Position numbers and translations under genes: made by a program. DNA of 47,918 nucleotides from Anaeroplasmataceae bacterium (GTDB taxonomy: Bacteria; Bacillota_I; Bacilli_A; Acholeplasmatales; Anaeroplasmataceae), in contig JAIDZC010000028.1 in assembly GCA_029057785.1 (NCBI GenBank), positions 1-47,918 on the forward strand, written 5' to 3'. The notes beneath the pieces were generated by a model. That model was not told the origin of the DNA, made no database searches, and was given only the letters and a program-made list of their open reading frames with translations. Below, one piece after another: positions 1-47,918 of this stretch (positions are counted from its first letter, which is position 1; each line of letters starts with the position of its first letter).

Positions 1-69
1 ATATTTATAGGTGTAGCTATTTTAATTTTTGTATTACTCTCAATTCTAAGTATAAAAACTAAACATTAA
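1..69 (+). CDS. C-terminal fragment of a membrane protein (5' end outside window)
   Basis: The first base opens an in-frame reading frame of 22 sense codons ending in TAA at 67-69. The visible residues are almost all hydrophobic (Ile, Val, Leu, Phe, Ala) and end in a short basic tail, Lys-Thr-Lys-His. This is typical of a last transmembrane helix followed by a cytoplasmic C-terminus. A strong hairpin terminator lies about 60 bases downstream, which supports a real gene end. The family cannot be judged from so little sequence. Confidence 0.55.
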   Translation: MFIGVAILIFVLLSILSIKTKH

Positions 70-130
70 AAAATACAACTCACTTAGAGTTCTTAGAACA
101 TAGGTAAACAAGTTTAAAACTATAAAAACA

Positions 131-165
131 AAAAAGGAGAGTTTTTCTCTCCTTTTTAATTTTTA
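131..165 (+). terminator. Rho-independent terminator, probably bidirectional
   Basis: An 11-bp stem, AAAAAGGAGAG (131-141) with CTCTCCTTTTT (147-157), encloses a TTTTT loop and continues into a T-rich tail to 165. It ends the gene whose tail lies at 1-69. On the minus strand the A-run at 126-135 reads as a U-tract, so the same hairpin could also terminate the tRNA-Trp transcript. Confidence 0.8.
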
Positions 166-190
166 TGTACTTGCCCCATTTATATGGACA
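166..190. mobile_element. Possible solitary terminal inverted repeat of an IS3-family (IS150-like) element
   Basis: The 25 bases begin TGTACTTGCCCC and end ATGGACA. This resembles from memory the IS150-group inverted repeat pattern (TGTACT-x-CCCC...GGACA). The next bases, to about 205, could be the inner end of such an element. No transposase gene and no matching second end occur nearby, so if real it is a decayed remnant next to a tRNA gene. Chance similarity is a serious alternative. Confidence 0.3.
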
Positions 191-229
191 AATATGTTAC
201 AATAAGTGGGGGGGTAAGATCATTTTAAT

Positions 230-304
230 TGGCAGGGGTAGTAGGATTCGAACCCACACTAAAGGTTTTGGAGACCCGCGTGCTACCATTGACACCATAC
301 CCCT
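230..304 (-). tRNA. trnW: tRNA-Trp (anticodon CCA)
   Basis: Read on the minus strand, the 75 bases fold as a cloverleaf. The acceptor AGGGGTA pairs with TACCCCT, followed by discriminator G and an encoded CCA end at 230-232. The D arm is GTGT/GCAC. The anticodon loop is CTCCAAA with anticodon CCA. The T arm is GTGGG-TTCGAAT-CCTAC. The outermost anticodon-stem pair appears to be a C-U mismatch; the other four pairs form. A CCA anticodon reads UGG only, consistent with TGA acting as stop in this genome. It has its own promoter at 320-348. Confidence 0.95.
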
Positions 305-319
305 ATTTATGCATAGAAA

Positions 320-348
320 AGTATAGCACAGATTTAAGTATTTTGCAA
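320..348 (-). promoter_or_regulatory. Promoter of tRNA-Trp
   Basis: On the minus strand a -35 TTGCAA (348-343) is followed after 17 bases by a -10 TATACT (325-320), with a TGC extended -10 just before it. Transcription would start some 8-10 bases upstream of the mature tRNA 5' end at 304. Confidence 0.7.
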
Positions 349-397
349 ATGTTTTTTAAAAAGATGGTGCGTTTTTGGTTTTTATTTGATTTTATTA

Positions 398-426
398 TTG
401 TTGATTAGATATTTTTTTGGTACAAT
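398..426 (+). promoter_or_regulatory. SigA-type promoter of the CvpA-like giant gene
   Basis: A -35 TTGTTG (398-403) is separated by 17 bases from a -10 TACAAT (421-426), which is preceded by TGG (extended -10). The start codon lies 33 bases downstream of the -10, after a strong GGAGGAGG ribosome binding site. Confidence 0.6.
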
Positions 427-458
427 AGGGATATATTGTCTATGGAGGAGGTGCTTTT

Positions 459-3400
459 ATGGACATGATAAAATTCTTAATTACATGGGGACCAACATTT
501 TTATTTATTTTCACAGTCTTATGTGGAATTTTAGTTGGTTGTATCCGTGGCTTTAGAAAGAGTTTAATTTTGTTTATTCATATGTTGGCAGCTGGTGTGA
601 TTTGCTTAATTGTGTACTTATGTATAGTTAATAATCCTAATCTAGATGCAAATATGGTTAATTTTATAAATGGTATATTAGGAAAATTTGGAACTAGTTT
701 ACAAGATATTATGTCAGTAAATAAAGACTATCTAACATTACATGAGATGCTGATGCAGAAAATTGTTGATGGTATGACTGATAAACAATCTATACAGTAT
801 TGGTTTATAGTAGAAAATGCTGCTTATATTAATACTTTAGTAGATATGGCATATCATCTAGTTGTTGCAATTCTATGCTATATTTTATATGGATTCTTAC
901 TATTCTTCTTATATATAATTTATTTAATTGCATACCCTTTAAGAAGAAAAATTAGAAAAGAGAATAAGAAGTATCAAAATGGAGAAGTAAATCATCCATA
1001 TAAGCGAAGAAGACTTTTAGGAAGTTTGATTGGTGGAGTGAGAGCTACATTTACTGCAATTATTTGTTTTTCTTTTTTAGGAAGTTTAATATATATTGTT
1101 ACAGGTGGAACTAATCTTCCTCAAAGAGATCAACTAAAGGAAGAACAGACAGTTGATTTTGAAAATACAGGATGGAATGAAGCATATGACTATTATAGTT
1201 ATGTATGCGCTATGGGAAATACAGGAATCTTCCAAGTACTAAATTCAATAAAGGATACAAGCCACACCCCATTTTATTTTTACTTTGCAGATATTGTTTT
1301 ACAAGGTAGATTGAATGATGAAAATCTTGGTGTTGAAAATGAAAAGTTTTATTTAAGAGATGAAGTGGGTGAATATGTTCATTTCATAAATAGCACCTTA
1401 GCTTTAATGCTGAAATATGGCAATCCAAGTGATATAGAGGATTTAGTTTCTGGAAATGCTGATTCTGACCGTCAGATGAAGATTTTAATCTCTACAATGG
1501 GGGATGAAGGATTTGCAGAAGAATTTTCTAAGTTGATTGATGAGTTTGACGGAAAAACCTTTATGTCAAATTTATGTTTGTCAGCTTTGACTACTTTAGT
1601 AAATCATATTGATAAGGTTGTGTCTGATGAGAAAATTATTGGTCTTGTAAATCAATTATTTAAAGGAGAAGATGGAATAAAGGTAACAGATTTAGCAACT
1701 GAGGCTGATATGAAGAATCTATTTAAAGGCCTAGTTCAAGTGGTTGCAGAAGTGAATGCTGCTCAGAACGAGGTTTCTACAATGTCAGAGAATTCAAGTG
1801 AAGAAGACTCCAAACCAGAAGCAACTGAGCTTGTCTCTACTAAGCAAATGATTTTAATTGCTAAAAACTTTATTCCTACAATTCAAGAATTGTCATTATT
1901 TCAAACAAGAACAGATATAGGGAATAAAGTGATTGCAGGCCTATATACATATGCTTCAACCTCTTTGACTGAAGAACCGATAGATTTCGATATTCCTGAT
2001 GATATTGATTGGATTAAAGAATTTAACATCTTATTAAATGCCTGTGATCCATTACTTACTATTGCGTATGAAGTTTATGATAAAGACAATAATAAGCTGA
2101 TTGAAAATCTTGCTTACCTATTTGAAAGAGAGAATGCAGATGATATGGAAGCTGCATTTGATGAACTGGCTCTCCAATTAGAATCTTCTTTGGTATTAGA
2201 TGTGGTTTTTAAATCTTCTCTAGTGGGAAAAGAAATCGATAAAGTTATATTGAATATTACAAAGGATGAAACAGTTACAATTCCTAAAAACATTGACTAT
2301 GTTGGTAAAGAAGGAGAATGCAGTATCCTTCTTTCTTCAGTAAAAATGCTTCTTAAAAATGGCGGAGGTTCTGTACTGATTGCTATGATGAATTCTGGAG
2401 GGAAAATTGAGTCAGAGCAAATCAGAAAAATGCTAGAAGTTTTGGCTAAGGAAGTTACCATTGAGGGAAAAACTACAACACTGATTAAAAATATTACAGA
2501 GTCTAAGTTAGTATATTATATGTTATCTACTTATTTAACATATGCTGATTTTGGTGGCAGTGGATTTAAACTATATTTACCAGAATCAGTAATGGAAGAT
2601 ATTGAAGGATGTAAAATTATTAAACGTAGTGAAATTGAAATTGTTACTGATCTATTATCTAATTGTACTGATTTAATTGTAGAGGTTATGGATCATCCTG
2701 ATGATTTAGATTATGCTCATATCTTCTCTAATGATTATATCGATATGAAACTCAAAGAGTCATTATTATTACAAGGTACTCTTGCAAATGTTATTATTGG
2801 AGTTTCCTCTTCACAACAACAGATTATTTTACCTGTAACCTACGATCAGCCTGAAAGCTGGATTAATGAGGATGGAAACGGAGAAATATGTATTCTTCTT
2901 GATGCTATTCACGACCTTTCGCATGTAACAATAGAAGAAGAAAAATATTTGATAAACGAATTACTCAACGGAAATATTAATCCTTCTGATCTTCTCAATT
3001 TAGATAAGGAATTATTAGATCAAATTTGTTCTTCTAAGGTTTTGAGATATACTATAAGTGATATGATTACAGATTTAAATGGGTTTGAGATTGTGGTGGC
3101 AAGAGCTTCATTGGAAGAAGTGAATGCTCAAACCACTACAGATAAGCTTGTAAATGTCATTCAGGCAAGTGAGCTTAGTGATATTTTTGTTGACATTCAA
3201 AGAATTGTTTTCTTTGATGAAGCAAAAGAAATGAAAATAAATTATAACGCTATTTTTGAAAATAAAGCAGAGTTAAGTAAGAGTAAAACGATTACGGCTA
3301 CATTGATTCAATTAATGATGGATAAAAATGAGGAAGGATTCCTAGTTATACCAGAACCATATCAAATCGATTTTGAGAAATTTAAAACAGACTTTGATTT

Positions 3401-5600
3401 AACTGGTAATATATGGCTTGGCACCTCAGAGGATACTTCTGATGATGAAATCTTCTTAATGCTAAAAGCTGTAGAAACCTTTATTGATAAAGATGAAAAC
3501 GGAAAAATTCCATCCGAATTTAATTTTGAAACTTTACAGGATGATTTGAAATTAAGAGAAAATGGAATAGATGATATTTGTGCTTCAGCAATATTAAACG
3601 CATCCTTAAGCAATAAAATCACCCAAATTTTCCATGTTCCTACAGAGCTTTACAAGAATAATCTCGTTGAACAAAAAGATTTAAATGATTTATTTAAAGC
3701 TATATTCAAACTATTTAATCGAACTGAGATAGTTGTAAAAGAATTAGATGATGATCTATTTGATTTGACATTTAGAGCTGATGCAACGCCAATCATTTTA
3801 AACTCTGTTATTCTTCGTAGTACAATTACAAATAAGATCTCTCGATTGCCACAAATTTATGTACCATTGACCTCTGCTACAGCTTCTGATTTCATTGATA
3901 AAGAATCTGGTTATATTATAAGCAAGGAAGAACTTACTGATCTATTTGAAGCTATGTTTAAGCTTTTAGAATCTGATGTGATTATGGTCAATGATTTAGA
4001 TAATCAACTTACAAGCTTAAAGATTAAGAAAGAAGCAATTCCTTATATCACGAAATCTAATATTTTAAATGCTACCGTATCTTCTAAGTTGTCTGAAAAT
4101 GATCAAATAGTCATTTTAGAACAATATGCTGTAAGAGAACAAATGTTAAATGATATGATTCTTCATGATATTAATTCAAATGAATTGGCTAATCTTTTGA
4201 ATTTGATGTTTATTATTTTAGGGGAAGATACGATTGCTGTTGATGACATCAGTAATGAATTTAATGATTTAACTATAGCTAAAAAGGATATAGCGTTATT
4301 ACTTAATTCGAACATCATTACTGCAACCATTTCTCATAAACTAGTTGAGATGAATGAGTTATCTATTCCTAGTAGTCAAGCAACAGAAGAATTATCAATT
4401 CATAATCAAAAAGAGTATTTCATTGATAAAACAGAAATCCAAAATCTATTATCTGCATTATTTGTTTTATTTGATACAGAGCGTTTGGAAATGATGAATT
4501 TGAATTCAAATTTAGGAAATATTGAACTTACAGCTTCCAAGGTAGATTCAATTTTAGAATCACAAATTCTTCAATTAACACTATCAGATAAGTTTGTTAC
4601 AGTTCAAGATTTAGTGATTCCACATATTGTAATACGTTCGGTGGATACTTTGAAAAACGAAACAAAGGATCAAATTGATAAGGTAGAACTTAAAGCATTC
4701 TTTGCTGCAATCTTTGCAACAACAGAAAACTCAATAAATGCAAGTCAATTTGAACTTAGCCATTTGACTTTACCAAACACTAAGGAAGAGTCTGATATAA
4801 TGACTGAGTCTATTATCGTATCTGCTACACTATCAAATAAGATTATGGTGGATACCTCCTCTATTTGTATCATTGATGAGCTTAAAGATTTTTATACTTA
4901 TCAAAGTCAAATCTCAACCGAAAAGTATATTGTTCAAGAGGAGTTATCAAATCTATTACTAGCTTTAACTGTAGGAATTGGTTTGAATGACCCTACAAAT
5001 TTAAGCTTTAATGATATTGCTATCCCTACAACTGCAGAGGCAAAACAAGCTTTAGTAAATAGTGAAATTATAAGAACTACAATATCTCAAAAGGTTCTAG
5101 ACCAAGATACGGTTAATATAGGTCAAGATAGTGCCAATTTAGATACATCAAAGCATTATAATGAAGATTCTGTTGGAATTCTTAGTAAAGTGGAAATATT
5201 GAATATCATTAGGGGTATTGAACTTCTAAATCCTGATAATGGTAGCTTTGATCATCTTGTTTTAGATGTTGGAGAGATTTTGAAGATGTCAAATAAGGAA
5301 ATTGTTTTAAAAGCAATTTCAGAATCTGATGTCTACCTATATATTATTTCTCAAACATTAGGAGAAGATAAGGATTTAGGGTTAAAGGCTTATCAATGGT
5401 TTACAACAACATCTAGAACGGTAAATATTGATGGAGTGGAGTATGAATATCAATCTAGTTATATACCAGGAAGATATAATATTAACTATCCATCAGTTTC
5501 AAAAGATGTGTATACATCCTTTAGATTGTCACAGGATTCTAAAATTGTGTGTGATAGAATAGATATTCTGGCTCTAGAGTATACTATACAATCAAATTAA
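459..5600 (+). CDS. Giant membrane-anchored protein: CvpA-like domain plus about 12 degenerate repeats
   Basis: The product has 1713 residues; the ATG follows GGAGGAGGTG. Residues 1-217 contain four hydrophobic helices (about 7-29, 36-57, 128-160, 187-213). The GxxxGxxRGFRKSL motif after helix 1 and the RLLGSLIGGVRA motif before helix 4 look like the CvpA/colicin V production family, which normally ends near 160-220 residues. Here about 1500 hydrophilic residues follow. They hold a repeated unit of about 85 residues, with the pattern S-x-I-L-x-[AT]-T-[IL]-S-x-K, at about residues 682, 767, 858, 942, 1043, 1117, 1201, 1284, 1368, 1449, 1534 and 1620. Each is preceded by a [KE]-x-E-L-x-x-L-L-x-A-x-F helix. 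No catalytic motif is visible. Which side of the membrane the repeats lie on is not decided by sequence. The gene is monocistronic, between a promoter and a terminator. The CvpA assignment is moderately sure; the function is unknown. Confidence 0.85.
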   Translation: MDMIKFLITWGPTFLFIFTVLCGILVGCIRGFRKSLILFIHMLAAGVICLIVYLCIVNNPNLDANMVNFINGILGKFGTSLQDIMSVNKDYLTLHEMLMQKIVDGMTDKQSIQYWFIVENAAYINTLVDMAYHLVVAILCYILYGFLLFFLYIIYLIAYPLRRKIRKENKKYQNGEVNHPYKRRRLLGSLIGGVRATFTAIICFSFLGSLIYIVTGGTNLPQRDQLKEEQTVDFENTGWNEAYDYYSYVCAMGNTGIFQVLNSIKDTSHTPFYFYFADIVLQGRLNDENLGVENEKFYLRDEVGEYVHFINSTLALMLKYGNPSDIEDLVSGNADSDRQMKILISTMGDEGFAEEFSKLIDEFDGKTFMSNLCLSALTTLVNHIDKVVSDEKIIGLVNQLFKGEDGIKVTDLATEADMKNLFKGLVQVVAEVNAAQNEVSTMSENSSEEDSKPEATELVSTKQMILIAKNFIPTIQELSLFQTRTDIGNKVIAGLYTYASTSLTEEPIDFDIPDDIDWIKEFNILLNACDPLLTIAYEVYDKDNNKLIENLAYLFERENADDMEAAFDELALQLESSLVLDVVFKSSLVGKEIDKVILNITKDETVTIPKNIDYVGKEGECSILLSSVKMLLKNGGGSVLIAMMNSGGKIESEQIRKMLEVLAKEVTIEGKTTTLIKNITESKLVYYMLSTYLTYADFGGSGFKLYLPESVMEDIEGCKIIKRSEIEIVTDLLSNCTDLIVEVMDHPDDLDYAHIFSNDYIDMKLKESLLLQGTLANVIIGVSSSQQQIILPVTYDQPESWINEDGNGEICILLDAIHDLSHVTIEEEKYLINELLNGNINPSDLLNLDKELLDQICSSKVLRYTISDMITDLNGFEIVVARASLEEVNAQTTTDKLVNVIQASELSDIFVDIQRIVFFDEAKEMKINYNAIFENKAELSKSKTITATLIQLMMDKNEEGFLVIPEPYQIDFEKFKTDFDLTGNIWLGTSEDTSDDEIFLMLKAVETFIDKDENGKIPSEFNFETLQDDLKLRENGIDDICASAILNASLSNKITQIFHVPTELYKNNLVEQKDLNDLFKAIFKLFNRTEIVVKELDDDLFDLTFRADATPIILNSVILRSTITNKISRLPQIYVPLTSATASDFIDKESGYIISKEELTDLFEAMFKLLESDVIMVNDLDNQLTSLKIKKEAIPYITKSNILNATVSSKLSENDQIVILEQYAVREQMLNDMILHDINSNELANLLNLMFIILGEDTIAVDDISNEFNDLTIAKKDIALLLNSNIITATISHKLVEMNELSIPSSQATEELSIHNQKEYFIDKTEIQNLLSALFVLFDTERLEMMNLNSNLGNIELTASKVDSILESQILQLTLSDKFVTVQDLVIPHIVIRSVDTLKNETKDQIDKVELKAFFAAIFATTENSINASQFELSHLTLPNTKEESDIMTESIIVSATLSNKIMVDTSSICIIDELKDFYTYQSQISTEKYIVQEELSNLLLALTVGIGLNDPTNLSFNDIAIPTTAEAKQALVNSEIIRTTISQKVLDQDTVNIGQDSANLDTSKHYNEDSVGILSKVEILNIIRGIELLNPDNGSFDHLVLDVGEILKMSNKEIVLKAISESDVYLYIISQTLGEDKDLGLKAYQWFTTTSRTVNIDGVEYEYQSSYIPGRYNINYPSVSKDVYTSFRLSQDSKIVCDRIDILALEYTIQSN

Positions 5601-5612
5601 ATTTAAGAAATT

Positions 5613-5637
5613 AGGCAGGATTTTCCTGCCTTTTTTT
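5613..5637 (+). terminator. Rho-independent terminator after the CvpA-like gene
   Basis: The stem AGGCAGGA (5613-5620) pairs with TCCTGCCT (5624-5631) around a TTT loop, and the T-run reaches 5637. Confidence 0.9.
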
Positions 5638-5840
5638 CTTGTTTAACTTTATGAAAAAAGTAAAAACTGCATTATAAATAAAATTTATAGAATTCATAGG
5701 TAAAAATGTCAAAATTCCTATAATAAGGGCGTTTTTCAGTATAGTTTACCTTACATTTGACTTGTCAAGACAAAAACCGATAAAATTTATTTATAGAAAA
5801 ACCAAAAAAAATTAAATAGAATAATAATGCTATTTACATA
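5638..5840. other. AT-rich intergenic region upstream of nrdD, no gene seen
   Basis: No reading frame with a ribosome binding site and no RNA fold was recognised. The one element of note is a possible second promoter, -35 TTGACT (5757-5762) with -10 TAAAAT (5781-5786) at an 18-base spacing. Its -35 lies inside a short inverted repeat, TTGAC-TT-GTCAA (5757-5768). Confidence 0.4.
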
Positions 5841-5869
5841 TTGTTTTCATTATATTGTGGTGCTATTAT
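5841..5869 (+). promoter_or_regulatory. Proximal nrdDG promoter
   Basis: A -35 TTGTTT (5841-5846) and a -10 TATTAT (5864-5869) are separated by 17 bases. The nrdD start codon is 45 bases downstream of the -10. The candidate NrdR box at 5845-5860 fills most of the spacer. Confidence 0.5.
5845..5860. promoter_or_regulatory. Candidate NrdR box
   Basis: TTTCATTATATTGTGG matches the NrdR consensus acaCwAtATaTwGtgt at about 12 of 16 positions, including the whole ATATTGTG half. NrdR is the ATP/dATP-sensing repressor of ribonucleotide reductase operons, and this site overlaps the proximal nrdDG promoter, where repression would be expected. NrdR boxes usually come in pairs; only a weaker second match (5831-5846) is visible, and it overlaps this one. 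Confidence 0.4.
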
Positions 5870-5914
5870 TGAGGTACTTTTATCAAGCAAAGAAATTTTT
5901 AGGAGGTTATAATT

Positions 5915-8128
5915 ATGAAAATCATCAAGAGAAGTGGAACAGAAGTTAAATTTGATATCAAGAAGATAACTGATGCTATTCGTAAAGCAAATAGCGAGGT
6001 TATGGAAAAGGAACAATTAGATGATGAAACCATATTAGAACTTTCTAATAATGTTTTAAAAGCTTGTAAAAAGGCAAAGTATGCATTAGGTGTTGAAGAA
6101 ATTCAGAATCTAGTTGAAAATGAATTAATGCGTATTCATGCATACAATGTTGCAAGAAAATATATTACGTATCGTTATAAAAGAGCGTTAATCCGTAAGT
6201 CAAATTCTACGGATGAACAAATCTTAAGCTTGATAGAATGTAATAATGAAGAAGTAAAACAAGAGAATTCTAATAAGAATCCAACTGTAAATAGTGTTCA
6301 AAGAGACTATATGGCTGGTGAAGTTAGTAAAGATATCACAAAGCGTTTCTTATTGCCTGAAGAAATTGTAAAGGCGCATGAAGAAGGAATCATTCATTTC
6401 CATGATTCTGATTACTTTGCACAGCATATGCATAATTGTTGTTTAGTAAATTTGGAAGATATGTTACAGAATGGTACAGTTATCAGTGAAACTATGATTG
6501 AAAAGCCAAAAAGCTTTTCTACAGCTTGTAATGTTGCGACTCAGATTATTGCTCAGATTGCTTCAAGCCAGTATGGTGGACAATCTATTACTTTATCTCA
6601 TTTAGCACCGTTTGTGGACATTTCTAGACAGAAGCTAATTAAGGAAGTTCGCCAAGAATTTGCTGAACAAGGAATTACTGCTACAGAAGAACAAATCGCT
6701 AAGGTCGCAGAAATGCGTGTAAGAAATGAAGTTAAAAAGAGTTGCCAAATCATTCAGTATCAGGTTGTGACCTTAATGACAACAAATGGCCAAGCTCCTT
6801 TTGTGACTGTATATATGTATTTAAATGAGGTGCCAGCTGGAAGACTTAGAGATGATCTAGCTATGATTATAGAAGAAATGCTTCATCAAAGAATTCTAGG
6901 TGTTAAAAATGAAAAAGGCGTTTATATTACACCTGCTTTCCCTAAATTGATTTATGTTTTAGAAGAAAACAATATCTATCCAGATTCTGAATATTACTAT
7001 TTGACAGAACTAGCTGCAAAATGTACTGCAAAGAGAATGGTTCCAGACTATATTTCTGAAAAGGTAATGAAGAACTTAAAGATTAATGAGAATGGTGAAG
7101 GAGATTGCTATCCTTGTATGGGATGCCGTTCCTTCCTTACTCCAGACTCTACAATTCATTTAGGAAATATTGCAAATGCGGGAAACTATGTTGAAGGTAA
7201 AGGTAAGTATTATGGAAGATTCAATCAAGGTGTAGTTACTTTGAATTTGGTTGATATTGCATGTTCTTCAGGTAAGGATATGAATAAGTTCTGGCAGTTG
7301 ATGGAAGAGCGCCTAGAATTATGTTATCGTGCTTTAATGTGTCGTCATAAGAGATTACTTGGAACCCCTTCTGATGTTGCTCCAATTCTTTGGCAGCATG
7401 GTGGGCTTGCAAGACTAAAGAAAGGTGAAGTTATCGATCGTCTATTATTTGACGGATATTCTACAATTTCTCTAGGTTATGCAGGTTTAAGCGAGTGTGT
7501 AAAGTATTTGATTGATGAATCTCATACCACTGAAAAAGGCTCTAAGCTAGGCTTAGAGATTATGCAAAAACTAAATGATGCTTGTGCTAAATGGCGTAAG
7601 GATACAAATATTGCATTTAGTGTATATGGTACACCACTTGAGTCTACTACTTATAAGTTTGCAAAATGTCTACAAAAGCGTTTTGGGATCATCCCAGGAG
7701 TAACAGATAAGAATTATATTACAAACAGCTATCATGTCCATGTAACAGAAGAAATTGATGCCTTTAGCAAATTAACTTTAGAAGCTAAATTCCAAAAGCT
7801 TTCTCCAGGTGGAGCTGTAAGCTATGTTGAAGTTCCAAATCTACAAAATAATATTCCTGCTGTTATCGCTCTAATGCAGCATATCTACGAAACCATTATG
7901 TATGCTGAATTAAATACGAAGAGTGATTTCTGTCAGTGCTGTGGATATACTGGTGAAATAGTAATTGAAACAGATGCAGATGATAAATTAATTTGGAAAT
8001 GTCCAAATTGTGGAAATACAGATGAATCTAAATTGAATGTTGCACGTCGTACTTGTGGCTATATTGGTACACAGTTCTGGAATCAAGGTAGAACTCAAGA
8101 AATTAAAGAAAGAGTTCTTCACCTATAA
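5915..8128 (+). CDS. nrdD: Anaerobic (class III) ribonucleoside-triphosphate reductase
   Basis: NrdD reduces ribonucleoside triphosphates to deoxynucleotides with a glycyl radical and works only without oxygen. The 737-residue length fits the family. Residues 1 to about 90 are an ATP-cone allosteric domain (MKIIKRSGTEVKFD start). The central barrel includes the CYPCMGCRS stretch near residue 395. The C-terminus has a CxxC zinc pair (KCPNC) and the glycyl-radical motif RTCGYIG near residue 712. AGGAGG lies 8 bases before the ATG. The stop overlaps the nrdG start by one base (TAATG), so the two are translationally coupled. All expected motifs are present. Confidence 0.97.
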   Translation: MKIIKRSGTEVKFDIKKITDAIRKANSEVMEKEQLDDETILELSNNVLKACKKAKYALGVEEIQNLVENELMRIHAYNVARKYITYRYKRALIRKSNSTDEQILSLIECNNEEVKQENSNKNPTVNSVQRDYMAGEVSKDITKRFLLPEEIVKAHEEGIIHFHDSDYFAQHMHNCCLVNLEDMLQNGTVISETMIEKPKSFSTACNVATQIIAQIASSQYGGQSITLSHLAPFVDISRQKLIKEVRQEFAEQGITATEEQIAKVAEMRVRNEVKKSCQIIQYQVVTLMTTNGQAPFVTVYMYLNEVPAGRLRDDLAMIIEEMLHQRILGVKNEKGVYITPAFPKLIYVLEENNIYPDSEYYYLTELAAKCTAKRMVPDYISEKVMKNLKINENGEGDCYPCMGCRSFLTPDSTIHLGNIANAGNYVEGKGKYYGRFNQGVVTLNLVDIACSSGKDMNKFWQLMEERLELCYRALMCRHKRLLGTPSDVAPILWQHGGLARLKKGEVIDRLLFDGYSTISLGYAGLSECVKYLIDESHTTEKGSKLGLEIMQKLNDACAKWRKDTNIAFSVYGTPLESTTYKFAKCLQKRFGIIPGVTDKNYITNSYHVHVTEEIDAFSKLTLEAKFQKLSPGGAVSYVEVPNLQNNIPAVIALMQHIYETIMYAELNTKSDFCQCCGYTGEIVIETDADDKLIWKCPNCGNTDESKLNVARRTCGYIGTQFWNQGRTQEIKERVLHL

Positions 8129-8649
8129 TGAATTATGCAACGATAAAGAAATATGATATAGCCAATGGCTTAGGAGTTCGAGTTTCTTTATTTGTCAGTG
8201 GTTGTACCCATCATTGCAAAAATTGCTTTAATGCAGTGGCTTGGGATTTTCAATATGGCAATCTCTTTACAAAAGAGGTTGAAGATGAAATCATTGCTGC
8301 TTTGAAGCAACCGATGATTACAGGATTAACGTTATTAGGTGGAGAGCCTATGGAGCCTCAAAATCAAAATGGACTATATGAGTTTTTGAAGCGTGTGAAG
8401 AAGGAAGTTCCTAATAAGGATATATGGTGTTATACAGGATATACATTAGAAACAGACTTGTTAGTTGGGAAAGCACATATAGAGATTACCGATGATTTTC
8501 TAACTATGATTGATGTTTTAGTTGATGGAAAGTTTGTAGAGAAACTCAAGGATATTACCTTGAAATTTAGAGGTTCTTCCAATCAAAGAGTAATTGATTT
8601 AAAAAAGACTTTGGCTACTAACCAAATAACAATAATAAATTTCGATTAA
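8128..8649 (+). CDS. nrdG: Anaerobic ribonucleotide reductase activating protein (radical SAM)
   Basis: NrdG uses a [4Fe-4S] cluster and S-adenosylmethionine to put the radical on the C-terminal glycine of NrdD. The 173-residue protein carries the CxxxCxxC cluster motif as CTHHCKNC near residues 26-33. It also has the GGEPM motif of radical SAM activases near residue 71. Its ATG overlaps the nrdD stop codon, giving a two-gene operon closed by a terminator. Its cluster would be supplied by the Suf system encoded later in this window. Confidence 0.96.
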   Translation: MNYATIKKYDIANGLGVRVSLFVSGCTHHCKNCFNAVAWDFQYGNLFTKEVEDEIIAALKQPMITGLTLLGGEPMEPQNQNGLYEFLKRVKKEVPNKDIWCYTGYTLETDLLVGKAHIEITDDFLTMIDVLVDGKFVEKLKDITLKFRGSSNQRVIDLKKTLATNQITIINFD

Positions 8650-8675
8650 TTGTGGCTAAAATAACCACAATTTTT
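8648..8675 (+). terminator. Terminator of the nrdDG operon
   Basis: TTGTGG (8650-8655) pairs with CCACAA (8665-8670) around a 9-base AT-rich loop, followed by TTTTT. The stem begins at the nrdG stop codon. Confidence 0.7.
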
Positions 8676-8683
8676 CCATTTTA

Positions 8684-8692
8684 TGGTATAAT
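8684..8692 (+). promoter_or_regulatory. Extended -10 promoter of ligA-uvrA
   Basis: TGG is followed by a perfect TATAAT (8687-8692). No convincing -35 is seen at the right spacing because the nrdG terminator occupies it; an extended -10 can work without one. Confidence 0.6.
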
Positions 8693-8717
8693 CTTACTAG
8701 TTAAGAAAAAATAATAA

Positions 8718-10706
<1,989 letters not shown>

Positions 10707-10721
10707 ATTTAGAGGTGGAGT

Positions 10722-13532
10722 ATGGATTATATTACAATAAAAGGAGCTCGCGAGAATAATTTAAAAAATGTCTCTATTGAACTTCCTAAAAATAAATTTA
10801 TAGTAATGACAGGTTTATCAGGCTCAGGCAAGTCCTCTTTGGCATTTGATACAATTTATCAAGAAGGACAAAGACGCTTTGTTGAATCTCTATCAAGCTA
10901 TGCTAGACAGTTTATTGGTTCTATGGATAAACCAGATGTGGATAGCATTGAGGGTCTATCTCCTGCCATTTCTATTGATCAAAAATCTGCAAGTCATAAT
11001 CCTCGTTCAACTGTTGGTACTGTAACAGAAATTTATGATTACTTGCGTGTCCTTTTTGCAAGAGTTGGAACACCTTATTGTCCTACACATCATATTCCCA
11101 TTTCCTCATTTTCTAATGAACAGATTGTTAATAAAATTTTGGAATTGCCAGAAGGGACTAAAATCTTTATTACATCTCCAGTTGTGTTTAGAGAAAAAGG
11201 AGAGCATAAGGCAGTTTTTTCAAAGTATTTACAGGAAGGCTTTGTTAGAGCTATAGTAGATGGCCAAACTATAGAGCTAGATCAGCCAGTTACTTTAGAA
11301 AAAACAAAGAAGCATACGATTGAAATTGTTGTTGAGCGTTTAATTTTAAAGGAAGGTGTTCGCAGTAGAATTGCTGAGGCAGTAGAGCTTGCAGTAAAAT
11401 ATTCAAAAGGCTATGTTCAGGTATACTCCAATAACGAGCCAACCTTTTATTCTACTGTTCATGCTTGTCCAGAATGTGGATATTCCTTAGCAACCTTAGA
11501 GCCAAGAATCTTTTCTTTCAACAACCCTTTAGGTGCTTGTCCAGATTGTAATGGACTCGGAAAAAAGCTTACAGTTTCTCCCGATTTGGTTATTGATGAA
11601 GATAAGTCTTTAGAAAAAGGATGTATCGTACCTTATCGAAATCAAGACAAAGAAAATTTAAATAATGCTATGCTTGAACAAACCTGTAGCTATTATAACA
11701 TTGATATGAAGAAACCATTTAAGGATTTAACTGAGGAACAAAAGAAGGTTATCCTTTATGGTTCTAAGGATTTAATTAGTTTTAAATTACGTTCTACGAG
11801 TGGACGTATTCATGATAAAAAGGATTTCTTTGAAGGTATTATCACAAACTTTCAAAGAAGATATGTAGAAACAAATAGTGATTGGATTAGGGATTGGATT
11901 GAAACCTATATGGTAGAACATCAATGTACAACCTGCAAAGGTGCTAGATTGAATCCAAGTATTTTAAATATTTTTATTGATGATAAAAACATTTATGATG
12001 TTTGTTCAATGCCGATTGATGAGCTTTATGACTGGTTTAAAAATTTAAGCTTAAGTGAAGAAAAGCAGGTTATTTCTAAGCTTGCGATTAAAGAGATTAG
12101 TGATAGATTAACCTTCCTTAAAAATGTAGGATTAGAATATTTAACTTTAAGTCGTTCTGCAGAGACCTTGTCTGGTGGAGAAGCTCAAAGAATAAGACTT
12201 GCTACGCAAATTGGTTCAAGACTTACTGGAGTTCTCTATGTATTAGATGAACCCTCTATTGGATTACATCAGCGTGATAATGCGAGATTAATTCGTACGT
12301 TAAAGGAAATGCGTGATTTAGGAAATACTTTAATTGTTGTAGAACACGATGATGAAACGATGAAGGCTTGTGATTACTTGGTTGATATTGGACCAAGAGC
12401 GGGGATTCATGGTGGAGAGGTTGTGGCAAAAGGAACACCAGAAGAGGTTATGGAAAACTCCAATAGTATTACAGGGGCTTACCTTTCTGGACGAATGAAA
12501 ATTGAGGTTCCTAAGGCAAGAAGAAAAGGAAATAAAAAGTCCATTAAAATTATTGGAGCTAAAGAAAATAATTTAAAGAGTGTTAATGTTACTTTCCCTC
12601 TTGGTGTGATTACCTGTGTTACTGGTGTATCTGGTTCAGGAAAATCTACGCTGGTGAATGAGGTATTATATAAGAATGCCTATGTACGACTTTATTCTGC
12701 AAAGAAAGTATCTCCAGGTTCAGTTAAAAAAATAGAGGGATTAGAAAATATTGACAGAATCGTTCATATTTCTCAACAGCCAATAGGACGTACCCCTAGA
12801 AGTAATCCTGCCACATATACAGGCGTATTTGATGACATTCGTGATTTATTCAGTCAAACTACAGATGCCAAAATTAAAGGATATGACAAATCTAGATTCT
12901 CCTTTAATGTTAAAGGAGGTCGTTGTGAGGCATGCTCAGGAGATGGTGTGAAAAGAATTTCTATGCATTTCTTGCCAGATGTTTTTGTGCCATGTGAAGT
13001 ATGTCATGGAACAAGATATCAACAGGAAACCTTAGATGTGAAATTTAAAGGGAAAAATATTGCAGATGTATTAGATATGACCGTTGAGGATGCAGTAGAA
13101 TTCTTTGATGCTTTCCCAAAAATCAAGGCAAAGCTTCAAACGATTTATGATGTAGGATTAGGCTATATCAAGCTAGGTCAATCTTCAACTACATTATCTG
13201 GAGGAGAAGCTCAGCGTGTCAAGCTTGCTTATGAATTACATTCTAAGATTTCTCCTAAGTCTTTATATATTTTAGATGAACCAACTACAGGCTTGCATGT
13301 AGATGATATCAAACGTTTGATGGAAGTAATTTCAAGAATTGCCGATGCAGGAGCTACAGTAATTATTATTGAACATAATCTAGATGTTATTAAGCTTGCA
13401 GATTATATTATTGATTTAGGCCCTGAAGGTGGCAATCGTGGAGGTACTGTACAATTTGAAGGAACACCAGAAGAACTTGTGAAAAAGTGTAATTCTTACA
13501 CCGCACAATATTTAAAACCATTATTAAAATGA
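10722..13532 (+). CDS. uvrA: Excinuclease ABC subunit A
   Basis: UvrA is the damage-recognising ATPase of nucleotide excision repair. The 936-residue length is typical. Two ABC modules are seen. The first Walker A is GLSGSGKSS near residue 30, with signature LSGGEAQR near 485. The second Walker A is GVSGSGKST near 635, with LSGGEAQR near 825. Zinc-binding CxxC pairs occur near residues 250-275 and in the second half (CEACSGDG, CEVCHG). An AGGTGG ribosome binding site precedes the ATG. The stop is TGA, evidence that UGA is not reassigned. uvrB and uvrC are not in the window. Confidence 0.98.
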   Translation: MDYITIKGARENNLKNVSIELPKNKFIVMTGLSGSGKSSLAFDTIYQEGQRRFVESLSSYARQFIGSMDKPDVDSIEGLSPAISIDQKSASHNPRSTVGTVTEIYDYLRVLFARVGTPYCPTHHIPISSFSNEQIVNKILELPEGTKIFITSPVVFREKGEHKAVFSKYLQEGFVRAIVDGQTIELDQPVTLEKTKKHTIEIVVERLILKEGVRSRIAEAVELAVKYSKGYVQVYSNNEPTFYSTVHACPECGYSLATLEPRIFSFNNPLGACPDCNGLGKKLTVSPDLVIDEDKSLEKGCIVPYRNQDKENLNNAMLEQTCSYYNIDMKKPFKDLTEEQKKVILYGSKDLISFKLRSTSGRIHDKKDFFEGIITNFQRRYVETNSDWIRDWIETYMVEHQCTTCKGARLNPSILNIFIDDKNIYDVCSMPIDELYDWFKNLSLSEEKQVISKLAIKEISDRLTFLKNVGLEYLTLSRSAETLSGGEAQRIRLATQIGSRLTGVLYVLDEPSIGLHQRDNARLIRTLKEMRDLGNTLIVVEHDDETMKACDYLVDIGPRAGIHGGEVVAKGTPEEVMENSNSITGAYLSGRMKIEVPKARRKGNKKSIKIIGAKENNLKSVNVTFPLGVITCVTGVSGSGKSTLVNEVLYKNAYVRLYSAKKVSPGSVKKIEGLENIDRIVHISQQPIGRTPRSNPATYTGVFDDIRDLFSQTTDAKIKGYDKSRFSFNVKGGRCEACSGDGVKRISMHFLPDVFVPCEVCHGTRYQQETLDVKFKGKNIADVLDMTVEDAVEFFDAFPKIKAKLQTIYDVGLGYIKLGQSSTTLSGGEAQRVKLAYELHSKISPKSLYILDEPTTGLHVDDIKRLMEVISRIADAGATVIIIEHNLDVIKLADYIIDLGPEGGNRGGTVQFEGTPEELVKKCNSYTAQYLKPLLK

Positions 13533-13533
13533 G

Positions 13534-13562
13534 AAAATCTCTATTTTTAGAGATTTTTTTCT
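13534..13562 (+). terminator. Terminator of ligA-uvrA
   Basis: AAAATCTCT (13534-13542) pairs with AGAGATTTT (13549-13557) around ATTTTT, followed by more T residues. It starts right after the uvrA stop. Confidence 0.9.
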
Positions 13563-13590
13563 TTCATCAACTGAGATTAGGCAAATTTAT

Positions 13591-13619
13591 TTGCTAAAAC
13601 GGAATTATTATTATATAAT
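13591..13619 (+). promoter_or_regulatory. Promoter of the hprK-lgt/ppaX-whiA-acpS operon
   Basis: A -35 TTGCTA (13591-13596), 17 bases, and a perfect -10 TATAAT (13614-13619). Expected transcription start is near 13626. No other promoter was recognised before acpS. Confidence 0.75.
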
Positions 13620-13660
13620 AATAAAGTATGCTTAAATTTATTCAGGAGGTGAGGATAAGG

Positions 13661-14209
13661 ATGAATGAGGATAAAAAAAATAGAATCAAAAATAATTTAG
13701 AGCTTGCAAAAAAAGAACTGGAAGAATTAAAATCAAAAAATCCAGATGGAAACTACGAGGATTTAGAATTTTTGATTGAAAAAATGAATGATGCTTTAAA
13801 TATGACACAAACGAAATCTAGTATAAGCTTATTGTTTAAGCTATTGTTATTTTTTGTTTTAGCGTATGTTTTTTCTACAGTAGCTGTAGCAGTTGTTTTT
13901 GGATTCTCACATTCTTTACTAAGTCAAATACCACCCCTTCAGTTTATTACTATCATTCCTTTAACCTCTCTAGTTTTGTTTGTAGCCCTTCGAGTATTAA
14001 ATTTTATAAGCAACAAAGCGAATAAACAGCCTTTATTTTTTATGGTATTCTTTGGAATCATAATGATTATAGGCTTAGCATTTTTAGATAATATGTGTAT
14101 TCATTTATGCAGTAGCCTAGATAAGTCTTTATTGATGTCAACCGTGTTACTTTTAGTAACGATTTTAGTAGACTTGCTAGTAACCCAAAAAATATATTTA
14201 AGGATGTAG
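13661..14209 (+). CDS. Small membrane protein with N-terminal coiled coil, function unknown
   Basis: The 182-residue protein starts at the ATG after AGGAGGTGAGG (13644-13654). An upstream in-frame ATG at 13628 lies almost on the predicted transcription start and has no ribosome binding site, so it is rejected. Residues 1 to about 55 are charged and helical (Lys/Glu-rich, coiled-coil-like). Four hydrophobic helices follow, at about 59-82, 93-113, 126-144 and 152-175. I do not recognise the family. It is the first gene of the operon leading into hprK, 11 bases upstream of it, so it is co-expressed with cell-envelope and carbon-control genes. No catalytic motif is seen. Confidence 0.75.
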   Translation: MNEDKKNRIKNNLELAKKELEELKSKNPDGNYEDLEFLIEKMNDALNMTQTKSSISLLFKLLLFFVLAYVFSTVAVAVVFGFSHSLLSQIPPLQFITIIPLTSLVLFVALRVLNFISNKANKQPLFFMVFFGIIMIIGLAFLDNMCIHLCSSLDKSLLMSTVLLLVTILVDLLVTQKIYLRM

Positions 14210-14220
14210 GAGATGAGTGT

Positions 14221-15156
14221 ATGGACTATATTACGATTGAACAGCTTATGGTAGATAATAAACTTGAACTGATTAGTGGTGCAGCTGGTCTTTCTAGGCA
14301 TTGTGTTGAGGATATGATTGCTCGTCCAGGTTTAGAGTTTTCGGGATTTTTTGATTATTTTGATTCAAAGCGTGTTGTATTGGTTGGTTCTAAGGATGCC
14401 ACTTTCTTAAGTAAGCAGGATCCGAAAATCAGCGAAAAAAATGTTCGTAAAATATTTGAATATAAGCCACCTTGTATTATTTTCAGTACAAAGGTGGTTG
14501 TTCCAGAAATTTTTAAAAAATTTGGAGATGAATATGGAATATGTGTTTTTAAAAGTAACTTAAGAACCACACCGACTTCATCTAAAATTTATAATTACTT
14601 ACAAGATCATTTGGCAGAAACTGTATCTATTCATGGAACATTCCTAGATATTAATGGTATGGGAACAATGATTATAGGTAAAAGTGGAATAGGTAAATCT
14701 GAAACCTCACTAGACTTAATTAAAAGAGGACATCAGTTGATTGCTGATGATTTAGTAGAAATTATGGAAAAAGAACCAGGAAATTTGATTGGTAGAGCTC
14801 CTGAGATTTTAAAGCGTTATATGGAGATTAGAGGAATTGGTATTGTAGATGTTGTTACGATGTTTGGTGCAGGAGCATACAGGGATCGTAAAAATTTACG
14901 TCTTGTTGTAGAGCTTGAAGCCTGGAATGAAGATAAATACTATGACAGATTAGGCTTAGAGGAGCAGAAAATCAAATATTTCAATACAGAAATCACTAAG
15001 ATAACTATCCCAGTCTTACCTGGTAGAACAGTGTCCTTACTAGTTGAATCAGCAGCAATGAATGAAAAATTAAAGCTTTTAGGACATAATGCTGCTTTGG
15101 AGTTTATTCAAAAGGTAGATAAAAAAGCATCCAAAGGAGGAGAAAACAATGATTAA
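14221..15156 (+). CDS. hprK: HPr kinase/phosphorylase
   Basis: HprK phosphorylates HPr on Ser46 with ATP or pyrophosphate, and reverses this with phosphate to release pyrophosphate. It controls carbon catabolite repression in Bacillota. The 311 residues comprise an N-terminal MurF-like domain and a C-terminal kinase domain. The P-loop is GKSGIGKSE near residue 155, and the HprK signature EIRGIGIVDV lies near residue 202. A TAGGAGA ribosome binding site precedes the ATG. The end overlaps the next gene by 8 bases. The coupling to a pyrophosphatase domain in that gene makes sense, because phosphorylase activity yields pyrophosphate. Confidence 0.97.
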   Translation: MDYITIEQLMVDNKLELISGAAGLSRHCVEDMIARPGLEFSGFFDYFDSKRVVLVGSKDATFLSKQDPKISEKNVRKIFEYKPPCIIFSTKVVVPEIFKKFGDEYGICVFKSNLRTTPTSSKIYNYLQDHLAETVSIHGTFLDINGMGTMIIGKSGIGKSETSLDLIKRGHQLIADDLVEIMEKEPGNLIGRAPEILKRYMEIRGIGIVDVVTMFGAGAYRDRKNLRLVVELEAWNEDKYYDRLGLEEQKIKYFNTEITKITIPVLPGRTVSLLVESAAMNEKLKLLGHNAALEFIQKVDKKASKGGENND

Positions 15157-16615
15157 TTATATCAAACCATCCTTTTCTATTTTTGGATTAGAGATCTATT
15201 GGTATGCAATTTGTATTTTAATTGGTGTAATTCTTGCAGTCCTTGCAGGAGTAAGAGAAGGTAAAAAAATAGGAATTCCTAGTGATTATATCTACACAGG
15301 TGTGGTCATTGTTTTACCTTGTGCTATATTAGGTGCTCGCCTTTGGTGGGATATCTTTAATGCAGATAAGATTCATTCCTTTGTGGATGTTTTTGCAATA
15401 TGGGATGGTGGACTAGCCATTCAGGGTGGTGTATTAGCTGCCTTACTCACAATCTATATATATTGTAGAGTACGGAAATTTTCCTTTTATAGAATTTTAG
15501 ACGTTGTGGCTCCTGGATTTTTAATTGGACAAATTTGTGGCCGATGGGGTAATTTTTGTAATCATGAGTTATATGGACCAGCAATCAAAAACGTTCAATT
15601 ATTTAAAAATTTACTTCCTAGCTTTATTACAGAAAATATGTATATAGGAGGAGAATACTATCATCCAACCTTTTTATATGAATCCTTATTGAATTTAGTA
15701 GGACTTGTCCTTATGCTAGTTGCAAGAAGAAAATTTAAAAGATTAGAATCTGGAGACTTAATTGGTGGGTATCTAGCTTGGTATGGAGTGGTTAGAATCC
15801 CTATTGAACTTTTAAGAAGTAATAGTGGAGCAAATGAAATTCTTATGGCAGGTCCTGTGCCTATGTCTATTTTAATTAGTATAATCTTTATTGTTTGTGG
15901 GATTACTCTCTTAGTTGTCAAACGATTTGTGGGACCTAGAGTAAATTATAGTGAGCTAATGAAAACAATAAAAGAAAATCGATATGATACAATTTTATTT
16001 GATTTAGATGGTACTCTTTTAAATACAAGAGAATTAATTAATAGAAGCTTTGTTCATACCTTTGAGCATTTCCGTCCAGACAAAGTATTGACTGATGAAG
16101 AACTTGATTCTTTCTTTGGACCTTCTTTGCGTCAAACCTTCTCTAGATTTAGTGAGGATGAACAAGAAATTGAAGAAATGGTAAAGTATTACAGAGAGTA
16201 TAATGTGACTGTTCACGATGAAATCGTTACTGCCTTTCCAGGAGCCAAGAGTTTGATTAAGACCTTGGCTAGAAAAGGATATAAGGTAGGAGTGGTATCC
16301 TCAAAGAAAACCGATTTGGTAGAACATGGTTTGGAGCTATTTGGTATGCTTGAGAATGTTCGCGTTGTCATTGGTGAAGAAGATGTGAAGAAACCTAAGC
16401 CAGATCCTGAAGGAATTCTTATGGCTATGGAGATGCTCCATAGTAAAAAGGCTCTATATGTAGGTGATGGTGTAGGAGATATAGAAGCGGGTAAAAATGC
16501 AGGCATAGATACTGTAGGTGTATTATATTCCAATCGTAAGGAACAAATTCTTGCGGCTGAACCAACCTATACAATTCAAAATTTAAACGATATGTTAACA
16601 ATTTTAGTGGAGTAG
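15149..16615 (+). CDS. lgt-ppaX: Lgt-PpaX fusion: prolipoprotein diacylglyceryl transferase plus HAD pyrophosphatase
   Basis: The 488-residue protein joins two enzymes usually encoded by separate neighbours. Residues 1 to about 268 are Lgt, with seven membrane helices, the GRWGNFCNHELYG signature near residue 130 and a RIPIELLR motif near 215. Lgt adds diacylglycerol to the lipobox cysteine of prolipoproteins. Residues about 280-488 are a HAD hydrolase with all four motifs intact: DLDGT near 284, the Ser of SSKK, the Lys of KKPKPDP, and GDGVGD. It looks like PpaX, which hydrolyses the pyrophosphate from HprK; a phosphoglycolate phosphatase is the alternative. There is no internal stop or frameshift. 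The position corresponding to E. coli Lgt His103 appears to be Gln (AIQGG). GGAGGAG in the hprK end is the ribosome binding site. Confidence 0.93.
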   Translation: MINYIKPSFSIFGLEIYWYAICILIGVILAVLAGVREGKKIGIPSDYIYTGVVIVLPCAILGARLWWDIFNADKIHSFVDVFAIWDGGLAIQGGVLAALLTIYIYCRVRKFSFYRILDVVAPGFLIGQICGRWGNFCNHELYGPAIKNVQLFKNLLPSFITENMYIGGEYYHPTFLYESLLNLVGLVLMLVARRKFKRLESGDLIGGYLAWYGVVRIPIELLRSNSGANEILMAGPVPMSILISIIFIVCGITLLVVKRFVGPRVNYSELMKTIKENRYDTILFDLDGTLLNTRELINRSFVHTFEHFRPDKVLTDEELDSFFGPSLRQTFSRFSEDEQEIEEMVKYYREYNVTVHDEIVTAFPGAKSLIKTLARKGYKVGVVSSKKTDLVEHGLELFGMLENVRVVIGEEDVKKPKPDPEGILMAMEMLHSKKALYVGDGVGDIEAGKNAGIDTVGVLYSNRKEQILAAEPTYTIQNLNDMLTILVE

Positions 16616-16618
16616 AGT

Positions 16619-17554
16619 ATGAGCTTTTCATTTGATGTAAAGGAAGATATATTAAAAGTGAATATGGATGCTTCCTCACATCTTGTAGAGCTTGAGGGTT
16701 GGCTAAGACTTGTAGGAGAGATTCATTTAAATCCTCTGCGTCTTGTGTTTTCTAGTACAAACCTTCATATTCTTAGGTATTATGTTGGAATTTTAAAACA
16801 GCTGTATAGCAATACTAGTTTTGAGATAGCTTCCAAACAACAACAAAAATTAAATCGTAAGACTATATATTCTTGCATTATTGAAGCTACAGCTGAGACG
16901 ATTATAGAAGATATCAGTTTATTAGAGCCCATATCCATGCATAAGGATGAAATTCTCAATGAAACGAAAATGTCACTGGCTTATCTTAGAGGAGCCTTTT
17001 TAGCTAAGGGTAGTGTAAATGATCCAAATACCTCTAATTATCATTTGGAGATTTCAACTGATAAGGAACTAGAAGCTTTGTTTATTCAAAGACTTATGAA
17101 TCTTTACAATTTAAATGCACGTATTGCCAAAAGAAGAAATCATCTTATTGTATATATTAAGGAAAAGGATTGTATCGTAGAATTTTTGAGGCGTATCGGT
17201 GCTAATGTCACAATGAATGAATTTGAAAATGAAATCATCAAACGTGAAATCTCAGCTAATATTAATAGGGCTTTAAATACGGATGTTGCAAATCAACAGA
17301 AAACGAATCGAAGTTCTGTTGAACAAATCAAATATATCACATATTTGGAATATAATTACCCTTTAGAGCGTTTAGACTCAAAGCTTTTACTTGTGATGAA
17401 GGTAAGAAAAGAAAACCCTGAGGCTTCTTTAAATGAGCTTGTTGAGTTAATAAATGAAACCTATAATGAGCAAATTACGAAGTCGGGATTAAATCACCGA
17501 TTCCGTAAAATTAAAGAAATTGCTTTAGATTATAAAACAAGAAAGGGAGAATAG
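16619..17554 (+). CDS. whiA: WhiA-type DNA-binding regulator
   Basis: WhiA is a conserved Gram-positive DNA-binding protein linked to sporulation in Streptomyces, and to division and chromosome segregation in Bacillus. The 311 residues show the usual layout. There is an N-terminal WhiA domain and a degenerate LAGLIDADG fold (LAYLRGAFLAKGSV near residue 121). A C-terminal helix-turn-helix contains SLNELVELINETYNEQITKS and then LNHRFRKIKEIA. GGAGTAGAG spans the lgt-ppaX stop and acts as ribosome binding site, so the genes are tightly coupled. The usual neighbours yvcJ/rapZ and yvcK are absent here. Confidence 0.95.
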   Translation: MSFSFDVKEDILKVNMDASSHLVELEGWLRLVGEIHLNPLRLVFSSTNLHILRYYVGILKQLYSNTSFEIASKQQQKLNRKTIYSCIIEATAETIIEDISLLEPISMHKDEILNETKMSLAYLRGAFLAKGSVNDPNTSNYHLEISTDKELEALFIQRLMNLYNLNARIAKRRNHLIVYIKEKDCIVEFLRRIGANVTMNEFENEIIKREISANINRALNTDVANQQKTNRSSVEQIKYITYLEYNYPLERLDSKLLLVMKVRKENPEASLNELVELINETYNEQITKSGLNHRFRKIKEIALDYKTRKGE

Positions 17555-17555
17555 T

Positions 17556-17897
17556 ATGCGTGTTGGGATAGACCTGGTTGAGCATAAGGATATAGAACAT
17601 AAGGATGAACGTTTTATTAAACACATTCTGACAGAACAAGAATTGTCCTATTATAATACGATTACAAATAAAAAAAGAAGGATAGAATATCTATCCTCTC
17701 GTTTTGCCTGTAAGGAGGCAATCTTCAAATGCTATCAAACAGGAGTAGCATTTCAAGATATAACTATCCTAAACGATAAGCTTGGTGTTCCCTACGCTCT
17801 TATTCACAACAAGAGAGTTGAACTAAGCTTAAGCTTATCTCATACAGATAATTATAGTGTTGCTGTGGCTATTCTTCCATCAAATGATGACGATTAG
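17556..17897 (+). CDS. acpS: Holo-[acyl-carrier-protein] synthase
   Basis: AcpS transfers 4'-phosphopantetheine from coenzyme A to the serine of acyl carrier protein. The 113 residues are slightly short of the usual 118-126. The metal-binding GIDLVE start, the RFACKEAIFK helix (near residue 51) and the LSLSHTDNY motif (near residue 90) are all present. It begins one base after the whiA stop, with GGGAGA as ribosome binding site inside the whiA end. Its last 29 bases overlap the 3' end of the convergent DUF378 gene, and no terminator hairpin is seen after it. Confidence 0.95.
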   Translation: MRVGIDLVEHKDIEHKDERFIKHILTEQELSYYNTITNKKRRIEYLSSRFACKEAIFKCYQTGVAFQDITILNDKLGVPYALIHNKRVELSLSLSHTDNYSVAVAILPSNDDD

Positions 17898-18081
17898 GTA
17901 AGAATAAAGCTACAATATTAAATAGGGCACAAATTCCAATGAAAATATATACAATTCTTGTTAGAACAGAGCCTTCTTGAAATAACCATGTAACAATATT
18001 AAAATTAAATATTCCTACTACAGCCCATGCTATACCACCGATAATGGTGAATACAAGGGCTATTTTTTGTATTATAGACAT
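17869..18081 (-). CDS. DUF378 family small membrane protein
   Basis: The 70-residue protein begins MSIIQKIALVFTIIGGIAWA. It has two membrane helices, the first with the GGIAWAVVGIF pattern and the second following RIVYIFIGICALF. This matches the DUF378 family of about 70-residue bacterial membrane proteins of unknown function. The start at 18081 was chosen because AAAGGAGG (18099-18092) lies before it. The upstream in-frame ATG at 18105 overlaps that site and lacks its own. The coding end crosses the acpS end by 29 bases on the opposite strand. Confidence 0.85.
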   Translation of the reverse strand: MSIIQKIALVFTIIGGIAWAVVGIFNFNIVTWLFQEGSVLTRIVYIFIGICALFNIVALFLPNRHHLMEE

Positions 18082-18189
18082 TTCTTTACTTCCTCCTTTA
18101 TACATAGTTTTAACAAAAAGAAGTAACTTTATGCATAGTTCAATGGATTAAAGCATATTGTTTAGTGATTATAAAAGATGGGTGGAAAA

Positions 18190-19143
18190 ATGAAAAAAAT
18201 ATTTGGTTTAATTTTATTGAGTTTATTAGTATTAGTAGGATGTAAAAACAAAGACAATATTGATGAGGTTACGAGAGTTACCAACTATCTATCTGGTTTA
18301 AGTTCTTATAGCTTGACATCTAAGATGACAATCCAAAGACCAGACAAAAATGTAAGTGTCAATGTTGCGGTGGATTATTTATCTCCAGCATATTACAAGG
18401 TAAGCTTCAAAGGAGATAATGAGCAACTCATTATCAAAAATGATACGGGTGTTTATGTGATTACTCCTTCCTTAAATAAGGAATTCCGTTTTGATAGCAA
18501 TTGGCCATTAAATAGTTCACATGCTTATTTGTTAGAAGCTATCAATAAGGATATCAAGGCTGATACAGAGGCTACTGGAAGCCAAGAAGGCACAGATATT
18601 GTCATTGAATGTAAGATAGCACATAAGACAAATCAAAAGCTAAATAAGATGAAATATACTTGTGATGCGAACTTCAAGCCAAAAAAGACGGTATTTCTAA
18701 ATGATAAAAATGAGGAATGCATTGTAGTAGATTTCGATACCTTTACTCCAAATAGTAACTTAGGTAAGGATAATTTCAATGAAAAGAAATACTTAGGTGC
18801 ACAGGAGGAAAAGCCTAATGAGGAAGAAACCTCTCTAACTCTTACTGCTGGATATGTTGTGGAAGGAAGCCAGCTTGCTTCCTCTAGTAAGAAGGACGAT
18901 ACAACAATTCTTTGCTACAGTGGAGAAAGTTCTTATACCATTATTGTTTCACTTGTAGAGGTTACAGATGAGGTAGTAGCCATTGATACATATGATAGTA
19001 TAGAATTCCTTGCTTGTGGATTAGGTTTCATCAATGAAAATACAATGAAGTTCTATAATGGAAGCTATGAGATTACAATCTTCTCAAATCAGCTTACAAT
19101 TGATGATTATATCAATGTTGCTAATAGTATAACATTAGCTTAA
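18190..19143 (+). CDS. Lipoprotein with LolA/GerS-like fold (predicted)
   Basis: The 317-residue protein has a lipoprotein signal peptide ending in the lipobox LVGC (Cys18), so it should be a substrate of the Lgt encoded nearby. After the signal, the segment SYSLTSKMTIQ...VDYLSPAYYKVSF...QLIIKNDTGVYVITP...FRFDSNWPL follows the beta-strand order of LolA-like lipid-binding domains, here in a Gram-positive (compare GerS and related anchored proteins). A second domain from about residue 220 is not recognised. I start at 18190 because GGGTGG lies just before it; an ATG at 18178 would add four residues. It is followed by a terminator. Confidence 0.8.
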   Translation: MKKIFGLILLSLLVLVGCKNKDNIDEVTRVTNYLSGLSSYSLTSKMTIQRPDKNVSVNVAVDYLSPAYYKVSFKGDNEQLIIKNDTGVYVITPSLNKEFRFDSNWPLNSSHAYLLEAINKDIKADTEATGSQEGTDIVIECKIAHKTNQKLNKMKYTCDANFKPKKTVFLNDKNEECIVVDFDTFTPNSNLGKDNFNEKKYLGAQEEKPNEEETSLTLTAGYVVEGSQLASSSKKDDTTILCYSGESSYTIIVSLVEVTDEVVAIDTYDSIEFLACGLGFINENTMKFYNGSYEITIFSNQLTIDDYINVANSITLA

Positions 19144-19150
19144 CAGTGTA

Positions 19151-19178
19151 AAAGGCATTCCTTTTGGAATGTCTTTTT
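19151..19178 (+). terminator. Terminator after the LolA-like lipoprotein gene
   Basis: AAGGCATTCC pairs with GGAATGTCTT around TTTT (loop 19162-19165), with one G-U pair, and the T-run extends to 19178. Confidence 0.9.
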
Positions 19179-19228
19179 GATTTCATATAAGATATTTTAA
19201 ACTTATAAATGAAAAATGGTCTTTTTCC

Positions 19229-19257
19229 TTGAAATTTTTACCATTTTATTTTATAAT
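19229..19257 (+). promoter_or_regulatory. SigA-type promoter
   Basis: A -35 TTGAAA (19229-19234), a 17-base spacer and a perfect -10 TATAAT (19252-19257). It serves the thioredoxin-like membrane protein gene and possibly tex by read-through. Confidence 0.8.
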
Positions 19258-19289
19258 ATATTAGATGTAAAATATAGGAGGGATTCACC

Positions 19290-19994
19290 TTGGCAAGAGC
19301 AGTTCGTAAGGTATCTCGTGCAACAACGAAGGACCAGAAAAAAGAAAGTAAAATCAATAAAAAATGGCTTATCATTATTCTATCCATAGTTTTAGTAATT
19401 GGTATAGGATTAGGTGTAGGACTTGGGGTATATTATGGAACCAAACAGGATAGTACATATGTATCTGATAAGGTTTATTTTAATGAAGAAGTATTAGTTG
19501 ATAATGAAAATAAGATTAAATTCAACAAAGAAAATTATCAAACAATTGTAAGACATTTAGATCGTGGAGATAACGCAGAAGATATTTTCATTTTTGTTTA
19601 TGATGGTAAAGCATTTTATGCTGATGAAAAGGATGAAGATCATTATAATAAGGACTACGTTGAACTTATTACACGTTTAGCACAACTTCAATTAGAAGTA
19701 GATAAGGCAAAGGCAAAGGGTGTGTCTGTTGAGTTATATGTAGTTGATGTTTCAGTGGATAGTGCTACAAATGCTTCCATTCTTATGGATTCTACATTTG
19801 GCGGCTTATATTCAGAGGATGCATTAAATTATGAACCTGCATTTATCTATATTAAGGATGGAAAATATCAACAAAAGATTGAATATGAAGATGATGAAAC
19901 TGGTAAACAGAGCCATATCATTTCTACTAAAACTTGGACAGATGTTTTCAATTCATCTATCCGTTATGCAATGAATTATCTAAAGACTTTATAA
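19290..19994 (+). CDS. Membrane-anchored, cysteine-free thioredoxin-like protein (predicted)
   Basis: The 234-residue protein starts at TTG, 7 bases after AGGAGG (19277-19282). A basic N-terminus (residues 1-24) precedes one membrane helix (about 25-50), leaving the rest outside. The outer part runs strand (IFIFVYDGKAFYAD), helix (about 120-142), strand (VSVELYVVDVS), helix, then EPAFIYIKDGKYQ near residue 185. That last segment resembles the cis-proline strand pair of thioredoxins (TPTFIxFKDGK). The protein has no cysteine at all, so it cannot be a redox thioredoxin; a chaperone or binding role is possible. The fold is inferred from pattern only, not from a search. Confidence 0.7.
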   Translation: MARAVRKVSRATTKDQKKESKINKKWLIIILSIVLVIGIGLGVGLGVYYGTKQDSTYVSDKVYFNEEVLVDNENKIKFNKENYQTIVRHLDRGDNAEDIFIFVYDGKAFYADEKDEDHYNKDYVELITRLAQLQLEVDKAKAKGVSVELYVVDVSVDSATNASILMDSTFGGLYSEDALNYEPAFIYIKDGKYQQKIEYEDDETGKQSHIISTKTWTDVFNSSIRYAMNYLKTL

Positions 19995-20004
19995 GATATT
20001 AAAT

Positions 20005-20032
20005 AAGCCTCAGTATAGAGGCTTTCTTTTTT
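20005..20032 (+). terminator. Hairpin with U-tract between the Trx-like gene and tex
   Basis: AAGCCTC (20005-20011) pairs with GAGGCTT (20018-20024) around AGTATA, followed by TCTTTTTT. The tex ribosome binding site starts right behind it. With no room for a separate promoter, this may be a partial terminator that sets tex expression. Confidence 0.8.
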
Positions 20033-20046
20033 AGGAGGAATAAAAA

Positions 20047-22215
20047 ATGAATGAAGAAATCATTAAAAGTATTGCAAAGGAATTAAAAGTAAAGGAAGAA
20101 CAGGTAAAGGCCGTTTTAGAGTTATTGGAAAATGATGCAACTGTTGCTTTTATTGCTAGATACCGTAAAGAGGTGACTGGCGGTTTAGATGAAGAACAGA
20201 TTCGTGTTATTGATGATGAATATCAATATGGACTTTCTTTACAAAAGCGTAAGGATGATGTAATTCGTTTGATTGAAGAAAAAGGTCTTATGACAGATGA
20301 ACTAAAAGAAGAAATTTTAAAAGCTTCTAAGCTCATTGAAGTAGAAGATTTGTATCGTCCATATAAAGAAAAGAAAAAGACGAAGGCTACAACAGCTATT
20401 GCCCTTGGTTTAGAGCCTTTAGCTGATATTATGCTAAGTCTTCCACGTACAGGAGATAAGTTCGAGATTGCGAAGGAATATATTACAGAAAAGGTGCCTA
20501 CAGTGGAAGAAGCCATCACTCAAGCAAAGTACATCGTCGCTGAGAAGATTTCTGATAATGCAGAATATCGTAAGCATATTAGAGAGACTTCCTTAAAATA
20601 TGGTACAATCAGCTGTAAAAAGAAAAATAATGATTTAGACCCTGAAGAAAAATATAAGAATTATTATGAAGCTACAGAAAAGCTTGCTTTCATTAAGCCT
20701 CATAGAGTTCTTGCAATCAATCGTGCTGAAAATGAGGATGTCATAGCAGTTACAGTTGGTTTACAGCCTGAGCGTGATGTTGAGCATATCCGCTATCATG
20801 TGACACATAATTATAATTCTATCTTTAATGAAGAATTAGTGGATTCTATTCAAGATGCCTACAAGCGTTTGATTGCTCCATCAATTCAAAGAGAAATTCG
20901 TGTGATTTTAACTGAAAAGGCAGAAGAACAGGCAATTCATATCTTCTCTATTAATCTTCAGCATTTATTATTACAGGCCCCTATGAAGGGACATGTTGTA
21001 TTAGGAGTTGACCCTGCTTTCCGTACAGGATGTAAGCTTGCAGTTATTTCTCCTAATTCTAAGGTTCTTGAGATAGGAGTAATTTACCCAAATGAAAAGG
21101 CAAAGGGAGCTACCATTGATCCAAGAGTATTAGAAAAGTCAAAGAAAACGATTATTGATTTGATTACCAAATATAAGGTGGAAATTATTGCAATTGGTAA
21201 TGGAACAGCTAGTAGAGAAACAGAGAGTTTCATTGCAGAAGTAATTAATGAAAACCATCTACCTGCAAAATATGTTGTTGTAAGTGAAGCAGGAGCTTCA
21301 GTATACTCAGCCTCTCCGTTAGCCATGGAGGAATTCCCAGATTTATCTGTAGAACAACGTTCTGCAATTTCTATTGCTAGAAGAATTCAGGATCCTTTAG
21401 CAGAGTTGGTTAAAATAGAACCCAAGTCAATTGGTGTAGGACAATATCAGCATGATATTGCACAGAATAGACTTAGTAAGTCTTTAGAGGATGTTGTTGT
21501 AGATGCAGTAAACAAGGTTGGAGTAAATTTAAATACTTGCTCGCCATCCCTTTTAAGCTATGTATCAGGATTATCTAAGGGTGTTGCTAAAAACATTATT
21601 GATTATCGTGAAAAGAATGACAAGTTCCATAGTCGTGAGGAATTAAAGAAGGTTGCAAAGCTAGGACCTAAAACTTATGAACAATGTGTAGGATTCCTAA
21701 GAATTCTTGAGGGGGCAAACCCTTTGGATATGACTTCAATCCATCCAGAAAGCTATGATAAAGCAGAAGCGATTTTAAAGAAAATGAACTTGAGTTCTAA
21801 GGATATTGGTAGTGAAGAGATGGCAGAGGCAGTAGCTAATCTTGATAAAGAAGCATTACATAAGGAATTCTCAATTGATATGTATACATTGAATGACATT
21901 TTAGACGCCTTTGTAGCCCCTTTAAGAGATATTCGTGATAGTTATCCAGGTTTAAAGCTAAGAAGCGATATAATGCATTTTGAGGACGTTAAAATCGGTG
22001 ATGAACTAGATGGCATCGTTCGTAATGTGGTTGATTTTGGAGCCTTTATTGATTGTGGAGTGAAATATGATGGATTATTACATGTTTCTAAAATGTCTAC
22101 TCAAAAAGTAAATCACCCAGCAGATTTGTTAAATGTGGGTGATGAAATTCATGTTCACGTAATAGACATTGATTATGACAAGCATAAGATGGCTTTATCC
22201 TTATATAAAATGTAA
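20047..22215 (+). CDS. tex: Tex family RNA-binding transcriptional accessory protein
   Basis: Tex is a nucleic-acid-binding protein related to eukaryotic Spt6. It is conserved in bacteria and affects transcription and toxin expression in some. The 722 residues show the complete set: an N-terminal helical region (VKAVLELLENDATVAFIARY), a YqgF/RNase H-like domain (GVDPAFRTGCKLAV near residue 320), helix-hairpin-helix repeats (about 500-560), and a C-terminal S1 RNA-binding domain (about 650-720, GDELDGIVRNVVDFGAFIDCG). TTAGGAGGAA precedes the ATG. Confidence 0.97.
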   Translation: MNEEIIKSIAKELKVKEEQVKAVLELLENDATVAFIARYRKEVTGGLDEEQIRVIDDEYQYGLSLQKRKDDVIRLIEEKGLMTDELKEEILKASKLIEVEDLYRPYKEKKKTKATTAIALGLEPLADIMLSLPRTGDKFEIAKEYITEKVPTVEEAITQAKYIVAEKISDNAEYRKHIRETSLKYGTISCKKKNNDLDPEEKYKNYYEATEKLAFIKPHRVLAINRAENEDVIAVTVGLQPERDVEHIRYHVTHNYNSIFNEELVDSIQDAYKRLIAPSIQREIRVILTEKAEEQAIHIFSINLQHLLLQAPMKGHVVLGVDPAFRTGCKLAVISPNSKVLEIGVIYPNEKAKGATIDPRVLEKSKKTIIDLITKYKVEIIAIGNGTASRETESFIAEVINENHLPAKYVVVSEAGASVYSASPLAMEEFPDLSVEQRSAISIARRIQDPLAELVKIEPKSIGVGQYQHDIAQNRLSKSLEDVVVDAVNKVGVNLNTCSPSLLSYVSGLSKGVAKNIIDYREKNDKFHSREELKKVAKLGPKTYEQCVGFLRILEGANPLDMTSIHPESYDKAEAILKKMNLSSKDIGSEEMAEAVANLDKEALHKEFSIDMYTLNDILDAFVAPLRDIRDSYPGLKLRSDIMHFEDVKIGDELDGIVRNVVDFGAFIDCGVKYDGLLHVSKMSTQKVNHPADLLNVGDEIHVHVIDIDYDKHKMALSLYKM

Positions 22216-22243
22216 TTTTACCTAGCAGGTTTTGGCTCACATT

Positions 22244-22273
22244 AAGATGGTATTTCAAATACCATCTTTTTTT
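22244..22273 (+). terminator. Terminator of tex
   Basis: AAGATGGTATT (22244-22254) pairs with AATACCATCTT (22258-22268) around TCA, with a T-run to 22273. Confidence 0.92.
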
Positions 22274-22284
22274 CTTAGAATTTG

Positions 22285-22320
22285 CAAAAGAAAAAACCTG
22301 TAAAATAAATTACAGGTTTT
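22285..22320 (-). terminator. Terminator of the PrsA-like giant pair
   Basis: AAAACCTGTAA (22293-22303) pairs with TTACAGGTTTT (22310-22320). Read on the minus strand it is followed by a run of U residues (22298-22291 region) and lies 7 bases after the stop at 22327. Confidence 0.9.
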
Positions 22321-22326
22321 AAATGA

Positions 22327-25149
22327 TTAGTTTTCGTATGGTCTAGACCAGTCTATCGAAGTACTATACCAAGAATCAAAATCATCCTCTGTTTTATAAT
22401 CTTGAGATACTCGTTTTAAATACGCTTCATAATTTGCTAATTGTTCAGTTAATGAAGTTGATTCTGAAACTATATTTAAATCTCTAAACAATAGGAAATT
22501 TTGGAATGAAGATGAAGTATAACGAGATATAGCATCATCAAACATAGAACTCAATACTTGACGTAAGGAAGAGTCAAGTGAAGAAGTAGCACCTTTTTGT
22601 TTTTGTACATAGTATACAAATAACTGATTCATTGTAGCAGTGTCTTCTAAATCATTGTAAGTATCTGAAATAGTAACAAAGATATTATCATCTGTTGTTC
22701 CAGTGTCCTTCTCATTTAATAACACTTCAATATTTTTATAGTAACCATATTGGTCAGAAGATGCTAAGCTCTTAGTAGTAGAAGGTTTAGTATAGCTATT
22801 TACAACAATCATGTGATAACCAAATTGAGTTGCACATAAATCTTCAAATTTGCTTGGATTCTTTTCTAGACTTTCTGTAAAGTAGAATGTAGATTTCTTA
22901 TCTTCAATCTTTAAATCATTCTCTACAGCCTTCTTATAAAGTGCCTTAACATAAGTTCCGAATTCTTCAACATAAGTACCTACATTGCTCTGCGTTGTAT
23001 CCCCACTAGAAGATAGAGACTCTGCAGTTAATAAGAAATTGTACTTCTTATAATTTTCCCAAGTTTGATCAGGATGAGAGAATAATTTTTCGTTACGATT
23101 ATAAGCACCAACGATATACTTAAGGATATCTAAGATGGAATTAGATTTTGTTAATTCTTCACAATTAGCTTCATCATAAATTGCATTTGCTAAAGCTAAT
23201 AAGGCTTGATTAAATTCTTCTTTTTGAACTTCACTGAAGTTCTTTAAGAAATCTTTAGGATCATCTGGACTACCATCTCCATCATCATCAATGAAAATTA
23301 AGATATGATCAATGTTGATAGAGAAAAGGTTAGAGTAATTCTTATTTCCAGCATCTAATATATTTTTTAAAATATTTAATTTAGTAGTGTCTACTGTATG
23401 AGAATCAGGATATGTACCATCTTCAAGCTTTTCAGCCCATTCATCAAATACACTTTGACTTAAATATTTATTTAATATAGCATTAGAAGCTAACTTATTA
23501 TATTTTAATACATCTTCCTTATTTGTATAGCCAAAGCTTCCAAGAAGATAGGTTTCTAATCCGACAGAAGAAGGGTAAGCAGAATTTTCATTTTTATTGA
23601 ATGAAGTAATAGCTTTATTTAAATCTTCTTCAATATCACTAATTTGATCGTCTTCTAATAAAATGTCTTTAAATTTATATACATATTCTAATTGGAAATA
23701 TTCAACAACAATAGATAAAGCACTTTGTCTGAATTGTTCTTGATAGAATTCCTCTACAGTATATTCAGTAGTAGAAGCAATCTTAGTATCTGGATTAGTG
23801 TAAGTTAATTTGAAAATAAGATTATTATTAAACTTTGCAGGTTTAATCAATTCATATTCATCAGAATAAGAATTTTTAAATTGATATTCAAAGTAAGGAT
23901 CATAGATTTCAATTTCTGAATTATTAAGTCTCTTTTCTAATACTGTGCTAGAATAAGAACTTATTTTTCCATCGATTAAATTATCTCTAACATCCTCTTT
24001 GATTTCATTAAATGCAACTTGATGCTCCTTTAAATCATTCCATTCAATTTGTTCATTATATGGAGAGATATTATAGGTTTTATTTAATTCAAACTCTGTA
24101 GCACCTCTATAAATCATTACATATTTATTATTTTGATTGAAAGGTTGCTTGATGTATAATCCATCTTCATTTAAAGTAGTAGTAACTAAATTAGATATAG
24201 CAGAAGACATCTCAGATAACTCATTCTTATCCTTATTGACAACGAATACAGTCTTAGAATCCTCAGTAGAATTGCCGAAAGGATTTTGTGCATTTAATGG
24301 AGTTCTGTAATTATAATATGTATTATAAAGATTTACATAGAACTCTAATGCAAAGTCATCTGCATTGGCATCTGTAAGAGAATGACCCATCTTTGCTTCA
24401 ACAGAAGAAATCACATTACGTGCTTCATTTAAATTGTTGAATTGAATGATTATAGCACGATATGTACCATATGTCTTCTGATGGGATGCATAATAGCTAG
24501 AATAGTTAGAATCGGAAATGTAATTGCTATTCACTACCAACTTATCATCTTCGTCAGTAATCTTTTCCTCATCAACAATTTTATCTAACGCATCTTTTGT
24601 AGCTTTGTCTTGAGCAAAGGAAAGAAGCTTTTCTTCAATTATTTCTTGAGGGATGTAAGAAAACTTGATTTTTTCTTGTTCGAAAGTATAACTCAAACAA
24701 TTTTCTTTTGTTACAGTGATATCTCTAAGATAAGCATTATCAATAAACTTTTGAATGGACTTTTCTTTATCCTCATCATCAAAATCCTGAAGTTGAGTAA
24801 CAGAAGAAGTTCCAAAAATTTCACTTGCATAAGAATCAAATAACTCTTGTTCCTCATCTGTAACGATAGAATCGTTTAGGTTGATTTGAGATTTTACAAA
24901 TTCATATTCTTCAGCAAATAAAGATTTTTTAATTTGATTTACAACAGTGTTATATCCTTTAGAACGAAGTCTAGAATAGAATAAATCATTTTTTAATACA
25001 ACATCGCCATTAGATGCGACTACAGAAGAAGTATTTAAATTGCCAAGAGGAACAGAAGTATTTCTCACTTCTTTTTTTCCACAAGAAGCTACAGAAAGTG
25101 CTAATAATCCAGCACTACATAGTAGGAATAATTTGTTATGCTTTCTCAT
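22327..25149 (-). CDS. Giant PrsA/SurA-like lipoprotein, second of pair
   Basis: The 940-residue protein has a lipoprotein signal peptide with lipobox VASC (Cys23). It starts at the ATG at 25149; a longer frame to 25212 would read through the upstream gene and lose the signal peptide. After the signal, NGDVVLKNDLFYSRL resembles the SurA/PrsA N-terminal strand. NIDHILIFI (about residue 610) and FGYHMIVVNSYTKPS (about 775) resemble the first and last strands of a parvulin (PpiC) domain, with a large insertion between. An acidic stretch, DDDGDGSPDD, directly follows the first strand and looks like an EF-hand-type calcium loop. Typical PrsA is about 300 residues. The likely role is extracytoplasmic folding of exported proteins, but activity is uncertain. 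TAATG overlap with the upstream gene shows coupling. Confidence 0.8.
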   Translation of the reverse strand: MRKHNKLFLLCSAGLLALSVASCGKKEVRNTSVPLGNLNTSSVVASNGDVVLKNDLFYSRLRSKGYNTVVNQIKKSLFAEEYEFVKSQINLNDSIVTDEEQELFDSYASEIFGTSSVTQLQDFDDEDKEKSIQKFIDNAYLRDITVTKENCLSYTFEQEKIKFSYIPQEIIEEKLLSFAQDKATKDALDKIVDEEKITDEDDKLVVNSNYISDSNYSSYYASHQKTYGTYRAIIIQFNNLNEARNVISSVEAKMGHSLTDANADDFALEFYVNLYNTYYNYRTPLNAQNPFGNSTEDSKTVFVVNKDKNELSEMSSAISNLVTTTLNEDGLYIKQPFNQNNKYVMIYRGATEFELNKTYNISPYNEQIEWNDLKEHQVAFNEIKEDVRDNLIDGKISSYSSTVLEKRLNNSEIEIYDPYFEYQFKNSYSDEYELIKPAKFNNNLIFKLTYTNPDTKIASTTEYTVEEFYQEQFRQSALSIVVEYFQLEYVYKFKDILLEDDQISDIEEDLNKAITSFNKNENSAYPSSVGLETYLLGSFGYTNKEDVLKYNKLASNAILNKYLSQSVFDEWAEKLEDGTYPDSHTVDTTKLNILKNILDAGNKNYSNLFSINIDHILIFIDDDGDGSPDDPKDFLKNFSEVQKEEFNQALLALANAIYDEANCEELTKSNSILDILKYIVGAYNRNEKLFSHPDQTWENYKKYNFLLTAESLSSSGDTTQSNVGTYVEEFGTYVKALYKKAVENDLKIEDKKSTFYFTESLEKNPSKFEDLCATQFGYHMIVVNSYTKPSTTKSLASSDQYGYYKNIEVLLNEKDTGTTDDNIFVTISDTYNDLEDTATMNQLFVYYVQKQKGATSSLDSSLRQVLSSMFDDAISRYTSSSFQNFLLFRDLNIVSESTSLTEQLANYEAYLKRVSQDYKTEDDFDSWYSTSIDWSRPYEN

Positions 25150-28100
25150 TATGCATTCTCTCCTTCCGTTAATAGTATATCTGCAACAATTTCTTGAAGA
25201 TTTTTCCACCAATTCTCATATGTTTTAAGAGTGTCTGTAGAATCTTCTTCAAAGTAAATTGAAATATATTCATCTGCTGAGTTGTGATTGATTTCTAAAA
25301 TCTTTTGGTAACGATCATCATTTTCACCAAAGTTAAGAGCTCCAGCTTTTGTTTCAATTAAGTAAATAACAATATCTCTTTGAGTTTCATTTGCTGTATA
25401 TCTTGTAATAACAGGAGATAAGAAGCTATTTAAAGCAGAAGATATAGCTGCCGGAGAAAGATTAGATGTCTGATTAGATACATATTCTAGAACATATAAA
25501 CGAATTTGTTCAATAGTAAGAAGCTTATCATTATTATATACACTTCCAACTTGATGATATTCTTCGTTATAATATACAGATAAGTCCTTAAATATACCTA
25601 ACTTATCATCCTCTTCTTTGAATTCAGCAGAAGTTTGGAAATCAGCTGCAGTTACAAGAAGTAAATTGTAACCATCTTTTGTTTGTAATATTTCAGTATT
25701 TGGATCTTGTAAATCCTCCATATACTCAGTAGGAGTAGTATTATTAATACTATAAGAAGGAGATTTAAAAATTTCTAATAATCTTGCTTTTAATGCGAAA
25801 TCTAAAGAAGTAGTACTATTATCAGCTGAAATGTCTTCCATTTCAACGTTTAATCCAGCCTTACGGTATTCAGCCCATTTATTTTCAGGAGCAATTGGAT
25901 TGTTTTCAAATTTAGCACGTGCTGACTCATTGATTTCTGTAACAATAGAAGATAATGCGTCAGCATGAGAACCAGTAGTGGAAGCAACCTCATTATAAAT
26001 TTGACGGATAAGGTTTTGAGCTAATACCTTTTGATCAGCACGCCATTCAGTTACATCGTCCTTTACTGAATCATCATCAGCATCAAGATAGACTACTAAT
26101 CTTTTACCACTAATTGAAAAATAGTTATTATAAATATTATCTGAATAAGATTTGAAAAATTCTAATAATTGATTTGAGTTATAGTTTGTTAAAATTTTTG
26201 CTGCAGCACCATTTACACGATATATTTCATTTACAATAAAGTTAATATCTACAGAATGGAAATAAAGCATCATAAAATTGTACTTACCAATAGAAGAAGA
26301 ATAACCACTTGATGAATAATAATCATTAGAGAAAGCAGCTAATACAAATTCTATAGTTTCTTTATAGTCTTGGATATCTTTTTCTGTATCCTTATAAGCT
26401 TTTGTTTGTTTAACAACCTTTTTACTTAAAATATCAATAGCTGTTGTAATACCACTTTGTCTTTCAAGAATGTCATAAACGCCTTCATTTAAAGCTTTTT
26501 CATCTTCTTTATTTTCAACGATATTTAAATTCCATGTCTTCTTATCATATTTCAATGTTGCAATAACATTACTATTTGGAGCTTTGCCATAAGTCTTTGA
26601 ATATTCAGAATGACTGGTTGCATAGGAAATTTCTAATGCTTCATCATAAATGTTAATTTCAACTTCATCAGTTCTTTCTTTTAAAGCTTCATTAATCTTT
26701 GATTCAGTCATTTTATCTTGCTTTAAAAGCTCTTCAATGGCCAATTTTAATTCTTCATTTGCAGCAATGCTATCATATAAATCGTCATCTACAGTATTTT
26801 TATTATAAAGATCTTCATATTGATCTGGCTCTTGACCGAATTTGAAGGCAATCCAATATGAACTATTATAGCTTTGAGTAGAAGTAGAATAGCATAGACT
26901 ATCATCATCAGCTTCAGCCTTAAATGGTAAACATAATGTTTCATATAAATATGTAGCGAAAGAAGAACCGATATTATCAATTTCTTCTCTAGTGTAGAAA
27001 GAATCAACATCATATGAATCCTTTCGACTTGCTAATGCATCACGAATTCTATTTATATCTGCTTCTTGATCTAAAGATAACTGAGATTTATCGCTGATAT
27101 CAGAAGTGATTTTAATTAAATCTTCTACATTATTAAAGTATTCAGCATAAGAATCATCATATAAATAGTCACGATATCCACCATATAGATAGTTATACAT
27201 CTGAATATAAATTTGAGCGATAGCTAAAGGATTCAATAAATTATAGGAATCTTTTAATTCACTTGTAGTCATATCATCATAACGTGTACAATATTCTGTA
27301 AATGATTCAGTAGGAACACCCTTTTCATCAGTAAGAAGAGGAACGTAAACAAGATTGTTCTCATATACCTTTAATCCAAAGGAACGAAGAGTAGAAGTGA
27401 ATTCCTGCTCAGTAGAGAAATGAATAAGGATTAAATTTAAGTCTGATTGATTTGCAAAATCTGATTTGAACTTATTTGTATACTCAGACTTTGTGAAATA
27501 ACCTAAATCATCTTCATTGTCTGTATCTCTATTTTCATAAGCTTCCTTGATGTCATCATCTAATACAGAATATGCTAATAATTCTTTAGCTAAAGATTGA
27601 TAGTATATAGTTTTTAGTTCTTTTGCTATAGTTACATAATTTTCTCTTTTATCAACAGCTTCAGTGACAAAATTTTGAAGAGGCTGATTGTTGATTTCCT
27701 TCAAATTGTAATTTGAATACATCTCATCACAATATTGAATGATTAATTTTTTTGCATCATACTTATTAGTATCTTTAATTTTGTCATAGCTATTGGTTGA
27801 ATTATAATTGTAATTGTAAATATCTTCAATTACAAAATCTTCTAGACGACTTTCATAAGACTCTTTTAATTTGTCATAATCTTCATTAGAAAATTCATCT
27901 GCAAATAATTTCTTTTGGTCATCTGTAAGCTCCGCATAGGACTTGTCCATAATTAGACTAACCTTTTCAACATAGTCTTTCATAACAACTTCTGTAATTT
28001 TGTCTGTTAATACGGTGCTTGCATTCCAGCGAAGCTCGTTCCAAAGTTCACCTTTTGTGACTTTTTGATCACCTGCAGATAGATAAACAGTGTCCTTATC

Positions 28101-28214
28101 TAGGTTTCCTATTGGTTTACCCGCTGAACTACACCCAGACAGTGTTATAATTAAAACGAAGAAGGATACGATTAAGCCCAATCTTCGTGATTTAGATTTT
28201 AGTTTTTTAAACAT
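25149..28214 (-). CDS. Giant PrsA/SurA-like lipoprotein, first of pair
   Basis: The 1021-residue protein has a basic N-terminus, a hydrophobic helix and lipobox LSGC (Cys28). The start of the mature part (GNLDKDTVYLSAGDQKVTKG) parallels that of the downstream protein (PLGNLN...NGDVVLKND), so the two look like distant paralogues. A strand GKRLVVYLDADDDSVKDD near residue 703 sits where the partner has IDHILIFIDDDGDG. It keeps the acidic loop but loses the parvulin His-Ile-Leu. KDGYNLLLVTAADF near 845 matches the partner's FGYHMIVV strand. The rest is helical and Asp/Asn/Ser/Tyr-rich. AAGGAG precedes the ATG and there is a promoter at 28258-28285. A non-catalytic chaperone is the best guess. Confidence 0.78.
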   Translation of the reverse strand: MFKKLKSKSRRLGLIVSFFVLIITLSGCSSAGKPIGNLDKDTVYLSAGDQKVTKGELWNELRWNASTVLTDKITEVVMKDYVEKVSLIMDKSYAELTDDQKKLFADEFSNEDYDKLKESYESRLEDFVIEDIYNYNYNSTNSYDKIKDTNKYDAKKLIIQYCDEMYSNYNLKEINNQPLQNFVTEAVDKRENYVTIAKELKTIYYQSLAKELLAYSVLDDDIKEAYENRDTDNEDDLGYFTKSEYTNKFKSDFANQSDLNLILIHFSTEQEFTSTLRSFGLKVYENNLVYVPLLTDEKGVPTESFTEYCTRYDDMTTSELKDSYNLLNPLAIAQIYIQMYNYLYGGYRDYLYDDSYAEYFNNVEDLIKITSDISDKSQLSLDQEADINRIRDALASRKDSYDVDSFYTREEIDNIGSSFATYLYETLCLPFKAEADDDSLCYSTSTQSYNSSYWIAFKFGQEPDQYEDLYNKNTVDDDLYDSIAANEELKLAIEELLKQDKMTESKINEALKERTDEVEINIYDEALEISYATSHSEYSKTYGKAPNSNVIATLKYDKKTWNLNIVENKEDEKALNEGVYDILERQSGITTAIDILSKKVVKQTKAYKDTEKDIQDYKETIEFVLAAFSNDYYSSSGYSSSIGKYNFMMLYFHSVDINFIVNEIYRVNGAAAKILTNYNSNQLLEFFKSYSDNIYNNYFSISGKRLVVYLDADDDSVKDDVTEWRADQKVLAQNLIRQIYNEVASTTGSHADALSSIVTEINESARAKFENNPIAPENKWAEYRKAGLNVEMEDISADNSTTSLDFALKARLLEIFKSPSYSINNTTPTEYMEDLQDPNTEILQTKDGYNLLLVTAADFQTSAEFKEEDDKLGIFKDLSVYYNEEYHQVGSVYNNDKLLTIEQIRLYVLEYVSNQTSNLSPAAISSALNSFLSPVITRYTANETQRDIVIYLIETKAGALNFGENDDRYQKILEINHNSADEYISIYFEEDSTDTLKTYENWWKNLQEIVADILLTEGENA

Positions 28215-28257
28215 ATATCGCTAACTCCTTTTTTATTAGAATTTCAAACCATAGCAC

Positions 28258-28285
28258 ATTATATGATAACATTATTAGTTGTAAA
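28258..28285 (-). promoter_or_regulatory. Promoter of the PrsA-like giant pair
   Basis: On the minus strand, -35 TTTACA (28285-28280), a 16-base spacer and a perfect -10 TATAAT (28263-28258), 44 bases before the start codon. Confidence 0.75.
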
Positions 28286-28401
28286 TTGCAACAACAAACT
28301 TTATTTTCAGTAAAAATAATTTCATATCTAGGCAAATAATACTAAATTAATTTATATTATTTCATAATATAGTAGTAGAAAGGAAAGGAGGTGCCACATC
28401 T

Positions 28402-28494
28402 ATGGCAAACTGTAATTCTAATGAATATGGATATGCATTAATTTTAGTATTATTTATTTTACTTGTCATTATTGGTGCAGCTTGGTTAGCATAA
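28402..28494 (+). CDS. YjcZ-type 30-residue membrane protein
   Basis: The ATG follows a near-perfect AAAGGAGGTG (28385-28393). The 30-residue product has a short polar head with Asn, Cys and GYGY-like Tyr-Gly-Tyr, then one helix ALILVLFILLVIIGAAWLA. This matches the YjcZ/YjcZ_2 family (FALIVVLFILLIIVGA in Bacillus), small membrane proteins whose annotation as sporulation proteins is not functional proof. It has its own terminator at 28517-28540. A CATAATAT at 28363-28370 could be a -10 element, but no clear -35 is seen. Confidence 0.85.
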   Translation: MANCNSNEYGYALILVLFILLVIIGAAWLA

Positions 28495-28516
28495 GGCTTC
28501 CTGGAATATACTCTTT

Positions 28517-28540
28517 AGCCGAGTTCTCGGCTTTTTCTTT
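28517..28540 (+). terminator. Terminator after the YjcZ-type gene
   Basis: AGCCGA (28517-28522) pairs with TCGGCT (28527-28532) around GTTC, followed by TTTTCTTTT. Confidence 0.88.
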
Positions 28541-28568
28541 TGCAATAAAAGTCGAAGTATGCTATAAT
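28540..28568 (+). promoter_or_regulatory. Promoter of walJ-rlmH
   Basis: A -35 TTGCAA (28540-28545), 17 bases, and a perfect -10 TATAAT (28563-28568) preceded by TGC (extended -10). The -35 overlaps the end of the preceding terminator. Confidence 0.85.
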
Positions 28569-28594
28569 CTATTATGTTTTTGAGGTGAACTATA

Positions 28595-29422
28595 ATGCGT
28601 ATTGAAGTATTTGCTAGTGGCTCTACAGGAAATTGTACCTATGTTGAGACAGAAGACCATAAAATTTTAATTGATACGGGCATTAGTAAAAGATGTATAG
28701 AGGGTGAATTGAATAGGTTAAATTTAGACTTTTCACAAATTGATACACTTTTTATAACACATGAACATGAAGATCATATTCGTTCCTTATGTACAGTTTT
28801 GAAAAAAGGTAACCTCACCTGCTATATGACCAAAGGAACCTACCAAGCGCTTTTGAATGGAAAAAATGAATCTTTAAAGCCTGTTTTACAAGAAAAATTA
28901 TCTTCAGGCAGTATTATATTATTAAATAGGTTGGCGAATTCTATACTCTATGAATCTATTTCTTTAGGTAAAACTGAGATTGAAGTGCTTCCTACATTTC
29001 ATGATGCCTTAGAATCTGTAGGCTTTAAAATCAAGAATCAGCAACAAACCTTAGTTTATATAACAGATACAGGATATGTTCATCATTCTTTATTTGAAAC
29101 TATTTCTAATGCGGATTGTTATGTTTTAGAATTTAATCACGATCCTTATATTTTGATGTCTTCTGATAGAACTTATTCTTTAAAACAACGTATTTTGTCG
29201 GATCATGGGCATTTATCGAATGAAGATGCAGCAGTGACTTTAGCTAAAGTTATGGGAGATAAGACTAGACTTGTGTTTTATGCACATATCTCTCAGGAAT
29301 GTAATCTCTCAGAAATTATAGAACTTACGAGAAAAAAGGTAATGGAAGATTTGGGTATGGATACATCTAAGGTGGAATTTGTTATAACATCTCCACTTCC
29401 TACAAAGGTATATAGCTTATGA
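28595..29422 (+). CDS. walJ: WalJ/YycJ-type metallo-beta-lactamase-fold hydrolase
   Basis: The 275-residue protein opens with FASGSTGNCTYVETEDHKILIDTG and carries the metal-binding motif THEHEDHI near residue 53. It has further metal-ligand regions (PTFHDALESVGF, ITDTG, FNHD, SDHGHLSN). This matches YycJ/WalJ, a predicted nuclease that in Bacillota lies at the end of the walRKHIJ cluster. The start GAGGTGAACTATAATG has a good ribosome binding site. The walRK two-component genes are missing here, but rlmH still follows, overlapping by ATGA. The stop is TGA. Confidence 0.92.
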   Translation: MRIEVFASGSTGNCTYVETEDHKILIDTGISKRCIEGELNRLNLDFSQIDTLFITHEHEDHIRSLCTVLKKGNLTCYMTKGTYQALLNGKNESLKPVLQEKLSSGSIILLNRLANSILYESISLGKTEIEVLPTFHDALESVGFKIKNQQQTLVYITDTGYVHHSLFETISNADCYVLEFNHDPYILMSSDRTYSLKQRILSDHGHLSNEDAAVTLAKVMGDKTRLVFYAHISQECNLSEIIELTRKKVMEDLGMDTSKVEFVITSPLPTKVYSL

Positions 29423-29889
29423 GAATAACAATCTTGAGTGTAGGGAATATTAAAGAAAAGTATCTTAAGGATGCTATTTTAGAATATTCTAAAAGAATAT
29501 CTAAATTTTGTAAAGTGGAATTCATTTCAGTACCAGATGAGGTTATTAGTGATAATACGAGTGAAACAGACATTAAAAACAAAGAAGCCCTAAAGCTTCT
29601 TGCTAAACTACCTGAAAATTCTTATAAAATTGCGTTAAATTTAAAGGGTGAAATGCTTACAAGTCCTGAATTGGCAGAGAAAATATCTCATATTTTTTCC
29701 TATTACAATTCGCACATTGTTTTTGTGATAGGTGGATCTTTAGGTCTAGGAGATGAGCTTTTAAAGAAGATGGATTATCACTTATGTTTTTCTAAGATGA
29801 CTTTTCCTCATCAGTTGATGCAGGTGATTCTATTAGAGCAGATTTATCGTTCTTTTAAGATTATAAATCATGAAACATATCATAAATAA
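29419..29889 (+). CDS. rlmH: 23S rRNA (pseudouridine1915-N3)-methyltransferase
   Basis: RlmH methylates pseudouridine 1915 in helix 69 of 23S rRNA on assembled ribosomes. The 156 residues are the usual length. The SPOUT features are clear: an N-terminal ITILSVGNIKEKYLKDAILEY, FVIGGSLGLGDELL near residue 102 in the trefoil-knot cofactor site, and the FSKMTFPHQLMQVILLEQIYR tail. It overlaps walJ by four bases, the usual Bacillota order. Confidence 0.97.
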   Translation: MRITILSVGNIKEKYLKDAILEYSKRISKFCKVEFISVPDEVISDNTSETDIKNKEALKLLAKLPENSYKIALNLKGEMLTSPELAEKISHIFSYYNSHIVFVIGGSLGLGDELLKKMDYHLCFSKMTFPHQLMQVILLEQIYRSFKIINHETYHK

Positions 29890-29901
29890 GAGGTGATTGT
29901 T

Positions 29902-31299
29902 TTGATAAGATTATTTGATACGCAAAAGTTAGTCAAAGAGTCTGATAAACAAGGAGAAATTCCCAAATATTCTAAGGTTACAAAGGATGTAATGAAAATT
30001 GTTTGGCCTTCTATGGTAGAAGGCTTTTTAGTCGCGTTAGTGACTATGTTTGATGGAATTATGGTTTCTACTATTGGAAATGATGCAAACTCTGCAGTTA
30101 CGATAACTAAACAGCCGATTTATTTTATGATTTGTTTTATTACAGCTTTAAACATTGCTTTAACTGCCATAGTTTCTAGAAGATTTGGTGCGAAAAATCA
30201 AGAGGCTGTGAATAGAACATTACATGAAGGCTTGAAGCTTTGTTTTGGAATTTCTGCGATTTTAAGTGTCCTTGTTGCCTGCTTGGCTCGTCCTTTATGT
30301 CAGTTTATGGGAGCAACCTCAAATACGATTGATTATGCGACTACCTATCTTACCATTATTGCTTCAGGCTTTATTTTTAATGGTTTAAGATTGACAATTA
30401 ATGCCTGTCAAAGAGGTATTGGTAAAACAAAAATATCGATGTGGACAAACCTCGTGGCCAATTTAGTAAATATAGGACTGAATTGGCTATTGATTGAAGG
30501 GCATTGGGGCTTTCCAGAGTTAGGGATTGGTGGAGCCGCAATAGCTACAGTAATCGGTAATGCAGTTGCTTTCTTGATTTGTTTGGTTACTATTTTACTT
30601 CCTAAAGGATATTTGAAACTTCAGTTCAAACAATTATTTCATTTGGATAAAGAAACATTAAAGGATATAGGACATATTTTACCTTCATGCTTTATTGATC
30701 AGATTTTTATGAGAATTGGCTTTATTTTATTTGCATTAATTGTAAATTATTTAGGGGATGATGCAACCTATGTACATGGTATTTGTAATGATTTGAACTC
30801 CTTGATGTTTACCCTTGCAGATGGTTTTTCCATAGGTACAGCTGCAATTGTAGGGCATCGTCTTGGAGAAAAGCGTAAGGATTTGGCTATTGTCTATGCA
30901 AAGGTCAGTATGACTATATCGATATTTTGCGCAATTATTACTTGTGTCTTTATGCTATCTGCAAGAGATTTACTCATCAGTATGTATAAACCTGAGACAA
31001 AAGAACGTGCCAATATGGCATCAACTATAATGATTATTGCTGCATTTACAACTCTTCCACAAAATATTCAGTGGGTGATTACAGGTATTTTAAGAGGAAG
31101 TGGAGATACGAAGTTTACAGCAATAAGTTCTTTAGTAAGTGTAACCTGTATAAGACCTTTAGTTTCCTATCTATTATGCTATCCAATTGGATTTGGCGTA
31201 ATAGGAGCGTGGATTGGAATGTTGATTGATCAAGCATTAAGAATGGGACTCAACATTTGGCGGTTTGGACAGAAAAAATGGCTCCAAATTCAAGTTTAA
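29902..31299 (+). CDS. MATE family efflux transporter
   Basis: The 465-residue protein has 12 predicted membrane helices in two related halves, the MATE layout. The N-terminal helix 1 contains WPSMVEGFLVALVTMFDGIMV. The loop GNDANSAVTITKQP and the second-half loop with ADGFSIGTAAIVGHRLGE are typical. MATE proteins export cationic drugs or metabolites using a Na+ or H+ gradient; the substrate cannot be told. I start at TTG 29902, with AGAGGTG (29889-29895) six bases before it. A GTG at 29893 lies inside that site. It follows rlmH by 12 bases. No clear terminator is seen after it. Confidence 0.92.
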   Translation: MIRLFDTQKLVKESDKQGEIPKYSKVTKDVMKIVWPSMVEGFLVALVTMFDGIMVSTIGNDANSAVTITKQPIYFMICFITALNIALTAIVSRRFGAKNQEAVNRTLHEGLKLCFGISAILSVLVACLARPLCQFMGATSNTIDYATTYLTIIASGFIFNGLRLTINACQRGIGKTKISMWTNLVANLVNIGLNWLLIEGHWGFPELGIGGAAIATVIGNAVAFLICLVTILLPKGYLKLQFKQLFHLDKETLKDIGHILPSCFIDQIFMRIGFILFALIVNYLGDDATYVHGICNDLNSLMFTLADGFSIGTAAIVGHRLGEKRKDLAIVYAKVSMTISIFCAIITCVFMLSARDLLISMYKPETKERANMASTIMIIAAFTTLPQNIQWVITGILRGSGDTKFTAISSLVSVTCIRPLVSYLLCYPIGFGVIGAWIGMLIDQALRMGLNIWRFGQKKWLQIQV

Positions 31300-31331
31300 G
31301 TAAAGGGCTTTCATTTTTAATTGCTTATTCG

Positions 31332-31360
31332 TTGACTATTTGGTTTTAGCGTGGTAAAAT
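31332..31360 (+). promoter_or_regulatory. Promoter of the uxaBAC operon
   Basis: A -35 TTGACT (31332-31337), 17 bases, and a -10 TAAAAT (31355-31360) with TGG before it (extended -10). No catabolite-responsive element was found around it. Confidence 0.8.
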
Positions 31361-31375
31361 TAAGTATATTATGGG

Positions 31376-31400
31376 CACTTTTTTTAAAAAATATAAAGTG
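31376..31400. promoter_or_regulatory. Inverted repeat in the uxaB leader, possible operator or hairpin
   Basis: CACTTT (31376-31381) and AAAGTG (31395-31400) face each other across an A/T core. The repeat lies just after the expected transcription start (about 31367) and before the GGAGGA ribosome binding site of uxaB. It could bind a hexuronate repressor or fold in the leader RNA. It does not match any operator I know. Confidence 0.35.
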
Positions 31401-31417
31401 TAATGGAGGATAGAACA

Positions 31418-32875
31418 GTGGAAAATATTAGTAGTAAGATTGTAAAAAAAGTTACACATCCAGTAAAAATTATGCAATTTGGTGAAGGGAACTTCCTAAG
31501 AGCTTTTATTGATTGGATTGTAGATTCTATGAACAAGAAGGCAAACTTTAATGCAGGTGTTGTTGTTGTGCAGCCTATGCCATTTGGACGTGTTAAGGAA
31601 TTAAGTGAGGCAGATGGTTTATATACTTTATACCTACAAGGTATAAATAATGGGCAAACTGTAAAGACACATCAGGTTATTGATTGCTTAGAGGACTTTA
31701 TTAATCCATTTACAGAATATCAAAAATATTTAGATTATGCTAAGAGTGAAGACTTAGAATATATCATTTCTAATACAACAGAGGCTGGTATTGCCTTTGA
31801 TCCAAATGATACTGATTTTTCTAAGACTCCAAATAGCTTCCCTGGTAAGCTACTTGCTTTCTTAAAGGTACGTTATGACCACTTCAAAGGAGATGCTTCT
31901 AAGGGCTTAGAAATCATTCCATGTGAATTGATTGATCATAATGGTGATACATTAAAGGAAACTTTAGTTAAACTAGCAAATCATAATCATATGGATGCTA
32001 AATTTATTAGCTGGGTTGAAAATGCAAACCGTTATTACAATACATTAGTTGACCGTATCGTTCCAGGATATCCTAGAAATGAAGACAAGGAATTATGGGA
32101 ACAATTAGGCTATATTGATAACAATATGGTTGTAGGTGAAATTTTCCATTTATGGGTAATTGATGGTAAGACAGTTAAGGATTTAGAAAAGAAGCTTCCA
32201 ACTAAAGAAGCTGATTTAAATGTATTATTTGTTGAATCAATTAAGCCTTATAAGGAAAGAAAGGTTAAAATTTTAAATGGTTCTCATACTTGCTTAGTAC
32301 CAGTTTCTTATCTATCTTGTATTGATACAGTACGTGAAACAATTGAGGATAAGCAATTAAATAAATTTGTATTAGATTTCATTTTTAATGAAGTCGTACC
32401 AACTATTAATATTCCAAGAGACCAAATGGACTCTTATGCAAATAGTGTATTAGAGCGCTATGGTAATCCATTTGTACGCCATGAATTAATGAGTATTGCC
32501 TTAAATTCTGTCACAAAATATAAGACAAGAATCTTACCTACAGTTTTACAAAATCTAGAGGATTTAAAGCATTTCCCTGACCATGCATTATTTAGCTTAG
32601 CAGCATTAATGGTATTCTATAGAGGAAAACGTGGAGCTGAGGATATTAAGCTTGCTGATGATGCTTGGGCATTAGATATGTTTAAGGAATTATGGGCTGG
32701 CTTTGATGGTTCTAAGGCTGCTTGTCAAAAGATAGCAAAACACGTATTAAGCTTAGAATCTCATTGGGAAGCAGATTTAACGAAGTATGATGGTGTATTA
32801 GACTTTGTTACAGAATGCTTATATGAAATCACATCAAGCTCTATGCGTGAAGCATTAGCTAAAATGGTAAAATAA
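31418..32875 (+). CDS. uxaB: Tagaturonate reductase (altronate oxidoreductase)
   Basis: UxaB reduces D-tagaturonate to D-altronate with NADH. The protein belongs to the polyol/mannitol dehydrogenase family: an N-terminal Rossmann part with QFGEGNFLRAFIDW, NTTEAGIAFDPND near residue 120, and the catalytic-lysine motif KVKILNGSHTCL near residue 283. I choose GTG 31418 (485 residues) because GGAGGA (31405-31410) lies 7 bases before it. The in-frame ATG at 31403 overlaps that site. Fructuronate reductase (UxuB) is a related alternative, but adjacent uxaA (altronate dehydratase) favours UxaB. Confidence 0.93.
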   Translation: MENISSKIVKKVTHPVKIMQFGEGNFLRAFIDWIVDSMNKKANFNAGVVVVQPMPFGRVKELSEADGLYTLYLQGINNGQTVKTHQVIDCLEDFINPFTEYQKYLDYAKSEDLEYIISNTTEAGIAFDPNDTDFSKTPNSFPGKLLAFLKVRYDHFKGDASKGLEIIPCELIDHNGDTLKETLVKLANHNHMDAKFISWVENANRYYNTLVDRIVPGYPRNEDKELWEQLGYIDNNMVVGEIFHLWVIDGKTVKDLEKKLPTKEADLNVLFVESIKPYKERKVKILNGSHTCLVPVSYLSCIDTVRETIEDKQLNKFVLDFIFNEVVPTINIPRDQMDSYANSVLERYGNPFVRHELMSIALNSVTKYKTRILPTVLQNLEDLKHFPDHALFSLAALMVFYRGKRGAEDIKLADDAWALDMFKELWAGFDGSKAACQKIAKHVLSLESHWEADLTKYDGVLDFVTECLYEITSSSMREALAKMVK

Positions 32876-32895
32876 TTTAAAAAGGAAGATAATTT

Positions 32896-34374
32896 ATGAA
32901 AGATTATATCATCATTAATCCGATAGATAATGTGGCAGTAGTATTACGTCCCTTTTCTAAAGGGGAAGCAGTAGAGGGTGTAGTATTATTAGAGGATATT
33001 CCTCAGGCACATAAGGTGGCATTAAAGACAATTAAAAAGGGTGAAAATGTCATCAAATATGGTTCTCCAATTGGACATGCAACTGCTGATGTAAAACCAG
33101 GAGAACATGTTCATACACATAATGTTGCTACGAACCTAGACGATGTAATAACCTATTCCTATGAACCAAAATATCCTGAAGTATTAGGATATAAGTCTGA
33201 TCGTACGGTTGAGGTTTATGAGCGTTCTACTGGCGAATATGGTATCCGTAATGAGCTTTGGGTCATTCAAACGGTTGGCTGTGTTTCAGGTATGGCTAAG
33301 GATATGATTGAAAACTTTAAAGCAAAATATGGAACTGCAGGTATTGATGGAGTTTATACCTTCCAGCATCCATTTGGTTGTAGCCAAATGGGAGCGGACC
33401 TAGAATTAACTAGAACACTTTTGCAGGATATGGTAAAGCATCCAAATGCTGGTGGTGTTTTAGTATTAGGCTTAGGCTGTGAGGAAAACTTAGTTTCAAC
33501 ATTTAAAGAAACTCTAGGAGCATATGATACAAAAAGAACAAGATTTTTAATTGCTCAAGAGGTAGAAGATGAGGTTGAAGAGGGAACTAAGCTTCTAAAA
33601 GAATTATATGACCAAATGAAGCATGATAAGCGTGTGACAAAGCCTTTATCTGTTCTTCGTATTGGCTTAAAATGTGGTGGTTCTGATGGTATGTCAGGTA
33701 TAACTGCAAACCCACTTTTAGGACGTTTTTCAGACTTCTTATCTTTAAATGGTGCTACAACAGTTTTAGGTGAAGTACCTGAAATGTTTGGAGCTGAAAA
33801 GCTTTTAATGGCTCGTGCTAAGGATGCACCAACATTTGAAAAGATTGTTGAATTAATTAACGATTTTAAAATATATTTTAAAAATCATAATCAGGTCATT
33901 TATGATAATCCATCTCCAGGAAATAAAAAGGGTGGTATTACAACTCTAGAGGATAAGTCTTTAGGCTGTACTCAAAAGGCTGGTGCTGCCGTAGTTCAGG
34001 ATGTATTAAAGATGGGAGAAAGAATCAGAACAAATGGTTTAAACCTATTATGTACTCCAGGAAATGATTTAGTGGCAACAACAACTTTAGGCTGTAGTGG
34101 TTGTCAAATGGTATTATTTACTACAGGTAGAGGTACACCATTTGGTGGATTTATTCCAACAGTTAAGATTGCAACAAACACAGCTTTAGCTACTAAAAAA
34201 TCTAACTGGATTGATTTTAATGCAGGAGACTTAGTAGATAAAAAGGATATGGATGAGCTTTTAGAGGACTTTATTGATTTATTATGTGATATTGCCTCTG
34301 GAAGAAAACAGGCTAAGAATGAACAAAACAACTTCCGTGAAATTTCAATTTTTAAAGACGGCGTTGTATTATAA
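32896..34374 (+). CDS. uxaA: Altronate dehydratase
   Basis: UxaA dehydrates D-altronate to 2-keto-3-deoxygluconate. The 492 residues contain an N-terminal SAF-like domain (about 1-75, with PGEHVHTHN near residue 75) and a C-terminal catalytic domain. The latter has cysteine-bearing motifs that probably bind iron: FQHPFGCSQMG near 157, GLGCEEN near 195, LKCGGSDGMSG near 257 and LGCSGCQMV near 400. AAAAAGGAAG precedes the ATG. It lies 20 bases after uxaB and 12 before uxaC. The following steps (KDG kinase and aldolase) and a hexuronate transporter are not in the window. Confidence 0.95.
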   Translation: MKDYIIINPIDNVAVVLRPFSKGEAVEGVVLLEDIPQAHKVALKTIKKGENVIKYGSPIGHATADVKPGEHVHTHNVATNLDDVITYSYEPKYPEVLGYKSDRTVEVYERSTGEYGIRNELWVIQTVGCVSGMAKDMIENFKAKYGTAGIDGVYTFQHPFGCSQMGADLELTRTLLQDMVKHPNAGGVLVLGLGCEENLVSTFKETLGAYDTKRTRFLIAQEVEDEVEEGTKLLKELYDQMKHDKRVTKPLSVLRIGLKCGGSDGMSGITANPLLGRFSDFLSLNGATTVLGEVPEMFGAEKLLMARAKDAPTFEKIVELINDFKIYFKNHNQVIYDNPSPGNKKGGITTLEDKSLGCTQKAGAAVVQDVLKMGERIRTNGLNLLCTPGNDLVATTTLGCSGCQMVLFTTGRGTPFGGFIPTVKIATNTALATKKSNWIDFNAGDLVDKKDMDELLEDFIDLLCDIASGRKQAKNEQNNFREISIFKDGVVL

Positions 34375-34386
34375 GGAGGAAGAAAA

Positions 34387-35799
34387 ATGAAAGAATTTAT
34401 GGATAAGGATTTCTTATTAACTACAGAAACCGCTAAAAAACTTTATCATGAGCATGCTGAGCATATGCCTATTATTGACTATCACTGTCATCTTCAGCCA
34501 AAAGAAATTTATGAGGATAAAAAATTCCGTAATTTAGCTGAGGTTTGGCTTGGTGCTGGTGATCGTTATGGTGATCACTACAAGTGGAGAAGCTTGCGTG
34601 CAAGAGGCTATGAGGAGGATTCTATTTCTGGTCCAGATGATGACTACAAGAAATATATGCAATTTGTTGAGTCAATGCCTTATTTCGTAGGAAATCCATT
34701 ATATCACTGGTCTCATTTAGAGATGAGAAGATATTTTGGTATTGAAGATATCATCAACGAAAAGAATGCAAAGAAGATTTGGGATGCTGCAAACAAAAAG
34801 TTAGAAACCTTAACTGCAAGAGAAATGATGTATAAGTTTAAGGTGGATACTGTTTGTACAACGGATGATCCTGTAGATAGCCTTGAATGGCATAAGAAGA
34901 TGAATGCAGATGATACACTTAAGGTTCATGTTCGTCCTGCTTTCCGTCCTGATAAGGCAATTAATGTTGAATTATCTTGGTTTGCTGACTGGGTAAATCA
35001 GCTTGCAGGTGTTGTAGGCTATAAGATTAAGGAATTAAAGGATTTAGAGAAGGCTTTAGCTGAAAGAATTGATTTCTTCCATGAAATGGGTTCTCGTCTA
35101 TCTGACCATGCACTTGATGTTGTTCATTATGCACCTTGTACTTATGACCAAGCGAATGCCGTATTTAAAAAGGGTATGGCTGGTAAAGAAGTTAGTGAGC
35201 TTGAACAGGATTGGTATAAGGGTTATGTTTTAGTGTTCTTAGGTAAGGAATACCATAAACATGGCTGGGTTCAACAATATCATATTGGAGCTTTAAGAAA
35301 TAACTCTAAATCTATGCTTAAAAAGATTGGACCAGATACTGGTTTTGATGCGATTGAAGATCAAAACTATATGGCTAAGCTTTCTGCTTTACTAGGAGCT
35401 TTAGATGAAACTGATGAGTTACCTAAAACAATTCTTTACTGCTTAAATCCAAGAGATAATTATGCTTTAACTGTTCTTTCTGGATGCTTCCAAAAAGAAG
35501 GTGTAAAGGGTCGTGTTCAAGTAGGTACTGCTTGGTGGTTCCTAGATCAACAAGATGGTATGCGTCAAAACTTAGAAACCTTAATGCAGGTAGGTTTAGT
35601 TGCTCAATCTGTAGGTATGCTTACAGATTCAAGAAGCTTCTTAGCTTATCCTCGTCATGAGTACTATCGTCGTTTATTATGCCAAATGCTTGGTAGTTTA
35701 GTTGAGTCTGGACAATATCCACAAGAAGAATTAGAAACTCTTGGTAAGATTGTTGAAGACGTTTGTTATAATAACGCAAAGGAATTCTTTGGATTTTAA
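34387..35799 (+). CDS. uxaC: Glucuronate/galacturonate isomerase
   Basis: UxaC interconverts D-galacturonate with D-tagaturonate, and D-glucuronate with D-fructuronate. It is the entry step of the pathway served by this operon. The 470 residues match the family length. The amidohydrolase-fold HxH is in IIDYHCHLQPKEI near residue 30, and the family motif DRYGDHYKWRSLRARG lies near residue 60. The C-terminal GMLTDSRSFLAYPRHEYYRR is also characteristic. AAGGAGGAAG lies before the ATG. Confidence 0.97.
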   Translation: MKEFMDKDFLLTTETAKKLYHEHAEHMPIIDYHCHLQPKEIYEDKKFRNLAEVWLGAGDRYGDHYKWRSLRARGYEEDSISGPDDDYKKYMQFVESMPYFVGNPLYHWSHLEMRRYFGIEDIINEKNAKKIWDAANKKLETLTAREMMYKFKVDTVCTTDDPVDSLEWHKKMNADDTLKVHVRPAFRPDKAINVELSWFADWVNQLAGVVGYKIKELKDLEKALAERIDFFHEMGSRLSDHALDVVHYAPCTYDQANAVFKKGMAGKEVSELEQDWYKGYVLVFLGKEYHKHGWVQQYHIGALRNNSKSMLKKIGPDTGFDAIEDQNYMAKLSALLGALDETDELPKTILYCLNPRDNYALTVLSGCFQKEGVKGRVQVGTAWWFLDQQDGMRQNLETLMQVGLVAQSVGMLTDSRSFLAYPRHEYYRRLLCQMLGSLVESGQYPQEELETLGKIVEDVCYNNAKEFFGF

Positions 35800-35805
35800 T
35801 TTGAT

Positions 35806-35836
35806 TTAGCCACCAAGTCGGTGGCTAATTTCTTTT
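35806..35836 (+). terminator. Hairpin after uxaC, weak terminator
   Basis: TTAGCCACC (35806-35814) pairs with GGTGGCTAA (35820-35828) around AAGTC, followed by TTTCTTTT. The ribosome binding site of the next gene begins at once, so read-through is likely. Confidence 0.7.
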
Positions 35837-35849
35837 AGGAGGAAATAAA

Positions 35850-36221
35850 ATGGATTATCAAGAATTTAAAGAAGGATATTATAAGATGGTAAAAATAACA
35901 GAGCATAAGGATGACTTCATTCTTGCTCTTCCTCCCTTTCACCCCTTTACTTCAGACTGTCTTCAGATACGCTTTATAACACTTCCAGATGGCAGAGTAA
36001 AGCTTACAGATTGTGGGACAACCCTAGAGTATTTAGAGGAAGTGTATCTTACTTTAACTCCATACAAAGAAAAGGTGGATCGCATTTTAGAACGATTTAG
36101 TTGTAAATTAGAGGATGGGGTATTAATTTGTGAGCTTCCAACTGGATCAGCAAGTCAGGTCAGAAGCTGGGTAGGTAGTTTTATAGAAGCAATTGCTCTA
36201 ATTGCAAATATAGATATATAA
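35850..36221 (+). CDS. DUF1828 domain protein
   Basis: The 123-residue soluble protein has the pattern of the DUF1828 domain: FILALPPFHPFTSDCLQIRF, then LPDGRVKLTDCGTTLEYL, then a C-terminal helical part (VRSWVGSFIEAIALIA). Larger DUF1828 proteins occur in phage and defence contexts, but this one is single-domain with no such neighbours, and its function is unknown. A TTAGGAGGAA ribosome binding site is immediately behind the uxaC hairpin, so it is probably the last gene of the uxa transcript. A strong terminator follows. Confidence 0.75.
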   Translation: MDYQEFKEGYYKMVKITEHKDDFILALPPFHPFTSDCLQIRFITLPDGRVKLTDCGTTLEYLEEVYLTLTPYKEKVDRILERFSCKLEDGVLICELPTGSASQVRSWVGSFIEAIALIANIDI

Positions 36222-36257
36222 CCAATCAAAATCCTAAACAAATATTTGACAGAAATT

Positions 36258-36288
36258 TCCTAAGATTCATCTTAGGACTTTTTATTTT
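36258..36288 (+). terminator. Terminator of the uxa transcript
   Basis: TCCTAAGA (36258-36265) pairs with TCTTAGGA (36270-36277) around TTCA, followed by a T-rich tail. Confidence 0.9.
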
Positions 36289-36315
36289 TGACAATTTATA
36301 GTATAATAGTATAAT
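36288..36315 (+). promoter_or_regulatory. Near-consensus SigA promoter of the YcxB-like/leuS operon
   Basis: A perfect -35 TTGACA (36288-36293) and a perfect -10 TATAAT (36310-36315), 16 bases apart. A second TATAAT at 36302-36307 is too close to the -35. No other promoter was seen before leuS. Confidence 0.88.
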
Positions 36316-36330
36316 AGCGGGGTAGTAAAT

Positions 36331-36822
36331 ATGGAAAGAAGAATGGAATTAATAGAAAAAATAAAAACTTCATCACAACACCAAAAAAATCATACTCGAG
36401 AGTTTTGGAAAAAATGCTTAAAAAAGACATTGATAGGAATCATCATTAGCTTAGTATTTACATTGGCATTTATTATTTGGTATGTATTAATGCCATCAGT
36501 AATGTTGTTATATTATTGTATAGCATGTCCATTAATCTTGTTTTTTATTATACTTATGGATGGAATATATCATTATAAACATTGTTTTGATAAATATAAA
36601 TCCATTACTGCAATCCATATTTATGTCACTCATATTTCTCTTACATATACATTGAAAGGGATAATATACACGGAGCATTATCCATATAAGAATTTAAAGA
36701 GAATATATTTCAAAGAAAAAACGAATGAAATTATATTTGAGAAGCACAATGATATTATACTTGTAGATAAAGATGACATCTCTTCTGAAACATTCTCCTT
36801 TTTGCAGACATTATTTGAGTAG
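36331..36822 (+). CDS. YcxB-like membrane protein, copy 1 of a tandem family
   Basis: The 163-residue protein has a basic N-terminal segment (REFWKKCLKKT), two membrane helices (about 36-57 and 62-80) and a cytoplasmic C-terminal strand-rich domain. The pattern of that domain, YPYKNLKRIYFKEKTNEIIFEKHNDIILVDKDDIS then a final FSFLQTLFE, resembles the YcxB-like C-terminal domain. Function is unknown. It is alignable with the next protein along its whole length. The start is preceded only by a weak GGGGTAG, and an ATG 12 bases on is an alternative. Confidence 0.7.
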   Translation: MERRMELIEKIKTSSQHQKNHTREFWKKCLKKTLIGIIISLVFTLAFIIWYVLMPSVMLLYYCIACPLILFFIILMDGIYHYKHCFDKYKSITAIHIYVTHISLTYTLKGIIYTEHYPYKNLKRIYFKEKTNEIIFEKHNDIILVDKDDISSETFSFLQTLFE

Positions 36823-36839
36823 AAGAGAGGATTTTAGTT

Positions 36840-37346
36840 ATGGAAACAGAAAAAGTTTTACTTGAAGAAATCTCCTTAGAAAGCAATTATGAACAAAGAA
36901 AGCTTTCTATCCAGTTTTGGTTGAAGTATTTAAAAAAATCCTGGCCAGTTTATATCATTATCATCAGCTTTACGATTTTATTTGTTGTACTTCATTTAAT
37001 TTCAGGAAATGTTTTTCAATTATACGCTTCAATATTTTATCCTATTGCTGTACTTATGTTTTGTATTGGAGAAGGAATCTATAAAAATTTTAAATACTTG
37101 AAAAATATAGAAGAGAACTTGAAAAGCATTCAGCTTTCAATATACACTACGCATCTTGTGCTTAACAATCCTATCAATGGAATCAATCATAGTAGTGAAC
37201 TTCCCTTTGATATTATGGAAAAAATTTTTTATGTCGCTGAAAAAGAAGAAATTGTTTTTGAAGTGCGCAAAAAAAAATATTTTACCATTTCAAAAAAAGA
37301 TATCAAAGAAGAAACGTTTGAATTTTTAACTACGCTATTTTCTTGA
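36840..37346 (+). CDS. YcxB-like membrane protein, copy 2
   Basis: The 168 residues repeat the plan of the preceding protein: an acidic N-terminus, the SIQFWLKYLKKSW segment, two membrane helices (about 38-57 and 62-80), and a C-terminal domain LPFDIMEKIFYVAEKEEIVFEVRKKKYFTISKKDI ending FEFLTTLFS. The matching end in copy 1 is FSFLQTLFE. It follows copy 1 by 17 bases. Sequence identity looks low outside the membrane and C-terminal motifs, so the duplication is old. The stop is TGA. Function is unknown. Confidence 0.7.
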   Translation: METEKVLLEEISLESNYEQRKLSIQFWLKYLKKSWPVYIIIISFTILFVVLHLISGNVFQLYASIFYPIAVLMFCIGEGIYKNFKYLKNIEENLKSIQLSIYTTHLVLNNPINGINHSSELPFDIMEKIFYVAEKEEIVFEVRKKKYFTISKKDIKEETFEFLTTLFS

Positions 37347-37368
37347 AAATGAATTAGGTGAATTTAAA

Positions 37369-37644
37369 ATGGAAAAAAAGGATATCGCTCAAGAAGAAAC
37401 TAAGAAAAAAATAGATTCTCCTTGGAAAAAGTTTTTTAAAGACCAAATTTTTCTTATGATTGTTGGAATTTTGGCTTTTATCATTTATTTAATTATTTAT
37501 TTTTTAAAAAATGATATTGTTTATTTATATCTATCCATTTGTACTCCTTGTATCATCATCATTTGGATTGGAATGCTAGCAGTATATATGGTTTTAAAAG
37601 AAAATAAAAAGAAGAAGTGTTTTGATCAAACTTCTGAGGATTAA
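37369..37644 (+). CDS. Truncated YcxB-like paralogue, copy 3
   Basis: The 91-residue protein keeps the N-terminal basic segment (SPWKKFFKDQ) and the two membrane helices (about 28-48 and 52-74, YLYLSICTPCIIIIWIG, parallel to YYCIACPLILFF of copy 1). It then stops in a short charged tail, lacking the C-terminal YcxB-like domain. It has its own AGGTG ribosome binding site, and no trace of the lost domain follows, so it appears to be a stable short form rather than a fresh pseudogene. Confidence 0.65.
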   Translation: MEKKDIAQEETKKKIDSPWKKFFKDQIFLMIVGILAFIIYLIIYFLKNDIVYLYLSICTPCIIIIWIGMLAVYMVLKENKKKKCFDQTSED

Positions 37645-37655
37645 GGAGGAATATT

Positions 37656-38078
37656 ATGCTTAAAAAATTAAATATTATACATATTATTCTTTTGATTATA
37701 GATATTGCTGTTATACCCATCATTGGGTTTATTCAAGGCTTTGATTCGCCTGATACTTTTATAACGGTTTTAGCAACAATCCTTTTAGGGCATCCTCTTA
37801 TCTATCTTATTATGATGCTAATAAAAACCTCTATGATTTTAGATTATGAGGCACCAAGATTTATGCCATTATGTATGATTTTAACAATTCTTTTAGGATG
37901 TTTAATTTGGTATTGTTTCTTTCATATCAACTTTGTATTTGTAAATACAATTGCCTTATGGTATGGACTTGTATTACTGGCTTTTGCAGTTCCTTATATC
38001 ATATATAAAGTTGTGACCTGGGTAACAAATAGAAAACCTAAGGATGGACAAGGTCCTAAAATAATCAGAAATAAATAG
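37656..38078 (+). CDS. Four-helix membrane protein, unknown
   Basis: The 140-residue protein has four hydrophobic helices (about 8-27, 35-57, 69-89, 98-119) and a basic, glycine- and proline-containing tail ([10 protein letters not shown]). TAAGGAGGAA lies before the ATG. It sits 11 bases after the truncated YcxB-like gene and 10 before leuS, so it is co-transcribed with both. It is not similar to the three paralogues before it, and I do not recognise a family. Confidence 0.7.
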
Positions 38079-38088
38079 GAGCGTTATT

Positions 38089-40497
38089 ATGAAAAATTAT
38101 GATCATATTGAAATAGAAAAAAAGTGGCAAAACTACTGGGATGAACACCAGACCTTTATTACAGATACAAAGGATTTTTCAAAACCAAAATTTTATGCTT
38201 TAGATATGTTTCCTTATCCATCTGGACAAGGACTTCATGTAGGTCATCCAGAGGGATATACAGCAACAGATATTGTATGTCGTAAGAAAAGAATGGAAGG
38301 GTATAATGTCTTACATCCAATGGGATGGGACGCTTTTGGTCTTCCTGCAGAGCAGTTTGCGATTACAACAGGACACCATCCTGAAGAATTTACAAAGGCA
38401 AATATTGCAAATTTCACAAGACAATTAAAAATGCTAGGATTTTCCTATGACTGGACAAAGGAAATTTCTACCTGTGATCCAAAGTATTATAAATGGACCC
38501 AATGGATATTTAAGCAGTTGTATAAAGATGGACTTGCCAAACAAGTGGAAATGCCTGTAAACTGGTGTGAGGAATTAGGGACGGTTTTGGCAAATGATGA
38601 AGTTATTGATGGGAAAAGTGAACGTGGGGGATATCCTGTAGTTCGTAAGAATATGAAGCAATGGGTTCTTGATATTCCTAAGTATGCGGATAAATTATTG
38701 GAGGGACTAGACAATCTAAACTGGCCTTCTTCAACAAAAGAAATGCAAAAGAACTGGATTGGAAAATCTGTTGGTGCACATGTTCAGTTTAAGATTCAAA
38801 ATACTGATTTAGAATTCACAGTATTCACAACGCGTTGCGACACGCTATTTGGTGCTACATATTGTGTACTTTCTCCTGAACATGTTTTAGTCAATCAAAT
38901 TACAACATCTGAACAAAAAAGTGCTGTAGAGGCTTATCAAAAGGCATGTAGTACGAAAAGTGAACTTGAGCGTACAGAGCTAAATAAAGAAAAAACAGGT
39001 GTATTTACTGGAGCTTATGCAATAAACCCTGTCAACCAAAAAGCAGTTCCTATTTGGATTTCAGATTATGTTCTTGCAAGTTATGGAACTGGTGCCATTA
39101 TGGCAGTACCTGCTCATGATGAAAGAGATTATGCTTTTGCAAAGAAATTTGGTCTAGATATTATTCCAGTTCTTGAAGGTGGAAATGTAGAAGTAGAAGC
39201 CTATACAGAGGATGGTCTTCATATCAATTCTGATTTCTTAAATGGTTTAAATAAAGAAGATGCTATTGCTAAAATGATTGGTTGGTTAGAAGAACACAAA
39301 TGTGGATCTAAACAGATTTCTTATCGTTTAAGGGAATGGATTTTTGCGCGTCAAAGATATTGGGGAGAACCTATTCCAGTTGTATTTTATGAAGATGGAT
39401 CTAGTGAGGCATTAGAGGATAAGGATTTACCACTTGTCCTTCCCGTATTAGATGATTACAAGCCAAAGAAGAGTGGTTCAGCACCACTTGAAAATGCAAG
39501 TGATTGGGTTCATACAACCTATAAGGGAAAGCCTTGTGTTCGTGAAACAAACACTATGCCAGGTTCTGCAGCTTCAAGTTGGTATTTTATGCGTTATATT
39601 GATCCAAAGAATGAAAAAACTTTTGCAGATTATGAATTGTTAAAGCACTGGTTACCTGTAGATTTATATTTGGGTGGATCTGAACATGCTGTAGGGCATT
39701 TGTTATATTCTAGATTCTGGACAAATTATTTATATGATAAAGGACTTGTACCTGTAAAGGAGCCTTTCCAAAGATTATTCCATCAGGGAATGATTTTAGG
39801 AGAAAACAATGAGAAGATGAGTAAATCTCGCGGCAATGTTGTTAACCCGGATGATGTGGCTAAGGAATATGGTGCAGACACTTTACGTCTTTATGAAATG
39901 TTTATGGGACCACTTGAGGCATCCTTACCTTGGAGTAGTAAAGGACTTGAAGGGGCTCGTAAGTTCTTAGAACGTGTATGGAGATTCTATCATCAAGAGG
40001 AATATACCTCAAAATTTAGTGATACAAATACACATGAGTTAGATAAGATATATCATCAAACTGTAAAAAAGGTAACTTCAGATTTTGATAGCTTGAATTT
40101 CAATACAGCAATTGCTCAAATGATGACCTTCTTAAATGAAGCGTATAAGGCAAATTCTATATATCGTCCTTATATGGAAGGATTTGTAAAGCTTCTTTAC
40201 CCAATAGTTCCACATATTGGAGAAGAGCTTTGGAGTGATTTGGGACATCAAGGTACGATTACCTTTGAAACATGGCCTACATATGATGAATCTATGCTAG
40301 CCTCTGAAAGCTTATCTTTAGTTGTTCAAGTCAATGGAAAGCTTAGAGATAAACTTGAGGTTTCTGTAGAGGCATCAAAAGAAGAGATTATTTCAAAAGC
40401 TTTAGCCTTAGAGAAAATTATCAGTTTTACAGTAGGACATGAAATTGTAAAAACAATTTATGTTCCTAAGAAACTAGTAAATATTGTTATAAAATAA
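38089..40497 (+). CDS. leuS: Leucyl-tRNA synthetase
   Basis: LeuS charges tRNA-Leu. The 802 residues include the class I HIGH-type motif ([16 protein letters not shown], about residues 43-58). The CP1 editing domain (about 220-420) has the threonine-rich [13 protein letters not shown] motif and [15 protein letters not shown]. The KMSKS motif is at about 576 ([16 protein letters not shown]), followed by the anticodon-binding and C-terminal domains. AGGAGCG precedes the ATG. Many Bacillota leuS genes carry a T-box leader. None is seen here, since the gene lies 10 bases after another gene in an operon. Confidence 0.98.
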
Positions 40498-40504
40498 TTT
40501 GATT

Positions 40505-40526
40505 AGGAAGCGAAAACTCGCTTCCT
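40505..40526 (+). terminator. Stable hairpin after leuS without a U-run
   Basis: AGGAAGCGA (40505-40513) pairs with TCGCTTCCT (40518-40526) around AAAC. No T-run follows, so it is a poor intrinsic terminator. It could be an intercistronic stem affecting mRNA stability. The next gene starts 28 bases later. Confidence 0.5.
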
Positions 40527-40554
40527 ATGTTTGTGGTAAAGAGGTGAAATTGTA

Positions 40555-41982
40555 GTGAAGAAGATAGGGCTAAGAACAATTAAAACAGCAATTTGTGTAT
40601 TTTGTTGTCTTCTTGTTTTTATTATTTTAAAGTTATTTGAATACATTCCAGGTGTTCCTGATAATTTTGCGTTTTCTTGGTATAATCCTTTTTTCGCAGG
40701 ACTTGCAACAGCGTATTCCGTGCATGCCAGTAAGGAGGCAAGCTTAAATCAAGCAAAAAACAGATGTGTTGCCTCAATCATTGGTGGCGGAATAGGAATT
40801 CTTCTAATTTCTGTTTATGAGCTTTGTGGTGGAAAGTGGCCGAATCTTCAATCTGTCAGCTTAGAAACCTTTAACTTTGTTATTCCTTATCTGCTTATTT
40901 CTATCTTTACAATTGCGGTAGTTGTAACAGGAGTATCCTTAAAACAGCATCAGGCAGTATTCGTAGCTATACTTACCTTCTTATCTGTAACAGTAAATCC
41001 AAATATTAATGTTGGATACTGGCAGTGGCAGTTTGGTACGAACCGTATTTTATCTACCATCGTAGGTGTTTTGATTGCTTTAGGTGTGAATTTATTCCGT
41101 TTACCCCGCAGACATAATAATAAGAATCTGTTGTTTTGTGTGGGAATTGATGGTATGCTTCTTAAGGATAGTGATCGTTTTAGAGGCTTTATGCAATATA
41201 AGATGAACTATTTAAATCGTATTGGTGCTAATGTTACCTTATTTACCACTAGGACACCAACTACCTTTATGCCTCTTTTAGAGGATGTTAAAATTACACA
41301 TCCTGTAGTCTGTATGTCAGGTGCGGCATTGTATGATGCAAAACAGGAACATTACATTGCAACAGAGATGATTGATATAGAAACCTCTAAAGAAGTATAT
41401 GAGGTTTTAAAGAAGAACAAGATTTCTCCTTTTGTAAATCAAATACATGAGGATGTTTTATTTACCTATAATGAGAGCTTAGATAATGAGGGCGAAAGAA
41501 TCTATGCCCATGACAAGAAGAATGCTGCTTATTGCAGCTATGTACCAGGTCCTGCCCCTAAGGATGAAATTATTTACTTTTTAATTGTAGAAAAAGAGGA
41601 TGTGGTAAAAAGACTTATAGAGGATATTCATAAGAATGAAATCTTATCCTCAAAGCTTTCCATTTTAGTTTATGATGTGTTTGAACCTGATCAAGCACCA
41701 GATTTAAAGTATGTTAAGATTTATAGTAAAAAAATAGAAGAGCTTTCTATTTTAAAAAAATATTGTGAATCAGAAGGATTAGATATTGTGGGATTAACCT
41801 CATCTAATCATGCACAGCATTTATTAGTTCACAGCAAATATAGTGTGGCTTTGGATTCCTTGGATGAGGACTATAGAAAATATTGTACAAAAATATTACC
41901 TAAAGAAGACCCAGAAAAGTTATTTAAAGAGGTTCAAAGAATCTATCATTATAATTTAGCTAAATATGGAAAAAAAGATTAA
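40555..41982 (+). CDS. ArAE-family membrane protein fused to an inactive-looking HAD-IIB (Cof-like) domain
   Basis: The 475-residue protein starts at GTG, 8 bases after AGAGGTG. Residues 1 to about 185 hold five or six membrane helices of the aromatic-acid exporter (ArAE/DUF939, FUSC-like) type, with LRTIKTAICV at the start and NPFFAGLATAYSV. From about residue 192 a HAD-IIB-like domain follows: FCVGIDGMLL, LFTTRTPTTF, VVCMSGAALYD, and a C-terminal VALDSLDEDYRKY. In active Cof enzymes motif I is DxDGT and motif IV is GDxxND. Here the nucleophile Asp is Gly (GIDGM) and motif IV has become SSNHAQ, so catalysis is unlikely. The domain may sense a ligand and gate the transporter (inference). Confidence 0.85.
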   Translation: MKKIGLRTIKTAICVFCCLLVFIILKLFEYIPGVPDNFAFSWYNPFFAGLATAYSVHASKEASLNQAKNRCVASIIGGGIGILLISVYELCGGKWPNLQSVSLETFNFVIPYLLISIFTIAVVVTGVSLKQHQAVFVAILTFLSVTVNPNINVGYWQWQFGTNRILSTIVGVLIALGVNLFRLPRRHNNKNLLFCVGIDGMLLKDSDRFRGFMQYKMNYLNRIGANVTLFTTRTPTTFMPLLEDVKITHPVVCMSGAALYDAKQEHYIATEMIDIETSKEVYEVLKKNKISPFVNQIHEDVLFTYNESLDNEGERIYAHDKKNAAYCSYVPGPAPKDEIIYFLIVEKEDVVKRLIEDIHKNEILSSKLSILVYDVFEPDQAPDLKYVKIYSKKIEELSILKKYCESEGLDIVGLTSSNHAQHLLVHSKYSVALDSLDEDYRKYCTKILPKEDPEKLFKEVQRIYHYNLAKYGKKD

Positions 41983-41987
41983 TTTTG

Positions 41988-42010
41988 TGGTATAATACAT
42001 AATGCATTAT
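41988..42010 (+). promoter_or_regulatory. suf operon promoter with overlapping palindrome
   Basis: An extended -10, TGG plus TATAAT (41991-41996), lies 33 bases before sufC. Just after it is a perfect 12-base palindrome, ATAATGCATTAT (41999-42010), at the expected transcription start. That is a good place for a repressor. AT-rich palindromes of this kind are bound by Fur/PerR and some Rrf2 proteins; which one acts here is unknown. No good -35 is seen. Confidence 0.5.
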
Positions 42011-42029
42011 AGAATTGGAGTTGAAAACA

Positions 42030-42854
42030 ATGGCAAATGTTTTAGAAATTAAAGATTTACATGCTGGTATAGATGGTAAAAAGATCCTAAAGGGTGTGAA
42101 TCTAACTATTAAGACAGGTGAGGTTCATGCCATCATGGGTCCTAACGGAACAGGAAAATCTACTTTATCCTCTGTTATTATGGGGCAACCTAAGTTTCAT
42201 GTAACTTCTGGCGATGTTCTTATGGATAAGGAAAGCCTTTTAAATATGGCTGTAGATGAAAGAGCTAGAAAAGGAATCTTTTTAGCTTATCAGTATCCTG
42301 CAGAGGTACCTGGTGTTACCAATAGTGATTTTATCCGTACGGCAATGAAGGCTTGTAGTGGTAAGGATGTTTCTTTATTTTCCTTTATTAAAAACTATGA
42401 GAAGGCATGTGGAGAATTAAAAATGCCAGAGGATTTAGCTCACCGATATTTAAATGAGGGCTTTTCTGGCGGTGAAAAGAAAAGAAATGAAATTCTTCAG
42501 ATGAAAATGTTAAAGCCTAAGTTTGCAATTCTAGATGAAATTGACTCTGGACTAGATGTTGATGCTTTAAGAATTGTTGGCGAAAATGTCAGCAATATGA
42601 TTGATGAAAATTTAGGTTGTCTTTTAATTACCCATTATGAGAGACTATTAGACTACATCCAACCAGATTTTGTACATATAATGATTAATGGTAGAATCGT
42701 TTTAACAGGCGGTAAGGAACTCATCGCCAAGATTGACCAAAATGGCTATGATTGGGTAAAAGAAGAGCTTGGTATTGAAATTGAAAAAGAAGAAGATGAA
42801 GAAAAGACCCATGTTCTTTTAGGCTCTTGTGCTCATAATAGCGGGAATAAGTAA
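42030..42854 (+). CDS. sufC: Fe-S cluster assembly ATPase SufC
   Basis: SufC is the ABC-type ATPase of the SufBCD scaffold. The 274-residue protein has Walker A GPNGTGKST near residue 34, an ABC signature FSGGEKKRNEI near 148, and Walker B FAILDEID. The C-terminus has an extra charged segment (EKEEDEEK) and then HVLLGSCAHNS. I start at ATG 42030, with GGAG before it. A TTG at 42015 is in frame but lies upstream of that site. The stop overlaps the sufD start (TAATG). First gene of sufCDSUB, the usual Bacillota order. Confidence 0.97.
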   Translation: MANVLEIKDLHAGIDGKKILKGVNLTIKTGEVHAIMGPNGTGKSTLSSVIMGQPKFHVTSGDVLMDKESLLNMAVDERARKGIFLAYQYPAEVPGVTNSDFIRTAMKACSGKDVSLFSFIKNYEKACGELKMPEDLAHRYLNEGFSGGEKKRNEILQMKMLKPKFAILDEIDSGLDVDALRIVGENVSNMIDENLGCLLITHYERLLDYIQPDFVHIMINGRIVLTGGKELIAKIDQNGYDWVKEELGIEIEKEEDEEKTHVLLGSCAHNSGNK

Positions 42855-43651
42855 TGCTATATTTAAATGCATTGGTAGGAAAAGAAGGGTATGGTCTTTC
42901 CCTTCAAAACAATATTCTTACCATAAAAAAATCTTTAGAAGATTTCCTTCTTATAGAGGAGAGTCTTACAATTGTTGTAGAGGCAGGAGTTTCTGCAAAA
43001 CTATTAGATATTACAAGCCATCAGAATATTGAAATTCAAGTAAAAAAAGATGCATATCTAGAGTATCAAATCTTGAATTCTAAGAATACAAATAGAAAGA
43101 TTGAATGCTTAGGTGAGGTAGCTATTTCAGAAATTTGCCTAGAGGCAAGTAAAGAAAGCTTAAACATAGAACTATTAAAAGAACGAGCTAATGCTCGCGT
43201 TGAACTACTTTCTTTATCCAGTGGTTTGTCTTTAGAGTTTGATCAAAGAATAGAACATAAGGCTAAAGAAACAAGTTCTAACATTTCTAATTTTGGTGTT
43301 TCCTTGAACAAGGGAGAAATTTTATTTGACACAACTGGTCAAATCATAAAAGGAATGGCAAAATCTAAATGTGTTCAGCTTTCTAAGGGAATTGTTATGG
43401 ATGATGTTTCCAGTGTAACATCAAAGCCAATTCTTTTGATTGATGAGTATGATGTTGTTGCTAACCATGGAGCTTCCATTGGAAAGATGTCTGATGAAAG
43501 CTTATTCTATTTGATGAGTAGAGGGTTAACTAGACAGGAAGCCTTCTTACTAATTTTAGAAGGAATTGTACATCCGTTTATTGAGAAAATAACAGATGAA
43601 AAATTAAAATTAAGTGTTAATGAAAAAATAGAACAACTAATGAAGAGGTGA
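42854..43651 (+). CDS. sufD: Fe-S cluster assembly protein SufD
   Basis: SufD forms the scaffold with SufB and SufC. At 265 residues it is much shorter than usual (about 430), lacking most of the N-terminal helical domain. The beta-helix and conserved C-terminal part are kept: SKPILLIDEYDVVANHGASIG near 195 and [18 protein letters not shown] near 218, motifs shared with SufB. It overlaps sufC by one base and ends in TGA. The shortening is an observation; the context leaves little doubt about identity. Confidence 0.92.
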   Translation: MLYLNALVGKEGYGLSLQNNILTIKKSLEDFLLIEESLTIVVEAGVSAKLLDITSHQNIEIQVKKDAYLEYQILNSKNTNRKIECLGEVAISEICLEASKESLNIELLKERANARVELLSLSSGLSLEFDQRIEHKAKETSSNISNFGVSLNKGEILFDTTGQIIKGMAKSKCVQLSKGIVMDDVSSVTSKPILLIDEYDVVANHGASIGKMSDESLFYLMSRGLTRQEAFLLILEGIVHPFIEKITDEKLKLSVNEKIEQLMKR

Positions 43652-43655
43652 TTTC

Positions 43656-44864
43656 ATGCTAAATGTTGCAAAGCTAAGAAAGGATTTTCCAGTGCTAGAG
43701 GAAAACCCTAAGCTAGCTTATCTCGATAATGCAGCATCTACCTTAAAGCCTAACTGTGTAATAGAGGCAGTAGATAAGTATTATAGCAAACTTGGTGTAA
43801 ATGTTCATAGAGGAGTATATAAGCTGAGCTATCTTGCAACAGATGCGTATGAAGAGGCAAGAAGTAAGGTTGCTGATTTTATTCATGCATCCTTTGATGA
43901 AATTGTCTTCACAAGAGGAGCTTCCTCTGCATTAAATTTAGTTGCTTCAAGCTATGGAATGCCTACTTTAAAACCTGGCGATGAGGTTATTACAACAGAA
44001 TTGGAGCATCATTCTAGCTGTATGCCTTGGATTAATGTTTGTGAAAAGACAGGTGCTACTTTGAAATATGTTCCTTTAAATGAAGAGGGAAGAATTACGG
44101 TAGAGGCATTTAAGTCTGTTTTGACAGATAAGACTAAAGTGGTTGCTATCACTTATGTTTCTAATGTTATGGGGTATATAACTCCGATTGAAGAAATAAT
44201 CTCTTTGGCTCATGAAAAGGGAGCTATTGTAGTACTGGATGCTGCTCAGGCGGTTCCACATATGCCTGTAGATGTAAAGGCATTAGATTGTGATTTCTTG
44301 GCTTTTTCAGGACATAAGCTTTGTGGACCAACTGGTATTGGGGTTCTTTATGGTAAGGCAAAGCTTTTAGCTCAGATGCAGCCTATAGAATTTGGTGGAG
44401 ATATGGCAGATGATGTAAATCCTTATACAATGACCTATAAGGATGCACCATATCGCTTTGAAACAGGAACACCTATTATAGCATCTGCCATAGGTTTAGG
44501 TAAAGCGATAGAATATATATCTAGTATTGGCTTAGAAGAAATTGCGAAGTATGAGTATTATTTAAAACAAAAGGCTTTAGAAGGCTTAAAGAAAATTCCT
44601 AATATTGAAATATATAATGAGACAGCAGAAACAGGAATTATCTCCTTTAATATTAAGGGAGTACATCCTCATGATGCTGCGAGTGTATTTGATAATAATG
44701 ATATATGTATTAGAGCTGGACATCATTGTGCACAGCTCATAATTAAATGGTTAAATACTGTTGGGACAGTAAGAGCATCCTTCTATTTTTACAATACCTT
44801 AGAGGATGTTGAAAAATTTGTACAAAGTGTAAAAGAGGCTCAAGAATTTTTTGGTACTCTTTAG
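43656..44864 (+). CDS. sufS: Cysteine desulfurase SufS
   Basis: SufS is the PLP-dependent class II desulfurase that supplies sulfur to SufU. The 402 residues include LDNAASTLKP near residue 22, TELEHHSSCMPW near 115, the PLP-binding lysine in FSGHKLCGPTG near 220, and the active-site cysteine in IRAGHHCAQ near 358. GAGGTGATTTC precedes the ATG and overlaps the sufD end. It lies 9 bases before sufU. Confidence 0.98.
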   Translation: MLNVAKLRKDFPVLEENPKLAYLDNAASTLKPNCVIEAVDKYYSKLGVNVHRGVYKLSYLATDAYEEARSKVADFIHASFDEIVFTRGASSALNLVASSYGMPTLKPGDEVITTELEHHSSCMPWINVCEKTGATLKYVPLNEEGRITVEAFKSVLTDKTKVVAITYVSNVMGYITPIEEIISLAHEKGAIVVLDAAQAVPHMPVDVKALDCDFLAFSGHKLCGPTGIGVLYGKAKLLAQMQPIEFGGDMADDVNPYTMTYKDAPYRFETGTPIIASAIGLGKAIEYISSIGLEEIAKYEYYLKQKALEGLKKIPNIEIYNETAETGIISFNIKGVHPHDAASVFDNNDICIRAGHHCAQLIIKWLNTVGTVRASFYFYNTLEDVEKFVQSVKEAQEFFGTL

Positions 44865-44873
44865 GAGGAAAAT

Positions 44874-45311
44874 ATGGATTTAAAAACCTTATATCGTGAG
44901 GTCATTATGGACCATTATAAAAATCCTAAAAATAAAGGTTTAAAGAATACAGATCCTTATCATATGGTACATTTAACCAATCCAAGCTGTGGCGATGATA
45001 TGCGTGTTGAAATCATCGTTAGTGATGGACAAGTAGTAGATGTACGTCAGGATGGAAAGGGATGTTCTATCTGCCTTTCATCAGCTTCAGTTATGAGTGA
45101 ACTTTTAATTGGAAAATCCGTTGAAGAAGCGAAAAGCTTAATTGATGGCTTTTATTCTATGGTTAAGGGCGAGGACTTGCCAGATGAGGACAAGCTTGAA
45201 GAGGCAATTGCCTATAAAGGAGTACGTGATTTTCCTGCAAGAATTAAATGTGCAACTCTTGCCTGGAAGTGTGTGGAAAAGGCAATTGAGGAGGTAGAAG
45301 AGCATGAGTAA
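44874..45311 (+). CDS. sufU: Sulfur-transfer/scaffold protein SufU
   Basis: SufU is the zinc-dependent sulfur acceptor for SufS in Bacillota. The 145 residues show [17 protein letters not shown] at the start and the three zinc-ligand cysteines in [18 protein letters not shown] and [11 protein letters not shown]. These match SufU, which differs from IscU in the 18-20 residue insertion before RIKC, present here. TTAGGAGGAA precedes the ATG. It overlaps sufB by 8 bases. Confidence 0.97.
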
Positions 45312-46707
45312 GACCAAGGTTGATGAAATTGTTGGAGACTACAAGTATGGCTTTACTACAGATGCCAAAACAGTTTTAACCTCTGGTAAGGGGTTATCAA
45401 GAGAGGTTGTAGAATTTATTTCTAATGCGAAAAAAGAACCTTCCTGGATGAAGGAGTTTCGTTTAAAATCCTATGATACTTTTATAAATTTAAACAATCC
45501 AAATTGGGGACCTGATTTATCTGGCATTGATTTTAATGACTATACATATTATATAAAATCCTCAGAAAAAACAGAGCATAAGTGGGAAGATGTTCCTGAA
45601 GAGATTAAAGAAACCTTTGATAAGCTGGGTATTCCTGAAGCAGAGGCTAAGTATTTAGCAGGCTCCTCTACACAGTTTGAATCAGAAGTGGTTTACCATA
45701 ATAATCTAAAGGAATTAGATGAGCTTGGGGTTATTTTCTGTGACACAGATACAGCGTTAAGAGAGCATTCTGATTTAATGCAAAAGTATTTTGGTAAGCT
45801 AGTACCATATACAGACAATAAATATGCTGCCTTAAATTCTGCAGTATGGAGTGGTGGCTCCTTTATTTATGTGCCCAAGGGGGTTAAACTAAAAAAACCA
45901 GTTCAATCCTATTTTAGAATTAATTCAGAGCGTATGGGTCAATTTGAAAGAACTCTCATCATAGTAGATGATGATGCAGATATTCATTATGTAGAAGGCT
46001 GTACAGCTCCTCAGTATTCTAAGGATAGCTTGCATGCAGCAGTTGTTGAAATCTTTGTGGGGAAACGTGCACACTGTAGATATTCTACAGTTCAAAACTG
46101 GTCAAATAATATTGTGAACCTAGTTACCAAAAGAGCTATTGTAGATGATGAAGGTCATATGGAGTGGATTGATGGAAATGTTGGGGCGGGTTTAAATATG
46201 AAATATCCTGCCTGTGTATTAAAAGGAAATTATAGTAAAGGAACCACAGTGTCTATTGCCTTTGCTGCTGAAAACCAGATTCAAGATACGGGTGCTAAGA
46301 TGATTCATCTAGGACCAAATTCAAGCTCCACTATTATTTCTAAATCCATTTGTCGTGGCGGTGGAAAGGTGAACTATCGTGGAACTGCCTCCTGTGGACC
46401 TAAGGCATTAGGTGCTAGAAGTCATATTGAATGTGATACGTTAATTTTAGATGAAATATCTACATCAGATACAATTCCTACCAATAGTGGAAAAAATAGC
46501 GATATGTATATTGAGCATGAGGCTACTGTCTCTAAAGTGAATGAAGAACAGTTATTTTATCTGATGAGTAGAGGACTAACAGAAGCTCAAGCAACAGAAA
46601 TGATTGTTATGGGATTCATTGAACCCTTCTCTAAAGAACTTCCAATGGAATATGCAGTTGAATTAAATCGTTTGATTAAGCTTGAAATGACAGATTCCAT
46701 AGGATAA
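45304..46707 (+). CDS. sufB: Fe-S cluster assembly protein SufB
   Basis: SufB is the scaffold subunit on which clusters are built. The 467 residues match the usual length. Conserved segments seen are [20 protein letters not shown] near 178, [21 protein letters not shown] near 225, [23 protein letters not shown] near 325 with the Cys of [13 protein letters not shown] (about 350), and [20 protein letters not shown] near 405. Its start lies inside the sufU end, so the genes are translationally coupled. Confidence 0.98.
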
Positions 46708-46730
46708 AATAATAGTAGAGGTATAAACTT

Positions 46731-47117
46731 ATGAAAGAAAGTAAAATTATTCAAACTATTGTATTAACAGCATTTATAGCCTTCATTATGTTTTTGACAT
46801 TAAGTATTTTACCTATTAATCTTACAGAATCACTTCAAGCTGCAGCTGATTCTATGTCAGATTCAGAATTAGAAGGAGAAGCGGCACTGATTTATTATGG
46901 CGCAGTAGCGCTAACCATAGGACTAGCAGGAATTTTCTCATATGTCCTAGCAATTTTTATCCTTATTGCAAGCTTAATCCTAGTTTTAGTTGCAGTGCAT
47001 AATAGACATTCTAATAATAAGTGGATAAGATATTTTAATTATTTCTTAGCAGTATGTTGTCTTTTTATGTTTGTGACTTCGATTGTTAAAATGATTCTTT
47101 GGAGATGTGGATATTAA
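46731..47117 (+). CDS. Small three-helix membrane protein, unknown
   Basis: The 128-residue protein has three hydrophobic helices (about 8-30, 54-86, 100-120) and an acidic loop between the first two (AADSMSDSELEGEA). TAGAGGTA lies before the ATG. It starts 23 bases after sufB and has no visible promoter of its own, so it is probably co-transcribed with the suf genes, but no Fe-S link is evident from its sequence. I do not recognise a family. A terminator follows. Confidence 0.7.
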   Translation: MKESKIIQTIVLTAFIAFIMFLTLSILPINLTESLQAAADSMSDSELEGEAALIYYGAVALTIGLAGIFSYVLAIFILIASLILVLVAVHNRHSNNKWIRYFNYFLAVCCLFMFVTSIVKMILWRCGY

Positions 47118-47125
47118 TTAGTTAT

Positions 47126-47157
47126 AAAGAGGATTCGTTGGAATCCTTTTTTATTTT
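47126..47157 (+). terminator. Terminator of the suf transcript
   Basis: AGGATTC (47130-47136) pairs with GAATCCT (47141-47147), with weaker A-T pairing outside, and T-rich sequence follows. It overlaps the 3' end of the convergent nuclease gene. Confidence 0.85.
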
Positions 47158-47918
47158 GTTTCTTTTATTCTTTTACTCAAATACTCAGGCAATTCCTCTA
47201 AGAACTTATACTTAGAAATTCCCATATTCTTAGTATTTAATAAGGTTGTCCTGCATATAAATCCATCAGCCTCAGGACATAATACTATTCCAATTGTATG
47301 AGAGTCACTTTCAGATTTTATGAAAGTATCTATATAATTGGTATAGAACAATAACTGTCCAATATATTCAGGCTTGAACTTTGTAGTCTTTAATTCTATA
47401 ACTACATAGGCATGAGTAGGAATATGATAGAAGAGTAAATCAATTTCATAAGAATCCTCATTTACCTTTAGCTTATATTTTTCTGAAACAAAGGAGAATC
47501 CATTTCCAAGTTCTAAAATGAACTTAGAAATATTTTGAAGTAAGGTAGCTTGAAGTTCTCTTTCATTCTTGATATGACTAGGATCAATAAAATCAAAAAC
47601 ATAAGTATCCTTAAATAATTCTTTAGTTAGATCAGAATCCTTGTTATCTATGAGATTAGAAGAGGTAGTAGGTTCAACAAGACTTCTTTCATAAGCCTTA
47701 AGCTTAAACTGGTTGAATACCATACTTCTGGACCATCCATTTCTATGAGTTTCATTGATATACCATAACATCTCTTTATGTGAATTAGACTTGGATATGA
47801 TTTCATCTAAAGTAATCCAAGGAATTTGTGCCGCAACTTGAGGCCCAATTTCCATTTCTGCAAAAATTTTAGAAAACCTAGCCATTCTCTTTAAATTACG
47901 TGTTGAATATCCATTCCC
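47151..47918 (-). CDS. DUF1016/YhcG-type PD-(D/E)XK nuclease domain protein (5' part outside window)
   Basis: The frame stays open through the ATG at 47885 to the window end, and the extra residues read GYSTRNLKRMARF. That is the DUF1016 N-terminal GFSxRNLxxMxxF motif, so the true start lies beyond the window. The next segment, VAAQIPWITLDEI...WYINETHRNGWSRSM, is also typical. The C-terminal domain has a PD-(D/E)XK core: the Asp of YEIDLLFYH and Glu-x-Lys of VVIELKTTKFKPEY, followed by the GQLLFYTNYID helix. YhcG-like proteins are predicted nucleases found in variable genome regions, often near restriction-modification genes. Catalytic residues look intact. The visible part is 255 residues. 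Confidence 0.92.
   Translation of the reverse strand, partial: GNGYSTRNLKRMARFSKIFAEMEIGPQVAAQIPWITLDEIISKSNSHKEMLWYINETHRNGWSRSMVFNQFKLKAYERSLVEPTTSSNLIDNKDSDLTKELFKDTYVFDFIDPSHIKNERELQATLLQNISKFILELGNGFSFVSEKYKLKVNEDSYEIDLLFYHIPTHAYVVIELKTTKFKPEYIGQLLFYTNYIDTFIKSESDSHTIGIVLCPEADGFICRTTLLNTKNMGISKYKFLEELPEYLSKRIKETK

Follow-up and report, generated by a model that had tools for sequence, protein, structure and literature searches.

A giant protein combining a CvpA-like membrane domain with a variable number of small repeated domains in Anaeroplasmataceae and related bacteria

What could be the role of a protein of 1713 residues, among the largest of an uncultured, mollicute-related bacterium, that begins like a CvpA protein and continues as a long series of repeats? 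Its gene lies at positions 459-5600 (+ strand) of the window, i.e. the whole stretch of 47,918 nucleotides of Anaeroplasmataceae DNA analyzed here, and this reading frame was confirmed by ORF calling. A putative ribosome-binding site (GGAGGAGGTG, 444-453, + strand) ends 5 bases before the ATG at 459. Terminator-like hairpins, found by consensus scan only and given no strand, lie upstream of the gene (131-157) and just past its stop codon (5613-5631); both fit a single-gene unit, and the contig starts 458 bases ahead of the gene. An operon with the downstream nrdD/nrdG genes was considered and rejected, given the terminator at 5613-5631, a gap of 315 bases and neighbors that differ among relatives. 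In outline, the preliminary description is retained: a CvpA-type four-helix module is joined to a long series of small repeated domains, in a monocistronic setting.

The gene is conserved and under purifying selection, which excludes an artefact. Two orthologues are 82% and 95% identical at the protein level, and the named records carrying the gene are an uncultured Mollicutes MAG (L002) and an Anaeroplasmataceae MAG (L003). Compared with the L002 orthologue (82% protein identity), the overall dN/dS ratio is 0.12, rising from 0.07 in residues 1-216 and 0.08 in residues about 217-591 to 0.13 in the repeats and 0.35 in the C-terminal cap. In L003, an in-frame TGA (28-30) near the contig edge corresponds to a cysteine codon of the source gene and is probably a sequencing or assembly error.

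The first 216 residues (459-1106, + strand) form the CvpA-like domain, with four transmembrane (TM) segments in hydropathy profiles. In alignment A1, G27, G31, G188 and G192 are invariant, and R33 and K34 nearly so. The Pfam family Colicin_V (PF02674) gives 6.6 bits with the source protein and 10.5 bits with its first 234 residues, below the cut-off of 29.3. It is nevertheless the commonest Pfam match among members (9 of 43), matches three relatives directly in a six-frame search and reaches 27.2 bits, for the same cut-off, over residues 17-197 of a protein fragment from the best relative (L150). Furthermore, hhalign aligned the family N-terminus with a profile of ordinary CvpA proteins from the same genomes over 176 columns that include all four segments (E 2e-6), and an independent profile built from distant giants gave E 2.5e-5 against CvpA; reversed, column-shuffled and partner-protein profiles, used as controls, gave probabilities of 3 or less. 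From these profile comparisons, we conclude that the N-terminus is a remote homologue of CvpA without formal membership of PF02674. The CvpA N-terminus announced previously thus stands as a distant relationship but not as a Pfam assignment. A sub-threshold match to DUF4400 (E 0.0017) over TM sequence, seen in just three of 43 members, was rejected.

Hydropathy of the source protein reveals no TM segment beyond residue 216, and orthologues agree except for isolated marginal segments. The loops 24-38 (+3) and 160-190 (+9 net) are basic, and the region after residue 220 is acidic (121 K+R versus 251 D+E). According to the positive-inside rule, the two basic loops and the four TM segments would place the repeats outside the cell. 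Between anchor and repeats, residues 217-591 (1107-2231, + strand) constitute a conserved region, predicted to be extracytoplasmic, that belongs to no Pfam family. At the other end, a short and fast-evolving cap (residues 1633-1713; 5355-5597, + strand) contains no large head domain; in 64 intact members, the stretch after the last unit has a median length of 80 residues. Searches of Pfam and NCBIfam with the whole protein and its N-terminus, and of Pfam with the middle part and the repeat consensus, gave nothing above cut-off. Hence, no enzymatic, transport, ligand-binding or adhesive domain was recognized by these searches, and Pfam returned no trypsin-like protease domain after the TM bundle.

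The array itself occupies residues 592-1632 (2232-5354, + strand) and comprises 12 degenerate units of about 84 residues placed end to end. The motif S-x-I-L-x-[AT]-T-[IL]-S-x-K, on which the repeats had initially been recognized, is present, but its strict form occurs just twice and its degenerate form eight times. Since shuffled sequences yield 2.3 occurrences on average, and up to 8, at the same threshold, the literal motif alone is too weak as a proof; motif counting was rejected as evidence and profiles were used instead. Self-alignment does detect the repeats: comparison of segments with the whole protein by hhalign gives an 84-residue period (probability 95-98), and a self-comparison profile of seven orthologous rows displays a strict 84-residue period at about residues 1011-1420, with weaker copies on either side. 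An HMM built from five seed units and then iterated across the family tiled all 12 units on the + strand. The first two are weak (2232-2531, iE 0.02; 2559-2789, iE 0.04). They are followed by unit 3 (2808-3062, iE 3e-11), unit 4 (3078-3311, iE 1e-3), unit 5 (3342-3617, iE 5e-8), unit 6 (3624-3836, iE 2e-11), unit 7 (3837-4088, iE 1e-18), unit 8 (4089-4340, iE 2e-14), unit 9 (4341-4592, iE 8e-19), unit 10 (4593-4841, iE 3e-16), unit 11 (4845-5093, iE 1e-14) and unit 12 (5094-5354, iE 1e-8). The earlier count of about 12 repeats in about 1500 residues is therefore kept, but the array starts nearer residue 592 than residue 682.

A profile made from the source protein's own units has 11 matches in the ORF 459-5600 and none elsewhere in its genome, and the unit is likewise confined to the giant gene in the other searched genomes of the genus. 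In 22 distant members, the repeat HMM found 195 units at iE < 0.01 in the region after residue 600, and none in reversed and three block-shuffled versions of the same sequences. The units of the source protein are indeed degenerate, with a mean identity of 24% and a maximum of 35%, and are therefore old. In several relatives, adjacent units are 90-98% identical (for instance 98% in L106, 94% in L190 and 92% in L192), so duplication of units is still going on. The arrays of L189, L191 and L196, as well as those of these three loci, contain units that match a direct or alternate neighbor at up to 98% identity, which points to very recent duplication of single or double units. The number of units varies among orthologues, a point that the preliminary description had proposed to check: the repeat HMM counts 4 to 26 in full-length orthologues and 8 to 14 in those of the same genus, and across the class relatives range from about four units to 26 or more.

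The natural unit, whose bounds were judged from the variable position of the linker, runs from I-x-K-x-E-L-x-x-L-L-x-A through S-x-I-L-x-A-T-I-S-x-K to h-x-I-P and spans about 73 residues, to which a linker of about 11 is added. Unit 8 was modeled with its upstream hairpin (4080-4376) by AlphaFold, using 31 rows from the source protein, L002 and L003. The best model (pLDDT 74.0, pTM 0.64; 55-66 pLDDT for the four others) tentatively gives the unit a beta-hairpin and four helices. A model of three units reached a pLDDT of 41.6 and was discarded. The solenoid proposed earlier is thus not borne out, the single-unit model looking like a compact small domain. Fold searches with this model found no solved structure alike in the PDB (Foldseek, VIA-align) and no match among viral models (Foldseek), the best E values being 2.1 and 1.1, respectively; the unit also matched none of the Pfam and PDB sequence families, which does not prove that its fold is new. 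An EF-hand-like identity, raised by weak PDB-profile matches (calbindin, E 0.045) to the I-x-x-x-E-L stretch, was rejected as single stretches fail on their own.

How widespread is this architecture? The giant gene is found in 46 of the 55 genomes of the family, and the N-terminal profile detects it in every one of the five families of the order (104 of 160 genomes); the matches head ORFs of mostly 1000-4461 residues, and the same repeats are present in nearly all the ORFs examined. In a sample drawn evenly from the class, 104 of 296 genomes gave a match, in ORFs of up to 6056 residues; six matches in short ORFs were set aside, leaving 98 giant-bearing genomes. The survey covers one class, to which all the genomes listed in the phylum sample also belong. 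No giant was found in viral contigs. The most extreme ORFs encode 6056, at least 4461, at least 4167, 3890 and 3689 residues (G268:C7, G141:C20, G143:C24, G030:C72 and G038:C1, respectively), in genomes of 1.3-2.2 Mb. In family f24, two CvpA-headed giant genes are often close to each other on one contig (G259:C43, G253:C1, G265:C1, G388:C4 and G400:C184). In family f3, a protein of about 990 residues is often encoded upstream of the giant (L184, L189, L192, L193, L194 and L197); it looks like a DNA polymerase III alpha subunit and probably reflects conserved synteny.

A second membrane protein accompanies the giant in many genomes. This partner of about 400 residues (about 350-530; alignment A3, with L039:11665-12855 and L040:4477-5709 among others) has an N-terminal TM segment, a middle part of about 300 residues, a second TM segment and a charged tail, and belongs to no Pfam family. 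It is encoded at most three genes from the giant in 23 of the 39 loci with downstream sequence from the family and one neighboring family, and is present in 49 of the 55 genomes of the family, including all 31 of best quality. In the source genome, the partner is unlinked (G000:C18:26970-28151), and within the genus of the source it is mostly not adjacent to the giant. It is hardly detectable outside the family, in which it represents a nearly universal membrane protein family without description. From this gene arrangement and co-occurrence, a functional link with the giant is plausible, and the two proteins might be in physical contact.

We consider the giant to be, with a probability of roughly 0.55, a membrane-anchored surface stalk or coat protein of variable length, built from a CvpA-like anchor and, in the source, about 12 small domains. 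The four-helix bundle would fix the chain to the cytoplasmic membrane, its two short basic loops facing the cytoplasm. Past the fourth helix, the chain would exit the cell and continue as the conserved 370-residue region, then as a string of about 12 small alpha/beta domains separated by variable linkers and closed by the short cap. Its length would be tuned in evolution by gain and loss of whole units. The result would probably be a long, acidic and fibrous surface layer or spacer, likely acting with the two-TM partner. The stalk shape and the coat or spacer role are suggestions, and the extended shape in particular is advanced with caution because the one-unit model is modest (pLDDT 74, others 55-66) and the three-unit model failed. 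A structural role, already suggested in the preliminary description, would follow from this arrangement, whereas its envelope-spanning version finds no support, the data suggesting a stalk that is extracytoplasmic and rooted in one membrane.

Two other explanations, both doubtful at about the same level, deserve consideration. First, the giant could be a fibrillar adhesin of the periscope type, whose repeats form a variable-length stalk presenting a binding head to host or neighboring cells. The tandem units do vary in number and include recent duplications, as in periscope proteins (PMC8201768), the array is membrane-anchored, and the cap evolves fastest (dN/dS 0.35). However, with a median of 80 residues past the last unit, most intact members lack a sizeable distal head, and the most conserved extracytoplasmic part (217-591) adjoins the membrane. 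Moreover, most units are ancient and have diverged (24% identity in the source), unlike the near-identical repeats that define periscope proteins, and near-universal presence would be unusual for an adhesin.

Second, the CvpA-like part and the partner could form a membrane complex in which the array serves as a scaffold or conduit for wall precursors, lipids or nutrients. Since ordinary CvpA is required for bile-salt resistance in enteric bacteria (PMC6705877), a role in envelope maintenance is a serious rival. It would account for the strong constraint on the CvpA-like part (dN/dS 0.07) and on region 217-591 (0.08), and for a partner that is linked in 23 of 39 loci and present in all 31 high-quality genomes of the family; a housekeeping role in the envelope would likewise agree with the class-wide spread and the strong purifying selection. 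Conversely, no enzymatic or transport domain was recognized, an array ranging from 4 to 26 units is hard to fit to a precise machine, and the partner is hardly detected outside the family.

It is quite improbable that the repeats face the cytoplasm as an internal scaffold or skeleton on the membrane. This arrangement is compatible with a low cysteine content and with the absence of a classical signal peptide, the outside location being deduced from hydropathy and charge. However, a cytoplasmic array would put the loops 24-38 (+3) and 160-190 (+9 net) on the outside, against the positive-inside rule, and MarP, with an equal number of helices, has its C-terminal domain outside (PMC4992679). Finally, chance similarity, by which hydrophobic helices would be taken for CvpA and low-complexity sequence for repeats, could draw on the Pfam score (6.6 of 29.3 bits) and the weak literal motif but is scarcely credible for the anchor and refuted for the repeats, as controls fail to reproduce either signal and both parts are kept together in independent lineages.

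Is the giant a mark of lineages that lack a cell wall? The source genome keeps one FtsW/RodA-type gene. Among the giant-bearing genomes of the class sample, such a gene is present in 30 and absent from 68, and 101 genomes have the gene without the giant. These counts correspond to a negative association that is mild (odds ratio 0.42, p 0.001, ignoring phylogeny). The idea that the giant marks wall-less lineages only was rejected, as the source and 30 of the 98 giant-bearing genomes have an FtsW/RodA-type gene. Within the family, the genus of the source (g1) keeps one FtsW/RodA-type gene and the sampled genomes of another genus (g4) have none; from this gene content, loss of wall synthesis may be recent or partial in the family. 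A more speculative and rather unlikely extension would be a class-wide, near-core surface layer in which an all-stalk giant and its partner form an outer coat, with a thickness set by the number of units, as an alternative envelope organization in a mollicute-related branch where many members have reduced wall-synthesis genes or none.

No account of CvpA-headed repeat giants came up when we searched the open literature, in line with the preliminary description, to which no such architecture was known. Proteins built as long repeat stalks are known as such; to our knowledge, the novelty lies in the anchor, in the repeat family and in a near-core occurrence across the class. If the proposed reading is true, an N-terminal CvpA-like bundle that replaces a sortase or S-layer signal would represent a new way for bacteria to anchor long repeat proteins, and the repeat domain would be one that is absent from Pfam and has no fold match in the PDB. 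Furthermore, the giant is among the largest and most conserved unannotated proteins of the class, many of whose members are known from metagenomes only. The poorly understood CvpA family would also gain a context in which topology and anchor role are directly testable.

Several known systems resemble the giant in part. It shares with the CvpA/Colicin V production family (PF02674) the N-terminal four-TM domain and a G-x(2,3)-[KR]-G-[FL]-x-K motif after the first helix. However, ordinary CvpA has about 245 residues, whereas the giant scores below the Pfam cut-off, carries about 1500 further residues and, with its 1713 residues, lies far outside the 160-250 residues of short stand-alone CvpA; an ordinary CvpA of about 245 residues is encoded by a separate gene in the source genome and in all 11 genomes of the same genus. 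The helices of the mycobacterial membrane serine protease MarP (Rv3671c) belong to the CvpA family. As proposed for the giant, four N-terminal TM helices of MarP are followed by, and anchor, an extracytoplasmic C-terminal part (PMC4992679), which makes MarP a precedent for this topology, but this part is a single protease domain, whereas the giant has a conserved region and a repeat array, and no protease.

Periscope proteins such as SasG, Rib and Sgo_0707 are surface proteins with tandem small domains in variable number and highly identical repeats (PMC8201768). The giant has such tandem domains in variable number and, presumably, the surface location. Periscope proteins are, however, wall- or surface-anchored and carry a distal functional domain, whereas the giant has an N-terminal, membrane-embedded anchor, mostly divergent units and no sizeable distal domain in view. 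Similarly, it is long, multidomain and presumably stalk-like, as are fibrillar adhesins, which are long, filamentous, multidomain surface proteins with stalk domains; according to the part of the catalog drawn on here, about half of them have no known anchor (PMC8286594). It differs from them in having no known adhesive or stalk Pfam domain, and a CvpA-like anchor is not mentioned among theirs in that part of the catalog (PMC8286594). Thus, although set apart from periscope proteins and fibrillar adhesins by the absence of an apparent distal head, the giant may work in the same way as these proteins.
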